The notes beneath the pieces were generated by a model, which searched no databases, was not told the origin of the DNA, and saw nothing but the letters and a program-made list of their open reading frames with translations. 64,000 nucleotides of DNA, taken from NCBI RefSeq assembly GCF_000330705.1, contig NZ_ANAM01000008.1:620001-684000 (forward strand), read 5' to 3'. Made by a program: the position numbers and the translations under genes. This document shows, one piece after another, positions 1 through 64,000 of the stretch. How positions within the stretch are numbered: the stretch's first letter is position 1; the number at the start of each line of letters is the position of its first letter. The stretch is from Salinicoccus carnicancri Crm. Lineage in GTDB: Bacteria > Bacillota > Bacilli > Staphylococcales > Salinicoccaceae.

Positions 1-714
1 GGCGATAAAGAAGTCAGGAACAGTACCATCCGCTCTATCAAGGAGAACGATTTCAAATATGAAGACATCGCACCGATGCTCTACATCTATATCCATCTGC
101 TCGGGGCTTATGACCGCTCCGTGCAGCATGTACTGATCGATGAAGTGCAGGACTACTCGAATATACAGTATTATGTGATGCGCCATTATTACAGGAAGGC
201 GTCATTCACGAGTCTGGGGGATCCCAACCAGCAGATCCATCCGGCTGACAAGGACGCACTCATCGCCAAAAATCATGTACAGAAGCACCTGGTCCGTTCA
301 TACAGGTCCACCAACCAGATCAATGCATTCCTGAACAGCCTTGTGCCGGATTCAATCCAGTCCGTTTCCGTTGACGGGGAGGAAGTACAGAAACTCCATG
401 CCCGGGATCATACAGAAAAGATCAGGGAAATACTGCGGGCACAGGACAGGCCGCAGGTCGCTATCATCACACCGTCAAGAGAATCCGCGGACGCACTTTA
501 CGATGAACTCTCAGATGAATTCCCACAGTTCCGCAACCTGCAGGAGAAGGACACACTATACAACCAGTCCTTCATCATCCTGCCCTACTATCTGTCTAAA
601 GGGTTCGAATACAACACGGTCATCCTGACAGGGACGGTGGAATATGAAAACGAAGACCACATCATGTACGTGCTCTCCTCCCGGGCGACCAGACATCTGC
701 ATATCATCGAATAG
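1..714 (+). CDS. HelD-like superfamily 1 helicase, C-terminal part (5' end cut by window)
   Basis: The reading frame is open from base 1, so this is the last 237 residues of a larger protein. UvrD/Rep-type helicase motifs are visible in order: motif II DEVQDYS, motif III GDPNQQIHP, motif IV RSYRST, motif V SKGFEYNTVIL, and a motif VI-like stretch ending YVLSSRATRHLHII. Known family: this motif set in Firmicutes fits the HelD/YvgS group, which removes stalled RNA polymerase from DNA using ATP. The N-terminal domains that would separate HelD from other UvrD-like proteins are outside the window, so the subfamily is an inference. The next gene starts about 100 bases later behind its own promoter. 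Confidence 0.75.
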   Translation, partial: GDKEVRNSTIRSIKENDFKYEDIAPMLYIYIHLLGAYDRSVQHVLIDEVQDYSNIQYYVMRHYYRKASFTSLGDPNQQIHPADKDALIAKNHVQKHLVRSYRSTNQINAFLNSLVPDSIQSVSVDGEEVQKLHARDHTEKIREILRAQDRPQVAIITPSRESADALYDELSDEFPQFRNLQEKDTLYNQSFIILPYYLSKGFEYNTVILTGTVEYENEDHIMYVLSSRATRHLHIIE

Positions 715-746
715 ATGAGTGAATATTGATTTTTTTGAAGACCGAC

Positions 747-775
747 TTTACAACTCGGATTAAATCCTATATAAT
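747..775 (+). promoter_or_regulatory. Promoter for tcyP
   Basis: TTTACA at 747-752 and TATAAT at 770-775 are separated by 17 bases, a near-consensus SigA promoter. The start codon of tcyP lies 36 bases beyond the -10 box. Confidence 0.75.
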
Positions 776-810
776 TACTCTGCTTTGATTTTAAAAAAGG
801 AGTTATTGTT

Positions 811-2202
811 ATGGATATTCTGCTTATCATTATTAATCTTGTCATCTTTCTGACATTGATCGGGGCACTCATGCTCCTGAAGAAACGCAATGTCAAATTC
901 TCATACCGTGTCATGACCGGTCTATTGGTCGGACTTGTATTCGGAGCGGTGCTCCAGCTGATCTACGGCGTTGAAAATACCGTCATCACAACTACGACCG
1001 ACTGGATGGCAATCATCGGCGACGGTTTCGTCCGTCTCCTGCAGATGATTGTCATGCCGCTCGTATTCATCTCCATCCTCGGGGCCTTCGCCAAGATGGA
1101 CATGCAGGAGAAATTCCTGAAATCAGGTTTCAAGATCATCCTGATACTGCTCGGTACAACAGCCATAGCCGCTGCAATCGGCATCACTGCTGCCCTGCTT
1201 TTCAATCTCGATGCTTCAAGCCTCAACCTTGGTGAAGCGGAGAATGAAAGAGCTTCCTCACTTGAAACAAGTGCCCAGGAAGTCGAGGACCAGACACTGC
1301 CGCAGCAGCTGGTTTCACTGCTTCCGGCAAACCCATTCCTTGACTTTACAGGCGAACGTGCAACATCGACGATCGCGATCGTATTCTTCGCGGTATTCAT
1401 GGGACTCAGCCTGGTCCGCCTGGTCAAAAGCAGCCCTGACACAGGTGAAAAAGTCAGGGCCGGGATCGTAGCCGTCAACGAATGGGTCATGCAGCTGGTG
1501 AAAATCATACTTGCACTGACACCATACGGAATATTCGCCATCATGGCAAACACAGTAGCCACTTCGGATTTCCAGGCCATCTACGACCTCGGATTGTTCG
1601 TACTGGCTTCCTACGCCGCACTGATTGCAATGTTCCTGGTTCATCTCGTCATCATTTCACTGACCGGATTGAACCCTGTCCAGTACTTCAAGAAGACATC
1701 CGAGACCCTGTTATTCGCATTCACTTCCCGATCCAGTGCAGGCACGCTGCCGCTGAACATACAGACACAGAGAATCCGTCTCGGCGTACCATCAAGCATC
1801 GCCAACTTTTCCGGAAGTTTTGGGCTGTCCATCGGACAGAACGGCTGTGCAGGGATCTACCCGGCAATGCTCGGCATCATGATAGCACCGGCCGCAGGCA
1901 TTGAAGTCAATGCGACATACATCATCACACTGATTGCCGTCACAGTTATTGCTTCCCTCGGTATCGCAGGCGTCGGAGGCGGTGCAACATTCGCCGCAAT
2001 CGTGGTACTTTCCACGATGAACCTGCCGATCGCACTCGCGGCCGTACTCATCTCGGTCGAGCCGCTCATCGACATGGGACGTACGGCACTCAACGTCAGC
2101 GGATCCATGGTTTCTGGCACCGTGACTGCCAAGACCAACGGCCAGATAGACAAAGACGTCTACAATTCGCATAACCTGGATGAACTGACTGCTGAAGTCT
2201 AA
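811..2202 (+). CDS. tcyP: L-cystine/Na+ symporter, TcyP type (DAACS family)
   Basis: A 463-residue multi-pass membrane protein of the dicarboxylate/amino acid:cation symporter family, the same length as Bacillus TcyP. Visible are an N-terminal membrane segment (about residues 4-25), a second before the VFGAVLQLIYGVE stretch, the RSSAGTLPLN re-entrant loop near residue 310, and the conserved transport core MGRTALNVSGS near residue 415. Known role: sodium-coupled uptake of L-cystine at the cytoplasmic membrane. A GGAG ribosome site lies 8 bases before the ATG, the gene has its own promoter, and an inverted-repeat terminator follows, so it is monocistronic. Other DAACS substrates cannot be excluded, but the length and overall match favour TcyP. 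Confidence 0.85.
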   Translation: MDILLIIINLVIFLTLIGALMLLKKRNVKFSYRVMTGLLVGLVFGAVLQLIYGVENTVITTTTDWMAIIGDGFVRLLQMIVMPLVFISILGAFAKMDMQEKFLKSGFKIILILLGTTAIAAAIGITAALLFNLDASSLNLGEAENERASSLETSAQEVEDQTLPQQLVSLLPANPFLDFTGERATSTIAIVFFAVFMGLSLVRLVKSSPDTGEKVRAGIVAVNEWVMQLVKIILALTPYGIFAIMANTVATSDFQAIYDLGLFVLASYAALIAMFLVHLVIISLTGLNPVQYFKKTSETLLFAFTSRSSAGTLPLNIQTQRIRLGVPSSIANFSGSFGLSIGQNGCAGIYPAMLGIMIAPAAGIEVNATYIITLIAVTVIASLGIAGVGGGATFAAIVVLSTMNLPIALAAVLISVEPLIDMGRTALNVSGSMVSGTVTAKTNGQIDKDVYNSHNLDELTAEV

Positions 2203-2216
2203 AATGATTATCGATG

Positions 2217-2248
2217 CCGGATCCTGATACAGGGATCCGGTAATTTTA
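2217..2248 (+). terminator. Terminator after tcyP
   Basis: CCGGATCC (2217-2224) and GGATCCGG (2233-2240) form a perfect 8-bp stem with an 8-base loop, followed by TAATTTTA. Confidence 0.7.
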
Positions 2249-2324
2249 TACTCGCATCCATATATTGAATGATACTGATTAAGGCATTCTGGTATAATTG
2301 GACAATGCAGATAGGAGGATGAAT

Positions 2325-2720
2325 ATGAAGTCAATGACACCCTTTCTGATGTTCGAAGGCCGTGCAGAGGAAGCGATGAATTATTATATGGAGGTTTTCA
2401 AGGATGCGGAAATCCGCTATGTAAACAAGTATGGTGAAGACACCCCTGAAATGGAAGGTAAGATCATGCAGGGAGTAATCCGTATCCACGATCAGCTCAT
2501 CATGATGATGGACAGCAACGCGCCTCATGAATTCACATTTACACCAAGCATGTCTTTTTTCATAGAGTGCAGATCGATGATGGAAATCGAAAATTATTAC
2601 CGGAAACTCAAGAAAAAAGGCGCCATTCTGATGCCCCTGGACGAATACGGTTTTTCCGACAGCTTCGGCTGGATCCAGGACCAGTTCGGCGTTTCCTGGC
2701 AGTTGAACTTTTACAGATAG
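2325..2720 (+). CDS. VOC/PhnB-like glyoxalase-fold protein
   Basis: A 131-residue protein of the vicinal oxygen chelate fold in its PhnB-like (3-demethylubiquinone-9 methyltransferase-like) form. It opens MTPFLMFEGRAEEAMNYY and closes with a DSFGWIQDQFGVSWQL stretch, both hallmarks of PhnB-like proteins. The ATG at 2325 was chosen because AGGAGG (2313-2318) sits six bases before it; the in-frame ATG at 2319 and TTG at 2298 are too close to or ahead of that site. TATAAT at 2293-2298 suggests a private promoter, though no good -35 box is visible. A strong terminator follows. The enzymatic role is unknown for most members of this group. Confidence 0.8.
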   Translation: MKSMTPFLMFEGRAEEAMNYYMEVFKDAEIRYVNKYGEDTPEMEGKIMQGVIRIHDQLIMMMDSNAPHEFTFTPSMSFFIECRSMMEIENYYRKLKKKGAILMPLDEYGFSDSFGWIQDQFGVSWQLNFYR

Positions 2721-2721
2721 A

Positions 2722-2764
2722 CAAAAATACCGCCCCTCTTCTTGTCAGGGGCGGTATTTTTTGT
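2722..2764. terminator. Terminator, probably bidirectional
   Basis: AAAAATACCGCCCCT pairs with AGGGGCGGTATTTTT around a short loop. Runs of A and T flank the stem, so it can serve the VOC gene on the plus strand and the small minus-strand gene that ends at 2769. Confidence 0.85.
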
Positions 2765-2768
2765 TCAT

Positions 2769-2918
2769 TTATGCAGTTTTCCTGTTAAAAATTCTGCCAA
2801 AGAAAGATCTTTTCAGTTTAACATCTTTCTTGTTTTGGGAAATGTGGCTGTAGCTTTCAGCAATCCTCTTGTACTCTTCCATGCGAAGGTCTGCAGAAAT
2901 ACGGTCTGTTGAGAACAT
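2769..2918 (-). CDS. Small basic protein, 49 residues, unknown function
   Basis: A 49-codon frame read from 2918 down to 2769, with an excellent AGGAGGGG ribosome site ending about 4 bases before its ATG. The product starts MFSTDRISADLRMEEYKRIA and ends RSFFGRIFNRKTA: an acidic helical first half and a strongly basic C-terminus with no membrane segment. It shares the terminator at 2722-2764 with the convergent VOC gene, and AT-rich DNA upstream could hold its promoter. I do not recognise the family. The call rests on the ribosome site, complete frame and shared terminator. Confidence 0.6.
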   Translation of the reverse strand: MFSTDRISADLRMEEYKRIAESYSHISQNKKDVKLKRSFFGRIFNRKTA

Positions 2919-3301
2919 TTTGTCCCCTCCTATTTTGTAATTCATATTTATATAAATATTATTATTGCCGTTTGTCTATATTTAAATAATACCATCATAC
3001 CAGTATCCCATCAATGATTATGTGAACATTTTACCAAAGTAAATATATTAATAATTTTTAAATAATTCATTATTATGTTGTAATTATTGATTAAAAATTT
3101 CAACATCTAATTCAGTTTAGATATAAAATACTTACATTTGCATCATTATGCCCGATGTTTCCGTTTTCATAAAAATCTTCTGCATAATCACTTTTCAGCA
3201 CCTGCAATCAGTCCAGCACTGGATTTAAAACTTTTTATCCTTTAAAGGCATAAAGTGTTAAAATGAAAACAGGCATTCTTCACACTGGGAGGGACCATTT
3301 T
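2919..3301. other. AT-rich intergenic region
   Basis: About 380 bases between divergent small genes, much richer in A+T than the flanks. It should contain the promoters of both neighbours. I could not single out a convincing -35/-10 pair, and I see no RNA element or repeat here. Confidence 0.5.
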
Positions 3302-3583
3302 ATGTGGTGGATATTGGCCATAGTGATTTTCGCTTCGATTGGCGGCTTCGGAAGTGAATATTTGAAGCACTTGAGGAAAATGGAAAAGATCAAGGTGGAG
3401 GCCGTAGACAAACAGCTGGAACTTGAACGCTTGAAGCAGGAGAATTTCCTGCTAGAGAACCAGCATATGAAATCGGAGCTCGAACGGATCAAAGAGGAGA
3501 ACAAAAAGCTTCTTGAATCGAAACAGAAAGATAAAGAAAGTCCCTGGCTCATAGAAGAGACAAGGACTGATGAAGAGGAGTGA
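3302..3583 (+). CDS. Membrane-anchored coiled-coil protein, 93 residues
   Basis: The N-terminus MWWILAIVIFASIGGFGSEYL is one membrane segment. It is followed by about 65 residues of heptad-like, highly charged helix (LERLKQENFLLENQHMKSEL) and an acidic tail ending TRTDEEE. The start at 3302 was chosen because GGGAGG lies 8 bases before it; an upstream in-frame ATG at 3263 has no ribosome site. The topology (one anchor plus a cytoplasmic coiled coil) resembles phage-shock PspB-like or divisome scaffold proteins, but I do not recognise a named family. It converges on the acetyltransferase gene with only six bases between stop codons. Confidence 0.7.
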   Translation: MWWILAIVIFASIGGFGSEYLKHLRKMEKIKVEAVDKQLELERLKQENFLLENQHMKSELERIKEENKKLLESKQKDKESPWLIEETRTDEEE

Positions 3584-3589
3584 ACAGAT

Positions 3590-4024
3590 TCATTCCTCTT
3601 TTTTATATTCCATGTGGTAATGCGGTATATTATCCTCAAGATGCATTTCAGACACCGCCCCGAAGCCGAATGACTCATAGTATTCTTTAAGGTGGGCCTG
3701 GCCGTGCAGGTATATCAGTTCTCCTGAGTGATACCCATCCACATATTCCATCGCCTGTGCCATCAGCTCGCGGCCCAGGCCGGTGCGCCGTCTGTCACTT
3801 CGGACAATGACCCTGCCGATTGAAACAGGTTCTTCCAGGATGATTCGCAGATAGGCAATGATTCCCGACGCATCAGTTTTATAAATGTGGAGGGACGATT
3901 CATCCTTCCCGTCTATTTCCTGATAGGCACACTCCTGTTCCACGATGAATACAGCAACCCTCAATCTGTATATTTCTTCAAGTGTATGTATATCAAGGTC
4001 TTCAAATTCTCTGAAATGCCACAT
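3590..4024 (-). CDS. GNAT N-acetyltransferase, ElaA-like
   Basis: A 144-residue acetyltransferase. The N-terminal region LRVAVFIVEQECAYQEIDGKD matches the ElaA signature, and GRVIVRSDRRRTGLGRELM near residue 75 is the acetyl-CoA-binding motif A (R/Q-x-x-G-x-G/A). The start at 4024 is supported by GGGAGGGAG just upstream on the minus strand; the frame is open further but without a ribosome site. The acceptor substrate is unknown for this family. It is convergent with the coiled-coil protein gene and has no obvious operon partner. Confidence 0.8.
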   Translation of the reverse strand: MWHFREFEDLDIHTLEEIYRLRVAVFIVEQECAYQEIDGKDESSLHIYKTDASGIIAYLRIILEEPVSIGRVIVRSDRRRTGLGRELMAQAMEYVDGYHSGELIYLHGQAHLKEYYESFGFGAVSEMHLEDNIPHYHMEYKKEE

Positions 4025-4067
4025 GGTACTCCCTCCCACAGGAAATGTATTACCAGAATATTATCAT

Positions 4068-4098
4068 AAAAACACCCGGCACACTGGTGTGCCGGGTC
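4068..4098 (-). terminator. Terminator-like hairpin between acetyltransferase and azoreductase genes
   Basis: CCCGGCACAC (4075-4084) and GTGTGCCGGG (4087-4096) form a 10-bp stem followed on the minus strand by TGTTTTTA. It ends the azoreductase transcript. Confidence 0.8.
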
Positions 4099-4130
4099 CA
4101 TGTCAGAAAAAATCTTTTCATGTTAAAGTT

Positions 4131-4769
4131 TTATGCAAACTGGCTATTCAGTTCCCTTGCTGATTCACGGACACTTTCAAGGCCTTCTTCGATGATCCGC
4201 GCCGCATCCTGAGGCATTGCATTATGGCCTTCAATGACGATTTCATCAATGATGTTCATGCCGAAAATGCCGCCGAACACATTCTTCATGTAATTCATGG
4301 ACATGTCCATGGCTGAAGCTTCAGGTACGCTGTATACGCCGCCGCGTGCATTCAGCAGTACGACTTTCTTGTCAGCCATCAGCTGCGCCATGGAACCGTC
4401 AGCATTGTATTTGAAAGTGAACCCTGCAGCATACACATAATCGATGAATGTCTGCAGACGGGCCGGGATGGTCAGGTTCCACAGCGGGAATGCAAATACA
4501 AGTACATCCGCTTTTTCAAAAGCATGCATTGCCTTCTGCTTCGCATCCATCAGACGCTGTTCATCTTCCTTCAGCTCTTCTTCGTTTTGAATCTTGCCGA
4601 AGGCGCTGAAGAGCTCCTGGCCGATATATGGCATATCTTCTGTGAAAGTGTCATATACTTCGATGTTCATTTTGTCGCTGTTTTTGATCGTTTCCATGTA
4701 TGCATCATACATTTTGGTTGAAATTCCGTCGGGGCGGTTGTTCGCTTTGATCACGAGTACGTTTGTCAT
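4131..4769 (-). CDS. azoR: FMN-dependent NADH:quinone oxidoreductase / azoreductase (AzoR family)
   Basis: A 212-residue flavodoxin-like protein. The N-terminus MTNVLVIKANNRP leads into the FMN phosphate-binding region, FAFPLWNLTIPARLQTFIDYV is the conserved flavin/dimer segment, and FKYNADGSMAQLMADKKVVLL with NARGGVYS completes the AzoR signature. Known role: two-electron reduction of quinones and azo compounds by NADH in the cytoplasm, protecting against electrophilic quinones. The start at 4769 follows TTTTTGGAGGAAC; about 35 extra in-frame codons upstream lack any ribosome site. It is monocistronic, with its own terminator at 4068-4098. Confidence 0.88.
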   Translation of the reverse strand: MTNVLVIKANNRPDGISTKMYDAYMETIKNSDKMNIEVYDTFTEDMPYIGQELFSAFGKIQNEEELKEDEQRLMDAKQKAMHAFEKADVLVFAFPLWNLTIPARLQTFIDYVYAAGFTFKYNADGSMAQLMADKKVVLLNARGGVYSVPEASAMDMSMNYMKNVFGGIFGMNIIDEIVIEGHNAMPQDAARIIEEGLESVRESARELNSQFA

Positions 4770-4892
4770 ATAAGTGTTCCTCCAAAAATCATCATCTTTT
4801 AACACACATGATACATGATAACAAAAAGTAAGTTTGTTGTAAATGTTTATCGATGATTTTTGAAGGAGGCACATGATCAGACATTGGACTGG

Positions 4893-5693
4893 CTATTTCT
4901 TCTTATTCCTGTTTTCAAGAATGGCGATGCTCAGCACATGAGGAATTTTATGTGTATCCTTCGAGAAGTTCTCCCTGATGTATTCATCAATCTCCCCGAG
5001 TGTCCGCTTGCGCTTTTTCTCTTTGAACGCTGCAAGCCAGGATACCGTGGCAAGACGGCCCAGCCATTCTTCATTTGTGAATTTGACTTCGTAATCCATC
5101 TTATACAGTTCCTGCAGATCGAATCGGGAATATTTCCATTCGTCGAACCATTCGACGGGGAAGCTGTTTATCATCTGGGTGGCATCCTCTTTTGCACCGG
5201 CTCTCTTGAGCTGCTTGTCGCTTGCGTTGTCCTTGATGATTTTCAGGGATTTCTTCACTATTTTCACACCGGATGTGAACCCCGAGTCCATGACAATGAG
5301 ATATCCCTCCGGTTTCAGGATCCGTTTGATTTCCTTGAGCACCTCTTCTGTGTCAAACCAGTGCCATGCACGCATGACAGTGACGATATCGTATGTGTCC
5401 GCCTTCAGACCCGTGTCTTCGGCATACTTCTGCCTGAATTTTATGCGGGGATCATCCCCCACGAACTTCCTGCCGGTTTCAATAAGTTTTTCGGACGGCT
5501 CCACTGCATCGACGATTGCGCCCCGGTTGCTGAGCATCTTGCTCAAAAGTCCCGGCCCCGCACCAAGGTCAACCACTTTGCTGCCGCTGATTTCCACGCC
5601 TCTCTTCTCCAGCCCTTCCAACAGACTTTCAGGTATATCATCCCTGTATTTCAAATATTCTTCCGCTACGCTTCCAAAGTCTACTGTTTTCAT
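4893..5693 (-). CDS. Class I SAM-dependent methyltransferase
   Basis: A 266-residue methyltransferase. Motif I is VVDLGAGPGLLSKML near residue 40, the acidic ribose-binding residue lies in VDAVEPSEKLIE, and post-motif ADTYDIVTVMRAWHWFD near residue 105 is typical of UbiE/Methyltransf_11-type small-molecule enzymes. The start at 5693 is preceded by GGAG at 8 bases; an ATG at 5711 is also in frame. The substrate cannot be told from sequence. The gene is divergent from the DJ-1-like gene and separated from it by about 110 bases. Confidence 0.8.
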   Translation of the reverse strand: MKTVDFGSVAEEYLKYRDDIPESLLEGLEKRGVEISGSKVVDLGAGPGLLSKMLSNRGAIVDAVEPSEKLIETGRKFVGDDPRIKFRQKYAEDTGLKADTYDIVTVMRAWHWFDTEEVLKEIKRILKPEGYLIVMDSGFTSGVKIVKKSLKIIKDNASDKQLKRAGAKEDATQMINSFPVEWFDEWKYSRFDLQELYKMDYEVKFTNEEWLGRLATVSWLAAFKEKKRKRTLGEIDEYIRENFSKDTHKIPHVLSIAILENRNKKK

Positions 5694-5805
5694 TCCGAAC
5701 ACTCCATTCAATGAAATTTACGCCTCTGATTCCTGATTCGAATTTGATTAGATTACTTTATATCTGTTGTGGGTAAAACAGATGTAAAGGAGAGTTGATA
5801 ACAAT

Positions 5806-6474
5806 ATGAGTAAATCTGTACTTATTATCGCAACGAACCACGGAACAATCAACAACGACAAGGACAGACCGACAGGTGTGTGGCTGAGCGAAGCTGCAGA
5901 ACCGTATCAAATCTTCCAGGGGGCAGGACTGAAAGTGGACATCGCATCACCGAAAGGCGGCGAAGTCCCGATTGATCCCGCTTCCCTGACAAATGGCCGG
6001 GATGATGAAAAGTTCAATGATGTCATCCGTCTGCTCCAGAACACGCAGAGTCTGAAGGATGTCGTCTATGAAGGCTACGATGCAATATTCTTTGCGGGCG
6101 GCCACGGGGCAATGTACGATTTCCCCGGCAATCCGGAAATCCAGAACATCACCGCATTCTTCAAGGATGACGGCAGGACAATCGGTGCCGTCTGCCACGG
6201 TCCCGCGGCTTTTGCCGATCTGAAGACGAAGGACGGCAGCCATCTCGTTGACGGCGTCAAAATCACCGGCTTTACAAATACAGAAGAACAGTCCATGAAT
6301 CTCATGGAGGATATGCCTTTTGCGCTCCAGACAAAGCTTGAGTCCCATGGCGCCGGTTTTGTCGTCGGTGGTGAGATGGAGAGTAATGTCGTCAAAGACA
6401 GAAACTTCATCACCGGCCAGAATCCCGCTTCTGCTGCAGACGCTGCACAGGCAATCGTCAATCAGCTCACTTAG
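5806..6474 (+). CDS. DJ-1/PfpI-superfamily protein, Hsp31/glyoxalase III-like
   Basis: A 222-residue type 1 glutamine-amidotransferase-fold protein. GAVCHGPAAF near residue 130 is the nucleophile elbow with the catalytic Cys, FFAGGHGAMYDFP near residue 90 holds the conserved Gly-rich loop, and PTGVWLSEAAEPY near the start carries the conserved Glu of the Hsp31-like branch. Known members act as chaperones or cofactor-free glyoxalases on methylglyoxal. AAAGGAG precedes the ATG at a rather long distance (about 11 bases); a TTG nearer to it is possible. A GGGTAA at 5771 recalls a SigB -10 box, but the matching -35 is poor. A strong terminator follows. Confidence 0.82.
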   Translation: MSKSVLIIATNHGTINNDKDRPTGVWLSEAAEPYQIFQGAGLKVDIASPKGGEVPIDPASLTNGRDDEKFNDVIRLLQNTQSLKDVVYEGYDAIFFAGGHGAMYDFPGNPEIQNITAFFKDDGRTIGAVCHGPAAFADLKTKDGSHLVDGVKITGFTNTEEQSMNLMEDMPFALQTKLESHGAGFVVGGEMESNVVKDRNFITGQNPASAADAAQAIVNQLT

Positions 6475-6499
6475 AGATTATATAACATTTGAAAATATA

Positions 6500-6537
6500 A
6501 AAACACAGAACATCGCACCGATGTTCTGTGTTTTTTG
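6500..6537. terminator. Bidirectional terminator
   Basis: ACACAGAACATCG and CGATGTTCTGTGT pair around a short loop, with A-rich and T-rich flanks on either side. It serves the convergent DJ-1-like and DinB genes. Confidence 0.88.
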
Positions 6538-6993
6538 TTATTTAATGAGTTTTGACATTTCCTGTATTTTCCCTGCATGAAGTGCTTCATGGAGAATCAT
6601 GAAGGACATCTGTTCATATCTTTTCGTCATTCCCATGAATTCGCGCGGCAGGTCTTCATCCAGGCTTTCTTCTGTAATATCTTCAAGCCGCGGAACCTGG
6701 CCTTCGAGCAGCGCCTTGATCTCTTCGATCGAAGGTGTTTCATCATCAAAATCATCCGGACTTGTGCCGTATCCGAAATATTTCTGGAATCTTTTCCCAT
6801 CATCCGACTTGGAATCTGTAAGTGCTGCAGTCGGCAGTTCCATCATACCCGCCACGTGGCCCAGCTGCCAGTGGATATTGTTCTTGAACCCTTCCGGAAT
6901 CTTCGTCATATCTTCCACTGATACTTTATCAAACGTTTCCAATATCCACTCTCTGGATGTTTTCACCTGGAATAATAGTGTTTCTTTTGCCAC
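6538..6993 (-). CDS. DinB-like damage-inducible family protein
   Basis: A 151-residue four-helix-bundle protein of the DinB/YfiT metalloenzyme family. The metal-ligand histidines are visible as IHWQLGHVAGMM near residue 45 and the C-terminal FMILHEALHAGKI near residue 138. I chose the GTG at 6993, which has AAAGGAG 8 bases ahead of it; the frame continues about 40 codons upstream without a ribosome site. Known members include thiol S-transferases (bacillithiol-dependent in Firmicutes), but most are uncharacterised. It is convergent with the DJ-1-like gene and divergent from a small membrane protein gene. Confidence 0.78.
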   Translation of the reverse strand: MAKETLLFQVKTSREWILETFDKVSVEDMTKIPEGFKNNIHWQLGHVAGMMELPTAALTDSKSDDGKRFQKYFGYGTSPDDFDDETPSIEEIKALLEGQVPRLEDITEESLDEDLPREFMGMTKRYEQMSFMILHEALHAGKIQEMSKLIK

Positions 6994-7115
6994 CTGTAAA
7001 ACTCCTTTCAAATTTGAATTCCTTATCCATAGTATCCATACCCTGTTTTTCAGTTGCTTATTCAGGGCATTAAGTATAATGTGGGCTTGAAAATATTCGA
7101 TAGGAGGCTTCATTC

Positions 7116-7292
7116 ATGACCAGATTTCTTCTCAATCTCATTATCATGGGAATCATCACCATCGCCATCTACTGGCTGATTGACTCATTCATCCCCGCCC
7201 TTTCGGTCTATTCAATCCCAATTGCTCTGCTTTTGGGCATTACGATTGGTTTCTTCATATATATACAGATAGATAACAGGATGGGACCGTAA
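7116..7292 (+). CDS. Small membrane protein with two transmembrane segments, 58 residues
   Basis: A complete 58-codon frame with AGGAGG about 7 bases before its ATG and TATAAT at 7075-7080 upstream. The product is almost wholly hydrophobic: segment 1 is LLNLIIMGIITIAIYWLI, then a short polar loop (DSFIPALSVYS), segment 2 IPIALLLGITIGFFIYIQI, and a short tail IDNRMGP. No family is recognised. It ends 77 bases before the first DHA2 exporter, which has its own promoter. Hydrophobicity, ribosome site and promoter together make this a credible gene. Confidence 0.65.
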   Translation: MTRFLLNLIIMGIITIAIYWLIDSFIPALSVYSIPIALLLGITIGFFIYIQIDNRMGP

Positions 7293-7306
7293 CATGGATA
7301 AAACAC

Positions 7307-7334
7307 TTGCTTATTTCGGAAATCGGAATATAAT
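7307..7334 (+). promoter_or_regulatory. Promoter for first DHA2 exporter
   Basis: TTGCTT at 7307-7312 and TATAAT at 7329-7334 are spaced 16 bases. AGTATAGTACT just downstream (7334-7344) is a short palindrome at the expected transcription start and could bind a repressor. Confidence 0.55.
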
Positions 7335-7369
7335 AGTATAGTACTGATTTCAGAAACAGGGGTAATACT

Positions 7370-8833
7370 ATGGAAACAAACAATAATCACAAGCCGGATT
7401 ACAGACTGATAGTCATCCTGCTGTCCGGCGCTTTCGTCGCACTTCTGTCCAATACATTCCTGAATGTCGCCCTTCCGTCCATAAAGAATGATTTTGACAT
7501 ATCCACCTCGACTGTACAATGGGTATCCACCGCCTACATGCTTGTAAGCGGCATCGTCATTCCGACCACCGCCTTCCTCATGCAGAGGTTCAGCGCCAGA
7601 AAGCTTTTCATCGCGGCGATGGTCCTGTTCCTGACCGGCACCCTGGTCGCCGGTTTTTCCCCGGTTTTCCCCGTCCTGCTTCTGGGACGTATGATCCAGG
7701 CATCCGGTTCAGCAATCCTCATGCCACTCTTGATGAACGTGATGATCACAAGCTTCCCGCCAGCGCAGCGGGGAACCGCAATGGGGCTGTTCAGCCTGGT
7801 GATGTTCTTTGCACCTGCCATCGGCCCCACACTCTCAGGGTTTGTCGTCCAGCACTATTCATGGCATATGCTTTTCTTCATGATGGCGCCCATACTCCTT
7901 ATCGTACTGTCCATCGGATGGTTCAAGCTACCCGGGACGGACACCCATTATACTACGAAACTGGATATCCCGTCGGTCATCCTCTCCACGCTCGGGTTTG
8001 GAGGCATCCTCTACGGCTTCAGTGCAGCCGGCAACAGCGGCTGGATGCGTGCCGATGTACTGATCGCACTCTTTACCGGCTTTGTTGCGACCTTCTTCTA
8101 TATAAAGAAGCAGACCCGGATGGACAAGCCGATGCTCGACTTCAAAGTATACAAATTCCCGATGTTCATGCTCGCCTCACTGCTTATCGGCACAATGAAC
8201 ATGGCTCTTTTCTCAGGGATGATTCTCATGCCGATATACCTGCAGGACATCCAGGGAATTTCACCGCTGGAGACAGGGATTCTGTTACTGCCCGGTGCAC
8301 TGATCATGGGGTTCATGAGCCCTGTCTCCGGCCGGTTGTTCGATATGTTCGGCCCCAAGGTCCTGGCAATCACCGGGCTGGTGCTGACCGTGTCAACGAC
8401 ATCCTTCTTCAGCCAGCTTGAAGTGGATACCAGCTATACCTTCCTGATCATACTCTACTCCATCAGAGCGTTCGGTATGACACTTGTGATGACGCCCGTC
8501 ATGACGAACGGTATGAACCAGCTGACGCCTGAGCTCACTCCTCACGGCTCATCCATCAACAGCATGCTCAACCAGGTTTCAGGTGCCATCGGAACCGCAC
8601 TGCTCATCACTGTAATGCAGAACAGGATGAACCAGAAACTCTCCAGTGTTGCACCATCGGATACAGCTGCTGTGAACCAGGCCATGCTCGATGGCATCAA
8701 CTTCGCCTTCCTCATTGCGACCCTGCTGCTCGCTGTGGCGCTGATACTCGCGTTCTTCCTGAAACGCGTGGCATCCGACGAAGTCATCGGCAATGATATG
8801 ACCAAGGCAAGACCAATCGAATCGGACGAATGA
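7370..8833 (+). CDS. MFS drug:H+ antiporter, DHA2 (EmrB/QacA) family
   Basis: A 487-residue protein with about 14 membrane segments. The DHA2 signature LSGAFVALLSNTFLNVALPSIKNDF is split over segment 1 and its loop, motif A-like RMIQASGSAILMPLLMN follows near residue 105, and motif C, FFAPAIGPTLSG, lies near residue 145. Known role: proton-driven export of lipophilic drugs or cations. It is the most diverged of three exporters in a row. A hairpin terminator shared with the convergent second exporter follows. The ribosome site (GGGGT) is weak. Confidence 0.85.
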   Translation: METNNNHKPDYRLIVILLSGAFVALLSNTFLNVALPSIKNDFDISTSTVQWVSTAYMLVSGIVIPTTAFLMQRFSARKLFIAAMVLFLTGTLVAGFSPVFPVLLLGRMIQASGSAILMPLLMNVMITSFPPAQRGTAMGLFSLVMFFAPAIGPTLSGFVVQHYSWHMLFFMMAPILLIVLSIGWFKLPGTDTHYTTKLDIPSVILSTLGFGGILYGFSAAGNSGWMRADVLIALFTGFVATFFYIKKQTRMDKPMLDFKVYKFPMFMLASLLIGTMNMALFSGMILMPIYLQDIQGISPLETGILLLPGALIMGFMSPVSGRLFDMFGPKVLAITGLVLTVSTTSFFSQLEVDTSYTFLIILYSIRAFGMTLVMTPVMTNGMNQLTPELTPHGSSINSMLNQVSGAIGTALLITVMQNRMNQKLSSVAPSDTAAVNQAMLDGINFAFLIATLLLAVALILAFFLKRVASDEVIGNDMTKARPIESDE

Positions 8834-8875
8834 AAAAGGGACGGCGGAGCACTGATATGCTCCGCCGTCCCTTTC
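8834..8875. terminator. Bidirectional terminator between convergent DHA2 genes
   Basis: GGGACGGCGGAGCA (8838-8851) pairs with TGCTCCGCCGTCCC (8858-8871) in a perfect 14-bp stem with a 6-base loop. AAAAA precedes it and CTTTC follows. Confidence 0.9.
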
Positions 8876-8877
8876 AT

Positions 8878-10302
8878 CTAATTGTCGTACGCTTCATCAT
8901 ATTCTGTGATGTCGGGATTTTTAAGTCTGAAGGCAAGGAAAAATCCGATCAGGGCAAGCCCGCCCGCGAACATGAATGAAATGTTCACCCCGCGTATCAT
9001 GCCTTCGGCGCCCTGCTCCGGAATCATCGTATTGGTCATGATGGAGACAAGCAGCGCAGTGCCCACGGCACCGGCGACCTGGCGCATCGTATTGTTCATC
9101 GCGGTGCCGTGCGGCACCAGTTTCTTGGTCATCTGATTCAGTCCGGCGGTCGTCACCGGCATCATGACCATGGACACGCCGAGCATCCTGAATGCGTTGA
9201 CTACGGCAAGATATGTGAATGTCGTTTCAGTACCGAGGGTTGTGAACATCAGGGAAGTCACCGCGACGATCCCGAGGCCGATGATGGCAAGCCATCTTGC
9301 TCCGTATTTATCAAAGAGCCGGCCGGTAATCGGGCTCATCACTCCCATGATGATCGCACCCGGGAAGAGCATCATGCCGGATGCCAATGCTGAAAATCCG
9401 AGCATGTTCTGCATCAGGATCGGCAGGATGACCGATCCGCCAATCATGGCCATGAAGACGATCATGCCAAGTGCGGTCGTCAATGTGAAAATCCGGTCCT
9501 TGAACACTGCAAATTCCAATATCGGCTCTTCCAGGCTGTTCTGACGCCTGATGAAGATGAACAGCGCCACTGCACCGATGATGAGCGATATGATGACAGC
9601 CGGGCTCAGCCAGCCGCTGTTGCCGGCGACACTGAATCCATATAGCAGTCCGCCGAAACCGAGTGTCGACAGGATGATAGACAGCACATCAAGTTTCGGA
9701 TTCGTCTGCTCAGTGACATTCCTTAAAATGAAGTAGGCGATTATCAGATCGATGATGACGATCGGAATCAGCATATAGAAGAGCCCGCGCCATGGATAGA
9801 TGTCGATGAACCACCCTGACAGCGTCGGTCCTATGGCCGGGGCAAAGCTGATGACGAGGCCGAACATGCCCATCGCCTTGCCACGCTGATCATGAGGATA
9901 GACGAGGAACAGGATGGTCTGCATCAGCGGCATGATGATGCCGGCGCCCGCCGCCTGCAGCACCCTCCCTGCCATGAGCACCGGGAAGTTCGGCGAGATG
10001 CCGCATGCCAGAGTCCCGACACCGAACAATGACAGCGCTGTAAAAAACAGCGCACGGGTCGAGAATTTACTTATCAGAAAGGCTGTAACAGGTATCATGA
10101 TGCCATTGACCAGCATGAATACGGACTGCAGCCACTGGGCCACATCCGCTTCCAGGTCGAGATCCGCCATGATGTGCGGAATCGCTGTTGCCAGCAGCGT
10201 CTGGTTGAGTATTGCGGCAAATGCGCCGGACAGGAGCACTGCCATCAGCGTAAGACGGCCTTTATCGGACAATTGATCTTTACTTTCAAGTTGTGGAGAC
10301 AT
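8878..10302 (-). CDS. MFS drug:H+ antiporter, DHA2 family (duplicate copy 1)
   Basis: A 474-residue, roughly 14-segment exporter. Segment 1 region AFAAILNQTLLATAIPHIMA and motif C SFAPAIGPTLSGW are typical of the EmrB/LmrB branch. The start at 10302 is supported by GAAGGAA six bases upstream; the ATG at 10326 also opens the frame. It is divergent from a marR gene, with one palindromic operator between them, so MarR-type repression with drug-triggered release is likely. It is far more similar to the exporter at 10881-12284 than to the one at 7370, which indicates a local duplication around the regulator. Confidence 0.87.
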   Translation of the reverse strand: MSPQLESKDQLSDKGRLTLMAVLLSGAFAAILNQTLLATAIPHIMADLDLEADVAQWLQSVFMLVNGIMIPVTAFLISKFSTRALFFTALSLFGVGTLACGISPNFPVLMAGRVLQAAGAGIIMPLMQTILFLVYPHDQRGKAMGMFGLVISFAPAIGPTLSGWFIDIYPWRGLFYMLIPIVIIDLIIAYFILRNVTEQTNPKLDVLSIILSTLGFGGLLYGFSVAGNSGWLSPAVIISLIIGAVALFIFIRRQNSLEEPILEFAVFKDRIFTLTTALGMIVFMAMIGGSVILPILMQNMLGFSALASGMMLFPGAIIMGVMSPITGRLFDKYGARWLAIIGLGIVAVTSLMFTTLGTETTFTYLAVVNAFRMLGVSMVMMPVTTAGLNQMTKKLVPHGTAMNNTMRQVAGAVGTALLVSIMTNTMIPEQGAEGMIRGVNISFMFAGGLALIGFFLAFRLKNPDITEYDEAYDN

Positions 10303-10338
10303 AGAAATTCCTTCTTTCCTAGACATAGAACAAAAATG

Positions 10339-10368
10339 ATTGTATTATACAACTATATTCGATGTCAA
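10339..10368 (-). promoter_or_regulatory. Promoter of DHA2 copy 1
   Basis: On the minus strand TTGACA (10368-10363) and TACAAT (10344-10339) are 18 bases apart. The MarR-type palindrome overlaps the spacer and -10 box. Confidence 0.6.
10340..10352. promoter_or_regulatory. Palindromic MarR-type operator
   Basis: TTGTATTATACAA is a perfect 13-base inverted repeat (TTGTAT, T, ATACAA), the size and form of known MarR-family operators. It lies in the marR/exporter divergent region over the exporter promoter. Confidence 0.7.
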
Positions 10369-10407
10369 TGAAAACAACCCGAAATTTGAAAGGCGTGTGA
10401 TCTGCAC

Positions 10408-10842
10408 ATGGTCAACGATAGATCGCTGGAAAAACTGGAGCTTGAGATTGCCATGATGGTGCGGCGGCTCCGCCACCGATTGCCCGACATAGATGAAAAG
10501 CAGAAACTCCAGCGGGCCAGCTATTTCATCCTGCTCATCCTGGCAGACAAGGGACCGATGGGGGTAAAGGATATCGCAGACCGGCTGCACCTCGATGTTT
10601 CCACAGTCAGCAGGCAGGCCGGCGATCTGCTCAAAAAGGAATTCCTGAAAAAGATTCCCTCTGAAATGGATAAACGGTCCTATAAGTACGAAATGACCTA
10701 TAAAGGGCAGGAAGTGCTCGAAAGCAACCGGGAAAGCCGCGAGGAGCGGTTCCGCAAAATGATTGACCGGTGGGATGCGGGGGAGATTGAAGAATTTGCC
10801 CGTCTGCTGAAAAAATTCAACAGTCTGATCGAGCACGACTGA
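10408..10842 (+). CDS. MarR-family transcriptional regulator
   Basis: A 144-residue winged-helix protein. The helix-turn-helix is GVKDIADRLHLDVSTVSRQAGDLLKKEFLKK (about residues 53-83), the wing carries PSEMDKRSYKYEMTYKGQEV, and dimer helices lie at both ends. It sits between two near-identical DHA2 exporters, divergent from one and convergent with the other, so it probably represses one or both and itself through the palindrome at 10340. The start codon has only a weak ribosome site (AAAGGCG at long spacing), which may keep expression low. Confidence 0.88.
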   Translation: MVNDRSLEKLELEIAMMVRRLRHRLPDIDEKQKLQRASYFILLILADKGPMGVKDIADRLHLDVSTVSRQAGDLLKKEFLKKIPSEMDKRSYKYEMTYKGQEVLESNRESREERFRKMIDRWDAGEIEEFARLLKKFNSLIEHD

Positions 10843-10846
10843 TAAC

Positions 10847-10880
10847 AAAAGCAGCATCCCTGTTCGGGATGCTGCTTTTT
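10847..10880. terminator. Bidirectional terminator
   Basis: AAAAGCAGCATCCC and GGGATGCTGCTTTT pair around TGTTC with a T-run after it. It serves marR and the convergent second exporter copy. Confidence 0.9.
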
Positions 10881-12284
10881 CTAATGCTTCTGCTCTGCCG
10901 GTTTGCGCAGCCTGAACGCGAGGATGAAACCGGCAAATGAAAAGATGCCGGTGAGCACGAATGATATGTTCACTCCATGGATCATGCCTGCGGCTCCCTC
11001 CCCGGGAATCATCGCAATGGTCATGACCGACACGAAAAGTGCCGTTCCGACAGCGCCTGCCACCTGCCGCATCGTGTTGTTCATCGCGGTGCCATGCGGC
11101 ACCAGCCTGTCAGACAGCTGGTTCAGTCCGGCGGTTGTGGATGGCATCATCACCATCGATATACCGAGCATCCGGACTGCATTGACCACCGCAAGATATG
11201 TGAATGTTGTTTCTGTATCAAGCACCGCAAACATGAACGTGGTCACTGTGACGATGCCAAGTCCCGGTATCACCAGCCACCTGGCGCCGAATTTATCGAA
11301 CATCCGCCCGGTGACAGGACTCATGATGCCCATGAGAAGCGCACCCGGCAGCATCATCAATCCGGACTCGAATGCAGTGAAGCCGAGCATGTTCTGCATC
11401 AGGATCGGCAGTATGATGGCACCCCCGATCATCGTCATGAACGCTACCATGCCGATGATCGTGGCAAGGGTGAATATCGGATCTTTGAACACCCTGAATT
11501 CAAGTATCGGCTGTTTGAGCCTGAACTGCCTTCTGATAAACAAAGTCAGCGCCACAGCACCGACAGCAAGTGACGTGATGACCGTCGGATTCAGCCAGCC
11601 GCTGCCGGCGACACTGAATCCGTAGAGCAGGCCGCCGAAACCGAATGTAGACAGGATGATTGAGGTGACATCGAGTTTTGGATTCGTCTGCTCGGTGACA
11701 TTCCTGAGGATGAAATATGCGACGATGAGGTCGATGACGACAATCGGCAATATGATATAGAACAGTCCGCGCCAAGGATAGATTTCAACAAACCAGCCGG
11801 ACAGCGTCGGCCCTATGGCCGGGGCAAAACTGATGACCAGCCCGAAGAAACCCATCGCCGTCCCCCGTTTCTCCCGCGGATAGACCAGGAACAGGATTGT
11901 CTGCATCAGTGGCATGATGATGCCCGCACCTGAAGCCTGCAGTATCCTGCCAAGCATGAGTACCGTAAAGTTCGGTGCAGTGCCGCAGACCAGGGTACCG
12001 ATTCCGAACAGCGTGAGTGCTGTGAAGAAAAGCTTTCTCGTCGTAAATTTACCGATGAGGAATGCCGTGACGGGAATCATGATTCCATTGACCAGCATGA
12101 ATACGGACTGCAGCCACTGGGCCACATCCGCTTCCAGATCGAGATCCGCCATGATGTGCGGGATTGCTGTTGCAAGCAGCGTCTGATTCAGAATGGCGGC
12201 GAATGCACCCGACAGAAGGACCAGCATCAGCGGCAGCTTCTTTATTTCTTTTTGTTCTTCCATTTCCTGTACATGTTGGGTCAT
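10881..12284 (-). CDS. MFS drug:H+ antiporter, DHA2 family (duplicate copy 2)
   Basis: A 467-residue exporter with about 14 membrane segments, nearly superimposable on the copy at 8878-10302. Both share long identical blocks such as ADLDLEADVAQWLQSVFMLV and NPKLDV with IILST. It carries one single-residue deletion relative to its twin (AGSGWL against AGNSGWL). The start at 12284 was chosen because AGGAAA lies about six bases ahead; two upstream ATGs lack ribosome sites. The upstream region does not carry the palindrome seen beside copy 1, so the two copies may be regulated differently. Confidence 0.86.
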   Translation of the reverse strand: MTQHVQEMEEQKEIKKLPLMLVLLSGAFAAILNQTLLATAIPHIMADLDLEADVAQWLQSVFMLVNGIMIPVTAFLIGKFTTRKLFFTALTLFGIGTLVCGTAPNFTVLMLGRILQASGAGIIMPLMQTILFLVYPREKRGTAMGFFGLVISFAPAIGPTLSGWFVEIYPWRGLFYIILPIVVIDLIVAYFILRNVTEQTNPKLDVTSIILSTFGFGGLLYGFSVAGSGWLNPTVITSLAVGAVALTLFIRRQFRLKQPILEFRVFKDPIFTLATIIGMVAFMTMIGGAIILPILMQNMLGFTAFESGLMMLPGALLMGIMSPVTGRMFDKFGARWLVIPGLGIVTVTTFMFAVLDTETTFTYLAVVNAVRMLGISMVMMPSTTAGLNQLSDRLVPHGTAMNNTMRQVAGAVGTALFVSVMTIAMIPGEGAAGMIHGVNISFVLTGIFSFAGFILAFRLRKPAEQKH

Positions 12285-12342
12285 AAGATTTCCTGCTTTC
12301 ATTATCGAAAAAGTACGTCTTTGATCTTCCTGCATATAAGAG

Positions 12343-12373
12343 TGTAAGCGTCCCGCTCCAGGGGACGCTTACA
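12343..12373. terminator. Hairpin between pepT and DHA2 copy 2
   Basis: TGTAAGCGTCCC pairs with GGGGACGCTTACA around a short loop. No good T-run follows on either strand, so it may be a weak terminator for pepT or a processing site. Confidence 0.5.
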
Positions 12374-12377
12374 AATA

Positions 12378-13601
12378 TCATCTGTCTTTGGCGAGCCTGC
12401 TGATTTCAGCGATGACCTTCACTGCTTTTTCCATCACATCGACCGATGCATATTCGAATTTTCCGTGGAAGTTCTCTCCGCCTGTGAACAGGTTCGGTGT
12501 CGGAAGTCCTTTGTACGACAGCTGAGAGCCGTCGGTCCCTCCCCTGACCGGCCGGATGACAGGCTCTATGTCAAGGTTTTGCATCGCCTGTTCTGCACAA
12601 TCGACGATTTCCATCACCGGTTCAATCTTATCCTTCATATTATAGTACTGGTCATGTATTTCAAGCGCGACACGTTCTTCACCGTATTTTTTACCTATCT
12701 CCGCGGCGTTCGCCTCCATCAGACGTTTGCGGGCTTCGAATTTCCCTTTGTCGAAGTCACGGATGATGAAGTCCGTCTTCATTTTTTCAACATCTCCTCC
12801 CATCCGCGTCAGGTGGATGAATCCTTCATAACCCTCTGTACGCTCCGGCGTCTCATCTGCATCGAACATCGTGACGAATTCGGACGCCATGCGGCCCGCA
12901 TTCACCATCTTATCCCTGGCTGTCCCGGGATGCACACTGTTGCCGGTGAATGTCACATGCGCACTTGCGGCATTGAAGCTCTCATACTGGAGTTCACCTT
13001 CCGGGCCGCCGTCCACGGTATAGGCAAAATCGGCACCGAAGCGGTCGACATCGAAGTGATGCGGCCCGCGTCCGATCTCTTCATCCGGCGTGAATGCCAC
13101 ACGTATTTTGCCGTGCTTCATCTCATCATTATTGATCATGTATTCCATCGCTGTCATGATTTCGGCGACGCCGGCTTTATTATCCGCTCCGAGGAGTGTC
13201 GTGCCGTCTGTCGTCATCAGCGTATGGCCTTCGTATTTTTCAAGCTCAGGAAACTCGTTCGGCGACAGTACAATATTCTCATCCCTGTTCAGGATGATGT
13301 CCCCGCCCGCGTACTCGATAATCTGGGGATTGACGCCGGTGCCGGTGAAATCAGTCGACGTATCCACGTGTGCCAGGAAGCCGATGACCGGTGCACCTTC
13401 GATATTCGCCGGCAGTGTCGCCATGAGATATCCTTTGTCATCTGTTTCCACTTCGGCCATACCGAGGTCCTTGAGCTCCTGTTCGAGGAGTCTGATCAGA
13501 TCCCACTGATTGTCAGTGGACGGTGTCGTGTGACTTGCCGCATCCGATTGCGTGTCTATTTTTACATATCTCGTCAGACGTTCAATAAGCGTGTCTTTCA
13601 T
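12378..13601 (-). CDS. pepT: Peptidase T (aminotripeptidase, M20B)
   Basis: A 407-residue zinc tripeptidase. Metal and catalytic motifs are visible in order: [13 protein letters not shown] near residue 75, the [12 protein letters not shown] segment near residue 140 and [22 protein letters not shown] near residue 170, plus the C-terminal [20 protein letters not shown], which is typical of PepT. It removes the N-terminal residue from tripeptides in the cytoplasm. The GGGGGAAATGGG ribosome site is strong. Upstream on the same strand lies a potentially folded RNA stretch (13706-13809). Confidence 0.93.
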
Positions 13602-13705
13602 GTCCCATTTCCCCCAAGAATCATTTTAGTTATATTCTACCATACGAATGAGCGGAAATTTATCGATTGGCACATACTGATGGTGGAATGAAGACAACTG
13701 ATGAT

Positions 13706-13809
13706 CGGGGGGATTACACGGAATTTGTAATCAGCACATTCGCAGAGGTGCTTCCCGTTCCGCACACGGGCCTCACAATAAGTACGGGGCTCGTTGTGCC
13801 ATGAAGCAC
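13706..13809 (-). other. Candidate structured RNA upstream of pepT
   Basis: Read on the minus strand, GTGCTTC (from 13809) pairs with GAAGCAC (ending 13748) and encloses two hairpins: CACAA/TTGTG with a 15-base loop, and CCCGT/ACGGG with a 7-base loop. CCGTAC in the first loop can pair with GTGCGG in the second, giving a three-way junction with a loop-loop contact. A second hairpin, GATTACA/TGTAATC (13732-13712), follows and leads into CCCCCC, which could pair with the GGGGG of the pepT ribosome site. I do not recognise a known riboswitch. Whether the region is transcribed with pepT is unproven. Confidence 0.35.
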
Positions 13810-13840
13810 ATTTGATGCCACAGGCCTCTCCCACAATTCA

Positions 13841-13864
13841 AAAAGCAGACCATAAGGTCTGCTC
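13841..13864 (-). terminator. Terminator of the ddl-Nudix-GNAT operon
   Basis: AGCAGACC (13844-13851) and GGTCTGCT (13856-13863) form an 8-bp stem with an ATAA loop, followed on the minus strand by TTTTTG. Confidence 0.8.
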
Positions 13865-13874
13865 CGGCAATGAT

Positions 13875-14387
13875 CTATATACTTTTAATATCTTCCCACC
13901 CGAAAACGAGTTCCGTCAGTCTGTCGCCGCCGATATCCGTTTCTTCCTTGGCGATGACGCGGCCGCCCATCTTTTCGTAGAAGCCGCAGGCATCATTGTC
14001 TTCGAGCGCGATGATGATCATGCTTTCAAAACCGCGTGCGATGAGGTCGGCAACCACCGCTTCAAACAGCTGCCGTCCACCTCCTGTCCCCTGCACCGCC
14101 TCATAAAGGTAGATGGCGTAAAGTTCCCCGTCATATCCGATATGCTCCTCGGAGCGTTCAGGACCGCCGACGGCAAAACCGACAGTGCTGCCCTCCTCAT
14201 CAATAAGCAGGAACGTATTATTCTGTGTAACCACCGATTCCCATACTTCCTGGCGCTTTCTATAATCGAGTGCGGACAGATAATCATCGCTGACTATCCC
14301 CTTATAAGTCGTACGCCAGCTGTCGACCTGCACTCTCGAAATATCTTCAGCATCCGGCACACCTGCAGTTCTGATTTCAAATGACAT
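13875..14387 (-). CDS. GNAT N-acetyltransferase
   Basis: A 170-residue GNAT protein. The N-terminal VPDAEDISRVQVDSWRTTYKG is a common GNAT opening, and IYLYEAVQGTGGGRQLFEAV (about residues 97-116) is motif A, with Q-x-x-G-x-G/A for CoA pyrophosphate. The start at 14387 follows GGGAGGAAGC; the frame is open further upstream, overlapping the Nudix gene, without a ribosome site. It is third in a ddl-Nudix-GNAT operon that ends at the terminator at 13841. The acceptor substrate is unknown. Confidence 0.8.
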   Translation of the reverse strand: MSFEIRTAGVPDAEDISRVQVDSWRTTYKGIVSDDYLSALDYRKRQEVWESVVTQNNTFLLIDEEGSTVGFAVGGPERSEEHIGYDGELYAIYLYEAVQGTGGGRQLFEAVVADLIARGFESMIIIALEDNDACGFYEKMGGRVIAKEETDIGGDRLTELVFGWEDIKSI

Positions 14388-14424
14388 CGTGCTTCCTCCC
14401 TCAACATCTTCATGGATAACCTTA

Positions 14425-14877
14425 CTACAGCAATCTGAGCCTGAATTCCCCTTCTTCTTCATAGTAGTAGAACTCCGACAGCAGTTCGGAGTCGAATACT
14501 TCAAACATCTCCTTGAAATCTTGGGCGAGCTCATAGTCCAAAAGCTCGCTCTTATCAATCCAGAACACTTCGCCTTCATCACTTGAAGTAAGCTGTCCTT
14601 CAAACTCATCCGTCCGGTAGAATAAAACGACATACCTTGCATCATTTTTGTCCTGAAACTGTTTCGTTCCACACAGCTTCAAAGATTTTACAGTAAGACC
14701 CGTTTCCTCATAGACTTCCCGCCTGGCTGATTCAACGAATGACTCCCCCATCTCAACCTTGCCTCCCGGAAAAGTGATGCCGGGCCAGTTGCTGCTCACC
14801 CGGTCCTGCACGAGGATCCTGTTTCCGTCACACACCATACACATATTGGTAAATACCGCACTTTCATAATCTGCCAT
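14425..14877 (-). CDS. Nudix hydrolase, MutT/8-oxo-dGTPase type
   Basis: A 150-residue protein with a complete Nudix box, GKVEMGESFVESARREVYEETGL in pattern (G-x5-E-x7-REUxEExGU), at about residues 39-61. The companion FPGGK precedes it. Members hydrolyse nucleoside diphosphates linked to another group, often oxidised dNTPs. The start at 14877 follows GGTGGGGG; the ddl stop codon is only a few bases upstream, so translation is probably coupled to ddl. The specific substrate is not evident from the sequence. Confidence 0.83.
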   Translation of the reverse strand: MADYESAVFTNMCMVCDGNRILVQDRVSSNWPGITFPGGKVEMGESFVESARREVYEETGLTVKSLKLCGTKQFQDKNDARYVVLFYRTDEFEGQLTSSDEGEVFWIDKSELLDYELAQDFKEMFEVFDSELLSEFYYYEEEGEFRLRLL

Positions 14878-14886
14878 ATCCCCCAC

Positions 14887-15948
14887 CTACATGATGTCCG
14901 TCTTCAGCTGGCGGTCGCGGTTATGCCGCTCAAGCGAGAGTTCGATCAGCCGGTCGAGGAGTTCTGAATATCCGATACCTGATGCTTCGAGCAGCTTCGG
15001 ATACATGCTGATGCTTGTGAAACCCGGCAGTGTATTGATTTCGTTGACGATGACTTCACCGCTTTCCGTGAGGAAGACATCCACCCGGGCCATGCCTTCG
15101 CAGTCGAGTATCTTGAACGCATCGAGTGCTGTCTTCCGGATACGCTGTTCCGCATCATCCTCAAGTTTCGCCGGGATTTCCAGCGCCGCCCCGTTCTCGT
15201 CGATGTATTTCGACTCGTAGCTGTAAAAGTCGGTGTTCGCAATGATTTCCCCGGGCACTGACACAATGGGATGGGCGTTGCCGAGGACGGACACTTCGAT
15301 TTCGCGGCCTTCCACGGCACTTTCGACCATGACTTTGGTGTCGAATTCAAATGCGAATGCCACTGCTTCATAGAAACTTTCTTCATCAGTGACTTTGGAA
15401 ACCCCGACGGAAGAGCCCTGATTCACGGGCTTCACGAACATCGGCAGTCCGAGTTGCCCTTTGACAGTGCCGTAGTCCACATCATGCTTTTCATCATGTC
15501 TGTATAAAACCCAGTCTGCCACCTTTATGCCTTCGAGCTTCAGCAGTTTTTTTGTCATGTCCTTGTCCATGCAGACAGCGGAACTCCGCACGTTGCAGCC
15601 GACATACGGTATATCCGCCATCTCCAGCAGGCCCTGCACACTGCCGTCCTCTCCGGCGGTACCATGCAGGATCGGCAGGATGACATCGAGGGCTTCCATC
15701 CCTTTTGGCGATGACAGCTGTTTCGACGGAATGATCGACAATCCTGTTGCCCCATCACCTGCTTCAAGGCTTCTGATCTCCTCGGACTGGTCGCTGAGCA
15801 GCCACTCCCCTTTCTTTGATATATGTACAAGCTTCACATCGTATTTATCCTCATCCAGGGCGTTCAGGACACTCTTTGCCGAGCGCATCGACACCTCATG
15901 CTCCGTCGACTGTCCGCCGTAGAGTATTCCCACGTTCAATTTTGCCAT
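14887..15948 (-). CDS. ddl: D-alanine--D-alanine ligase
   Basis: A 353-residue ATP-grasp ligase. It opens LNVGILYGGQSTEHEVSM, the classic Ddl start with the catalytic Glu. ATP-binding segments FVKPVNQGSSVGVSKV (near residue 170) and the C-terminal EINTLPGFTSISMYPKL complete the signature. Known role: forms D-Ala-D-Ala for peptidoglycan precursors. AGGAGTGG lies before the ATG. It leads a three-gene unit with a Nudix hydrolase and a GNAT enzyme, and is divergent from an ABC exporter gene. The residue after the omega-loop keeps the Tyr/Lys pattern expected for D-Ala specificity as far as can be judged. Confidence 0.93.
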   Translation of the reverse strand: MAKLNVGILYGGQSTEHEVSMRSAKSVLNALDEDKYDVKLVHISKKGEWLLSDQSEEIRSLEAGDGATGLSIIPSKQLSSPKGMEALDVILPILHGTAGEDGSVQGLLEMADIPYVGCNVRSSAVCMDKDMTKKLLKLEGIKVADWVLYRHDEKHDVDYGTVKGQLGLPMFVKPVNQGSSVGVSKVTDEESFYEAVAFAFEFDTKVMVESAVEGREIEVSVLGNAHPIVSVPGEIIANTDFYSYESKYIDENGAALEIPAKLEDDAEQRIRKTALDAFKILDCEGMARVDVFLTESGEVIVNEINTLPGFTSISMYPKLLEASGIGYSELLDRLIELSLERHNRDRQLKTDIM

Positions 15949-16103
15949 ATCATTCCACTCCTACGTTATGACTGTTTCTGTTTACTTTATAATATCACAC
16001 AGCGCCTCCCGATTCTTTTATTTTCCCCCGCAATCCATCATTTCCATGCTATAATCTTTGATGGATTAAAATTTCATATTTCGAAATAAAAGGAGGGTCA
16101 CCC

Positions 16104-17819
16104 TTGAAGAAATTCTTCTCCTATTATGCACCATATAAAGCACTGTTCATGCTGGATTTCACATGTGCGGTCATCGTGGGGCTGCTTGAACTCGCATTTC
16201 CCCTCATCGTCAACCTGTTCATCGACGAGCTGCTCCCCGGTGAAAATGTCCAGCTCATACTCCTTGCAGCAGCCGGCCTTGTGGCAATCTACCTGTTCAA
16301 CACGCTGCTTCAGTTCATCGTTACATACTGGGGCCACATGCTCGGCACCAACATCGAGCGTGATATAAGAAACGAAATGTACGGCCACATCCAGCGTCTG
16401 TCCTACCGTTTTTTTGACAATACGAAGACCGGCAGGCTGCTGACACGCCTGACGAACGATCTGATGAATGTCGGCGAAATGGCGCACCACGGCCCCGAAG
16501 ACCTGTTCATCGCTGTAATGACACTGCTCGGCGCCTTCGGCATAATGCTGTCGATCAATGCCGAGCTTGCGGTGATTTCATTCATCATCGTTCCCGTCAT
16601 ACTCATCATCGCCATATATTTCAATAAGAAGATGACAGTCGCATTCAGGGAGCTGTTCGGACGGGTTTCTGACTTCAACCATATGATCGAAGACAAGGTC
16701 GGCGGCATCCGGCTCGTACAGGCATTCGCCAATGAAGACCGTGAGCTCCGGGCATTCAGGGAAATCAACGAGTCATTCCGGAAGACAAAGCTCAAAGCCT
16801 ACAAGATCATGTCCCTGAACAATTCATCCACCTACATGCTCATGCGCCTGGTGACGGTTTTCATCCTGGTTGCAGGTACTTATTTCGTGATGAACGGGGA
16901 GCTCAGCTACGGCGAATTCGTCGCTTTTGTCCTGATTTCAAACATGCTCTTCAAACCGCTCGAGAAGATCAATGCAATCATCGAACTGTATCCGAACGGC
17001 ATCGCCGGATTCAACCATTTCATGGAGATCATGCGCGAGGAACCCGATGTCAAAGAGCGTGATAATGCGGTTGAATTGAAAGATGTCCGTGGGAATATCA
17101 CATATGAAAATGTCAATTTCAGGTACGAAGAAAAGATGATACTTGATGACATTTCACTTACCGTGAACCCGGGTGAAACGATTGCCATAGTCGGACCGAG
17201 CGGTGCCGGTAAGACGACACTCTGTTCTCTCCTTCCCCGGTTTTACGATATAGACGGCGGGATGATCAAAATCGACGGCACCGACATCCGCGACCTGACA
17301 CTGTCTTCACTCAGGGAAAATATCGGCACAGTGCAGCAGGATGTATTTTTGTTCTCGGGTACGCTCCGTGACAACGTCGCATATGGCAGGCCCGAGGCGA
17401 CGGATCGGGAAATCCATGAAGCTCTGGGCAAAGCCCGGCTGACTGAACTCGTTGAAAGCTACCGAGATGGACTCGATACTGTCGTCGGTGAACGCGGGGT
17501 CAAGCTTTCAGGCGGCCAGAAGCAGCGGATTGCAATTGCCCGGATGTTCCTGAAAAATCCACCGATACTGATTCTGGATGAAGCAACCAGCGCTCTCGAT
17601 ACGGAAACAGAGATGCAGATCCAGAAGGCATTGAACCGCCTCGCCGAGGGCAGGACGACGCTCGTCATTGCCCACAGGCTCGCAACGATCAAAAACGCAG
17701 ACCGCATCATGGTCGTGACGGCAGACGGCATCACTGAAACCGGCACCCATGAGGAACTGCTTGCTATCGAAAAAGGCATCTACAGAGGACTTCACGAGGC
17801 ACAGTTCAGCGTGCAGTAA
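16104..17819 (+). CDS. ABC exporter, fused permease and ATPase (Sav1866/MsbA-like half-transporter)
   Basis: A 571-residue half-transporter, close in length to staphylococcal Sav1866. Six membrane segments occupy about residues 15-300. The nucleotide-binding domain has Walker A GPSGAGKT (364-371), the ABC signature LSGGQ (468-472), Walker B ILILDEA (488-494) and a switch His in VIAHRLAT. It should work as a homodimer or pair with another half-transporter to export a lipophilic compound. The start is TTG at 16104, set by AAAGGAGGG six bases upstream; no in-frame ATG fits. TATAAT at 16050-16055 may be its -10 box. Confidence 0.88.
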   Translation: MKKFFSYYAPYKALFMLDFTCAVIVGLLELAFPLIVNLFIDELLPGENVQLILLAAAGLVAIYLFNTLLQFIVTYWGHMLGTNIERDIRNEMYGHIQRLSYRFFDNTKTGRLLTRLTNDLMNVGEMAHHGPEDLFIAVMTLLGAFGIMLSINAELAVISFIIVPVILIIAIYFNKKMTVAFRELFGRVSDFNHMIEDKVGGIRLVQAFANEDRELRAFREINESFRKTKLKAYKIMSLNNSSTYMLMRLVTVFILVAGTYFVMNGELSYGEFVAFVLISNMLFKPLEKINAIIELYPNGIAGFNHFMEIMREEPDVKERDNAVELKDVRGNITYENVNFRYEEKMILDDISLTVNPGETIAIVGPSGAGKTTLCSLLPRFYDIDGGMIKIDGTDIRDLTLSSLRENIGTVQQDVFLFSGTLRDNVAYGRPEATDREIHEALGKARLTELVESYRDGLDTVVGERGVKLSGGQKQRIAIARMFLKNPPILILDEATSALDTETEMQIQKALNRLAEGRTTLVIAHRLATIKNADRIMVVTADGITETGTHEELLAIEKGIYRGLHEAQFSVQ

Positions 17820-17837
17820 CCGCTGTCCGACATAAAG

Positions 17838-17882
17838 AATCTCCGGAATCACTTCATTATAAGTGACGCCGGAGATTTTTTG
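17838..17882. terminator. Bidirectional terminator
   Basis: AATCTCCGG and CCGGAGATT form the outer stem, with an inner AATCACTT/AAGTGAC pairing. TTTTTT follows on the plus strand. It serves the ABC exporter and the convergent NhaC gene. Confidence 0.8.
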
Positions 17883-17884
17883 TA

Positions 17885-19366
17885 TCAGCTTTCGTTTTCA
17901 TCAGGTCTTTCCATCAATTCTTCACCATTTTTCCCTTCATAGCGCAGGCCCCATCCTGTAAGTGCTGCAATGAGCATGATGATGAAGAGGAACCAGCCCT
18001 GGAATACAAACGGGAACACTGCTGTCGGTTCCACGACAGGCAGCCAGTCGTACGAGTCTGCCTTTATCGTCTGGATTGTCGACCAGCCAAGCAGAACCGG
18101 TGCACCCCACGGGAATATATAGCCGAGTGCAGAAGTCACCGCATCCAGCATATTCGCACGGCGGTATCGATGGATCTGATATTTCTCACCGATTTCCTTC
18201 ACGAATGGCGCAGCCGCGATTTCTGCTGCCGTATTGATTGTTATGGAACTGTTGAGTAAAGCAACGATCGCCCAGATGGAAAGTTCTGCTCTCCGGACGG
18301 AATTCCTGATCCATTTGACCAGTCCCTCCGTTATCGCAGCCATCGTTCCGCCGAGACGCATCAGGTGTGCTGATCCGACAATCAGCAGGATGAGTATCGC
18401 CATATTGAAGTATCCGGTCAACCCGGAGACGAGTGCACCCTGGACCACATTATCGGAGTCCGGATCGAAGCGTATTATGTCTCCAAGCGTTCCCGGAGCA
18501 ACCAGCAGTATCAATACGATGGCCGACAGGATCCCCCATGTCAGCGATGTCAGCAGATGCTGTCCGGATAGAGCAAGAATGAGCACGATTGCGAAAGGTA
18601 CGAGCATTATCAGCCCGCTCGGGCCCACGGTTTCCATTATGGATCCTGCAGATGCCTGTTCAGTAGCCGTACCCCCGCCGCCGAATACTGCAAAAAGGAT
18701 GACTGCAGGCAGCGCTGCAGCAATCGAGTATTTGAAACGGCTGCGTACGACACCCGGGACATCGGCTTCCTGGGTAGTCGCGGATACGATTGTCGTATCC
18801 GAAACCGGCGCAAGGTTATCGCCGAATACCGCGCCTGCCAGAATGGCGGCAAACATGAACGTCGGATCTCCTCCAACTGCGACACCCGCCGGATACATCA
18901 GTGTACAGAATGCCACGGTGGTCCCATATCCTGTACCGACAGCAGTTGAAAAAACGGCCGCCAGTAAGAAAGTCAGTGCGACGAACAGACCCCCTTCGAC
19001 GCCTGTCACCGACCCTATCCAGACCAATCCTTCCACCAGTCCCCCGACCTGGAGAATCTGCGCGAACATGCCCGCATAGAACCAAGCCACCATGGCAATC
19101 ACACCAATCGGCTGTGCCAGGCCGTCAAACAGCCCCTGTGCGTAGTCCTCCCATTTACTTTTGCACAGCAGCAGACCGAGTGTCACGCCCATCACAGAGC
19201 CCAGAACGAGCGCAACTTCAGACGACAATTGCAAAACACTGATTGTAATCGCCCATACTACAAAGAATAATAAAGGCACCGCTGCCCCCAGCGGCCCCAG
19301 CCTGAACTCCAGTTTCTCAACCGTCTGTTCCCCGGTAGCACGATCTAATTCTTCGTTATCATTCAC
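17885..19366 (-). CDS. NhaC-family Na+/H+ antiporter
   Basis: A 493-residue membrane protein with about 11-12 segments. AAVFSTAVGTGYGTTVAFCTLMYP and FGDNLAPVSDTTIVSATTQEADV (about residues 170-240) are diagnostic of the NhaC family (PF03553). Known members exchange Na+ for H+, and some exchange substrate pairs such as malate and lactate. The GTG at 19366 was chosen because GGGGGGAG precedes it closely; the frame stays open 41 codons upstream without a ribosome site. It is divergent from the pheA leader. Sodium export would suit a salt-tolerant organism. Confidence 0.85.
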   Translation of the reverse strand: MNDNEELDRATGEQTVEKLEFRLGPLGAAVPLLFFVVWAITISVLQLSSEVALVLGSVMGVTLGLLLCKSKWEDYAQGLFDGLAQPIGVIAMVAWFYAGMFAQILQVGGLVEGLVWIGSVTGVEGGLFVALTFLLAAVFSTAVGTGYGTTVAFCTLMYPAGVAVGGDPTFMFAAILAGAVFGDNLAPVSDTTIVSATTQEADVPGVVRSRFKYSIAAALPAVILFAVFGGGGTATEQASAGSIMETVGPSGLIMLVPFAIVLILALSGQHLLTSLTWGILSAIVLILLVAPGTLGDIIRFDPDSDNVVQGALVSGLTGYFNMAILILLIVGSAHLMRLGGTMAAITEGLVKWIRNSVRRAELSIWAIVALLNSSITINTAAEIAAAPFVKEIGEKYQIHRYRRANMLDAVTSALGYIFPWGAPVLLGWSTIQTIKADSYDWLPVVEPTAVFPFVFQGWFLFIIMLIAALTGWGLRYEGKNGEELMERPDENES

Positions 19367-19536
19367 TTTTCTCCCCCCTTGTTTTGACGGCACCCCAGCA
19401 TTTGAAGATGCCGCTTCCAATTTCACCATATCATATTTTATGAATATACCGAACAGAAAAGTAACCGTTTTCATCCGGCCGGTTTTCACAAAACATTACG
19501 GAGATATAAATTTTACTGAATATTCCATGAAAAACA

Positions 19537-19565
19537 TTGACTTTCAGATGGAGTACTGATATCAT
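19537..19565 (+). promoter_or_regulatory. Promoter of the pheA leader transcript
   Basis: TTGACT at 19537-19542 and TATCAT at 19560-19565 are 17 bases apart. Transcription from here would give a leader of about 280 nt before pheA. Confidence 0.55.
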
Positions 19566-19598
19566 TTGTTACAATCTTAATTGAATTGAGTGATACTT

Positions 19599-19658
19599 AT
19601 GTCAGACACATGCATCCATACTCAATTGAACACTTTCTTTTTCAGCGATTTTAGATAG
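19599..19658 (+). CDS. Candidate Phe-rich leader peptide of pheA, 19 residues
   Basis: A 19-codon frame starting at ATG 19599 and ending NTFFFSDFR before TAG. Four of the last seven residues are Phe, including three consecutive codons TTC TTT TTC. It lies about 30 bases after the proposed promoter and just ahead of a hairpin and two terminators upstream of prephenate dehydratase, the layout of an amino-acid attenuation leader. The ribosome site (GAGTG at about 8 bases) is weak. A stem AATTGAGT/ACTCAATT (19584-19591, 19620-19627) partly encloses the start codon. T-richness alone could produce some Phe codons, so translation needs proof. Confidence 0.45.
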   Translation: MSDTCIHTQLNTFFFSDFR

Positions 19659-19668
19659 CGTCTATATT

Positions 19669-19707
19669 CCATCGTGGGTATAGGCGGCATGCATATATCT
19701 ATGATGG
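19669..19707 (+). promoter_or_regulatory. 14-bp leader hairpin (possible anti-antiterminator)
   Basis: CCATCGTGGGTATA (19669-19682) pairs with TATATCTATGATGG (19694-19707) over 14 continuous pairs, three of them G-U, with an 11-base loop. Its 3' arm overlaps ATGGCTGATTT (19704-19714), a near-copy of the 3' arm of the next terminator that can pair with that terminator's 5' arm at 19732-19743. Forming this hairpin would therefore favour termination. Confidence 0.6.
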
Positions 19708-19732
19708 CTGATTTGAACACGCAATTTTTCAA

Positions 19733-19770
19733 AATCCGGCCATGGGCAATCTGAATGGCTGGATTTTTTT
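19733..19770 (+). terminator. Attenuator terminator 1 in pheA leader
   Basis: AATCCGGCCAT (19733-19743) and ATGGCTGGATT (19755-19765) form an 11-bp stem with one G-U pair and an 11-base loop, followed by seven T. It lies inside the pheA 5' leader rather than after a gene, so it probably works as an attenuator. Confidence 0.8.
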
Positions 19771-19784
19771 CATTACCTTTTTGA

Positions 19785-19826
19785 CCATTCGGGTGCCTCC
19801 TGCAGGCGGGTCCGGATGGTTTTTTA
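19785..19826 (+). terminator. Attenuator terminator 2 in pheA leader
   Basis: CCATTCGG (19785-19792) and CCGGATGG (19812-19819) form an 8-bp outer stem (one T-G pair) around an inner GCCT/AGGC hairpin, followed by six or more T. It ends less than 30 bases before the pheA start. CTGAATGG in terminator 1 (19751-19758) can pair with its 5' arm. Confidence 0.7.
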
Positions 19827-19853
19827 TTTCACAAAATTCGAGGAGTGGTTTTT

Positions 19854-20708
19854 ATGTTGATTGGATATCAGGGCGTCGAAGGATCATACAGCGAGTTGGC
19901 ATGCAGAAAGTTTGCAGGCGGAACAGAGTATCAAATGAAAGGCTATCCCACTTTCAGGACCCTTGTTTCGGCGATGATGGACGGGGAGCTCGATTACATT
20001 GCACTGCCGGTGGAAAACTCCACAAGCGGTCCGATCACCCGCACCATCGATCTGATGAAATATCTGGAAGTTTCCGCAGTCCGGGAAGTATACATCAAAA
20101 TCGACCACGCACTGATCATGGAGTCCGCCGCGGAAATATCCGATATCACGACCGTCTATTCCCATCCTGAGGCACTCGAACAGTGCTATTCCTATTTGAG
20201 CGAATATCCGAACATAGAAGTCCGGGAATATACAGACACAGCTGAAGCGGTGAAGATGGTGAAAGAAACCGGCGACCCACACATCGCCGGAATCGCAGGC
20301 AGCCATGCCGCCGCTCTGTATGATATGACCGTCATCCGTGAAAACATCAGTGACAACCCACTCAATACCACGCGGTTCCTATTCTTCCGCAGGGGTGTTC
20401 AGGGATCACGGCCCGAAACGAATAAAACATCGCTCTACATCGAATCCGATCACAGCACCGGTTCGCTGAGCGAAATCCTGAATATTTTCAGCCGTCACGG
20501 CATCAATCTGCTGAACCTCACCTCCCGCCCGATCCAGCACAAGCCATTCTCCTACGGATTCTTCATCGATGTCGAAAAAGGCAGGGAAGACTCCGTGCTG
20601 GCCGAGGCATTGGAGGATGTCCGGCATGTGAGCAACTATATCAATATGCTGGGGACATACCAGAAGGGCGAGATTCCATCGTATGAAAAGATGCTTACGA
20701 ATGAGTAG
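19854..20708 (+). CDS. pheA: Prephenate dehydratase
   Basis: A 284-residue monofunctional prephenate dehydratase that converts prephenate to phenylpyruvate in phenylalanine synthesis. The catalytic domain opens IGYQGVEGSYSELA, has PVENSTSGPI near residue 53, and carries the catalytic TRF motif in NTTRFLFF (173-175). A C-terminal ACT domain (about 200-270) for Phe feedback contains LTSRPIQHKPFSYGFF, where the usual ESRP motif reads TSRP. AGGAG precedes the ATG at 8 bases; GTG at 19845 is less likely. The 280-nt leader with a Phe-rich mini-ORF and two terminators suggests transcriptional attenuation by Phe supply. Confidence 0.93.
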   Translation: MLIGYQGVEGSYSELACRKFAGGTEYQMKGYPTFRTLVSAMMDGELDYIALPVENSTSGPITRTIDLMKYLEVSAVREVYIKIDHALIMESAAEISDITTVYSHPEALEQCYSYLSEYPNIEVREYTDTAEAVKMVKETGDPHIAGIAGSHAAALYDMTVIRENISDNPLNTTRFLFFRRGVQGSRPETNKTSLYIESDHSTGSLSEILNIFSRHGINLLNLTSRPIQHKPFSYGFFIDVEKGREDSVLAEALEDVRHVSNYINMLGTYQKGEIPSYEKMLTNE

Positions 20709-20773
20709 CCGCTCTCACCCCGGCTTATTCCCTGTTCCGGATTGACCACCCTGCACCCTCGCCCCGCTCCCAA

Positions 20774-20804
20774 AAATAAGCCCTCCCGGCCGGGAGGGCT
20801 TATC
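20774..20804 (-). terminator. Terminator of the RND pump operon
   Basis: ATAAGCCCTCCCGG and CCGGGAGGGCTTAT form a perfect 14-bp stem with almost no loop. TTTTTG follows on the minus strand. Confidence 0.82.
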
Positions 20805-20811
20805 CTTTCAT

Positions 20812-23800
20812 CTATTTTCTGTATCTTAGTCGGTAGTAAAGATAGTACAGTGCCGGTGTCGCGATGAGTGACAGTATTGTCGAGAATGCAAGTCCCGCGA
20901 TTACGGTTACCGCGAGCGGTTCGAACAGTACGTCCCCGGAGAGCGCGACGGGTACGAGCGCCAGAATGCTGGTGACCGTTGTCAGTGCGATCGGCTTGAA
21001 TCTTACCCGCCCGCTTTCGAAAATCGCCTGATGGATATCCCCTTCCCCTGCTTTGCGCCTGGCTTCGATGAAGTCGATCAGTACGACGGCGTTCCGGACG
21101 ACAATTCCGGACAGTGACACCATCCCCATGATGCCGAGGAAGCTGATTGGTGTCTGGGTGACGAAGAGTCCGATGATGCCGCCGCTGAATGCGAGGAAGA
21201 TACTGAACACTGTGATGAGCGGCATGACGATGGAGTTGAATTCTATGGCGATGACCAGATACACAAGTACCAGTATCACTGAAAATAAAATCCCGATCTC
21301 GACGAAGAAGTCGGTCTGATCGGACGACTCCCCGCCGACAGTAAGTTCTGTCGTACCGCCGAGTCCGTCCTCGAAATCAGCAATCGTCTGATTAACCATC
21401 TCCTCATCATCCGCATATACCTGGAGTTCGGCCGTCCGTTCCCCGGTGCTGTGCTGGATGGAAGGTGTGTCCATTGTCTCTTCGATGTTGACGAAATCAG
21501 ACAGTGGATATGTCTCGGGTGCCCCCTCTCCCGGCTTGACGATGTCCACGTTATCTATCGTGTATTCATCCGAATATTTGAGACTCGCTTCCCTCGAGTC
21601 ACCATCCACGATTATTTCCTGGATCGGAATTCCCTCTGAAATCATGTTCAGTTCATTCTTCACCCGGGAGACGGGCACGCCTTCCTCTTCAAGCGCTGCA
21701 TAGTCTATGCTGTAATCCATGGTCCGGACCGGGCTGCCGATATTGGAAGTGACGATGGCGCCCCCGGATTCAAGCGACTCGGTCAGTGCATCCACTTCAT
21801 CGTTCAGCGTTTCCAGATCCTCCTCGAACAGTTCGACCGTAACCGGCGCACTTGCAGGCGGTCCCTGGATGATTGTTTCCATGAATATCGTGGCTTCCGG
21901 GAATTCCTCACGGACCCTGCTCTCATACTCATCGATGGTTTCTGATGCACTCATCTTTTCTTTGTCTATCTCAAGTGCAATCTGTGCCGTGTTCGGCCCT
22001 GACTGCTCAAGTGACGCACCGAAGAGGTTCGGCAGTCCGTCCCCTGTGAATAACGAAGCGGATTTTACATGGTCCATCTCTTCAGTCAGATAGGACAGTA
22101 CATCCCGGGCATCTTCATGCGTCTTTTCGATTGTCTGGCCTTCATCGAACGTCAGATCGAGTGTCACTTCCGAACGGTCCGCCTCCGGGAAGAATTCAAA
22201 AGGTGTGAAGCGGATCAGGCCGACAGAAAGCACAGCGATGATAAGCACCGCAAGAAACGCGGGCAGCGGACGCTTTATGATTTTCGGCAGAACTCTGTCC
22301 GCATACACGTTGCTGCACCATGTGAATGCCCTGCCGAGCAGTCCGGGATGCTTCGGTACTCTCTTTTTGACTATCAGGTACCGGACAGCAGGCACGAATG
22401 TCAGCGCCAGAACGGTCGATACGATCATCGTCGATATAAGTATGCTCGGCAGCGCCTTGATGAAGTCACCGTTCGCTCCGGACAGGAGAAGCAGCGGTGA
22501 AAATGTAAAGACGATTGCAAGCGTGGATGCGATGACAGACGGTGCGACCTCCTTTACACCGTTGAAGACGGCATCCATCCGACTGTCTCCGACCGCAAAC
22601 CGCCGCTCTATGTTGTCATTGACCACAATCGAGTCATCGACCAGTATACCGAGCGCGATGATCAGACCGATGACGGATATCTGGTTGAGGTCGACGCCCA
22701 TCCACGGAATCGGTGCCAGCCCGATCAGTACCGCCAGGAACACAGTGACCATCACCGTCACGGAACCGAACCATGACAGACCGAGGGATGTGCCGACGAT
22801 GACCGCAAGCAATGCGATGGCAAGGGATGTATAGAGTCCGACAAATATATCTTCGACATTTTCCCGTTCGGAGGAGATATTGTCCACCGTTATATCCCCG
22901 GGCAGTTCTCCGAATCCGTCATCGACAACGGATTCGACCTCTTCTGAGACAGAGGGCACATCTTCCCCTGGTGCGAGGAAGACAGTGAAGGAAACCGCCG
23001 GTTCCCCTTCATACTCAACAATGTCGAGAGGCGCATCCTGCACTTCTGCGACTTCAGCCACCTCATCAAGAGGTATGCCTTCATCGCCGACCCTCACCTG
23101 CCCAAGGACTTCGACCGGTTCCCGGCCCTTGAATGACAGGCGGATGGTCTCATCACCTTCCGTTTCCTGTCCGAGTATCACCGGATTCAGGGACAGTTCG
23201 ATCTCGTTCATGATTTCATTCGGGTTCAGCCGGTTTTCAGCCATGGCATCCCAGTCCAGCCGGATCTCATACTTATAATCTTCATAGCCTTTCAGCGTGA
23301 CACTGTCGACGCCGTCCATCTGCGAAACTTCCTGCTCCAGCTTCTCGAGGTCGTTCCTTGCCCCGTCCAGGTTCTGCCTGTCATCACTGTGGATCTGATA
23401 GCTGAGGAGCGGGAAGTTGTTGCTCAGTGACTCCACTTCCGGTTCTGCAGCATTTTCCGGCAGATCGCCACCGAGTCCGCCCACGACATTGTTGACGTCA
23501 TTCAGTACATCATCCGGATTGCTGCCGTCCTCAAGCTGAAGCGTGATGACGGACACATCATCCTGCGACACCGAGGATACATCCTCAAGCCCGTCCACAC
23601 CGAAAATCTCCGATTCGATGAGATTCGTGACATTCGTCTCCACATCCGCCTTATCCGCCCCCGGCCATGCCGTCGTGACATTGACAAGGTTGACCTCGGT
23701 CTCTGGAATTTCACGCTGCTCGATCGTCAAAAATGTATAGATGCCCAAAACTGACAATGTGAATATCAGTATGATGAACAAAAGGCTTCTCCTCAGTAGT

Positions 23801-23820
23801 GTTTCATAAAGCTTCTTCAT
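20812..23820 (-). CDS. RND-family efflux permease (AcrB/SwrC-like)
   Basis: A 1002-residue RND pump subunit with the standard plan: an N-terminal membrane segment, a large extracytoplasmic loop (about 35-320), six membrane segments, a second large loop, and the final segments. ALGILVDDSIVVNDNIERRF near residue 385 is RND motif A with the proton-relay Asp pair. Gram-positive relatives such as Bacillus SwrC export surfactants, and staphylococcal homologues export lipids or biocides. No periplasmic adaptor or outer-membrane partner is present, as expected. It is the last gene of an operon with a 51-residue membrane protein, a nitroreductase and an M20 amidohydrolase. Confidence 0.88.
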   Translation of the reverse strand: MKKLYETLLRRSLLFIILIFTLSVLGIYTFLTIEQREIPETEVNLVNVTTAWPGADKADVETNVTNLIESEIFGVDGLEDVSSVSQDDVSVITLQLEDGSNPDDVLNDVNNVVGGLGGDLPENAAEPEVESLSNNFPLLSYQIHSDDRQNLDGARNDLEKLEQEVSQMDGVDSVTLKGYEDYKYEIRLDWDAMAENRLNPNEIMNEIELSLNPVILGQETEGDETIRLSFKGREPVEVLGQVRVGDEGIPLDEVAEVAEVQDAPLDIVEYEGEPAVSFTVFLAPGEDVPSVSEEVESVVDDGFGELPGDITVDNISSERENVEDIFVGLYTSLAIALLAVIVGTSLGLSWFGSVTVMVTVFLAVLIGLAPIPWMGVDLNQISVIGLIIALGILVDDSIVVNDNIERRFAVGDSRMDAVFNGVKEVAPSVIASTLAIVFTFSPLLLLSGANGDFIKALPSILISTMIVSTVLALTFVPAVRYLIVKKRVPKHPGLLGRAFTWCSNVYADRVLPKIIKRPLPAFLAVLIIAVLSVGLIRFTPFEFFPEADRSEVTLDLTFDEGQTIEKTHEDARDVLSYLTEEMDHVKSASLFTGDGLPNLFGASLEQSGPNTAQIALEIDKEKMSASETIDEYESRVREEFPEATIFMETIIQGPPASAPVTVELFEEDLETLNDEVDALTESLESGGAIVTSNIGSPVRTMDYSIDYAALEEEGVPVSRVKNELNMISEGIPIQEIIVDGDSREASLKYSDEYTIDNVDIVKPGEGAPETYPLSDFVNIEETMDTPSIQHSTGERTAELQVYADDEEMVNQTIADFEDGLGGTTELTVGGESSDQTDFFVEIGILFSVILVLVYLVIAIEFNSIVMPLITVFSIFLAFSGGIIGLFVTQTPISFLGIMGMVSLSGIVVRNAVVLIDFIEARRKAGEGDIHQAIFESGRVRFKPIALTTVTSILALVPVALSGDVLFEPLAVTVIAGLAFSTILSLIATPALYYLYYRLRYRK

Positions 23821-23847
23821 CCAGTTTCCTCATTCCATTTTCTTTTA

Positions 23848-24003
23848 TTATAATTCTGAGCCGTACGTAATATAAATCCCGGCGACAAATAAAAAGAAGA
23901 CGGCAAAATATCCGGGCACTATCAGTGCATCAGGCAGGAATGTCTGTGTGCCGAACATGATGAGCGTCCCCAGCCCAAAACAGATTGCTGCTGCCACTTT
24001 CAT
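23848..24003 (-). CDS. Small membrane protein, 51 residues, between nitroreductase and RND pump
   Basis: A complete 51-codon frame on the minus strand with GGAGG 7 bases before its ATG. Two hydrophobic segments are visible: VAAAICFGLGTLIMFGTQTF and VPGYFAVFFLFVAGIYITYG, with a short FLPDALI loop between and tail SEL. It is spaced 21 bases from the nitroreductase and 27 bases from the RND pump, all on the same strand, so it belongs to that operon. Small membrane partners that modulate RND pumps are known in Gram-negatives (AcrZ); a similar role is only a guess. I do not recognise the family. Confidence 0.68.
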   Translation of the reverse strand: MKVAAAICFGLGTLIMFGTQTFLPDALIVPGYFAVFFLFVAGIYITYGSEL

Positions 24004-24024
24004 AAAATATCCTCCACCCAGTTT

Positions 24025-24606
24025 TTACTGATCATCACTATCTATCCATGTCGTCTTTTCCTCAAAGGGAACCCGTTTGACATTATCTTTCACCATATCA
24101 GGTTCTCCCACGAAAACGAGCCCCAGGATCTCCTCATCACCAAGAAGTCCGAAGTGTTCCTTCACCAGGGATGTATTGTAGATCGGGCCGCTCCGCCAGA
24201 TGGCACCGAGCCCGAGCGAATGTGCCGTGAGCAGCATGTTCTGGGTTGCTGCTGCGACCGCACAGACATCCTCTATGTAGATTGCTTTCGGATGATCCGA
24301 CGGGGACAGCGCAACTACGATCACCGTCGGCGCGGCGAACGGTTTTCTGCTGATTTTCTCTATGCGCTTTTGCCCTTCCTCCGACTCAGGATTATCCACC
24401 CTGCCCCGGGCAGCCTCTCTGAGCACACGGGACAGTGGTTTTCTTCCCTCCCCGCTCAGCACGAAAAATTTCCACGGTTCCGTACGGTGGTGGTTCGGCG
24501 CCCATACCGCCGACCCGAGCATCGTCTCTATCTTTTCCCTATCAACCGGCACATCCTTCACTCTGCCCAGACTGCGCCGCCCTCTGATTGCTTCTGTTAC
24601 GTCCAT
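24025..24606 (-). CDS. Nitroreductase-family NAD(P)H:flavin oxidoreductase (YdjA-like)
   Basis: A 193-residue FMN enzyme. The N-terminus AIRGRRSLGRVKDVPVDREKIE carries the FMN-phosphate Arg cluster, APNHHRTEPWKFFVL near residue 37 is typical of the minimal YdjA/TdsD branch, and GLGAIWRSGPIYN near residue 135 closes the flavin site. The start at 24606 follows GAGGAG at 8 bases. It sits 29 bases after the M20 gene and 21 bases before the small membrane protein, in operon with an RND pump, which suggests a role in modifying a compound that the pump removes. The substrate is unknown. Confidence 0.83.
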   Translation of the reverse strand: MDVTEAIRGRRSLGRVKDVPVDREKIETMLGSAVWAPNHHRTEPWKFFVLSGEGRKPLSRVLREAARGRVDNPESEEGQKRIEKISRKPFAAPTVIVVALSPSDHPKAIYIEDVCAVAAATQNMLLTAHSLGLGAIWRSGPIYNTSLVKEHFGLLGDEEILGLVFVGEPDMVKDNVKRVPFEEKTTWIDSDDQ

Positions 24607-24635
24607 GATCACTGCTCCTCTATTTTTTATTTACC

Positions 24636-25802
24636 TCAGGTTACCAGACTTTTCGCAATTTCAACAAAATAAAGTGCCCCTTTCTCGAGCGCTTCCTCAT
24701 CAACAGTGAACTTGGGATGGTGGAGTGGATAGGATTCCCCCGCTTCCTTGCTGTGAACCCCGATGAACTGCATCGATGCAGGGACAGCCTGTGAAAAAGA
24801 GGAGAAATCCTCGGTACCGAAAATCGGCTGGTCCACTTCGATCAGCTTGTCGGTGCCGAATACCTTTCCGGCGGCGCTGCGGGTCACTTCCACGGCTTCC
24901 GTCCTGTTGAAGACCGACGGGTATCCAATGTCCCAGTCTATGGTATACTCCGCCCGGTGTGCCGCCGTCACCCCTTTTAATACATGTTCCAGTTCCTCTC
25001 GTGCCCGCACTCTTGATGCTTCATCTATCGAGCGGACGGTGCCGCCGATTTCAACATGTCCAGGTATGACATTCATTGCGTCGCCGCCGTGGAAATTGGT
25101 GACTGAGATGACCGGCACTTTGTGCGGTGATATTTTGCGCGAGACGACCGTCTGAAGACTCATTGTGAACTCGGATCCGGTGATGATCGGATCTATTACG
25201 GTATCCGGGCTTGCGGCATGCCCGCCCCTGCCCTTTATCCGGATGCGGAAATCATCCGCTGCGGCACAGAATGCACCTTCCCTTACAGCGAAATATCCCG
25301 TTTCATAATCCGGGGATACATGGAGGGCGAAAGCATAATCCACTCCTTCTGTCACGCCGAGATCGACAAGTTCGCAGGCGCCTCCGGGAAAGTCCTCCTC
25401 GGCGTGCTGGAAGATGAACCGGATCTCCCCGTCAATTTCACCGGGCATGCGCGAGAGCTCATCCGCTGCACCGAGCAGCATCGCGGCATGGGCATCATGG
25501 CCGCATGCATGCATCACTCCGGGATTCAATGAAGCATACTCCACACCCGTCTCCTCACTCACCGGCAGTGCATCGATATCCGCACGGAGCAGTATCACCG
25601 GGCCATCGGTTTTTCTCCCCCTGAGCACTCCCAGAACACTCGTTTCCGTCGGACGCGACACTTCGATTCCGTCGAACGTCCCGAGCACTTCTGCAATATA
25701 TTCCGAGGTTTCATATTCTTTATATGAAAGTTCCGGATTTCTGTGAATATGTCTCCGCCAGCCAACCAGGGCCTGTTTAAGATCTTTCGTTCCCATCCTC
25801 AT
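24636..25802 (-). CDS. M20D amidohydrolase (N-acyl-amino-acid / IAA-amino-acid hydrolase type)
   Basis: A 388-residue metallopeptidase-fold amidohydrolase. Metal-site motifs: RADIDALPVSEETG near residue 72, GVMHACGHDAHAAMLLGAA near residue 95 (Cys and His ligands) and FIFQHAEEDFPGGACEL near residue 130 with the catalytic Glu pair. The C-terminal FGTEDFSSFSQAVPASM gives the last His/Asp region. Known members remove acyl groups from amino acids, hippurate or S-substituted cysteines. AGGAGGGG precedes the ATG. It heads the operon with nitroreductase, small membrane protein and RND pump. A substrate cannot be assigned. Confidence 0.85.
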   Translation of the reverse strand: MRMGTKDLKQALVGWRRHIHRNPELSYKEYETSEYIAEVLGTFDGIEVSRPTETSVLGVLRGRKTDGPVILLRADIDALPVSEETGVEYASLNPGVMHACGHDAHAAMLLGAADELSRMPGEIDGEIRFIFQHAEEDFPGGACELVDLGVTEGVDYAFALHVSPDYETGYFAVREGAFCAAADDFRIRIKGRGGHAASPDTVIDPIITGSEFTMSLQTVVSRKISPHKVPVISVTNFHGGDAMNVIPGHVEIGGTVRSIDEASRVRAREELEHVLKGVTAAHRAEYTIDWDIGYPSVFNRTEAVEVTRSAAGKVFGTDKLIEVDQPIFGTEDFSSFSQAVPASMQFIGVHSKEAGESYPLHHPKFTVDEEALEKGALYFVEIAKSLVT

Positions 25803-25935
25803 GAGCTCCCCTCCTAATAATCCTTGTTCCTACAGTATACTAGAGCCGTACCTATTAGATAAGAGTGAGTTGCCAATATTTCAGCTCTCCTATAAAATGG
25901 CTTAATACTGATAAAATTCAAAGGAGATGGAAGAT

Positions 25936-26859
25936 TTGATAATGCTTATTCTGCTCGGAGCCGCGGCGGGCTCACTCACTCCGCTCCAGACTTCCATCAA
26001 CAGCAGGCTGGCCGTATTCACCCGCTCGGTCTTCCTGTCGTCGTTCTATTCTTTTCTTGTCGGCACGCTTATGCTCATCCTTTTCAACCTTTTCGCAAAC
26101 CCGGAAAAACTTTCGCCATCATACATAGCAAGCCAGGATTTTTCATATATATGGTTTGTCGGCGGCCTGATGGGTGTCATCTACCTGACCGGCAATGTCC
26201 TGCTCCTGCCGAAAATCGGCGCGGCACTTACAGTAATCATGACGGTGGCCGGACAGATGGTCATCGGCCTTCTGATCGATACGTTCGGCTGGTTTGACGC
26301 CGAAGTGCAGCCTATCAATATCTTCAGGATACTCGGCATCATCATCATGATCGCAGGCATCATTTTCATGAACTACAAAAAGAGGAGTGCACGCCAGGCC
26401 ACGGAATCATCGAACCTCTGGCTCGCACTCGGTCTGTTCACAGGTGCCATGCCGCCCATCCAGACCGCTGTGAACAGCGCACTCCGGCATGAAGTCGATT
26501 CGTTCTTTTTCGCATCCCTCGTATCCTTCATCGTCGGCACCGCTGCACTGCTGATCCTGTCACTGATCATTGCCAGACACATCCGCTTCGTCACATACGA
26601 CGGCACGATCGGCAGCATCAGACCGTGGCACTTCACCGGCGGTATACTCGGCGCACTCTACGTCACGACCAACATCATCCTCATGCCGCATCTCGGTGCC
26701 ACTCTGACACTCATGACCGTTATCTTCGGTCAGATGCTGATGGGGCTCCTCATCGACCATTTCGGACTCCTCGGAATCCATAAGAATCCGATTGATGCGA
26801 GGAGGGTCGTTGGAGTCATCATGATCATATCCGGTATCGTACTGTTGCAGATTTTCTGA
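25936..26859 (+). CDS. DMT-superfamily transporter with two YdcZ (DUF606) repeats
   Basis: A 307-residue membrane protein of about 10 segments made of two homologous halves. Half 1 runs GAAAGSLTPLQTSINSRLA to GIIFMNY; half 2 runs ALGLFTGAMPPIQTAVNSAL to the end. Each half is one YdcZ/DUF606 unit, so this is a natural fusion of what is often a single-domain protein. The substrate is unknown. I chose TTG at 25936 because AAAGGAG ends 9 bases before it; the ATG at 25927 directly abuts that site and an ATG at 25942 is the next alternative. Confidence 0.78.
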   Translation: MIMLILLGAAAGSLTPLQTSINSRLAVFTRSVFLSSFYSFLVGTLMLILFNLFANPEKLSPSYIASQDFSYIWFVGGLMGVIYLTGNVLLLPKIGAALTVIMTVAGQMVIGLLIDTFGWFDAEVQPINIFRILGIIIMIAGIIFMNYKKRSARQATESSNLWLALGLFTGAMPPIQTAVNSALRHEVDSFFFASLVSFIVGTAALLILSLIIARHIRFVTYDGTIGSIRPWHFTGGILGALYVTTNIILMPHLGATLTLMTVIFGQMLMGLLIDHFGLLGIHKNPIDARRVVGVIMIISGIVLLQIF

Positions 26860-26865
26860 ACACAA

Positions 26866-26898
26866 ATAGGGCGGCCCGGACCGGGCCGCCCTATTTTT
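26866..26898. terminator. Bidirectional terminator
   Basis: TAGGGCGGCCCGG pairs with CCGGGCCGCCCTA with minimal loop, with AA before and TTTTT after. It serves the YdcZ-type transporter and the convergent TDT gene. Confidence 0.88.
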
Positions 26899-27934
26899 AC
26901 GTCTTTCTCAACTGTCTTCTCGTGAGCGTGAATACCATTCCGGCAAGAATGGCCAGCCAGACACCGATGGCTGCGAATATCGTAATGTATGGAATGGTCA
27001 TCAAAAACCCCAGGTCCAGTGCAATGGAGAGTTTCGTCGTACCGACGGTATACATGGCAATCGGGAAGGCCATGCCCCACATCTGGGGTTCGTAAGTGAA
27101 CGGGTAGCGGTTTACAATATGACGCCATATGCCGAGTGTGATGAGCAGTGGAATCCACCATGTGCCAAGTACCCAGTAGAACAGGGTAAAGCCTTTGATG
27201 AACACACCGAGCTCCCTTACCAGTGCGGAGTCCATGCCGTAGATCATAAGGACGGAACCGGCGAGTGTCGTGATGGCCAGTGCCCCCATGTTGATCCAGT
27301 ACGGCGGTGCGAGCGACATAGCCTCCACTTTCAGGAACATAAGCCTGTAGAATATGAAGGCGATGATGTTCAGGTAGAGCATGCAGCCAAGCAGGAAATG
27401 ACAAAGTGAAATGAACAGTATGATATCACTGTAGGCATCCATGCCCGAAGCGACCAGTGTTCCGAGCACAGCGATGGACTCTGTGGAGACGACTGCCAGC
27501 AGCCATCCGCCGTTCACTGACTCTTCTATCGCCGGCTTCACTTTCTTGACGATGATGATGGTGAAAAATGTATACATCAATATTACCCAGAGGAAAAATG
27601 CCACGCTCCAGAATATGAACCCCCACACATAAAGCCCCTTGATAACCACCAGCTGGGTGCCGAATACTTCGGTGCCGGCAATCAGCGTGAAAAACCCAGG
27701 CCCCTTGCTGTGCTCCCCGATATCTGAAAGGAATTCATCAGTATTGAGTGCGACCCTCATGATATTCAATGCGAGCAGGATTACATATATGAATAGATTG
27801 AAGTATATGAGCACTTCCGCAGCGGCGAAAAGCCCCAGGTACCAGCATGAAAGCGACAACGCACCGGTCGCCATGACCATCGCAAAGTATCCCGGGAACA
27901 GGTTGCGCGACTGGCGTCTGAAAAAATTCAACAT
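26897..27934 (-). CDS. TDT-family transporter (TehA/SLAC1-like)
   Basis: A 345-residue protein with about ten membrane segments of the tellurite-resistance/dicarboxylate transporter family. The N-terminal NLFPGYFAMVMATGALSLSCW matches the family's first segment, and ESVNGGWLLAVVSTESIAVLG near residue 145 is its conserved central motif. Members carry C4-dicarboxylates, sulfite or anions. The start at 27934 follows AGAGTGGG; GTG at 27943 is possible. It ends within the shared terminator. The substrate is not evident. Confidence 0.8.
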   Translation of the reverse strand: MLNFFRRQSRNLFPGYFAMVMATGALSLSCWYLGLFAAAEVLIYFNLFIYVILLALNIMRVALNTDEFLSDIGEHSKGPGFFTLIAGTEVFGTQLVVIKGLYVWGFIFWSVAFFLWVILMYTFFTIIIVKKVKPAIEESVNGGWLLAVVSTESIAVLGTLVASGMDAYSDIILFISLCHFLLGCMLYLNIIAFIFYRLMFLKVEAMSLAPPYWINMGALAITTLAGSVLMIYGMDSALVRELGVFIKGFTLFYWVLGTWWIPLLITLGIWRHIVNRYPFTYEPQMWGMAFPIAMYTVGTTKLSIALDLGFLMTIPYITIFAAIGVWLAILAGMVFTLTRRQLRKT

Positions 27935-28025
27935 GATACCCACTCTTTCTGTCCTTATTTATAAAAATTTCAACTTATTTATGATATACAACTTACCCAG
28001 ATTTTTCAATCTGCCCTCTTTTGAA

Positions 28026-28058
28026 AATAAAAGCTGCCACCATAATGCGGTGACAGCC
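28026..28058 (-). terminator. Terminator after the 43-residue membrane protein gene
   Basis: On the minus strand GCTGTCACC pairs with GGTGGCAGC with one mismatch, followed by TTTTATTTTC. Confidence 0.72.
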
Positions 28059-28075
28059 TGAAACATCTATGACTT

Positions 28076-28207
28076 CTATTCGTATTGCCTTACCTCTCCA
28101 TCATCTTTTTCACTGCTGTGATTGAGCCTGTAGATCAGATAGCCGAAGCCGCCGATTGCCGACAGCCCGGCAAGCTGGAAGAGAAAATCTGCAAGTGTCG
28201 CATCCAT
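28076..28207 (-). CDS. Small single-span membrane protein, 43 residues
   Basis: A complete frame with GGGAGA 6 bases before its ATG. The product opens MDATLADFLFQLAGLSAIGG, continues with FGYLIYRL to finish one membrane segment, and ends in a charged tail NHSSEKDDGEVRQYE. It has its own promoter (28240-28267) and terminator (28026-28058), which makes it a full transcription unit. It resembles the many uncharacterised staphylococcal short membrane proteins; I do not recognise a family. Confidence 0.68.
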   Translation of the reverse strand: MDATLADFLFQLAGLSAIGGFGYLIYRLNHSSEKDDGEVRQYE

Positions 28208-28239
28208 GACAATCTCCCTCTCTATAACTTATTAAAGGA

Positions 28240-28267
28240 ATTGTAGCACGGAATGTAAGTGGTTTCA
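28240..28267 (-). promoter_or_regulatory. Promoter of the 43-residue membrane protein gene
   Basis: On the minus strand GTGAAA and TACAAT (28245-28240) are separated by 17 bases. The -10 box is good and the -35 is moderate. Confidence 0.5.
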
Positions 28268-28296
28268 CTGATTTTTTGTAAATATCGGTAATAATT

Positions 28297-28695
28297 TTAC
28301 GGACGGCTGCCGAACCGGTTGTTCCCGTCACTTGGCAGGAGGGTCAACATGAACCCTGTGATGTTGAAAAGTGTGATGACTGTGATGACCGTTGCTTTCG
28401 CTCCCCTTTTGATGAAGCTCATGAAAACGAGCGGTATCAGGAGAAATGACATCAGCTGCGGCAGCTGGAACCAGCCAGAAACTCCGGCATCCTGGTAACG
28501 CCTTGAAGTAAGGGATATCATTGGTATGGAAATGAGCGCACCCAAAACGTTCTGCACCTGCCGGGGCGCCCTGAATGCCGCGAGACCGGTTCCCCACAGG
28601 CCGAACACGATGTTCGGTATCCAGTATTCTTTTCTTGTCGCGCGCCCCCTGAACTGGAATGCCTTTGTGAAGTAATCCTTCAGATTTTCGAACAC
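28297..28695 (-). CDS. DUF805 membrane protein
   Basis: A 132-residue protein of the DUF805 (YhaH-like) family. The diagnostic opening FQFRGRATRKEYWIPN is at residues 13-28, then four hydrophobic segments, with SLTSRRYQDAGVSGWFQLPQL near residue 62 as the second conserved block. The start is GTG at 28695, preceded by GGAGGG. The function of the family is unknown; it is an integral membrane protein. No operon partner is evident: the downstream 43-residue gene has its own promoter. Confidence 0.82.
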   Translation of the reverse strand: MFENLKDYFTKAFQFRGRATRKEYWIPNIVFGLWGTGLAAFRAPRQVQNVLGALISIPMISLTSRRYQDAGVSGWFQLPQLMSFLLIPLVFMSFIKRGAKATVITVITLFNITGFMLTLLPSDGNNRFGSRP

Positions 28696-28840
28696 ACCCG
28701 TCCCTCCTCATCGTTATTTGTTCCTTCATTATACTAAAAATAATCATCATTTCATAAGTTGACCACTCTAAAAACACGAAAGTTGATTCGTCAGAGTTCA
28801 TGAAAACGCATTAAAACATGAACTTAATCTGATAATGCTG

Positions 28841-28868
28841 TTGAAAAGTTCGTCAATGGTGTTACAAT
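28841..28868 (+). promoter_or_regulatory. Promoter of xpt-pbuX
   Basis: TTGAAA (28841-28846) and TACAAT (28863-28868) are 16 bases apart, about 20 bases before the riboswitch. Confidence 0.7.
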
Positions 28869-28888
28869 AGTATTATTCTAAATTAAAG

Positions 28889-28958
28889 CACTCATATAAT
28901 AGCAGTAATATGGTCTGCAAGTTTCTACCGGACGCCGTAAATGTTCCGACTATGGGTG
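28889..28958 (+). ncRNA. Purine riboswitch aptamer, guanine class
   Basis: Closing stem P1 is CACTCAT/ATGGGTG. The core holds ATAATAGC and AATATGG, then AAGTTTCTACCGGACGCCGTAAATGT in the family's order, and ends CCGACTATG. The base equivalent to position 74 is C (28950, before TATG), which selects guanine or hypoxanthine over adenine in known members. The expression platform is the terminator at 29005-29059. It controls the xpt-pbuX operon, turning it off when guanine is plentiful. Confidence 0.93.
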
Positions 28959-29004
28959 GGCAAAATACGGACGGATTTGAATGTACCCGTGTACATTCTC
29001 CTTT

Positions 29005-30997
<1,993 letters not shown>

Positions 30998-31005
30998 GAT
31001 TTCAT

Positions 31006-31034
31006 GACGTCTCCCACAGAGGCGTCTTTGTTTG
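31006..31034 (+). terminator. Terminator after pbuX
   Basis: GACGTCT and AGGCGTC pair around CCCACAG, followed by TTTGTTTG. Confidence 0.6.
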
Positions 31035-31094
31035 TGTTGTGCAGATTTTAGGCATATACTGTTGCATACAGACAGTTAAGCGGGAGAGATTATC

Positions 31095-31445
31095 GTGAAA
31101 AGAATTATAATGGGCACAGTATTTTTAATTGCAGGAATCGCCCACTTCCTGAAACCCGGGAAATTTGCCGGCATTATTCCCGGCTTCATACCCTTTAAGA
31201 CATTCATCGCCTACTTTACCGGCCTGCTGGAGTTTGTTTTCGGAGTACTGCTGCTCCTGGGCAGGATCAGAAACTGGCAACTGAACGGAATGCAGAAATT
31301 CCTGTGGGCAGTATTCCCTGCCAATGTCTATATGTATACACACCAGGAAACGCTCGGCCTTGAAAAATATCCGAATTGGGCACTGCTCGGACGCCTGCCC
31401 CTCCAGCAGCTGATGGTCGATATACTTGAAGATATCAAGAAATAG
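31095..31445 (+). CDS. DoxX-like small membrane protein
   Basis: A 116-residue protein with four hydrophobic segments. The opening MGTVFLIAGIAHFLKPGKFAGIIP (near residues 6-29) and the following FTGLLEFVFGVLLLLGR fit the DoxX/SURF4-like family of quinone-associated or thiol-stress membrane proteins. The start is GTG at 31095, preceded by GGGAGA. It is a single gene between the pbuX terminator and the bidirectional terminator at 31506. Confidence 0.7.
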   Translation: MKRIIMGTVFLIAGIAHFLKPGKFAGIIPGFIPFKTFIAYFTGLLEFVFGVLLLLGRIRNWQLNGMQKFLWAVFPANVYMYTHQETLGLEKYPNWALLGRLPLQQLMVDILEDIKK

Positions 31446-31505
31446 CTGCAGATCCCCGGCCGGGGATCTATATTTAAAAGCCGGGATTCGCACGACATTC
31501 CAAAA

Positions 31506-31541
31506 GAAAGCCGCCGAGACATGGGTCTTGGCGGCTTTCTT
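31506..31541. terminator. Bidirectional terminator
   Basis: GAAAGCCGCC and GGCGGCTTTC form a 10-bp stem around a loop with its own partial pairing (GAGAC/GTCTT). It separates the DoxX-like gene from the convergent gene ending at 31544. A second inverted repeat, AGATCCCCGG/CCGGGGATCT, lies at 31451-31470. Confidence 0.8.
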
Positions 31542-31543
31542 CA

Positions 31544-31978
31544 TCATTCAATCTCATTTTTCATTTTTTTCTGCACTTGCTCTTCCACTCTGTCCACACG
31601 TTCAGAGTTTACCTTCTGTCTCGGCTTGGGATGGAACCATTCTATTTCCCCATTTTTCCGGAATATTCCTTTGAATTCCTCGCCCTGGATCTTCAATTTG
31701 AATGAATGGAGTTCATGCGATTGATTGACGAGCATCGGTTCCACCTCTATTTCCTCCATTTCATCTCTGATCCCTTTTTCACTCAGCAACTCATGTATCT
31801 CTTCCTCCACTGATGCAAGTTCCGCTTCACTGACATATTGTTTTGGATGCGGGTTCAACCACTGGATTTCCCCATCAGAATAGTCGCCTTTGTAATTGCG
31901 TCCATCTATGACAAGCTTGAATTGATGTCTCTTATGCTGACGAGTCTCAAATACAGGTTCTACTTCAAAATTATCCAC
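31544..31978 (-). CDS. Protein of two tandem ~65-residue repeats, unknown function
   Basis: A 144-residue soluble protein built from two related units. Unit 1 (about residues 5-66) holds EVEPVFETRQHKRHQFKLVI, YKGDYSDGEIQWLNPHP and IHELL; unit 2 (about 76-138) holds EVEPMLVNQSHELHSFKLKI, FKGIFRKNGEIEWFHPKP and VEEQV. The shared pattern is E-V-E-P, F-K-L, a G-x-x-x-x-G-E-I-x-W strand turn, P-x-P, then a charged helix. It faintly resembles the short Bacillus YheE/DUF5342 proteins (single unit), but I am not sure. It has no signal peptide or membrane segment and is monocistronic. Confidence 0.65.
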   Translation of the reverse strand: MDNFEVEPVFETRQHKRHQFKLVIDGRNYKGDYSDGEIQWLNPHPKQYVSEAELASVEEEIHELLSEKGIRDEMEEIEVEPMLVNQSHELHSFKLKIQGEEFKGIFRKNGEIEWFHPKPRQKVNSERVDRVEEQVQKKMKNEIE

Positions 31979-32106
31979 CAGGGAAAAAACCTCCTCGAAA
32001 TTTTCTGATATTAATCTATTCCCATTCTGCCAAAAAACATGCTTATGGCCAGGAATTTAAACCTCAACTTAACCATGATGGGAAGAAAGGTCAAATATCT
32101 TATGAA

Positions 32107-33585
32107 TCAAGAGTTTTGTAAATCGGTAAAATGGATAATACGGTCGCAGACTTTTTCAAGCAGCTGATAATCATGACTGATTGCAGCCACACCTATTCCG
32201 CGTTCTTTGGACAATTTTATCAATGAATGCCAAATCTGTGCCTGAGTAACAGCATCGAGCATCGTTGTCATCTCATCTGCGATGAGATAATCGATATCTC
32301 CTGTCAGGGCACGTACCAGACAGAACCTCTGCAACTCTCCGCCGGACAGTTCACCTGGCCATCTTTTCAGCCATTCCTGTCTGATACCGAAAATATCAAG
32401 AAGTTCCGGGTTCAGCGGCCCTGCTTCCAGCAGTGCCTTCCTGATCCGCCATCTTGGGTTTACCGCTTTTTCGGGGTGTTGCCATATCATTTGGACTGGA
32501 TGTATCCCTTTTTGGAGAATGCGTTTTCTGCCAATCTGCACCATGCCTTCTGATGGATCCCTGTATCCTGCGATAATCTGTGCCATCGTGGATTTGCCTG
32601 AGCCGCTGTTTCCATATATACCAACGATTTCTCCCGGCATGATCTGCATTGACAGTCCTTCAAATACCGGCGGCTGGCCTGGATAGTGATAGCTTATTTT
32701 TTCAACATCCAATGGATACCTTTCAGATGCCGCATCATGCATGCATTTATAATTCAGGTGGCGCATTCCTTCCGGGTGAACACTTGATTTGAAGCCGTTT
32801 CCCGGCAGTGCGTTCCATAGCGCTTTCGTGTAAGGATGCACGAGGCGTTCACCTTCTCCGCTGAAATCCTCCGCACTCGCAATTTCAATCGTTTCACCTT
32901 CGTAAAAGACGGCGATTTTATCGGCGACCTGCAGGGCGATTTCAATATCATGTGTAATGAACATCATGCCTTTCCCTTCATCCGCCAGCCTTCTCAGCTG
33001 TTTCACCGTCTCCTGGAGTACGGCCGGATCCAGACCCGGTGTCGGTTCATCCGCAACGACGAGCTTGGCACTGCTGATCATGGAGGTCGCTGCCAGCACC
33101 CTCCTCGCCATGCCGCCGGAGAGTTGGAACGGGTAGTTCTCACCGACGGATTCCGAGAGCCCCACTTTTTGAAAAACATCACGCTGCACGGCTTTCTTAT
33201 GTCTCCCTCTGACCATGGAGCGGACCTGCTTTTTAGCCTTCATCAGGGGATCCAGTGCATTGACCGACTGGGGGATGAGGGAGATTTCTTTTCCCCTCAG
33301 TACTTCCTGACGCTTCTCAGTGAGTGCTTCTCCTTTGTAATTCAAAGTACCGGAGGTTCTGGCGTTTTCCGGCAGGATGCCCAAAATTGCATTTGCAAGC
33401 AGACTTTTCCCTGAACCGCTTGCGCCCAGAACTGCCACGATCTCCCCTTCATGTATCGTCATATTAAAATTTTTCACAACTTCCAGATCTGCTTCCTTCA
33501 ACCCTTTTTCATAGGTCAAAAAAGACATGGAAAAATCCTTCACTTCCAAAAGCGGTGCCTGTCCTTCCCTTTCATTTCCAGACAT
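32107..33585 (-). CDS. Fused double ATPase of a nickel/peptide-type ABC importer (NikD-NikE fusion)
   Basis: A 492-residue protein with two complete ABC ATPase domains. Domain 1 has Walker A GASGSGKS (near residue 45), signature QLSGGMARR and Walker B LVVADEPTPGLD. Domain 2 has GNSGSGKS (near residue 325), signature ELSGGELQR and YLIADEMTTMLD. The family is PepT/Opp/Nik, where these are normally two genes (nikD/nikE, oppD/oppF or cntD/cntF). The start at 33585 follows GGAGGG. It is the last gene after the two permeases and binding protein and directly downstream of urease, so nickel is the likely cargo. Confidence 0.83.
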   Translation of the reverse strand: MSGNEREGQAPLLEVKDFSMSFLTYEKGLKEADLEVVKNFNMTIHEGEIVAVLGASGSGKSLLANAILGILPENARTSGTLNYKGEALTEKRQEVLRGKEISLIPQSVNALDPLMKAKKQVRSMVRGRHKKAVQRDVFQKVGLSESVGENYPFQLSGGMARRVLAATSMISSAKLVVADEPTPGLDPAVLQETVKQLRRLADEGKGMMFITHDIEIALQVADKIAVFYEGETIEIASAEDFSGEGERLVHPYTKALWNALPGNGFKSSVHPEGMRHLNYKCMHDAASERYPLDVEKISYHYPGQPPVFEGLSMQIMPGEIVGIYGNSGSGKSTMAQIIAGYRDPSEGMVQIGRKRILQKGIHPVQMIWQHPEKAVNPRWRIRKALLEAGPLNPELLDIFGIRQEWLKRWPGELSGGELQRFCLVRALTGDIDYLIADEMTTMLDAVTQAQIWHSLIKLSKERGIGVAAISHDYQLLEKVCDRIIHFTDLQNS

Positions 33586-33595
33586 TTCTTCCCTC

Positions 33596-34453
33596 CTATC
33601 TCCCCTGACCCTGGAATGGATCAATCAATTTCCGTATATTCCTGCCCAGCAGATCAAAAATGATGACCATGAGCAATAAAGAGAAGCCGGGGAAAAATGC
33701 CAGCCACCAATGTCCCGTGGACAGATACCTCATTGATTCCGACAGAATGATCCCTATCGCCGGTGTTTCTGTTGATAAACCGAAACCTAAAAATGTGATT
33801 GCCGCTTCATGAAGTATCGCGTGCGGGAATAACAGTATGAAACCAACCAGAAGATGTGGAATCAGGTGAGGCAGTAAATGGTGCCTGCCAATCCACCATC
33901 CCGTTTTCCCAAAGCGTTCGGAGATTCCGACATATTCAGCCGATTTCAATTGAAGCACTTCTGCCCGCAGCAGTCTGGCGAGGCTTGGCCAATGTGTAAG
34001 GGCAAGGCCGATGACAACTCCTTTGAAGCCGCCGCCGGCTGCGAATGATATCAGTATGAGCGTCACTATATGGGGGACACTCAAAAAAAGATCAATCAGC
34101 CAGGTTACGATATTGTCCGCTGTTTTGTTCCATGCCGAAAGCAGGCTGAGCGACAAAGCGATGATACTACTTGCAAAAGCTGCCAGTATTCCTACAGACA
34201 GGCTCAATGTCAATCCTTTCATCGTGCGCATCAGCATATCCCTGCCCAGCCAGTCTGTCCCGAAAAGATGCTGCAAGGAAGGTGCCTGATTTTTCATATC
34301 CAGATTGATGCCAATATCCTCCGCATCTATCATCAGCCCGCTTATAACCAGTGCGGCAAGGGCTGCAAAAGCAGACAGGAGGATTGCGATAGTGCGTTGT
34401 CTGACATTCGCAGAAGGCCTTTCATTCTGTTTGCCGACCGTTTTCAACTCCAT
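33596..34453 (-). CDS. ABC importer permease, NikC/OppC-like
   Basis: A 285-residue permease with about six membrane segments. The N-terminal HLFGTDWLGRDMLMR near residue 65 is the OppC/NikC signature, and the EAA loop is LRAEVLQLKSAEYVGISERFG (about 165-185). The C-terminal HEAAITFLGFGL is also typical. It pairs with the NikB-like permease, whose stop codon lies two bases upstream. Nickel transport is inferred from the urease context. Confidence 0.82.
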   Translation of the reverse strand: MELKTVGKQNERPSANVRQRTIAILLSAFAALAALVISGLMIDAEDIGINLDMKNQAPSLQHLFGTDWLGRDMLMRTMKGLTLSLSVGILAAFASSIIALSLSLLSAWNKTADNIVTWLIDLFLSVPHIVTLILISFAAGGGFKGVVIGLALTHWPSLARLLRAEVLQLKSAEYVGISERFGKTGWWIGRHHLLPHLIPHLLVGFILLFPHAILHEAAITFLGFGLSTETPAIGIILSESMRYLSTGHWWLAFFPGFSLLLMVIIFDLLGRNIRKLIDPFQGQGR

Positions 34454-34455
34454 TG

Positions 34456-35442
34456 CTACATCCCCCTCCTCATGCGGGGGTCTACCAGTCTGTACAGTAA
34501 ATCCGCCAGCAGGTTTCCTGTGAAAACGAACAGGGCCGTAAACAGTACTATGCCCAGGAGCAGAGGTACATCACTCCCGAGACCCGCTTCCACTACAGCC
34601 TGTCCAAGGCCCGGGTAGGAAAAGACCTGCTCTGCAAGGACTGCTCCACCGAACAGTTCCCCAAAGGATGCAAAGTGCAAGGATATTGCAGGCATTGCTA
34701 TATTTCTCAGTCCATGGCGCCGGAACAGAGTAAACCCTTTCTCGCCATTTGCCATTGCAAAACGGACATATTCACTGTCCAGAACCTCCAACAGTTTCTG
34801 TCTTGTATGCAGTGTGACATTCGCTACACCTACTACGCTCAGTGTCAGTGCAGGCAGGAACAGATGTCTGAGGCGTTCCAGAAGTGATATATCCCCCTCC
34901 AGAATCCCTGCTGGCGAACCCAGTCCAACCGGAAACCAGCCGAGCCATACAGAGAAAAGGATCAGGCATAAAAGTCCCAGCCAAAAAGCGGGTGTGGAGG
35001 CGAGTATGAAACAATAGCCTTTGATTGCCCTGTCTGCCAGGCTCCCCTCTCTCATTCCTGAAACGACACCCAGCGTGAAACCGATGATGCCGGATATGAT
35101 CCAGGCCGTCGACATCAGTACAAGGGATGCTGCAAAGCGTTCGGCAATGATGCCGGCCACGCTGTCACGGTAAAGAAGCGATGTACCCAGGTCGCCCTGA
35201 AGCACCGCTGCCCCCCAGGACATGAACTGCTGTATGGATGAATCATTCAATCCCCAGTATTCTTCAATGTTGGCACGCTGGTCCGGGCTTACCCGCGTCA
35301 TATCGGCACCGATGTAGGATTGTACCGAATCTATCGGCGACAGGCTGACGAGGGTGAAAGATAAAATGCTGACAGCAACAAGCAAAGTCGAAAGCTTCAA
35401 TGCTTTTCCAAGTATATATTTTATAAATTTTCCACTGCCCAT
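34456..35442 (-). CDS. ABC importer permease, NikB/OppB-like
   Basis: A 328-residue permease with six membrane segments. FTLVSLSPIDSVQSYIGAD near residue 30 is the OppB N-terminal block, the EAA loop is RQKLLEVLDSEYVRFAMANG (about 210-230), and RHGLRNIAMPAISLHFASFG follows. The start at 35442 follows AAGGTAGG; the GTG codon just before is an alternative. It is second in the nikA-B-C-DE order after the binding protein. Confidence 0.82.
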   Translation of the reverse strand: MGSGKFIKYILGKALKLSTLLVAVSILSFTLVSLSPIDSVQSYIGADMTRVSPDQRANIEEYWGLNDSSIQQFMSWGAAVLQGDLGTSLLYRDSVAGIIAERFAASLVLMSTAWIISGIIGFTLGVVSGMREGSLADRAIKGYCFILASTPAFWLGLLCLILFSVWLGWFPVGLGSPAGILEGDISLLERLRHLFLPALTLSVVGVANVTLHTRQKLLEVLDSEYVRFAMANGEKGFTLFRRHGLRNIAMPAISLHFASFGELFGGAVLAEQVFSYPGLGQAVVEAGLGSDVPLLLGIVLFTALFVFTGNLLADLLYRLVDPRMRRGM

Positions 35443-35481
35443 CACTTACCTACCTTCCGACAGTTGTCATCCAAATTTTCA

Positions 35482-37083
35482 TCATTCTTCCCAGTGCCAT
35501 TCGTCAATATTGTCCGTGATCGGCCAGCCGTGTCCATGAGGATGAAGTTTCTGTTCTCCGATATCAAGTTTTTCATCAACCAGATATATGTGCTGTAAAT
35601 TCACGAGCCATACCCAGGGCGCGTCCCCCCGGGAAGAAAAGCCTGTTTCGCCGTCCCACTGTGCTTTTTTCCAGTATTCATACGCCTCTTCCTGTGTCGT
35701 GGCATGCATTGCTTTTTCCATATATTCATCTGCTGTCGGATTGGAATAGTAGTTTGCATTATAATATCCCTCCCCACGGGTACTGCTGCTGTATATGTTA
35801 TACATTTCAAGTGGATCGTGGCTGCCCCATCCCATCATTACGGGATTCGAGTGCATCGAGCGCTCCAGGTCATTCCAGCTCTGACCTTCCGTGTCCACTT
35901 TGATCCCCAGTTTTTCAATCTGATCTGCCGCAGTAATGGAAAGGGACTGGCGGATTTCATCCCCCGCTGGATAAAGGATCGTGAATTCCGCCGTCAGTCC
36001 ATCTTTCTCACGTACACCCTCTTCATTTTTTTCCCAACCGGCTGAATCAAGCATTTCCCCTGCCTTCTCCATCTGGTCATCATCTACTGTCGTCTCAGGG
36101 TTCCACCAGGGCAGATTATCTGCAACAGAGTAGGCAGGCGTTCCAAACCCATTAAGCACTCCATCGACCATGGCTTCTCTGTCCACAGCAATATCTATCG
36201 CCTTTCTGATGGTCTTATCCGCTGTAACATCATTGCCGATAGGTATGCCATCCTCTGTTTGTTCACCTGCTGCTACATTGGGAAACATGATTCCCCTGTT
36301 GTCAACCGTATCCAGTGCAACCAGATCCATGCCTTCAACATCCTGTTCGGCAAAACCCGGAGTGACAGCCACAACATCCGCTTCATCGGACTTGGCTGCC
36401 GCAAATGCTGCATCCTCTTCCAGGAAAAGGAACGTCATCTTTTTAAAATCCGATTTTTCCCCGTAATAATGAGGATTGGCTTCAACAATCAACTGCTGGC
36501 CTTTGTTCCATTGGACAAGCTGATACGGTCCGGATCCAACCGGGTTTTCATTATAGTCATCATCGTATGCGTGTCCGGGGACAATCCCCAATGTCACAAG
36601 ATGTGAAATGAAAGTCGACTCCGGCTCTTTCAATGCGAACTCCACTGTATGATCATCTGTAGCCTCCACGCTTTCAAGGTTGCTCAGATCGATGACAGAC
36701 CCGCTATCCTTTGCAGTTTCAAAAGTGAAGACGACATCCTCGGCCGTGAGTGGTTCCTCATCAGAAAATAATACATCATCCCTCAGTTCCACAGTGTACT
36801 TCAACCCGTCTTCACTCACCTGGTAGTCAGTTGCCAGGTCATTTTCGATATTGAATTCTTCATCGTATTTCAAAAGAGTGCTTTGGAACAGGGGCGATCC
36901 GTACATCCCCCAACCGGTGGTGGGATCGAAGCCCTCCTCCGTTTCCCCGCCAATGGCCAGCACAAGCTCATCCTTTTTCGAAGTGTCCGGATCACTTTCC
37001 GGCATCATTTCTGTCTTTTCATTCGTACAGGCGGCCATCAGGGAAAAAAAACCGGCCAAAGCAAAAATTATATATTTTTTCAT
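35482..37083 (-). CDS. Extracytoplasmic solute-binding lipoprotein, NikA/OppA family (SBP_bac_5)
   Basis: A 533-residue lipoprotein. The signal peptide ends in the lipobox LMAAC with the lipidated Cys at residue 19. The mature part follows the SBP_bac_5 plan: FDPTTGWGMYGSPLFQSTLL near residue 55, a YTVELRDDVLFSDEEPLTAEDVVFT block near residue 95, NPVGSGPYQLVQW near residue 180, and a DNLPWWNPETTVDDDQMEKA block. Its place between ureD and the Nik-like permeases points to nickel, perhaps as a chelate, rather than peptides. A hairpin at 37122-37146 separates it from ureD. Confidence 0.82.
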   Translation of the reverse strand: MKKYIIFALAGFFSLMAACTNEKTEMMPESDPDTSKKDELVLAIGGETEEGFDPTTGWGMYGSPLFQSTLLKYDEEFNIENDLATDYQVSEDGLKYTVELRDDVLFSDEEPLTAEDVVFTFETAKDSGSVIDLSNLESVEATDDHTVEFALKEPESTFISHLVTLGIVPGHAYDDDYNENPVGSGPYQLVQWNKGQQLIVEANPHYYGEKSDFKKMTFLFLEEDAAFAAAKSDEADVVAVTPGFAEQDVEGMDLVALDTVDNRGIMFPNVAAGEQTEDGIPIGNDVTADKTIRKAIDIAVDREAMVDGVLNGFGTPAYSVADNLPWWNPETTVDDDQMEKAGEMLDSAGWEKNEEGVREKDGLTAEFTILYPAGDEIRQSLSITAADQIEKLGIKVDTEGQSWNDLERSMHSNPVMMGWGSHDPLEMYNIYSSSTRGEGYYNANYYSNPTADEYMEKAMHATTQEEAYEYWKKAQWDGETGFSSRGDAPWVWLVNLQHIYLVDEKLDIGEQKLHPHGHGWPITDNIDEWHWEE

Positions 37084-37121
37084 CCATCGTTACTCCTTAC
37101 TGTTCATACTCAATAAGTAAT

Positions 37122-37146
37122 GCCCGACAATTATGAAATGTCGGGC
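37122..37146 (-). other. Hairpin between ureD and nikA-like gene
   Basis: GCCCGACA and TGTCGGGC form an 8-bp stem with a 9-base loop, with no T-run on either strand. It may adjust transcript levels or stability between the urease and nickel-importer halves of the unit. Confidence 0.5.
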
Positions 37147-37152
37147 CATGCA

Positions 37153-37977
37153 TTAGTATTTGCGCAGAAAGCTCGGTTCCACCTGGTGCCATTTTTCACT
37201 TACTGCCAGATGACAGGCTGATACAATACTTTCAATCAGCTGGGTTTTGTCCGCCAGTATTCTGATTGTGAACCCGGGTATCGTAAGCCGGGATATTCCG
37301 AATTCAAAATCCCCTTCCATCCCGTCCACAATTTCATACAGACTGTCGAGCAGGTCATCGTCGGTCTGTTCGCCGATGACCATGAAAGAGCCCAGATGGG
37401 TGTAGCCCTCCATAAAACCCAGACCGCCCATATTTTGTCTGGCGGGCTGCAGTTTTATATGATCAAATACAACCAGTTCGTCATCCATGTATATTTCATT
37501 TTTCAAACGCAGTGTATCATAGCTGAACTCTTTCCCTTCCGGTGACCAGCCAGGTGTCACGATATCAGAATAGAGCAGCGTTGATCCACGCTCCATATGA
37601 ACCACATTTTTCTGTACATACTTTGCATCCTTGTACGCAATGAGCGGATCCGGCAGATATTCTAGGTAACTGCCTTTTTCCAGATGGAATTCCGTCTCCT
37701 GATATGCATATGATACAGGTGTCTTATAGACCTTTGTAGACGACTGGGTTGTCAATGTGAGCCGGGAATCTTCTGCAAGGGTCACCTTCATCCGGTATGT
37801 GTCCCCATCCAGGTACCCACCGCCCGGATTAAGGAGATAGTAGCAGGGATGGCTGTAACCATTCAGATAGACAGGACGCATTACTTTGAAAGCACCCTGA
37901 AAATATATATTGTCCGCCACCGTCCTTCCTCCACGGTTTTCAACGTCCAGCTCAAGCACGCCTGTCCAGTCAGACAT
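37153..37977 (-). CDS. ureD: Urease accessory protein UreD
   Basis: A 274-residue urease chaperone. It opens [20 protein letters not shown], with [14 protein letters not shown] following; [12 protein letters not shown] near residue 85 and [15 protein letters not shown] near residue 110 are the UreD core motifs. UreD binds apo-urease and, with UreF and UreG, delivers nickel and CO2 to the active site. The ATG at 37977 overlaps the ureG stop by 8 bases, which implies coupled translation; TTG at 37986 is less likely. It is the last of the ure genes before the nickel importer. Confidence 0.92.
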
Positions 37978-38590
37978 CCTGTCCAAGACCTTTCAGCATC
38001 GCATTATTTTCTATCCACTCGATCACCTGGTCGAGCCCCGTATTATCTTTCAGGTTGGTGAACACAAAAGGCTTATCCCCGCGGAAAACCCTGGTATCCG
38101 ACTCCATCACTTCAAGACTCGCTCCAACGTGTGGTGCAAGGTCCGTCTTATTGATGATGAACAGGTCGGATTTGATCATGCCCTGCCCCCCTTTGCGCGG
38201 AATCTTTTCACCCTGTGCAACATCAATGATATAGATTGAGAAATCTACAAGTTCCGGACTGAATGTGGCAGCCAGATTATCTCCGCCGCTCTCCACGAAT
38301 ATCAGTTCGACATCGGAATGCTGTTCCCGTAATTCCTCAACCGCAGCGTAATTCATGGAAACATCCTCACGAATTGCCGTGTGCGGACAGCCGCCCGTTT
38401 CTACCCCGACTATCCTGTCTTCGTCCAGAACACCATTTTTCACAAGGAACTTTGCATCCTCTTTAGTATAGATATCATTTGTAATGACAGCCATGCTCAC
38501 TTCATCTGCAAGTTCACGCGTAATTTTTTCGACCAGCATCGTTTTGCCCGCCCCTACAGGCCCGCCAACACCGATTTTTATAGGTTCCAT
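37970..38590 (-). CDS. ureG: Urease accessory GTPase UreG
   Basis: A 206-residue SIMIBI GTPase. The P-loop GGPVGAGKT is at residues 8-16, [33 protein letters not shown] (about 43-76) includes the nickel-binding Cys-Pro-His motif, and [19 protein letters not shown] and [11 protein letters not shown] complete the G motifs. It supplies GTP hydrolysis for nickel insertion. The start at 38590 has AAGGAAG at a longer than usual 11-base spacing. The frame is open upstream but without a ribosome site. Confidence 0.95.
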
Positions 38591-38630
38591 AATTATACAC
38601 TTCCTTAGAATTTTTATATTATGCCTTTCA

Positions 38631-39317
38631 TCATGAGCTGAATATGCGTATTCCAACATGCTCATGCTGCATCTGTGAGACCTCGAGCCCCGGTGAAACC
38701 ACACCGAATTCATAATCATCAAGCTTCATGATCTCATCACCGGCTTCTTTTAGTTCCCCCTGGAATTGATGGATCACTTTCTGACCTGCTGTCTGTCCGA
38801 TAGGAATCGCCCGCACAGCATTCTGCACAAGGGCAACAATCGTCGAATACAGGTAATATACAACAGTTGTTTTCCTGTCGACTCCGAGATGATGGCCCAG
38901 CATTGTAAACACGATCGCCGGATGTCCGAAGGATTCTTTATTCCGGAGCCTCTCCATATAAAGACTTATGATTGGTATATCATAGATCGAGTCTACTGCA
39001 TCCAGCATGCGTTTCCCCATCCGCTGTGTCCCATCACGGGATTCCCTGGCAAGGTTCTGGACCGTCAGAAGACGATCCATCTCCCATACCCTGTCAAAAT
39101 CTTCTTCGTCCAATGCTGCATAGACGATTTTTGCAGCCAGACCGTCTGCATAGACGAGCTGTTCATGGAGGTAGACTTTCAGCCAGTCCGAAAAGGTTTC
39201 CGGGTCGACGACAATATCATTTTGGATATAAGTCTCCATGCCGAAAGAATGGCTGAAAGACCCTGTGGGAAACTGGGAATCACACAGCTGGAACAATGTC
39301 AGGGCATTATCAGTCAT
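38631..39317 (-). CDS. ureF: Urease accessory protein UreF
   Basis: A 228-residue helical chaperone. [26 protein letters not shown] at residues 8-33 in pattern is the UreF signature, and the C-terminal half contains [15 protein letters not shown] and [19 protein letters not shown] (GTPase-activating face). It bridges UreD and UreG. The ATG at 39317 overlaps the ureE stop by 8 bases (ATGACTGA), so translation is coupled. The length matches staphylococcal UreF. Confidence 0.92.
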
Positions 39318-39765
39318 GACTATGCCCGATGTGTCGGAATGCCCGTTCGACCTTGCGGTCTTCACGCTTGAAAGGTATTTCCAGCTCTTCAAGCAATTCC
39401 TCTACAAGGTAATCGTACTGAACCAGCATATCATCACCTTCGAACTGTGCAGGAAGATGGCGGTTCCCCAACTGATGGGCGATTGTACCCATCTCATTCA
39501 TATCACGCGGGCTGATGATGATCAGGTCATCACTCATCACATCAATTATGATGATATTCTCGTCATCCATGTACAGTATGTCCCCCGCTTCCAGGTCACG
39601 CGGGTTGTTCAGCCTTATTCCCATATCACGGCCATGATCCGTTTCAACACGCTGTATCCGTTTCATCAAATGTTCACTTTCCATGAACACCTTCTCCTGA
39701 TGGCGCTTTTCCAACTCCTCAGGGCTCAAATCTCTTATATTCATAACCACTTCTTCTATAATCAA
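39310..39765 (-). CDS. ureE: Urease nickel metallochaperone UreE
   Basis: A 151-residue protein. The peptide-binding domain is followed by the metal-binding domain with [20 protein letters not shown] (about residues 92-111), containing the bridging His, and a C-terminal HIGHSHD tail, a short His-rich nickel-binding end. It delivers nickel to the UreDFG complex. The start at 39765 matches the usual UreE beginning (MIIEE) and is 11 bases after ureC. Confidence 0.93.
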
Positions 39766-39775
39766 TTAATTCACC

Positions 39776-41494
39776 TCAAAATAGATAGTAACGCTGTCCT
39801 AAAGGCACTTCATCAACAGGGTCGCACGTCAGTACCTCTCCGTTTATTTTCACTTCATATGTCTGCGGGTCCACATCTATATCCGGTGTCTCCGAATTCA
39901 GCTTCATATCCTTCTTAGTCAATTCGCGTATACCATGGACAGGAAGCACAAGCTTCTCAAGTGCCAGTTTCCCTTTAATGTCGTTGTCGTATGCTGTCTG
40001 TGAAACAAAAGTGATTGAACTGTTGGTTAACCCTTTGCCGTAAGCTCCGAACATGCGGCGATAGACCATCGGCTGAGGTGTCGGTATCGTTGCATTTGGA
40101 TCTCCCATCAAACTCGATACCGCCATACCGTTTTTCAGGATCATCTCAGGCTTCGCTCCAAAGAATTTTGGATCCCAGATTACAAGATCTGCGATTTTCC
40201 CTACTTCGATCGATCCCACATAGTCTGATATTCCGTGTGTAATGGAAGGATTGATTGTATATTTCGCAACATAGCGTTTTGCGCGGTTATTGTCTCTGTG
40301 TTCATGGTCACCTTCCATCACACCGCGCTGTTTTTTCATCTTATGTGCGGTCTGCCATGTCCTTGAGACCACTTCACCGATCCGCCCCATCGCCTGGGCA
40401 TCCGAGCTCATCATGCTGAAGACACCCATGTCCTGCAGAATATCCTCGGCCGCAATTGACTCATTGCGGATTCTTGAATCTGCGAATGCTATGTCCTCAG
40501 GGACAGAAGGATTCAAGTTATGTGCAACCATTACCATATCCAGATGTTCATCAATCGTATTGATTGTGTACGGAAGCGTCGGATTCGTCGATGCAGGCAA
40601 TACATTCATGTAGCCTGCCGATTTGATCAGATCCGGAGCATGTCCGCCCCCGGCACCTTCTGTATGGTACATATGGATGACACGGTCTTTGATTGCCGCC
40701 ATCGTATCCTCAAAGAAGCCCCCTTCGTTCAGTGTATCCGCATGCAGAGCAATCTGTACATCGAATTCATCAGCCACTTCCAGTGCCCTGCTTATGACTG
40801 ACGGCGTTGCTCCCCAGTCTTCATGGACTTTCAGACCGATGGCACCGGCCATGATCTGTTCAGCCAGCGGCCCCCTGTCAGCTGCATGACCTTTCCCGGT
40901 AAGTCCTGCGTTTATCGGCAGTCCTTCCAAAGCACCGAGCATTCTTTCAATATGCCATTTACCCGGTGTTGCCGTTGTTGCTCTCGATCCTGCTCCCGGT
41001 CCTGCACCGCCACCGATTATAGTGGTCACTCCCCCTGTCAGCGCAACATCTACCTGGTCGGGGTTTATAAAGTGAACATGGGTGTCTACTGCTCCTGCAG
41101 TAATGATTTTTCCTTCTCCGGAAATCACTTCTGTGGATGCACCCACTATGATATCGACCTGATCCTGCACCAGTGGGTTTCCAGCTTTGCCGATGCCTGA
41201 AATCTTACCATCGCGAAGCGCAATATCGGCCTTGTATATTCCTGTATAATCCAATATGACCGCATTGGTAATGACTGTGTCAGGGACCCGTTCATCCTCT
41301 TCCCTCATAATGGTTGGATGCTGGCCCATACCGTCACGGATTACTTTACCCCCACCAAAAACGACTTCCTCGCCATATTTTGTATGATCTTTTTCCACCT
41401 GTATGAATATATCCGTATCCCCGAGACGTATCGAATCCCCCGTCGTCGGACCGTACATCTGGGAATACTGTTCCCTGGACATTTTAAAACTCAT
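39776..41494 (-). CDS. ureC: Urease alpha subunit (catalytic)
   Basis: A 572-residue amidohydrolase that hydrolyses urea to ammonia and carbamate at a two-nickel centre. Visible: [11 protein letters not shown] (first His pair, near residue 138), [12 protein letters not shown] with the carbamylated Lys, [14 protein letters not shown], and [19 protein letters not shown]. The mobile active-site flap, usually VCHHL(D/N)P, here reads VAHNLNP: the Cys is Ala (codon 40523-40525, residue 324), the catalytic His is kept (325), and the second His is Asn. The start ATG shares a base with the ureB stop (TAATG). It follows ureA and ureB in the operon. Confidence 0.95.
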
Positions 41495-41814
41495 TATTCA
41501 ATCCCGCCTTCCAATGATCCTTCCACTTTGTTGTGGAAACCATAAATTTCTCTTGTACCGGCAAAATCAATTAATTGAACCTCTTTCTCGTCCCCGGGCT
41601 CAAACCGGACTGCAGCTCCTGCGGGTACGTCCAGCCGCTTGCCGTATGTCTCTTCCCTGTTGAAACTGAGTGCATCGTTCACTTCATAAAAATGATAGTG
41701 GGAGCCGATCTGAATCGGTCTGTCCCCTTTGTTTATAACTTCGACACGGGAGCTTTTTGTCCCTTCATTGCAAACGATTTCTTCTGATTTTAGAATGTAC
41801 TCTCCTGGAATCAT
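41494..41814 (-). CDS. ureB: Urease beta subunit
   Basis: A 106-residue subunit. It opens [18 protein letters not shown], then [20 protein letters not shown] (about residues 33-52), the UreB hallmark, and [22 protein letters not shown]. It is short compared with staphylococcal UreB (about 136 residues), lacking the C-terminal extension. Its stop overlaps the ureC start, so the subunits are made together. Confidence 0.95.
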
Positions 41815-41858
41815 GATTTTCCATCCCTTTCTCCACCTGGAAATATAATATATACGCC

Positions 41859-42161
41859 TTAACGGATTGGATTGTGGACAGTAACCAGTTTGGTCCCGTC
41901 CGGGAATGTCGCTTCCACCTGGATATCATCTATCATTTCCGGTATGCCTTCCATTACATCCTCACGTTTTAAAATGGTTGCACCATATTCCATCAGCTCC
42001 GCAACAGTCTTTCCGTCCCTGGCCCCTTCGATCACTTCATATGTGATAAGAGCCATCGCCTCCGGGTGATTCAGCTTCAACCCCCGGTCCCTGCGTCTGC
42101 GGGCAAGATCTGCAGCCACTACAATTAACAGCTTCTCCTGTTCACGCGGCAATAATTGCAT
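41859..42161 (-). CDS. ureA: Urease gamma subunit
   Basis: A 100-residue subunit, the usual length. [32 protein letters not shown] in pattern (about residues 22-53) is the signature, and the tail [17 protein letters not shown] is standard. GAGGAGG stands before the ATG. It is the first gene of the long urease-nickel unit; the promoter should lie in 42165-42260, where TAAGAT is a possible -10 box without a good -35. Confidence 0.95.
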
Positions 42162-42582
42162 GTTCCATCCTCCTCGAAATATAATTTCCTATCTTATCTT
42201 ATATCCATAAACCGGCTTCCAAAACTCAATGGTCTGAATAAAAACAGGAATTCAAAAATCCGTCAGTAAATAAACCATGCTAAATCGAATAACAATAGTA
42301 ATTATCATCGCAGTAATACACACGATCCTATTCATTTTGTTCAATACATACAGGCGCCCGTCATTCATTTTCATAAAATATGAAGGAAGCAGAGGGCTTC
42401 CAGAATAACTAGAAAGTGAAAGTCATCATTGTGAAAAAAAGATCAATTCCACGGTTGAAAAAGGAGATATAATTGTCTATCGTTGATTTGAAGCGGTTTT
42501 TACTACTACCCTATTATAAGATTTTGGCGGGATAAATCAAGCATTACCCTCAAAATATTCTAACGATTTTAATATGCGCATT
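42162..42582. other. Intergenic region upstream of urease
   Basis: About 420 bases, AT-rich. It should hold the urease promoter on the minus strand. A 43-codon plus-strand frame (42277-42408) encodes a hydrophobic N-terminus but has no ribosome site. A 20-codon frame from TTG 42474 follows a good AAAAAGGAG but is too short to support. I see no operator palindrome or recognisable riboswitch. Confidence 0.4.
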
Positions 42583-42614
42583 AAAAAAAGCGAACTTTTA
42601 CTTCAAAGTCCGCC
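42583..42614 (-). terminator. Terminator after ATP-grasp gene
   Basis: On the minus strand GCGGACTTT pairs with AAAGTTCGC (one mismatch), followed by seven T. Confidence 0.8.
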
Positions 42615-42626
42615 TGCAGGCCACTG

Positions 42627-43577
42627 CTATTTGTTTGTAACGGTATCCACTTTCAGCAGATATCCGAGGTATTTCGCAATCTCGAGCATTCCGTACTGAC
42701 GGGCTGCTTCTTCTGCGTTCGAGTTGTAGTTTGTGTTCGTGTTTATATCATAAGTGTATATCTTGCCATCCTTATCCCTGATGAATTCGATGCCTGCTAT
42801 CTGGATATCGTTGTCACGGAGGACTTTTTTATATTTTTCAATAACGGGCTCATCAAACCCGTTTATGACCTGGAATTTCGGCTGCCTGCCTGCGTCCGTT
42901 CCGGCCGGGCAGAACAGGTCTTCGACCGAGCAGGCATCTGCCGGACACAGTTCGAAGCCGTCTGAAGTATCGACCATCACGGCATACATGAGCTCGCCGC
43001 CGACGAATTCACATCTGGTGATGAAGGGCTCCGGTGATTCGACATACTCCTGGATCAGGGTGATGCCGTCGACCGAATCATCGAAATCATCACTTTCGAC
43101 ATAATCTTTCAAGCCTTCCGGAGATCGGAAGAGACGGACGCCGAGGCCTTTGCCTGCGCGGTTGTGTTTTGTAATGAATGGTCTGTCCCTGAATTCCTCC
43201 GCGGCTTCGATCAGCTGCTCTTTTCCCACGGCTGCAATTGTTTCCGGTGTCTTTACCCCATATTTTTCAAGCTGCATATACTGGCGGACTTTGCTCACTT
43301 CGAGATTCAATGCGCCGCTCCCGTTTATGACCGTCCTGCCGTAGTGATCGAGCCAGGCAAGTACCGCATCCGCAAGTTCAGGAGCATACCTGTTTCCTCT
43401 TGTATGCGAGGAGGCACTCATCCTGTTATAGAATATGCCTTCCGGCGGCGTCTCATTCAGATTGATGATGCCGCGGGTGAGGTTCCAGTCTTCATAAGGC
43501 AGTCCGAGCTCTTCAAACCGTTTATAGAGCGGTCCCGTCCATTCATTGTTTTCATGAATTACATAGATCTTCTCCAT
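42627..43577 (-). CDS. RimK-like ATP-grasp ligase under SAM riboswitch control
   Basis: A 316-residue ATP-grasp protein. A pre-ATP-grasp domain opens MEKIYVIHENNEWTGPLYKR. ATP-binding segments are PFITKHNRAGKGLGVRLF (about residues 133-150) and ITLIQEYVESPEPFITRCEFV. The metal-binding core, IAGIEFIRDKDGKIYTYDIN with NTNTNYN (about 266-292), fits the RimK/alpha-L-glutamate ligase group. Such enzymes join a carboxylate to an amine with ATP. A complete SAM-I riboswitch and terminator precede it, so it is induced when SAM is low, pointing to sulfur or methionine metabolism. The substrate is unknown. The ribosome site (GGAAAGG) is rather far from the ATG. Confidence 0.82.
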   Translation of the reverse strand: MEKIYVIHENNEWTGPLYKRFEELGLPYEDWNLTRGIINLNETPPEGIFYNRMSASSHTRGNRYAPELADAVLAWLDHYGRTVINGSGALNLEVSKVRQYMQLEKYGVKTPETIAAVGKEQLIEAAEEFRDRPFITKHNRAGKGLGVRLFRSPEGLKDYVESDDFDDSVDGITLIQEYVESPEPFITRCEFVGGELMYAVMVDTSDGFELCPADACSVEDLFCPAGTDAGRQPKFQVINGFDEPVIEKYKKVLRDNDIQIAGIEFIRDKDGKIYTYDINTNTNYNSNAEEAARQYGMLEIAKYLGYLLKVDTVTNK

Positions 43578-43611
43578 ATGATCAATACCTTTCCATAACC
43601 TTTACCCATGA

Positions 43612-43646
43612 TTTTAAAAATGCGCTTTCCGAATAAGAAAGCGCAT
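43612..43646 (-). terminator. Riboswitch terminator upstream of ATP-grasp gene
   Basis: ATGCGCTTTC and GAAAGCGCAT form a perfect 10-bp stem followed by TTTTTAAAAT on the minus strand. It is the OFF-state hairpin of the SAM-I riboswitch. Confidence 0.9.
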
Positions 43647-43651
43647 CCGCA

Positions 43652-43757
43652 CATCTTATCTTCCAGACCAAACGGTCTGATGGATTTGGCACAGTATCAC
43701 TCTGACCTGCTGCCGAGGTTTCACCGGGCCATGTCCCTCCGCCTCTCTGGATAAAAG
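43652..43757 (-). ncRNA. SAM-I (S-box) riboswitch aptamer
   Basis: Reading the minus strand, the P1 stem is TTTTATC/GATAAGA. Between them come AGAGAGGCGGAGGGA, then GGCCCGGTGAAACC with CGGCAGC, then GTGCCAAATCC and a final hairpin CAGACCGTTTGGTCTG, all in the S-box order. The strong terminator at 43612-43646 completes the expression platform. Known logic: SAM binding gives termination. Confidence 0.93.
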
Positions 43758-43789
43758 TTAATTCATATTTTATTACTAGGTTATCAATC

Positions 43790-43818
43790 ATGATAACTCC
43801 TTCAGAGTACTGTGTCAA
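43790..43818 (-). promoter_or_regulatory. Promoter of the S-box transcript
   Basis: On the minus strand TTGACA (43818-43813) and TATCAT (43795-43790) are 17 bases apart. The -35 box lies a few bases past the stop codon of the upstream monooxygenase. Confidence 0.75.
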
Positions 43819-43822
43819 TGAA

Positions 43823-45331
43823 CTAATCCTCATTCATGAAGGTTTTTTCATATTCGAAAAAACGTTCCACATTGTTATCATCGGCAATTATCGCAATATA
43901 GCCGTCCGGCCGGATGAACATGACGGTATTTTTACTGATGCCCGCCTTTCTCGCGGCTGCCGTCCAGTTGAATTCATGCAGTGCAAAACTTGATCTTTGC
44001 ATGAACCGTCGCATATATGCACTCGTCTGACCGTACAGCTGATAATGGAACTCCGCACCTGCAAGCGGGACATAGTTGTCACTGTCCCCATACTTTACCC
44101 ACGGCAGCCGGTCGCCACTTTTAAGTTTCCCTGCGCTGCCGCGTGACAGCATGCTGTCTTCATAATCGATATGGATCTGGGAGACGAGGCGGAACATCGT
44201 CCGCTGGACTGCGTTGAACCGCGTGAGAGCAGGTGCCATAGCCGGCATGAACAGATCCCTTACAGCATCCGATACAGGATTGTCAGCAATCATGCCCTTG
44301 AATACCTGGTCGGTTGTCCTGACCAGAAGCCTCGCAAACGGAATCCTTTCCTGTTCATAGGAGTCAAGAATTTCCGCATCCATCCCCCCTTCGATCACTT
44401 CGGCCAGTTTCCATGACAGGTTCATCGCATCCCCGATGCCCGTATTCATCCCCTGTCCGCCTGCCGGACTGTGGATATGTGCCGCATCACCACCGATGAA
44501 GACCCGTCCCCTCCTGAAATGTTCGCTGACCCTGTGATGCACTTTGTAGGTTGAAAACCAGTTGATTGTTTGCGTCTCTATCCCTGCATGATTTTCAACA
44601 TAGTCACTGACATCTCCGTAACAGGCATCTTCTTTTCTTTGGCCGGCCTGCCCGGGAACGAGGCCGATGATACGCAGCGACCCGGATGTCCTTACCGGCA
44701 GAACAAGAGCAAATCCCTCTTTTGACATATGGACCTGCACACCGTCGGCCTCGCTGTTGCTCATCACATCAGCTACGAAGAACACCTCTTCGTATGTGCC
44801 TCCCGGAAAGTCATAACCCATCTGTTTCCGGACAGAGCTTCCCGGGCCGTCGCAGCCGCACAGATAACTGTATTCAGCCATCTCTCTTTCATCACCAACT
44901 GATATGACAGCTTTGACACTGCTGTCTGTTTCTTCATAATGGAGGAGCTCACGGTTCCATTCGACTTCAATATTTTTCGTTTGCAGGTAGTGGATGACGA
45001 TACGTTCATGCACATCCTGGGGCAGACTCAGCACGAAGGGAAAAGGGCTCAGCCCTTTTCCGATATTATCGAAAGGGATATTCCCCCGTTTCCTGCCGTC
45101 ATTGAAAATCGCAACGTTATCGGCAATGATTCCCTTATCGATCATTTCACCTGCCAGGCCGAACTGGTCATACAGTTCAAGTGTCCTCGCATGGACCACC
45201 ATGGCCCTCGATTCCTCACCGGGCCCGACTGCCTTATCGATGATCCTGAACGGTATACCTTTCTGCTCCAGTCCGACTGCCATCGCCAGCCCTGTCGGAC
45301 CCGCGCCCACAATCAATACTTCGCCTTCCAC
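43823..45331 (-). CDS. FAD-dependent aromatic-ring monooxygenase (FAD_binding_3 / PheA-TfdB type)
   Basis: A 502-residue flavoprotein hydroxylase. The FAD Rossmann motif VLIVGAGPTGLAMAVGLEQ is at residues 5-23. The DG-type motif appears as GCDGPGSSVRKQMG near residue 160, and RRGRVFIGGDAAHIHSPAGGQGMNTGIGDAMNL (about 270-302) is the GD motif binding ribityl and pyrophosphate. A C-terminal thioredoxin-like domain follows. Known members hydroxylate phenols or antibiotics with NAD(P)H. The start is GTG, with AAGGGGTGG upstream. The gene lies 21 bases from the glycerophosphodiesterase and likely shares its transcript. The substrate is not evident. Confidence 0.82.
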   Translation of the reverse strand: MEGEVLIVGAGPTGLAMAVGLEQKGIPFRIIDKAVGPGEESRAMVVHARTLELYDQFGLAGEMIDKGIIADNVAIFNDGRKRGNIPFDNIGKGLSPFPFVLSLPQDVHERIVIHYLQTKNIEVEWNRELLHYEETDSSVKAVISVGDEREMAEYSYLCGCDGPGSSVRKQMGYDFPGGTYEEVFFVADVMSNSEADGVQVHMSKEGFALVLPVRTSGSLRIIGLVPGQAGQRKEDACYGDVSDYVENHAGIETQTINWFSTYKVHHRVSEHFRRGRVFIGGDAAHIHSPAGGQGMNTGIGDAMNLSWKLAEVIEGGMDAEILDSYEQERIPFARLLVRTTDQVFKGMIADNPVSDAVRDLFMPAMAPALTRFNAVQRTMFRLVSQIHIDYEDSMLSRGSAGKLKSGDRLPWVKYGDSDNYVPLAGAEFHYQLYGQTSAYMRRFMQRSSFALHEFNWTAAARKAGISKNTVMFIRPDGYIAIIADDNNVERFFEYEKTFMNED

Positions 45332-45352
45332 ACAACCACCCCTTTGCGAGTG

Positions 45353-46120
45353 TCATTCCTCTGTTCCCGTTTCTGCCGCCTCATATTCCTCCCGCACCCG
45401 GATCATCTGCCGCGGGAAATCCGTCATGATGGCTTCGACACCGAGTTCGAAAAATTGTTTTGCACTCCCGGTGTCGTTTACCGTCCAGACGCGCACTTTA
45501 TCTTCAGTACGGTTGATCCGTTCCACTTTTTTCAGCACCGCTTTGTATGACAGATGGAGTGCATCGAGTCTCAGCGTATTGATATAGTCATAGATGATAC
45601 CCGGAACCTTTTTGCTGAGCCATGCAACCCTGGCATTCGGATTGATCGTCTTCATGCGGATCAGTGTCGGAAGATGGAACGAGGAATAGATCACCTTGTG
45701 TTCAATCGAATAGGCGCTGACCATCGCATCCACTTTCTCTTCGATGCCCTCATACAGGACCTTGTCTGTTTTGAGTTCAATGTTGAGCTCTATGTCGTGA
45801 TGATCCGCAAGGTCCATCACTTCCTCAAGTGTCGGCACAGTCTCTTTGTCCCACGCTCCCTCATAGGCTTCAAAATCCTGATATCTGACTCCCGCGCTCA
45901 GAGTCCGTATCTCCGCGAGTGTCATATCCCTGATCATGCCGCGGCCATCAGTCTTCTCCTCAACATATTCATCGTGGATGACCACGAGATGGCCATCCGA
46001 TGTCATGTGCACATCAACCTCCAGACCATCCACTCCCGCATCAAGTGCTTCCTTAAAAGCCAGCATCGTGTTTTCAGGATGGGTGCCCATGGCACCTCTG
46101 TGCGCGTATATTTTAGTCAT
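45353..46120 (-). CDS. Glycerophosphodiester phosphodiesterase (UgpQ/GlpQ family)
   Basis: A 255-residue TIM-barrel enzyme. IYAHRGAMGTHPENTMLAF at residues 4-22 holds the catalytic His, DGLEVDVHMTSDGHLVVIHDE (about 31-51) the Ca2+-binding Glu-Asp and second catalytic His, and NIELKTD the later metal ligand. No signal peptide is seen, so it is cytoplasmic and UgpQ-like. It frees glycerol-3-phosphate from deacylated phospholipids. The ribosome site is GAGGGA. Confidence 0.88.
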   Translation of the reverse strand: MTKIYAHRGAMGTHPENTMLAFKEALDAGVDGLEVDVHMTSDGHLVVIHDEYVEEKTDGRGMIRDMTLAEIRTLSAGVRYQDFEAYEGAWDKETVPTLEEVMDLADHHDIELNIELKTDKVLYEGIEEKVDAMVSAYSIEHKVIYSSFHLPTLIRMKTINPNARVAWLSKKVPGIIYDYINTLRLDALHLSYKAVLKKVERINRTEDKVRVWTVNDTGSAKQFFELGVEAIMTDFPRQMIRVREEYEAAETGTEE

Positions 46121-46144
46121 TGTCCCTCACACTCCATTTGAATT

Positions 46145-46198
46145 AAAAAAGAGGACAAACATTCTCATGCTCATCCCCCGGTATAACTGTCCTTTAGT
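46145..46198 (-). terminator. Terminator after the hxlA-like gene
   Basis: On the minus strand AAAGGACA pairs with TGTCCTCTTT across a loop of about 35 bases, followed by a T-run. It ends the LacI-controlled operon. Confidence 0.55.
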
Positions 46199-46204
46199 GC
46201 AGTT

Positions 46205-46831
46205 TCAATTATATTTACCCAATGATTTTTTAATCAAACCCGCTTTTTCCTTTTTATCTTCCGCTTTGGTGATGCCGCTTCCGACGATGACCACTGCAGG
46301 ATTCAGGTTCAGATAGCGGTCCAGATTGGTTTCATCGATGCCCCCGGCGACATACACTTTGAAGTAGCGGTCTGTAAGTTCTTGAAAGAATGGATTGTGA
46401 CCCGCGCCTCCCGACTGCTGATCTTTGCCGATATGCGCACTGACAGAGCTGACGCCGATAGATTCGAGCTGATCGAAGACGTCCGGATCTTTATTGTTCA
46501 GAAGATCGACCACAACTTCTTTCTGCCTTGCCTCAGCAGCCTCCACACAGGCGCCTATAGTGTTCATGTCGGCGAAAGACATGACAGTGATGATATCCGC
46601 CCCGTAATCGAATGCCGTCTCGCTTTCACTCTTTCCGGCGTCACATATTTTGACATCGGCCAGCACCGATTTCCGGGGGTACCTCTCTTTTACATCCCTG
46701 ACGATGCCGAGCCCGTATTCCTTGATGATACCGGTGCCGACCTCGATGATATCCACCGATCCACCCACCTGGGCAAGTATCCGGAAGCATTCTTCATACG
46801 TCAACCTGTCGAGTGCGATCTGAAGCTTCAT
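46205..46831 (-). CDS. hxlA: 3-Hexulose-6-phosphate synthase-like (OMPDC superfamily)
   Basis: A 208-residue TIM barrel. The D-x-K-x-x-D active-site motif is DVKICD (59-64). At positions separating hexulose-phosphate synthase from 3-keto-L-gulonate-6-P decarboxylase it has Asp109 (VVVDLLNNKD) and Ala162 (VYVAGGI), both synthase-like, His133 conserved, and Lys136 where the decarboxylase has Arg. Known reaction: formaldehyde plus ribulose-5-P to hexulose-6-P, reversible. It is the last gene of an operon with rpiA, a TRAP importer and an hxlB-like isomerase, which supports the call. Some sequence blocks differ from typical HxlA, so a related aldolase or decarboxylase remains possible. Confidence 0.75.
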   Translation of the reverse strand: MKLQIALDRLTYEECFRILAQVGGSVDIIEVGTGIIKEYGLGIVRDVKERYPRKSVLADVKICDAGKSESETAFDYGADIITVMSFADMNTIGACVEAAEARQKEVVVDLLNNKDPDVFDQLESIGVSSVSAHIGKDQQSGGAGHNPFFQELTDRYFKVYVAGGIDETNLDRYLNLNPAVVIVGSGITKAEDKKEKAGLIKKSLGKYN

Positions 46832-46852
46832 AAATTCCTCTCCTCTTTCTGA

Positions 46853-47503
46853 TCAGTCATACGTTTTAAAGCCCTGTTCATTGAACGAGACGATCTCTTT
46901 GATATGCCTGTCGAATATGCCCGTTTCGACAACTCCCGGGATGTTCACCAGTTCCTGGTGCAGCTCACCTGGATCATCGACCGTTCTGTAAGTGCAGTCT
47001 ACGATGTAATTCCCATTGTCAGTGACGAACAGCCCCCCTCCGGCCATTCTCATTTGTGTCGCAGCACCGGTTGCTTCGAGGAGCCTACCTGTCATCCTGT
47101 AGAGGTACTGGTTAATCTCAACCGGAATCTCAACTCCGCCAAAGTCCTCCACTTTTTTACGCTCGTGTGCAACGAGGATGAGCCTCCCGGCAAAGTAGTC
47201 CACCTGCTTTTCGCGCATGAGCGATCCTCCGCCTCCCTTTACTGCGAGGCAGTTTCCTGTGAACTGGTCTGCTCCGTCAATTGCGGCGTCCACCCTCTCT
47301 GCATCATGGATGACGGTGAGACCCAGGTTCTGCAGCGCTTTTTCGGTTTTTAGCGAGGTGGATAAAAACTCCACTGACAGATTCTGCCTATCAATGTGAT
47401 CTTTCATCACCGGGATATATTTTTCTATAGTCGTGCCGGATCCCATCCCGATGATGCTGCCGTCTTCAATATATTGATTGAGATATTCAAATGCTTTTTC
47501 CAT
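46853..47503 (-). CDS. rpiA: Ribose-5-phosphate isomerase A
   Basis: A 216-residue isomerase interconverting ribose-5-P and ribulose-5-P. Signature motifs: IIGMGSGTT (about 17-25), AAIDGADQFTGNCLAVKGGGGSLMREK in pattern (about 73-99) with the catalytic Asp and Glu/Lys region, and VEINQYLYRM. The ATG follows the dctM stop directly (TAA then ATG), so it is translationally linked to the TRAP genes. Its presence here supplies or drains ribulose-5-P for the hxlA/hxlB pair. Confidence 0.9.
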   Translation of the reverse strand: MEKAFEYLNQYIEDGSIIGMGSGTTIEKYIPVMKDHIDRQNLSVEFLSTSLKTEKALQNLGLTVIHDAERVDAAIDGADQFTGNCLAVKGGGGSLMREKQVDYFAGRLILVAHERKKVEDFGGVEIPVEINQYLYRMTGRLLEATGAATQMRMAGGGLFVTDNGNYIVDCTYRTVDDPGELHQELVNIPGVVETGIFDRHIKEIVSFNEQGFKTYD

Positions 47504-48790
47504 TTATTCTGCACCCCCTGCCATCATATCAGGTATGATGAACACAAGCCCCGGTACAAATGCTATCAAGAGCAGTACTGCAACGATGATGAGAAGATAC
47601 GGGATGACTGCCGTAAACGAGCGTTCAATGGACAAGCCGCCGATCTTGCTGGCAATGAGCAGGCATAATCCGTATGGCGGTGTCGCGAGACCCACGGCGA
47701 GCGTGATTATGACAATGAGCCCGAGATGCACCGGATCGATGCCGAATGCTTCGGATGCCGGCAGTATGATGGGCACGAACAGGATCATTGCAGGTATCGC
47801 ATCCATGAACGTTCCGATGATCAGGAAGAAACCGATGATCAGCAGAAGGAATACCCATTTCATCGAGATATTTTCAGTAAAGAATGTCTGTGCAAGTGTC
47901 GCGAGCTGGTAATAGCTCAGCAGCTCACCGAGTGCACTGGCTGTTGCCAGGGCGAACAGGGATAATGCACTGAGAGACAGCGTATCAAAGATGATCTTCG
48001 GCAGGTCCCTCACCTTGAGCGTCTTATAGTAGAACATGCTGATCAGAAGCGTATACACCGAAGCGATTGCTGCCGATTCCGTGGCGGTGAACAGCCCGGT
48101 CATGATCCCCCCGATAATGATGATGATTGTCAGAAGCGCCGGGAAAGCGTCCAGGAGCTTCTTCCCCATCTCCTTCAGGTGTACCTTTTTGAAAGTCGGA
48201 TATCCCTTTTTCACTGACAGGAAATATATGAATATCATCATGCCGAGGCCGATCAGTATACCGGGTATGATTCCACCCAGGAAAAGCGTGCCGACGGATG
48301 CGTTGGCAACACCGGCAAAGATGATCATCGGGATGCTTGGCGGGATGACGACACCGATTGTGGAGGAGGCTGCAGTGACACCGACAGCCGTCTCCCTGTC
48401 GTAGCCGTTTTTCAGCATGCTCGGAATCAGCACTTTTCCGGTGCCGGCGGTATCCGCCTGCGAGGCACCGGACACACCGGCAAAAATCATGGACACCAGC
48501 ACGTTCGCCTGGGCAAGACCGCCTTTCAACGGTCCGACGATGGCAAGCGCCAGGTCGATCATCTTTTCGGAGATCTTACCGGAGTTCATCAGGTTTGCAG
48601 CCAGTATGAACAACGGCACGGCGAGCAGGACGAACGAATCCAGCCCGTTGACCATCTTCATCGGAATGATCACTCCCGGTATGTCAGGGATCGTCATCAT
48701 GCCGAGCAAAGCAACAATCCCGATGACGAATGCAATCGGTACGCCAATGACAAGCAGTATGATAAACAGCAGAACCAGAAGATAACCCAT
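47504..48790 (-). CDS. dctM: TRAP transporter large permease (DctM)
   Basis: A 428-residue protein with about 12 membrane segments. FVLLAVPLFILAANLMNSGKI (about residues 53-73) and MIFAGVSGASQADTAGTGKVLIP (about 103-125) are DctM signatures, and STIGVVIPPSIPMIIFAGV follows near residue 145. It forms the Na+-driven translocation unit with DctQ. The ATG overlaps the dctQ stop (TGATG). The substrate is determined by DctP and is unknown. Confidence 0.92.
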   Translation of the reverse strand: MGYLLVLLFIILLVIGVPIAFVIGIVALLGMMTIPDIPGVIIPMKMVNGLDSFVLLAVPLFILAANLMNSGKISEKMIDLALAIVGPLKGGLAQANVLVSMIFAGVSGASQADTAGTGKVLIPSMLKNGYDRETAVGVTAASSTIGVVIPPSIPMIIFAGVANASVGTLFLGGIIPGILIGLGMMIFIYFLSVKKGYPTFKKVHLKEMGKKLLDAFPALLTIIIIIGGIMTGLFTATESAAIASVYTLLISMFYYKTLKVRDLPKIIFDTLSLSALSLFALATASALGELLSYYQLATLAQTFFTENISMKWVFLLLIIGFFLIIGTFMDAIPAMILFVPIILPASEAFGIDPVHLGLIVIITLAVGLATPPYGLCLLIASKIGGLSIERSFTAVIPYLLIIVAVLLLIAFVPGLVFIIPDMMAGGAE

Positions 48791-49284
48791 CAGTTACCGA
48801 CCTCCTTTCCATTCATTTCCCTGAGTTTCCCGATCGAATCCGCAATATGATCCACGGAATACAGAATCATCGTCACCGACATCACCGGCACAGCCAGCCA
48901 GATAAAGCCCATCTTGAACGCCGGCACCGTTTCCCATGTATAGTTCCAGAAATGCTCCAGCAGCTGGAAACCGTATAGTGTGACCAGTACATTGAATGCG
49001 ACAAGAAGTACATCGATGAATATTTTCAGATATAATCTGTTCTTTTGGCCCAGCTTCATCTGGAGGAAATCAAATGTAAAATGCTCCTTATGCTTCACCA
49101 TGACTGCCGCTCCCATGAAGATGGCCCAGATGAATGCGTTATTTGCGAGTTCCTCCGTCCACAAAACCGACATGCCCATATAACGGGTGATGATCTGCAG
49201 CAGTGTGGCAAGGAAAAAGATTACCAGGAACAGGATCCCTGCAGTAATCTGTATCTTTTCTGTCGTCTTTATCAGTCTGTTCAT
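48790..49284 (-). CDS. dctQ: TRAP transporter small permease (DctQ)
   Basis: A 164-residue protein with four membrane segments. The central YMGMSVLWTEELANNAFIWAIFMG (about residues 35-58), with its W-x-E-E motif, is the DctQ hallmark, followed by VKHKEHFTFDF. It overlaps dctM by one base and follows dctP by about 20 bases. Confidence 0.9.
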   Translation of the reverse strand: MNRLIKTTEKIQITAGILFLVIFFLATLLQIITRYMGMSVLWTEELANNAFIWAIFMGAAVMVKHKEHFTFDFLQMKLGQKNRLYLKIFIDVLLVAFNVLVTLYGFQLLEHFWNYTWETVPAFKMGFIWLAVPVMSVTMILYSVDHIADSIGKLREMNGKEVGN

Positions 49285-49303
49285 TCTTCCACCTCCGGAG
49301 CTC

Positions 49304-50335
49304 TCATTGTTCTTCCCTCAAGCTTCTGATTTTTTCCAGTGTTTCAGTCATATCCAGATCTTCGGCAAGCTCGTCCTGGATCGGTTTTGCCACTTCCTCC
49401 ATCTCAGAAGTATCCATCTGGTTCACTTCCGCACCGGCATCAATGGCGATTTCCTTATACTCCTCATCCTGTGCAAGCACCGCTTCCCTCTCCGCTTCAA
49501 CGGATGATTCTGCTGCCTGCATCAGTATATCCTGTATTTCTTCGGGATATTCGTCGAATCTGTTGCCGTTGGCAAGCAGGAATCTGGTCGTATAATCGTG
49601 TGCGGTCTCGGTGATGTATTTGCCGTTCTTTGTCGTGTGATGGTTCTGCTGTACGAAGTATGGATATGAGTTCTCAGAGGAGTCCACGACATTCTGCTGA
49701 AGTGCCTGATAGAGTTCACCCCATGAAACGGATGTCGGAATCGCCCCGGTCTGCTCCCAGAAATCGGATACGACGCCGGATGTCTGTGTCCTGATGGTCA
49801 TCCCGTTCAGGTCCGACATGTCCTCTATCGGTTTTTTACCGTAATAGTGCCTTGCGCCGGCTGACCAGTAGCCGAGCATCTTGAAGTCATTGTCCGACTT
49901 CTCATTCACCGTCTCCGCAAATTCCTCACCGATCTCACCGTCCAACACCTGCTCCCAGTGCTCATAGCTTTCGAACAGATAATGCAGTGCGAAGAAATCA
50001 AATTCCGGTATGTCCGTCCGGGTCATGAAGCCCGGTGACACCAGTACGACATCCGCCGCCCCGACCACTAGCTTCTGCACGAGTTCCGGCTCCTCTGTAC
50101 CGATGGTGCCGGCATGGACCTCAACTTCTATCCGGCCGCCGGACTCCTCCTCAGCCACTTCCTTGAACTTCAGCAGACCCGCCTGGTAGGGACTTTCACT
50201 CGAGGTCTGGTTGTGTGCCGCTATGATCTTGATCGGTTCCTCCTTTGTCCCTTCCTCGATATTCTTTACATCGGAACAGGATACAAGGGTCATACTTGTC
50301 ACTGCTGCAAGCAGGATCAGAAAAAATTTTTTCAT
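49304..50335 (-). CDS. dctP: TRAP transporter solute-binding lipoprotein (DctP family)
   Basis: A 343-residue binding protein with a signal peptide and lipobox TLVSC (Cys20), so it is anchored to the outer face of the membrane. DctP-family blocks are visible: AAHNQTSSESPYQAGLLKFKEV, VEVHAGTIGTEEPELVQKLVVGAADVVLV in pattern, MTIRTQTSGVVSDFWEQTGAIPT with the carboxylate-binding Arg, and SWGELYQALQQNVVDSSEN. Most DctP proteins bind organic or sugar acids. The ligand here is unknown; the operon suggests something feeding C1 or pentose-phosphate metabolism. Confidence 0.9.
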   Translation of the reverse strand: MKKFFLILLAAVTSMTLVSCSDVKNIEEGTKEEPIKIIAAHNQTSSESPYQAGLLKFKEVAEEESGGRIEVEVHAGTIGTEEPELVQKLVVGAADVVLVSPGFMTRTDIPEFDFFALHYLFESYEHWEQVLDGEIGEEFAETVNEKSDNDFKMLGYWSAGARHYYGKKPIEDMSDLNGMTIRTQTSGVVSDFWEQTGAIPTSVSWGELYQALQQNVVDSSENSYPYFVQQNHHTTKNGKYITETAHDYTTRFLLANGNRFDEYPEEIQDILMQAAESSVEAEREAVLAQDEEYKEIAIDAGAEVNQMDTSEMEEVAKPIQDELAEDLDMTETLEKIRSLREEQ

Positions 50336-50348
50336 AAATAGTACTCCT

Positions 50349-50891
50349 CTACTCCAGATTGAAATGTTTCGCTTTTATTTCCCGGTCGTCTTTGACTGCC
50401 TTTTTGTTGAGATGGATGATCAGACCATCCAGTATGAGATGCATGGACTGGTCAAACTGATTGCCAAGAGGCTGGATTGTCGGGATGTCATTGTGTTTGG
50501 TGCTGGCATCGATGGACAGCACCGCATCGAACGTTTCACGGAGTTCCTTGTCGTCTGATGCAGTGACAAGTGCTGTGTTGCCGCCCAGCCTTTTTGCCTT
50601 CTCCGTCATCGTCCTGACCGAGTGTCCTTTGCCTGAACCGCTCAGAATGAGAAGCAGATCTCCTTCCCGGAAAGCGGGTGTCGTCGTTTCTCCGATCACG
50701 TAAACTCTGTAGCCGCTGTGCATCAGCCGCATCGCGGTCATCCTGCCCACCAGGCCGCTCCGGCCGTTGCCGTATATATAGATACTGTCCGCTTCTTCGA
50801 TTTTTGTACCGAGTGCTTCAAGCTCCATCTCATCCACAGAACTGCACACCTTTCCAACCTCTTCAGATACCGTTTTCAAAATTTCATTCAT
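50349..50891 (-). CDS. hxlB: 6-Phospho-3-hexuloisomerase-like SIS-domain protein
   Basis: A 180-residue SIS-domain isomerase. YIYGNGRSGLVGRMTAMRLMHSGYRVYVIGETTTPAF in pattern (about residues 36-72) matches the HxlB signature, followed by the phosphate-binding LSGSGKGHSV, the NDIPTIQPLGNQFDQS block near residue 135 and an HFNLE C-terminus. Known reaction: hexulose-6-P to fructose-6-P. I chose ATG 50891, with GAAGG 9 bases ahead; ATG 50897 is also in frame. It overlaps the lacI stop by 8 bases. Confidence 0.85.
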   Translation of the reverse strand: MNEILKTVSEEVGKVCSSVDEMELEALGTKIEEADSIYIYGNGRSGLVGRMTAMRLMHSGYRVYVIGETTTPAFREGDLLLILSGSGKGHSVRTMTEKAKRLGGNTALVTASDDKELRETFDAVLSIDASTKHNDIPTIQPLGNQFDQSMHLILDGLIIHLNKKAVKDDREIKAKHFNLE

Positions 50892-51888
50892 TTGCATAAT
50901 CCTTCACCGACTCCCTTATTATCAATTCAGGCGTGAACCTGCGGGTTTTAACCGGACGCTCTTCTCCGTTGATGATATCGAACAAAGACCGCGCCGCCTC
51001 TGTGCCTATGCTGAATGCCGGCTGGGCCACGACTGTGATTGCCGGATTGAAGAATTCAGCGAATCCAATATCATCTATGGTGATGATGGAAACATCATCC
51101 GGGATGATAAGCCCAAGGTACTTCAGCGCCTTCAGCACTTCAAACAGCGCCAGATCATTCGACACGATCAATGCACCGGGCAGTTTTCCCTCACTTGTCA
51201 GACGGCTTATACAGTCTTCCATCGCATCGAGTTTTCCGATGATTTCAAAAGTTTCCATGTCATTCTTCCCGCACAGACGCCTGTACTCATCCAGCCGCTC
51301 ATGCCTCGGTGTTATTCCACAAAGCGGCTGCGACACAAAACCGATGGCACTGTGCCCTTTCGCGGTAAGGTGGCTGAATGCCACACGGACCGCTGTTTCG
51401 TTATCGAGCATGAATGATGGTACGGGGGCACCTCCAATGATCCGGTCAACGAATACTGTAGGGTAACCGTCTGCTGCGAGCCCGGTGAACAAACCGGCAT
51501 TCCCCTCGGTCGGGATGACTACTATGCCATCTACCTGCTTCGCCCGCAGCATCCTGATATAATCTTCCTCCTTATGCGGATCGTTATCCGCATTGCAGAC
51601 GATGACATGATAGTTTACGCGCCGTGCATAATCCTCTATCGCCCGGATGATCTGTGTGGAAAAACTATGTAATATGTTGGCGACGATGATACCGATGGTC
51701 ATCGTTTTTTTATCTTTCAGGCTTTTTGCCACGACATTCGGCTGATAGTTCAAGTCCCGGACGGCACGCGATATCCTCTTCTTTGTATCCTCGCCCATCG
51801 CTGTATAACGGCCGTTCAGATAATGGGACACCGTGGTCTTCGAAACATGTGCAGCCTGTGCGACATCGTTGATGGTCACTCTTTTCAT
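50884..51888 (-). CDS. LacI-family transcriptional regulator
   Basis: A 334-residue repressor. The helix-turn-helix VTINDVAQAAHVSKTTVSHYL is at residues 4-24, the hinge follows (PNVVAKSLKDKKTMTIGIIV), and a periplasmic-binding-like effector domain fills the rest. It leads the operon and overlaps hxlB. Paired palindromes (CTAAACCGGTTTAG and a near-copy) lie between its promoter and start, consistent with autorepression relieved by a sugar-like effector. Confidence 0.92.
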   Translation of the reverse strand: MKRVTINDVAQAAHVSKTTVSHYLNGRYTAMGEDTKKRISRAVRDLNYQPNVVAKSLKDKKTMTIGIIVANILHSFSTQIIRAIEDYARRVNYHVIVCNADNDPHKEEDYIRMLRAKQVDGIVVIPTEGNAGLFTGLAADGYPTVFVDRIIGGAPVPSFMLDNETAVRVAFSHLTAKGHSAIGFVSQPLCGITPRHERLDEYRRLCGKNDMETFEIIGKLDAMEDCISRLTSEGKLPGALIVSNDLALFEVLKALKYLGLIIPDDVSIITIDDIGFAEFFNPAITVVAQPAFSIGTEAARSLFDIINGEERPVKTRRFTPELIIRESVKDYANE

Positions 51889-51909
51889 ACGATAACCTCA
51901 CACCTTTCA

Positions 51910-51936
51910 CTAAACCGGTTTAGTAAACCGGTTCAC
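51910..51936. promoter_or_regulatory. Tandem LacI-type operators
   Basis: CTAAACCGGTTTAG (51910-51923) is a perfect 14-base palindrome with the central CG typical of LacI-family sites. GTAAACCGGTTCAC (51923-51936) is a second, imperfect copy whose centre is 13 bases away. They lie just downstream of the -10 box. Confidence 0.8.
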
Positions 51937-51939
51937 TAA

Positions 51940-51968
51940 AGTATAGGATATGTGTAAGCGTTTTACAA
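51940..51968 (-). promoter_or_regulatory. Promoter of the lacI-TRAP-hxl operon
   Basis: On the minus strand TTGTAA (51968-51963) and TATACT (51945-51940) are 17 bases apart. TGTAAGCGTTTTACA (51953-51967) overlaps it and resembles a CcpA cre site with one extra base. Confidence 0.65.
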
Positions 51969-51991
51969 CCTTTATTTAAAAATTTAGCCAA

Positions 51992-52022
51992 TTTAAAAAC
52001 CGGGGTTTGCACCCGGTTTTCT
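51992..52022 (-). terminator. Terminator after BAAT-type hydrolase gene
   Basis: AAAACCGGG (51996-52004) and CCCGGTTTT (52012-52020) form a 9-bp stem followed on the minus strand by TTTTTAAA. Confidence 0.78.
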
Positions 52023-52036
52023 CTTAATCCCACTGT

Positions 52037-53038
52037 TCAGTCCGTCACATGCTCTTCCAGAAATTGCAGGAGACGACGGTCGCTCTCGTCCTTCGCCGCC
52101 TCATTGGAGTCGATTGTACCGCCAACTGCAAGACCGCCAACTGCGGGAGGCGCACCAAACAGATGCCCCGCCTCAGGGTATATATCCATCTCTGCCCGCT
52201 CGCCCAGTGCTTCTCCTATCTCTTTCGCTGCAGTTTCACTCTGCCACATCGCGTCGTCCCCTCCGGCAATCAAAAGGGCGGTTCCACCGAAGTTTGATGT
52301 ATCGATACGCTTAGCTTCGCTGTTATCATTTGTTTCGACTGCAGAAACATAGGTTTCCCTGTATTTCACCGGGTTCAGTACAATCGAATCGAAAATCGTT
52401 CTTGCGAATGCCCAGAAATCCGACTGCTGCAGACTGATGTAAGGCAGATCCTCGTCATCCCATGTCCAGGAAGAATGGGACTCCCGGCCGAAACTGAGGC
52501 CCTGGAATACATAGCTGCTCGGTGCATACAGTACCAGGTTGCTGATTTCATCATAATAGTTAGTCAGCACGAGCCCAAGTTCCGCGCCTTTGGATGCACC
52601 GATTACAGTGACCTCTTCACCTTCAAGTTCTGCATGTTTCAGAAAGTCACCGAAAAATTCCAACGGTACTTGAGAGAGCTCTTCATTCTGGTTCGGTGCC
52701 CCAAAGAAGAACAGTGAATACACTTCATAGCCTTCCTCTGCAAGCTGCAGTGCCATATCAAAATTACTGCTGCCCTCGGAACCTCCAAATACGGCAATGG
52801 GCTCAGTTGCAACAGGCGTATCGGGCAACAGATGGAAACCCGCCGCCCCGCCCGACTCGAAATATTCTATGGTCCCTCCTGTGAATGAATCCGGATAATC
52901 CGACAGATCATGATAATTCGGCATTTCTCCGGACAAATCGTATTTCTGTGTGTTGTATATACGCATGCCGAACACTGCGATGGCGACAGCAACAATAAGG
53001 ACAACAAAACCCAAAAATACTTTAAGCACAATTTTCAT
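52037..53038 (-). CDS. Membrane-anchored alpha/beta hydrolase with BAAT (acyl-CoA thioester hydrolase) C-terminal domain
   Basis: A 333-residue protein with an N-terminal membrane segment (VFLGFVVLIVAVAIAVFGM) and an outward-facing hydrolase domain. The nucleophile elbow GASKGAELGL near residue 150 matches the BAAT C-terminal type, and GGDDAMWQSETAAKEI with EAGHLFGAPPAV near residue 300 gives the Asp and His. Related bacterial proteins are thioesterases or peptidases of unclear substrate. Start codons at 53038 and 53041 both follow AGGGGG; the former has better spacing. It is monocistronic. Confidence 0.78.
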   Translation of the reverse strand: MKIVLKVFLGFVVLIVAVAIAVFGMRIYNTQKYDLSGEMPNYHDLSDYPDSFTGGTIEYFESGGAAGFHLLPDTPVATEPIAVFGGSEGSSNFDMALQLAEEGYEVYSLFFFGAPNQNEELSQVPLEFFGDFLKHAELEGEEVTVIGASKGAELGLVLTNYYDEISNLVLYAPSSYVFQGLSFGRESHSSWTWDDEDLPYISLQQSDFWAFARTIFDSIVLNPVKYRETYVSAVETNDNSEAKRIDTSNFGGTALLIAGGDDAMWQSETAAKEIGEALGERAEMDIYPEAGHLFGAPPAVGGLAVGGTIDSNEAAKDESDRRLLQFLEEHVTD

Positions 53039-53167
53039 CATCCATCCCCCTGTATCTGTCCAGTCTTTATTCACATACCCTTAAAATGTAAATTCACACC
53101 AATATATCGTGCAGATAGGCGGCTCATTTCGTCGAGTTGTTCGGCCTCAGGACAAAAAGGGAATAAG

Positions 53168-53196
53168 TTGACTGTCAGACGATTCTGTTACAGAAT
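53168..53196 (+). promoter_or_regulatory. Possible promoter of fda with downstream inverted repeats
   Basis: TTGACT (53168-53173) and CAGAAT (53191-53196) are 17 bases apart. Inverted repeats GACTG/CAGTC (53170-53174, 53218-53222) and CGATTCT/AGAATCG (53180-53186, 53203-53209) span the promoter and could be an operator or leader fold. Confidence 0.45.
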
Positions 53197-53278
53197 TAGA
53201 GTAGAATCGCTTGTTGTCAGTCACTCAAGCCTCAAGGGAAATGTACAAAGTATCTGAAAAGAATAAGGAGTGGAATTT

Positions 53279-54169
53279 ATGAACCAGGAACAGTTTGATA
53301 AAGTGAAAAACGGCAACGGTTTCATTGCTGCACTGGATCAGAGTGGCGGCAGTACACCAAAGGCGCTGAAAGCCTACGGCATAATGGAAGACTCATACTC
53401 CGGTGAAGATGAGATGTTCGACCTTGTCCATGACATGCGTACGCGCATCATCACATCCCCTTCGTTCAATGCCGATCAGATTTTGGGTGCCATCCTGTTC
53501 GAACAGACGATGGACAGGAAGATCGAGGGAAAATATACCGCTGATTATTTAGCCGGTAAAGGCATCGTTCCTTTCCTCAAAGTTGATAAGGGACTTGCTG
53601 ATGAAGCAAACGGCGTCCAGCTGATGAAGCCGATTCCAGACCTTGACAGCCTGCTCGAGCGTGCAAATGAGCGCGGCGTCTTCGGTACTAAGATGCGCTC
53701 AAATATTCTGGAACCGAATGAACAGGGCATCAGGGAAGTAGTGGACCAGCAGTTTGAAGTCGGCAAACAGATCATTGCCGCAGGACTCGTTCCGATCATT
53801 GAACCTGAAGTGAACGTCTACAGCGACAATAAGGACAAATCAGAGGAAATCCTTAAAAATGAAATCCAAAAGCATCTTGACCAGCTTCCTGAAGATCAGA
53901 ACGTGATGCTGAAACTTTCAATCCCGACCGTGGCGAACCTCTACAAGCCGCTCATCGATCATCCGCGCGTCGTCAGAGTCGTCGCCCTCTCCGGCGGATA
54001 TTCCCGCGAGGAGGCCAACGAAAAGCTGAAAGAGAACGAAGGCCTCATCGCGAGCTTCTCCCGCGCACTCGCATCAGACCTCAATGCAAACCAGTCCGAT
54101 GAAGAGTTCAACAAGGCACTGAAGGATGCTGTCGATACGATATACGACGCATCAGTGAACAAGAAGTAA
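53279..54169 (+). CDS. fda: Fructose-bisphosphate aldolase class I
   Basis: A 296-residue aldolase that interconverts fructose-1,6-bisphosphate with dihydroxyacetone-P and glyceraldehyde-3-P. It opens with the staphylococcal class I pattern ([17 protein letters not shown] at residues 14-30). The Schiff-base Lys is K212 in VMLKLSIPT, the same position as in staphylococcal class I aldolase. VLSGGYSRE-like [13 protein letters not shown] closes the active site. AAGGAG precedes the ATG at 53279; GTG 53270 is also in frame. It is monocistronic, with a terminator after it. Confidence 0.95.
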
Positions 54170-54173
54170 TGAT

Positions 54174-54212
54174 GGCCGGCATTCCCTCCAGAGTGCCGGC
54201 ATTATATTTTTT
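54174..54212 (+). terminator. Terminator after fda
   Basis: GCCGGCA (54175-54181) and TGCCGGC (54194-54200) form a 7-bp stem followed by ATTATATTTTTT. Confidence 0.8.
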
Positions 54213-54223
54213 CACTTTTACAG

Positions 54224-54252
54224 TGGACATTTGTATGAATGTGATGTATAGT
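54224..54252 (+). promoter_or_regulatory. Promoter of cold-shock gene
   Basis: TGGACA (54224-54229) and TATAGT (54247-54252) are 17 bases apart. The resulting 5' leader is about 140 nt, the long untranslated leader typical of temperature-responsive csp mRNAs. Confidence 0.7.
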
Positions 54253-54400
54253 GTCCTTAATAAGATTTTTAAGTACAGCAATATCTAATTCACATGTTAC
54301 AAAGAGTAATCGTGACTAGACGGTACTTTTTGTAATGTGTGGATTTTTTTATTCCAGCGTATTTAGGATTATTATTAATAATTTTTGGAGGTCATCATTC

Positions 54401-54601
54401 ATGACACAAGGTACAGTTAAATGGTTCAACGCAGAAAAAGGTTACGGCTTCATCGAAGTTGAAGGCGGAGACGACGTATTCGCACACTTCTCCAACATCG
54501 AAGGCGAAGGCTACAAAACACTTGACGAAGGTCAAGCGGTAGAATTCAACATCGAAGAAGGTCAGCGCGGACCACAAGCTGCCAACATCGTAAAACTCTA
54601 A
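54401..54601 (+). CDS. Cold-shock protein, CspA family
   Basis: A 66-residue OB-fold protein, the standard length. RNP1 is KGYGFIEV (about residues 13-20) and RNP2 is DVFAHFSNI (about 25-33). It binds single-stranded RNA as a chaperone. The ATG at 54401 has GGAGG at 9 bases; upstream in-frame codons are not needed. A long leader and its own promoter and terminator make it a separate unit. The sequence is codon-biased as expected of a highly expressed gene. Confidence 0.95.
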
Positions 54602-54627
54602 TAATAATTAAGTTTTCGTTGGATTGA

Positions 54628-54663
54628 AGAACCTCCCGGGCATTTTGCCCGGGAGGTTCTTTG
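54628..54663 (+). terminator. Terminator after cold-shock gene
   Basis: GAACCTCCCGGGCA pairs with TGCCCGGGAGGTTC with almost no loop, followed by TTTGTG. Confidence 0.85.
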
Positions 54664-54737
54664 TGTTATGCGGGATTCCCTGGAAACGGAGGCCGGCAAA
54701 GAGCGTTGACGGCCTCCGTTCTGCCGCAGGTGCTGCC

Positions 54738-56018
54738 CTATTCCCTTATCTGTCCCGAGCCTTCGACTACATATTTATAGCTTGTGAGCGCCTCGAGTCC
54801 CATCGGACCCCTGGCGTGAAGTTTCTGTGTGCTTATACCTATCTCCCCGCCGAATCCGAACATCTCTCCATCGGTAAATCGTGTGGAGGCGTTGGCATAG
54901 ACTGCTGCGGAATCGACTTCATTCAGGAAATTCTGGATGGTCTGATAATCGGTTGCGGCGATTACATCCGAATGACCTGTGGAATATCCGTCGATATGGT
55001 CGATCGCCGCCTCATAGCCGTCGACGACTTTCACGGCAATCTCATACCCCAGATACTCTTCGCTGTAATCCGCCTCTGTTGCGGGCACGGCTTCAGAAAT
55101 CAGGCTGCATGTCTTTTCATCACCGTGAATCGCGACACCGGCTTCAAGCAATGCCTCTCCGAGTGCAGGCAGTTCCTTCTCTGCAATACTGTCATCAATG
55201 AGCAGTGTCTCCAGCGCATTGCACACGGACACTCTGTGAGTCTTCGCATTTATGAGCAGTGATTTCGCCATCTCCGGATCTGCAGACTCATGAATATACA
55301 GATGACAATTCCCTGTCCCTGTCTCTATCACCGGCACGGTGGCCTGTTTCAGCACGGTCTGGATGAGTCCGGCGCCCCCTCTCGGAATGAGGCAGTCCAC
55401 ATACTCATTCGCCTGCATGAATTCCGCCGCGAGTTCCCTTGAAGGGTCCGTGATCAGCTGTACACTTTCTTTCGGCACAGCAGTGCCGGACAATCCTTCC
55501 TGCAGTGCTTCAACAATCGCCCTGTTACTGTTCATCGCTTCCTTCCCGCCGCGCAGTATCACAGCATTTCCCGCCTTCAGGCACAGTCCCGAAGCATCCA
55601 CTGTGACGTTGGGGCGTGATTCATAGATGATGCCGATCACACCGAGCGGCACGCGCACCTTACCGATCTTGAGCCCTTGTTCATTGATCCACTGCCCTTC
55701 GTTCTGGGTCGTCGGATCGGTGAGTTCCGTCATCTGCCTGAGCCCGTCCTGCATGCCTGCCAGACGTTCTTCATTGAGAGTCAGCCTTTCAACCAGCGCA
55801 TCGCCCAGGCCGTTCTTTTTTCCGTTTTCGATATCTTTGCTGTTGGCTTCAAGAATCTTTCCAGCATGATTCTCCAAACCTCCGATCATCGCTTCAAGCG
55901 CCGCGTCCTTCTCCTTGGCGGAGAGTTTTCTCAGCACTTTCGCCGCATGTTTCGCCTTCGTTCCCAAGTTTTCAATTATAGCTTCTCCCGTCAGTACATT
56001 TTCAGTCATATGATTCAT
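54738..56018 (-). CDS. proA: Gamma-glutamyl phosphate reductase
   Basis: A 426-residue aldehyde-dehydrogenase-fold enzyme making glutamate-5-semialdehyde in proline synthesis. VRVPLGVIGIIYESRPNVTVDA (about residues 97-118) is the ProA signature. The catalytic Cys is in HRVSVCNALETLL near residue 250, and ASTRFTDGEMFGFGGEIGIST marks the C-terminal part. The ATG at 56018 overlaps the proB stop in ATGA; ATG 56009 is an alternative. Confidence 0.95.
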   Translation of the reverse strand: MNHMTENVLTGEAIIENLGTKAKHAAKVLRKLSAKEKDAALEAMIGGLENHAGKILEANSKDIENGKKNGLGDALVERLTLNEERLAGMQDGLRQMTELTDPTTQNEGQWINEQGLKIGKVRVPLGVIGIIYESRPNVTVDASGLCLKAGNAVILRGGKEAMNSNRAIVEALQEGLSGTAVPKESVQLITDPSRELAAEFMQANEYVDCLIPRGGAGLIQTVLKQATVPVIETGTGNCHLYIHESADPEMAKSLLINAKTHRVSVCNALETLLIDDSIAEKELPALGEALLEAGVAIHGDEKTCSLISEAVPATEADYSEEYLGYEIAVKVVDGYEAAIDHIDGYSTGHSDVIAATDYQTIQNFLNEVDSAAVYANASTRFTDGEMFGFGGEIGISTQKLHARGPMGLEALTSYKYVVEGSGQIRE

Positions 56019-56848
56019 TCATCCCCCTGTATCTGTAGTTCAGCTTCGTTCTTTTTGAATAAAGTCCCCGCATCCTGGCCGTTCAGAATATCGAATATGA
56101 TGTTCGGATTTTTTGCTGAAGTAATGATCATGGACTTGTTGATCGACATCATCTTCTGGGCCGCCCTCAGTTTCGTCTCCATCCCCCCGGTTGAGAACAC
56201 GGAGCCTGCACCGCCTGCCATGGACAGTATATCGGTATCGATTTCACCGACATATGAAATAAGTTCCGCTTCCGGATTCGTATGAGGATTGGAATCATAC
56301 AGTCCATCCACATCACTCATGATGATGAGAAGGTCCGCATCCACCAGTTCAGCCACTACCGCAGCCAGCGTATCGTTCTCTCCGAATTTTGTGCAGTGTC
56401 CTGATTCATCCACGGAAACCGCATCATTTTCATTGATGATAGGTATTATATCCTTGTTCAAAAGCGAATTGATGGATGTGTTACAATTAGCATAAGAGTT
56501 GGGGTAGTTGATGATATCCCGCGTCATGAGTATCTGGCCGACATATTGTTCATAGTGCTGGAAAAAACGGCTGTAAAGATTCATCAAAGCACTCTGGCCG
56601 ACGGAGGCAAGTGCCTGCTGTTCAGCAACCGCACTCGGATACTTATCCATTTTGAGTGTGCTCGCCCCCACACCGACCGCTCCGGAAGATACCAATACGA
56701 CTTCTTTTCCCTGCTGCTGCAAAGATGAACAGACGAAAGCAAGACGGTCAATCTTGTGGTAGTCCACCTTTGTCGGGGATTTCATTATGGAATTCGTACC
56801 AATTTTAATGACGACGCGTTTACATTCTTTTAAAATATCACGATTCAT
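56015..56848 (-). CDS. proB: Glutamate 5-kinase without PUA domain
   Basis: A 277-residue amino-acid kinase. RVVIKIGTNSIM near residue 12 and VLVSSGAVGVGASTL near residue 45 bind ATP phosphate, and FGENDTLAAVVAELVDADLLIIMSDVDGLY in pattern (about 150-180) is the glutamate-kinase signature. The C-terminal PUA domain found in E. coli ProB is absent, as in several Firmicutes. It carries out the first, feedback-inhibited step of proline synthesis. The start at 56848 has AGGAG 8 bases upstream. Confidence 0.94.
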   Translation of the reverse strand: MNRDILKECKRVVIKIGTNSIMKSPTKVDYHKIDRLAFVCSSLQQQGKEVVLVSSGAVGVGASTLKMDKYPSAVAEQQALASVGQSALMNLYSRFFQHYEQYVGQILMTRDIINYPNSYANCNTSINSLLNKDIIPIINENDAVSVDESGHCTKFGENDTLAAVVAELVDADLLIIMSDVDGLYDSNPHTNPEAELISYVGEIDTDILSMAGGAGSVFSTGGMETKLRAAQKMMSINKSMIITSAKNPNIIFDILNGQDAGTLFKKNEAELQIQGDE

Positions 56849-56883
56849 CCATTTCACTCCTATTGCTAAAGATAATGCTTTTA

Positions 56884-56911
56884 ATTATACAGAATATAGT
56901 ATAAAAATCCA
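56884..56911 (-). promoter_or_regulatory. Promoter of proBA
   Basis: On the minus strand TGGATT (56911-56906) and TATAAT (56889-56884) are 16 bases apart. TGAAAACGTTTTAT about 50 bases further upstream partly matches a cre site. Confidence 0.6.
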
Positions 56912-57039
56912 CCTAATATCTCCTATTATTCTCTTTTTTCTATAAAATAAAACGTTTTCATTGGTATAATTACACACATATGAACAATGAATCCTATATT
57001 TAAAAAATGACAACCCCAAACCTGTATATACTTCTTCAT

Positions 57040-57068
57040 AAAAAAGACCGGCCGAAAACCGGCCGGTC
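57040..57068 (-). terminator. Terminator after MecA-like PBP gene
   Basis: GACCGGCCG (57046-57054) and CGGCCGGTC (57059-57067) form a 9-bp stem followed on the minus strand by six T. Confidence 0.9.
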
Positions 57069-57075
57069 CTGCTTC

Positions 57076-59076
57076 CTATTCTTCATTCAGGTCATCGTGA
57101 ATTTCTGCAAATTTCCCTGCAGTGTATTCACTCATGCCGCGATCTTCAACATTCTCCACATAGAGGCTCATCATCATGTCTTTCTCTCCCTGGTCGTAAC
57201 CGATGAACCATCCGGTTTCAGAACCCCTTGACTCCTGGGAGACTTTGTTCTCGCTGGTACCCGTTTTCCCTGCAAACTCTGCGTAATCCCGCTCTGTATC
57301 ATCCGGGTGGTTTTCCGTAACCACCGCCCTCATCGCCTGTTCCAGATAGTCCAGGTTTTCCTGGCTGGAAATGCCTTCGATCTGCACTTCATCTTCAGAT
57401 TCCTTCAGGATGTGGGGCATGTACACATCACCGCCGTTGATGATGGCACTGTATATGGAAGTAATCTGTATCGGTGAAATCATCAGCTGTCCCTGCCCGT
57501 ACGCTGTATCTGCCAGCTGGATGTCACTTTCGATCGTCTCTTCGTTCGCCACCTGGCTTGTGTAGATCGGATAGTCTGTATCATAGACATGTCCGATGCC
57601 GAGATCTTCCATGCCCTGGATGAATGTTTCGGCTCCGAGCTCAAGTGCTGTCTGGGCCATGTAGATATTGTCAGAGTAGGTCAGTGCCCGTTTAAGATCA
57701 AATTCGCCGTCAATTTCGTGGTAGCGGTTGACCTGATAGCCCCCCCAGGAACCGTCTTTCTGCCATCCCTTTCCGGTGATGGTCCGTGTTGCATCCTTGT
57801 CAAAGCCATCTGAGTTCATCGCAATTATGGATGTCAGCATCTTCTGGGTCGATCCGGGGGACGTGGCCCGGTTGAACTTGTTAAGCAGCGGGTTATCCTC
57901 GTCTTCATTGAGGGCATCATAGTCGGACTGTGAAATGCCGAACATGAAGTCGTAGGGGCTTGGACTTGGATAGCTCACCGTTGCGAGCATATCACCGTTT
58001 GAAGGATCCATGGCGACACTTGCCCCTGAATCATCCTCGAGATTCGAGTAGATTGCCTGCTGGATTTCCCTGTCGATTGTCAGTTCAACATCCTCACCGT
58101 CTTCAGGTTCTTTGGAGAACAGATTTTCCACTTCTTCGCCGTTCCCATCAACGATTGAAATATTGTATCCGCGTTTTGGCCTGAGTTTCTCTTCATAGAG
58201 TTTTTCAATGCCGCGTTTGCCGATGATGTCTCCGGACTGATAATCTTCACCTTCCTCCATTTCCTCCTGCGTCACTTCCCCGACATGGCCAAGGAGGTGG
58301 TATGTTGCGTTATCCAGTGCGTATTCACGAGCCGGTGATTCTGTGACTGAAAGTCCGTTATCGCTGAATTTCTGCTTTTCCTCTTCAGTGAACCTGTGTG
58401 CGTCCTTGATCGGCACAAACATGCCGTCACTGATCCACTTCTGGTCAAACAGGCTCTCCAGGCTTTCTTCACTCATCTCAAGCTCACCGGCCAGTGAGAG
58501 GATATCCTCTTCGTTTGTTGAACCGGCAGTGTAGCCTACCGTTTCCTTCACACCATTGAATGCAAGTTCTTCACCGTCCTTATCAAGGATTTCACCGCGT
58601 TCCCCATTCAATGGTTCTACGTTGAGCTCATTATCCGCAAGACCTGGTATGATCATGTCCGGAGTCCATTCTACAAACCAGTCGTCCGCTTCATCATCAT
58701 ACGAAAGCAGAATTTCATACTCCCGCTTCAATTCACCATATGCCGTCTCCATCGTCAGTTCGCCGGCATATTTTTTGGTATCGTCAGAGGAATCCGCTTC
58801 GGATTCACTGAGGTTATCCAGTGTCACCTGCTCGACGCCAAGGCTTTCAAAAACCTGCGCACTCCGGTTCACCACTTCCTCCTCCGGGTATGAATCTTTT
58901 GCCCCGTTACTGACATATCCGTACATCCCGTCAAAATCCTGCGCCTCATAGGCAGCAGTGAAGCTGTCCAGTGTTTCATCTTCAGATTTCTGCAGGAGAC
59001 CGGAATTCAGTACCAGGAACACCGCTGCGCCGAGCGCCACAACCGCCGGACCTATCCACACTATTTTCTTTTTCAC
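57076..59076 (-). CDS. Class B penicillin-binding protein of the MecA/PBP2a type
   Basis: A 666-residue transpeptidase, two residues shorter than staphylococcal MecA. In order: membrane anchor (about 5-23), NTF2-like MecA N-terminal domain (about 33-140) ending WTPDMIIPGL, dimerisation domain with GERGEILDKDGEELA, then the transpeptidase (about 330-660). Active-site motifs are STQK (409-412, inside TSPGSTQKML), SDN (468-470) and KTG (604-606; MecA has KSG). GKGWQKDGSWGGYQVNRY also matches MecA closely. The start is GTG with GGTGAG just upstream. No mecR1, mecI or recombinase genes are nearby, so it appears to be a native chromosomal gene. Its beta-lactam affinity cannot be read from sequence. 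Confidence 0.88.
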   Translation of the reverse strand: MKKKIVWIGPAVVALGAAVFLVLNSGLLQKSEDETLDSFTAAYEAQDFDGMYGYVSNGAKDSYPEEEVVNRSAQVFESLGVEQVTLDNLSESEADSSDDTKKYAGELTMETAYGELKREYEILLSYDDEADDWFVEWTPDMIIPGLADNELNVEPLNGERGEILDKDGEELAFNGVKETVGYTAGSTNEEDILSLAGELEMSEESLESLFDQKWISDGMFVPIKDAHRFTEEEKQKFSDNGLSVTESPAREYALDNATYHLLGHVGEVTQEEMEEGEDYQSGDIIGKRGIEKLYEEKLRPKRGYNISIVDGNGEEVENLFSKEPEDGEDVELTIDREIQQAIYSNLEDDSGASVAMDPSNGDMLATVSYPSPSPYDFMFGISQSDYDALNEDEDNPLLNKFNRATSPGSTQKMLTSIIAMNSDGFDKDATRTITGKGWQKDGSWGGYQVNRYHEIDGEFDLKRALTYSDNIYMAQTALELGAETFIQGMEDLGIGHVYDTDYPIYTSQVANEETIESDIQLADTAYGQGQLMISPIQITSIYSAIINGGDVYMPHILKESEDEVQIEGISSQENLDYLEQAMRAVVTENHPDDTERDYAEFAGKTGTSENKVSQESRGSETGWFIGYDQGEKDMMMSLYVENVEDRGMSEYTAGKFAEIHDDLNEE

Positions 59077-59202
59077 TTTCTCACCCTAACATTAAAATCG
59101 AGATTAAGGTCATTATACAGAAATTCACCCGCTCCTGAAATCAATTACCTTCCGGATACAGCCTCAAACTCATACTCAGTACCCATTACAAACAAGTCCC
59201 AT

Positions 59203-59231
59203 TTGACCTATCATTGAATTTAGCTTACCAT
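59203..59231 (+). promoter_or_regulatory. Promoter of ferredoxin gene
   Basis: TTGACC (59203-59208) and TACCAT (59226-59231) are 17 bases apart. Confidence 0.5.
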
Positions 59232-59294
59232 TTAAATATATCAATTGATTAAGGGCAGAGCGCTTATGATATTCATAATTAGGAGGTAATTACT

Positions 59295-59534
59295 ATGGCA
59301 TATGTAATTCTTCAACCGTGCATGGAGGAAAAATCCGGAGATTGCGTTGAAGTTTGTCCTGTAGATTGCATAGAAGAAGGTCCGGACCAATTCTACATTG
59401 ACCCGGAAATCTGCATCGACTGCGGTGCATGCGTAACAGCATGTCCGGTGGATGCGATCGTGGAAGAGTATGAAATGACACCCGAAGACGAACCGTTCCT
59501 GGAAAAAGCCGAGAAATTCTACGGCATCAAGTAA
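59295..59534 (+). CDS. fer: Ferredoxin, seven-iron arrangement
   Basis: A 79-residue acidic ferredoxin. Cysteines fall at 9, 17, 21, 25, 40, 43, 46 and 50, with C-P after 21 and 50. This spacing matches seven-iron ferredoxins, where 9, 17 and 50 hold a [3Fe-4S] cluster and 21, 40, 43 and 46 a [4Fe-4S] cluster; Cys25 would be free. It carries electrons at low potential, for example to P450s or sulfur metabolism. AGGAGG precedes the ATG, and the gene stands alone with a terminator. Confidence 0.92.
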   Translation: MAYVILQPCMEEKSGDCVEVCPVDCIEEGPDQFYIDPEICIDCGACVTACPVDAIVEEYEMTPEDEPFLEKAEKFYGIK

Positions 59535-59554
59535 TGGTCACAATTCGACATACC

Positions 59555-59602
59555 GATTCCCCGGATACGGAAGATATTTCCCCCGTATCCGGGGAATTTT
59601 CA
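59555..59602. terminator. Bidirectional terminator
   Basis: ATTCCCCGGATACGG (59556-59570) and CCGTATCCGGGGAAT (59583-59597) form a perfect 15-bp stem followed by TTTC. It serves fer and the convergent M15 peptidase gene. Confidence 0.88.
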
Positions 59603-59603
59603 T

Positions 59604-60161
59604 TCATCCGGCGTCCTCCGCAGTCCGCCATCCTTTTTGAAGTTCATCTATGCTGAGACCGAAGTCCATCTGCAGATGGGGATAGTCGGGAAAATCCTCC
59701 CAGTCCCCGCCCCATTCAAACCCGAGCGATTTGGCAATATCTGCGACTTCAACCCAGTCAGCCTGCCCGTTACCGTTGCCATCATATGCCGTATCCCAGA
59801 TGATTTCCCCCTCGTCATCCCTCAGTGCAAAGTCGACGGCAAGTCCATAGTTGTGATAGGATTCTCCGCCTCTGGACCGCGTAACTATCTCACCTTCTGA
59901 AACGCGTCCCTGTTCATACAGTTCATCCTGCTGACTGACAGAACGGAACCCTTCTGTAATGACAGCATCTATGTTCCTTTCCGCCGCCCGGTCGAGCAGA
60001 ATATTTTTATGCTCCTCGACCGCCGGATGCAGTTCTTTCGGCATCGGCGCATCTTCATCAAACTTCTCGTATCGCCCGTCCATGCGGTTGCAGGCGGCAG
60101 CGAACATGACCAGAACCAGTAAAGCCGCCCCTTTGAGCAGTCTGTTCTTCCTGTCTTTCAT
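59604..60161 (-). CDS. M15-family peptidoglycan peptidase lipoprotein (CwlK/VanY-like)
   Basis: A 185-residue lipoprotein with a basic N-terminus and lipobox FAAAC (Cys24). The zinc-peptidase domain shows ITEGFRSVSQQDELYEQGR, then SYHNYGLAVDFALRDDEGEI with the His-Asp ligands, then DGNGNGQADWVEVADIAKSLGFEWGGDW with a Ca-loop-like insert, and PHLQM with the last His. The pattern fits L-alanyl-D-glutamate endopeptidases of the CwlK group more than VanY carboxypeptidases. It trims peptidoglycan stem peptides outside the cell. The start at 60161 follows AGAGG at 9 bases; ATG 60179 directly abuts another GAGAGG. Confidence 0.83.
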   Translation of the reverse strand: MKDRKNRLLKGAALLVLVMFAAACNRMDGRYEKFDEDAPMPKELHPAVEEHKNILLDRAAERNIDAVITEGFRSVSQQDELYEQGRVSEGEIVTRSRGGESYHNYGLAVDFALRDDEGEIIWDTAYDGNGNGQADWVEVADIAKSLGFEWGGDWEDFPDYPHLQMDFGLSIDELQKGWRTAEDAG

Positions 60162-60352
60162 ATATACATACCTCTTCATCCTCTCTTACGTTGAACTCTC
60201 TTTACACTTTCATCCACAAACAGCGGTGTTTTCAGGCATTTTTTGAACACTTTCATGGCATACCCCTTCAAGTAAGACTTATACAGCAGATGCTTTATAT
60301 GTTTATACCCTGTAACATTTTTAATAATTTCCTTTTACACATTTTTGTCATC

Positions 60353-60388
60353 AAAAAAAGACAACCCAAAAGGGTTGCCTTTTTCGAC
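60353..60388 (-). terminator. Terminator after groEL
   Basis: On the minus strand GCAACCC and GGGTTG pair around TTTT, followed by TCTTTTTTT. Confidence 0.88.
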
Positions 60389-60415
60389 ATTATTATACAA
60401 CAATGCAGTTGGTAC

Positions 60416-62068
<1,653 letters not shown>

Positions 62069-62105
62069 TCATATATTAATGTATTATCGTTCAATTATCA
62101 GCTGA

Positions 62106-62390
62106 TTATCCGATGACTGCCAGAATGTCCGTTTCAGAAACGATCAGATAATCCTTGTCTTCATGTTTGATTTCTGTGCCGGCGAATTTGGAATAAACCA
62201 CACGATCGCCTTCTTTAACTTCAAGTTCCACCTTATTGCCATTGTCCAGAACTCTGCCGGAACCTACAGCAACGACTGTACCTTCCTGCGGTTTCTCTTT
62301 TGCTGATTCAGTCAGGATGATGCCGCTTTTAGTCGTTTCTTCCTTTTGAGTCAGATCAATAACTACCCGATTGCCTAATGGTTTCAACAC
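62106..62390 (-). CDS. groES: Co-chaperonin GroES
   Basis: A 94-residue co-chaperonin. [26 protein letters not shown] in pattern at the start includes the mobile loop, and [24 protein letters not shown] closes the fold. GGAGGGC stands before the ATG. It leads the groESL operon behind a CIRCE element. Confidence 0.98.
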
Positions 62391-62429
62391 GTGAAAGCCC
62401 TCCTTAGATAAGTTAAAATAAAATGGATA

Positions 62430-62456
62430 TTAGCACTCGATCATACTTAGTGCCAG
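62430..62456. promoter_or_regulatory. CIRCE operator (HrcA site) with degenerate right arm
   Basis: TTAGCACTC, nine bases, then TAGTGCCAG. The left arm is a perfect match to the CIRCE consensus and the right arm matches 6 of 9 (GAGTGCTAA expected). It sits between the groES promoter and its ribosome site. Confidence 0.85.
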
Positions 62457-62457
62457 C

Positions 62458-62485
62458 AATTTAAATAATAATCAAAGTTGGTCAA
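62458..62485 (-). promoter_or_regulatory. Promoter of groESL
   Basis: On the minus strand TTGACC (62485-62480) and TAAATT (62463-62458) are 16 bases apart, directly upstream of CIRCE. Confidence 0.6.
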
Positions 62486-62565
62486 AAATGCAAGGATTTT
62501 CTCTTTGCTTTAACCTAACAATAATTTCATGTAAAATAAAGCTATTGAAAATTGGAGGTTCTATA

Positions 62566-63318
62566 GTGAGACAGCTGTACAGTGCACTAATTATCGTCGT
62601 ATTCATCGCGGTCCAACTGGCCGTGCTGCCAATATCATTCATACTGGCATTCACAACCCCCGGTATGACAGAAACAGAGATGCTCGATGCCATCATGCCA
62701 TACCAGGCCATTGCCTTTGCCATAGGCGTCATCATCGTGATTGCCATCGGGCATATCCACAAGAACAAAAACAGGATTGAACGCGGCAGACAATCCGATA
62801 TCCCGGTCACCATAGCATGGATCATCGGCGGTGTCTTCATTGCCTACGGTTCCCAGGTGCTGGCTGGACTCTTCAATGTCTATGTACTCGGCAATCCGCT
62901 TGAAAGCGAGAACACATCCGGAATCATTGAAATGATTGAATCTGCACCATTCATGATACTCGTCGTCGCACTGCTGGGTCCGATACTCGAAGAATACGTG
63001 TTCAGGCGGGCGATATTCGGTGAAATCTATGAAATGATACCCGGACCCAAAATCATTGGCTTCCTCGTCGCCGGATTGCTGAGCGGCCTAGTTTTTGCCC
63101 TTGCCCACTGGGATTTCACGCATATCGTAATCTATCTTGCCATGGCCTATGCATTCAGCTTCCTCTACATCATCAGCGGACGTCTGCTCGTGCCGATACT
63201 TGTCCATATGATCATGAACGGTATCGTGGTGCTGATCCAGGTTATCTTCAGGGATTACATTGAACAGCTCGAAGAGATACAGCAGGGGCTTGGCGTCATC
63301 ATCCAGCTGCTTATGTAA
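62566..63318 (+). CDS. mroQ: CPBP-family intramembrane glutamic protease, MroQ-like
   Basis: A 250-residue membrane protein with about seven segments. The CPBP active-site motifs are EEYVFRR (Glu142, Glu143, Arg147), FALAH (His181) and HMIMN (His214, Asn218). In Staphylococcus aureus, MroQ sits beside groESL and processes the agr peptide system; the same neighbourhood and motif positions are seen here. The start is GTG at 62566, set by GGAGG seven bases upstream. It is divergent from groES. Whether an agr system exists in this organism cannot be seen in the window. Confidence 0.85.
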   Translation: MRQLYSALIIVVFIAVQLAVLPISFILAFTTPGMTETEMLDAIMPYQAIAFAIGVIIVIAIGHIHKNKNRIERGRQSDIPVTIAWIIGGVFIAYGSQVLAGLFNVYVLGNPLESENTSGIIEMIESAPFMILVVALLGPILEEYVFRRAIFGEIYEMIPGPKIIGFLVAGLLSGLVFALAHWDFTHIVIYLAMAYAFSFLYIISGRLLVPILVHMIMNGIVVLIQVIFRDYIEQLEEIQQGLGVIIQLLM

Positions 63319-63319
63319 T

Positions 63320-63353
63320 GAAAAAAACGGATCCGGCCGGATCCGTTTTTTTC
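63320..63353. terminator. Bidirectional terminator
   Basis: AAAAAACGGATCCGG pairs with CCGGATCCGTTTTTT in a self-complementary stem. It serves mroQ and the convergent PPK2 gene. Confidence 0.9.
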
Positions 63354-63360
63354 ATTACCT

Positions 63361-64000
63361 TCACTCATCTTTCATCCGGGCTTCACATGTCTCTATGATC
63401 TTCCTCAGGGCCGTGATGCGGGCATACCGCTTATCATTGCCGGGAATCACGTGCCACGGCGCGTAATCTGTACTGGTCCGGCGGACCATGTCCTCCCCCG
63501 CTTCTATATAGAAGTCCCACTTTTCACGGTTCCGCCAGTCCTCCTCTGTCAGCTTCCATGACTTGTCGGGATCATCCGCCCTGTCCTCGAACCTCTCGAG
63601 CTGTTCATCTTTATCCAGTGACAGGAAGAATTTAATGATGATCGCGCCGGAGTTATACAGAGATTTTTCAAAGTCATTTATCTCTTTGTACGACCGCTTC
63701 CACTCTTTGTTTTCTGCGAATCCTTCTACCCGTTCAACCAGCACCCTGCCGTACCAGCTTCTGTCGAAAAATCCAATGTGACCGCTTCTCGGCACGTTTG
63801 TCGCAAACCGCCAAAGATGATGATGTGCCTTTTCCATGTCCGTCGGAGCGCCGGTCGCATTCACGGTGTAGCCCGTCGGGTCAAGCAGTTTGCGGGTGCG
63901 TTTTATATTGCCGCCCTTGCCTGCTGCATCCATCCCTTCATAGACGAGGACGAGGGGGATTTTCTTTTCATAGAGCTGAAACTGTATTTCCCGCATCCGC
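63361..64000 (-). CDS. Polyphosphate kinase 2 family protein (5' end cut by window)
   Basis: The last 213 or so residues of a PPK2 protein; the frame is open to the window edge, so the true start is probably outside. Walker A is EGMDAAGKGG, the lid and catalytic segment is GFFDRSWYGRVLVERVEGF, and RADDPDKSWKLTEEDWRNREKWD follows. Known members transfer phosphate between polyphosphate and nucleoside mono- or diphosphates in the cytoplasm. Only one PPK2 domain is visible; a second N-terminal domain cannot be excluded. Confidence 0.88.
   Translation of the reverse strand, partial: RMREIQFQLYEKKIPLVLVYEGMDAAGKGGNIKRTRKLLDPTGYTVNATGAPTDMEKAHHHLWRFATNVPRSGHIGFFDRSWYGRVLVERVEGFAENKEWKRSYKEINDFEKSLYNSGAIIIKFFLSLDKDEQLERFEDRADDPDKSWKLTEEDWRNREKWDFYIEAGEDMVRRTSTDYAPWHVIPGNDKRYARITALRKIIETCEARMKDE

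Follow-up and report, generated by a model that had tools for sequence, protein, structure and literature searches.

A predicted phenylalanine leader-peptide attenuator ahead of pheA in Salinicoccus and its re-coded relatives in Bacilli

Main finding

The leader ahead of pheA in Salinicoccus carnicancri Crm is very probably a ribosome-mediated transcription attenuator that senses charged tRNA-Phe and belongs to a family in Bacilli whose members have been re-coded for different aromatic amino acids. A preliminary description of the window (the whole stretch of DNA that was analysed, 64 kb) had read this leader as a Phe-rich leader peptide with an attenuator. Conservation, tests of the pairings and the existence of paralogues whose leaders are re-coded now back that reading, and the sequence observation at the pheA leader is real and stronger than was first supposed.

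Layout of the pheA leader

All features of the leader lie on the + strand. A consensus scan placed a promoter at 19537-19565 (10 of 12 positions; -35 TTGACT, 17-nt spacer, extended -10 TG..TATCAT), and its -35/-10 region is aligned across Salinicoccus relatives in the leader alignment. A probable Shine-Dalgarno sequence, GAGTGAT (19588-19594), is weak here (3 of 6 to AGGAGG) and was assigned from the relatives, several of which have GGAG at this position. The 19-codon leader peptide ORF ahead of pheA is present as had been proposed: it runs from ATG to TAG at 19599-19658, has a conserved frame and stop, and encodes MSDTCIHTQLNTFFFSDFR* (asterisk, stop codon), ending NTFFFSDFR, with the FFF codons at 19635-19643 and a fourth Phe codon at 19650-19652. 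The regulated gene, pheA (19854-20708), encodes a prephenate dehydratase with an ACT domain (PF00800, PF01842). Its product scored 209 bits against PRK11898, slightly below the cut-off of 219, was the single match in the genome, and is 99% identical to the protein of Salinicoccus sediminis SV-16 and 67-93% identical to those of seven other Salinicoccus records.

The RNA forms a chain of six segments in which the pairings 1:2, 3:4 and 5:6 compete with 2:3 and 4:5, with two terminators. Segment 1 (UCAGCGAUUUUAGAUA, 19642-19657) consists of the last codons of the leader, for Phe-Ser-Asp-Phe-Arg-stop, and starts inside the last FFF codon. By duplex prediction and covariation it pairs with segment 2 (19696-19714) to give a lower helix, 19642-19657/19696-19711, in which 19642-19646, 19648-19650 and 19652-19657 pair with 19707-19711, 19703-19705 and 19696-19701, respectively. 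This helix encloses stem A (19659-19686), a hairpin found by folding and covariation. A 14-bp hairpin at 19669-19707, noticed in the preliminary description, forms as claimed when 19660-19715 is folded in isolation; it pairs the 3' arm of stem A with segment 2, and so excludes stem A. The same description held that ATGGCTGATTT (19704-19714), in the 3' arm of this hairpin, could pair with the 5' arm of a terminator, and duplex prediction places this pairing at 19732-19743, within segment 3 (19731-19743). The terminator itself was also located correctly: terminator 1 is the 3:4 hairpin, 19731-19767, with a U run up to 19770 (-17.3 kcal/mol). New here, along with the lower helix, are terminator 2 (19783-19826), which is the 5:6 hairpin at 19783-19821 followed by a U run (-20.3 kcal/mol), and a 10-bp pairing (-13.8 kcal/mol) between 19749-19758 of segment 4 (19749-19767) and 19785-19794 of segment 5. 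This 4:5 pairing would explain why the loop AATCT of terminator 1 is kept.

One caveat of the preliminary description falls away with this layout. A gap of 17 bases between the Phe codons and the first hairpin had been taken to mean that a stalled ribosome would not simply mask that hairpin, but the regulating helix starts at 19642, inside FFF, so a ribosome on FFF would mask segment 1. In classic attenuators, too, segment 1 is covered by the ribosome that waits on the regulatory codons.

Folding of the whole leader is only modestly better than that of dinucleotide shuffles (z -2.1; 3 of 200 shuffles equally good), and the case is therefore carried by comparison. A possible further hairpin at the leader start, 19580-19631, pairs ATTGAATTGAGTGA with TACTCAATTGAAC; in 29 of 34 leaders its own arms outperformed arms from other species, but against shuffled arms the advantage was only weak (mean z -1.0). 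This hairpin could restrict re-initiation on the leader.

Beyond the leader, a strong 12-bp hairpin (20776-20803) lies between pheA and a converging RND permease gene and is possibly a terminator shared by the two. Rfam matches elsewhere within the window include a purine riboswitch (28872-28972, +), a SAM riboswitch (43653-43757, -) and RF02514 5_ureB_sRNA (41048-41341, +, 58.9 bits), the last of which may merely reflect conserved urease coding sequence. RF04312, the "trpB ncRNA motif", scored 28.4 bits in the window against a cut-off of 59.

Conservation and pairing tests

At the DNA level, 16 of 40 related genomes, the own genome included, gave a match. One, in genome G034, was dropped as a 21-base chance match; the 15 credible matches comprise 12 of the own genus and 3 of a second genus in the family. 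The leader frame is kept in all 15 aligned genomes, and the peptide ends Q[LS]N.FFFS[YDH]FR*, with departures to LFF (L022), FFI (L023) and FI* (L019). Codons in the N-terminal part vary freely, and the Phe codons swap synonymously between TTC and TTT from species to species. Conservation of the Phe codons in homologous leaders, on which the preliminary description had made its reading depend, is thus present.

For tests of pairing, 34 representatives were chosen by eye from 62 loci, with near-copies removed. These 62 were drawn from 103 loci after leaving out repeats (L001-L008, L041-L048, L050-L055 and L059), an Actinomycete locus (L009), a 21-base chance match (L025), T-box loci (L026-L040) and a weak RF01743 match (L073). 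In a swap test, the arms of each helix were compared with arms taken from other species, and own arms were better for 1:2 in 33 of 34 leaders, for 2:3 in 28, for 3:4 in 33, and for both 4:5 (p 6e-11) and 5:6 in all 34; the 34 leaders are related, so that this and the other p-values overstate independence. Six of eight non-adjacent control pairs were flat, own arms being better in 12 (2:5), 17 (1:6), 15 (2:4), 18 (1:3), 14 (3:5) and 20 (4:6) of 34 leaders. The other two, 1:4 (23/34, p 0.025) and 3:6 (24/34, p 6e-4), were not, perhaps through the mutual likeness of segments 1, 3 and 5 and of segments 2, 4 and 6. The arms had been extended into the loops following an initial run that gave 27/34 for 2:3 and 29/34 for 4:5, and for one leader (L063) the start of segment 1 was off by one base in both these tests and the mask folding described below. 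Against shuffled arms, 99% of shuffles were beaten by 2:3 in only 26 of 34 leaders and by 4:5 in only 27. Two terminator-like hairpins were present in 34/34 leaders, a count that holds partly by construction (the best hairpin was taken, and a U-rich tail was required for 5:6).

Column covariation was counted on a sequence-based alignment of the 34 leaders, a comparison across relatives that had been proposed at the outset, and double changes exceeded the shuffled mean in all three helices examined. In the lower helix, 95.9% of cells were paired, with 26 double-changed cells compared to a shuffled mean of 6.9; the values were 90.2% and 33 compared to 10.5 for stem A, and 89.7% and 28 compared to 9.6 for the alternative hairpin, while slid versions of the helices used as a control paired in 26-51% of cells. 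Some measures were weak: for the alternative hairpin, the observed number of double-changed pairs was reached by 27 of 500 shuffles and that of pair types by 109 of 500, and for stem A the number of pair types was reached by 238 of 500. The loci were gathered with models (R1, described below, and RF02863) that contain the pairs of the lower helix and stem A; the alternative hairpin is absent from the pairs of R1 and, as judged from the printed alignment, from those of RF02863.

Ribosome position and the sign of regulation

These elements suggest a mechanism in which RNA polymerase would transcribe the leader as a ribosome translates the 19-codon peptide. With ample Phe, the ribosome would reach the UAG and either leave or sit there; segment 2 would then pair with segment 1 (or with the 3' arm of stem A), 3:4 and 5:6 would form, and transcription would stop at either of two tandem terminators. 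When Phe is short, the ribosome would pause on the FFF codons and cover segment 1. Stem A would form, 2:3 would pair, segment 4 would be free for segment 5, neither terminator would arise, and pheA would be expressed. The ORF, the terminator-like hairpins, the conserved alternative pairings and the match of codons to genes are read directly from the sequence; we infer from them that the leader is translated, that the ribosome stalls, which sign the regulation has and that two terminators act in series. Any such mechanism requires transcription-translation coupling, which is disputed in Bacillus subtilis.

The effect of the ribosome was modeled by equilibrium folding of the RNA through segment 3 with the ribosome-covered bases blocked. 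With a ribosome on the aromatic codons, segment 2 paired chiefly with segment 3 in 30 of 34 leaders; this was so in 2 of 34 when no ribosome was placed and in 16 of 34 when one stood at the stop. The four misses were L017, L022, L100 and the S. carnicancri pheA leader itself (L010), where segment 2 paired with segment 3 at 0.40-0.43 and with the middle region at 0.48-0.49; the alternative hairpin competes in this folding. Early, co-transcriptional folding of stem A would favor the switch in this leader. The sign, which the preliminary description had called open, is thus now predicted, with Phe shortage leading to read-through; for the S. carnicancri leader, which itself misses in the mask folding, this prediction depends on what its relatives do and presupposes that stem A is the first to fold.

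When the ribosome sits at the stop, segment 2 shifts to the middle region (mean 0.41, as compared to 0.35 for segment 3), and this behavior is also what would be expected if the peptide itself were the sensor. Free Phe or Tyr, together with the nascent chain, would then halt the ribosome at the stop, where it would mask stem A and so favor the alternative hairpin and termination. Across the 15 close leaders the peptide end FS[Y/D/H]FR* hardly varies, Q[LS]N upstream of it is found again in many distant leaders, and the alternative helix favored by a stop-bound ribosome is conserved. However, Ser-Tyr-Phe-Arg-stop doubles as segment 1, so RNA pairing accounts for its conservation; several leaders finish FSYF* or YSYY*; and the identity of the aromatic run tracks the downstream gene, as codon sensing predicts. 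We consider an arrest peptide quite unlikely as the sensor, and favor attenuation governed by charged tRNA-Phe.

A family of re-coded leaders in Bacilli

R1, a covariance model built from the 15 leaders, picked up additional copies in these genomes that precede another gene, plus more distant relatives; at E 0.001 it matched 24 of 33 genomes of the family and 26 of 157 of the order. A second model, built from the 34 leaders (R2), matched 35 of 398 genomes of the class, in 12 of 146 genera. One of these matches, in genome G508, looks like a false match within coding sequence and has no leader, which leaves 34 genomes and 11 genera as credible. At E 0.05, R2 matched 30 of 33 genomes of the family, and among 249 genomes sampled from the phylum it gave two matches, the own genome and another of the same class.

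The S. carnicancri genome has three copies, with the runs FFF (pheA), FYF (DAHP synthase, contig 1) and IWY (SNF transporter, contig 9). The DAHP synthase copy (L084, G000:C1:212150-212259) has the leader MLLTKQQQHNRFYFSYF*. The copy ahead of the SNF-family sodium-dependent transporter (L176, G000:C9:20982-21078) has the leader MFRTINVNIWYSYRM*; its model match is weak (E 0.005), with a plain leader and hairpins, and its codons hint at a Trp/Tyr substrate for the transporter. Among representatives of the family, profiles identified the downstream genes as those for DAHP synthase, shikimate dehydrogenase, a TrpX-type ABC substrate-binding protein, transketolase, an aminotransferase and a sodium-dependent (SNF) transporter.

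Of 21 pheA leaders, 2 have Tyr or Trp in the run, against 62 of 62 non-pheA leaders (83 loci, Fisher 8e-17), a comparison in which the codon runs of 21 later-fetched loci were entered by hand and the gene classes of 62 loci were assigned by script from the first residues, transporter being the default class, with 10 + 6 proteins checked by profile. In the 62-locus main set with repeated tails removed, the counts are 2 of 18 and 26 of 26 (4e-10). The off-pattern pheA leaders are two YFF, two DFF, one LFF and one FFI. The two YFF exceptions, L060 and L062, rank with the pheA leaders that have diverged most, a pattern compatible with a shift in specificity from an ancestor with Tyr/Phe codons. 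As far as comparison of the sequences goes, the scaffold in this Bacilli family carries Phe, Tyr/Phe or Trp/Tyr codons depending on the downstream gene. In one genome (G276), leaders of the same type, RYYYFGWFS* (L143) and FYYYFGFFR* (L144), stand ahead of transketolase and aminotransferase genes, suggesting a broader aromatic regulon there.

Part of this family has been recorded in Rfam under another heading. RF02863, "Enterococcus sRNA 2410", is homologous to the pheA leader by alignment in the lower helix and stem A, and differs in being typed as an sRNA gene (Gene; sRNA) rather than a cis element. It scored 30.9 bits (E 0.0019) against the pheA leader, below its gathering cut-off of 61, 55.9 bits against a paralogue in the same genome, and 64.8 bits, above the cut-off, against a Salinicoccus leader ahead of DAHP synthase (L069). 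A search with RF02863 matched 34 of 398 Bacilli genomes, in 9 with a score above the cut-off. If its type were correct, the short terminated transcript would have a regulatory role of its own in trans and pheA would be read through at a fixed low level; a terminated transcript would indeed accumulate. Yet at 30 of 30 fetched RF02863 loci a short ATG ORF ends just within the match, the model itself starting only at the final bases of the aromatic run (e.g., NNYYFSYFR*, NFYFSYFR*, SYYYSYFR*), and the gene downstream is aroE or encodes a TrpX-like transporter or DAHP synthase (assigned from first residues, with 4 of the 30 genes profile-checked). The antiterminator pairings also pass the swap test, and the leader codons agree with the downstream gene. 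A trans-acting sRNA is therefore very unlikely, and these observations suggest that RF02863 is an attenuator leader that could be reclassified as cis-regulatory.

T-boxes and other leader models

The preliminary description saw no T-box core at pheA, and no T-box was found: an Rfam search at gathering thresholds gave no RF00230 match in the 64-kb window, and the T-box core GGTGGNACCGCG gave 19 matches with at most two mismatches, none of them in the pheA leader. The genome has 15 T-box matches, one of which is above the Rfam cut-off. Genes downstream were identified by profile; matches ahead of pheS and tyrS are below the cut-off (E 2e-11 and 6e-12, respectively), and that ahead of trpD is above it. 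The cell thus probably senses Phe via a T-box at the synthetase and via the leader peptide at pheA. RF01743 (leu-phe_leader) was tried and rejected, with a best E of 4.4 in the own genome and matches in 0 of 398 Bacilli genomes, while the Lactococcus lactis control does match.

A ligand-binding riboswitch or divergent T-box built on a 45-nt tract, CAGCYATTTTAGATAGCGTCTATATTCCATCGTGGATATAGGCG, that hardly differs among the 15 close leaders is scarcely credible, since across the 34 representatives the tract shows compensating pairs and loops of varied length and hence no visible fixed aptamer core, and the pheA leader gives no T-box match even in a genome that has such matches elsewhere.

Implications

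The pheA leader and its relatives would add an aromatic leader-peptide attenuator family to Bacilli, where T-boxes are considered the rule, and suggest that both systems may serve one amino acid in one genome, with a T-box match at pheS and a leader peptide at pheA. An Rfam "sRNA" would become a predicted cis-regulator, and the leader codons would predict substrates of poorly characterized transporters. With the same scaffold carrying different codons ahead of different genes, the family offers a natural series for how leader codons set amino-acid specificity, which would also bear on whether transcription-translation coupling in these bacteria suffices for attenuation.

A broader and more speculative proposal, improbable as a whole, is that all these leaders descend from a single leader-peptide attenuator that dispersed among Bacilli. 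A handful of codon changes on an otherwise constant RNA scaffold would have given it Phe codons at pheA, Tyr/Phe codons at aroE and at the genes for DAHP synthase and TrpX-type transporters, and Trp/Tyr codons at the gene for the sodium-dependent transporter. It would be a codon-programmable counterpart of the T-box reading three ribosome positions, and its nearly invariant peptide end may also arrest the ribosome at the stop with free aromatic amino acid.

Comparison with known systems

Leader-peptide attenuation is itself an already known mechanism. No description of the present family was found among the matches listed from open-license PubMed Central literature, a search that covers open-license papers rather than subscription ones. 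RF01743 is a leader-peptide attenuator of a Firmicute. PMC2864571 lists that element for Leu/Phe in Lactococcus lactis. Ribosome-mediated His leader-peptide attenuators that replace T-boxes are predicted in Bacilli and other Firmicutes in PMC2965389 and PMC9413887; they differ in having His codons and his genes. The uORFC-13-1 motif ahead of aroF, a proposed leader-peptide attenuator that PMC8632094 gives for Acholeplasma and environmental DNA only, likewise has a terminator and a uORF containing a Phe codon before a DAHP synthase gene, a likeness by description. T-box leaders, which PMC2494555 reports for tyrosine biosynthesis genes of the B. cereus group, share antitermination on amino acid shortage in Bacilli, whereas the pheA leader is without the T-box core or an Rfam match.

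There is also a parallel in design with the pheA, trp and his attenuators of E. coli and Salmonella, which share a short ORF with codons of the pathway amino acid, an antiterminator/terminator choice and a segment 1 within the coding region. Enteric leader-peptide attenuators carry regulatory codons and alternative antiterminator and terminator structures, and the his leader, like the pheA leader here, is a chain of six segments. Unlike these, the Salinicoccus pheA leader belongs to another phylum, has an extra alternative helix that may read a stop-bound ribosome, and carries U runs on both the 3:4 and the 5:6 hairpins.
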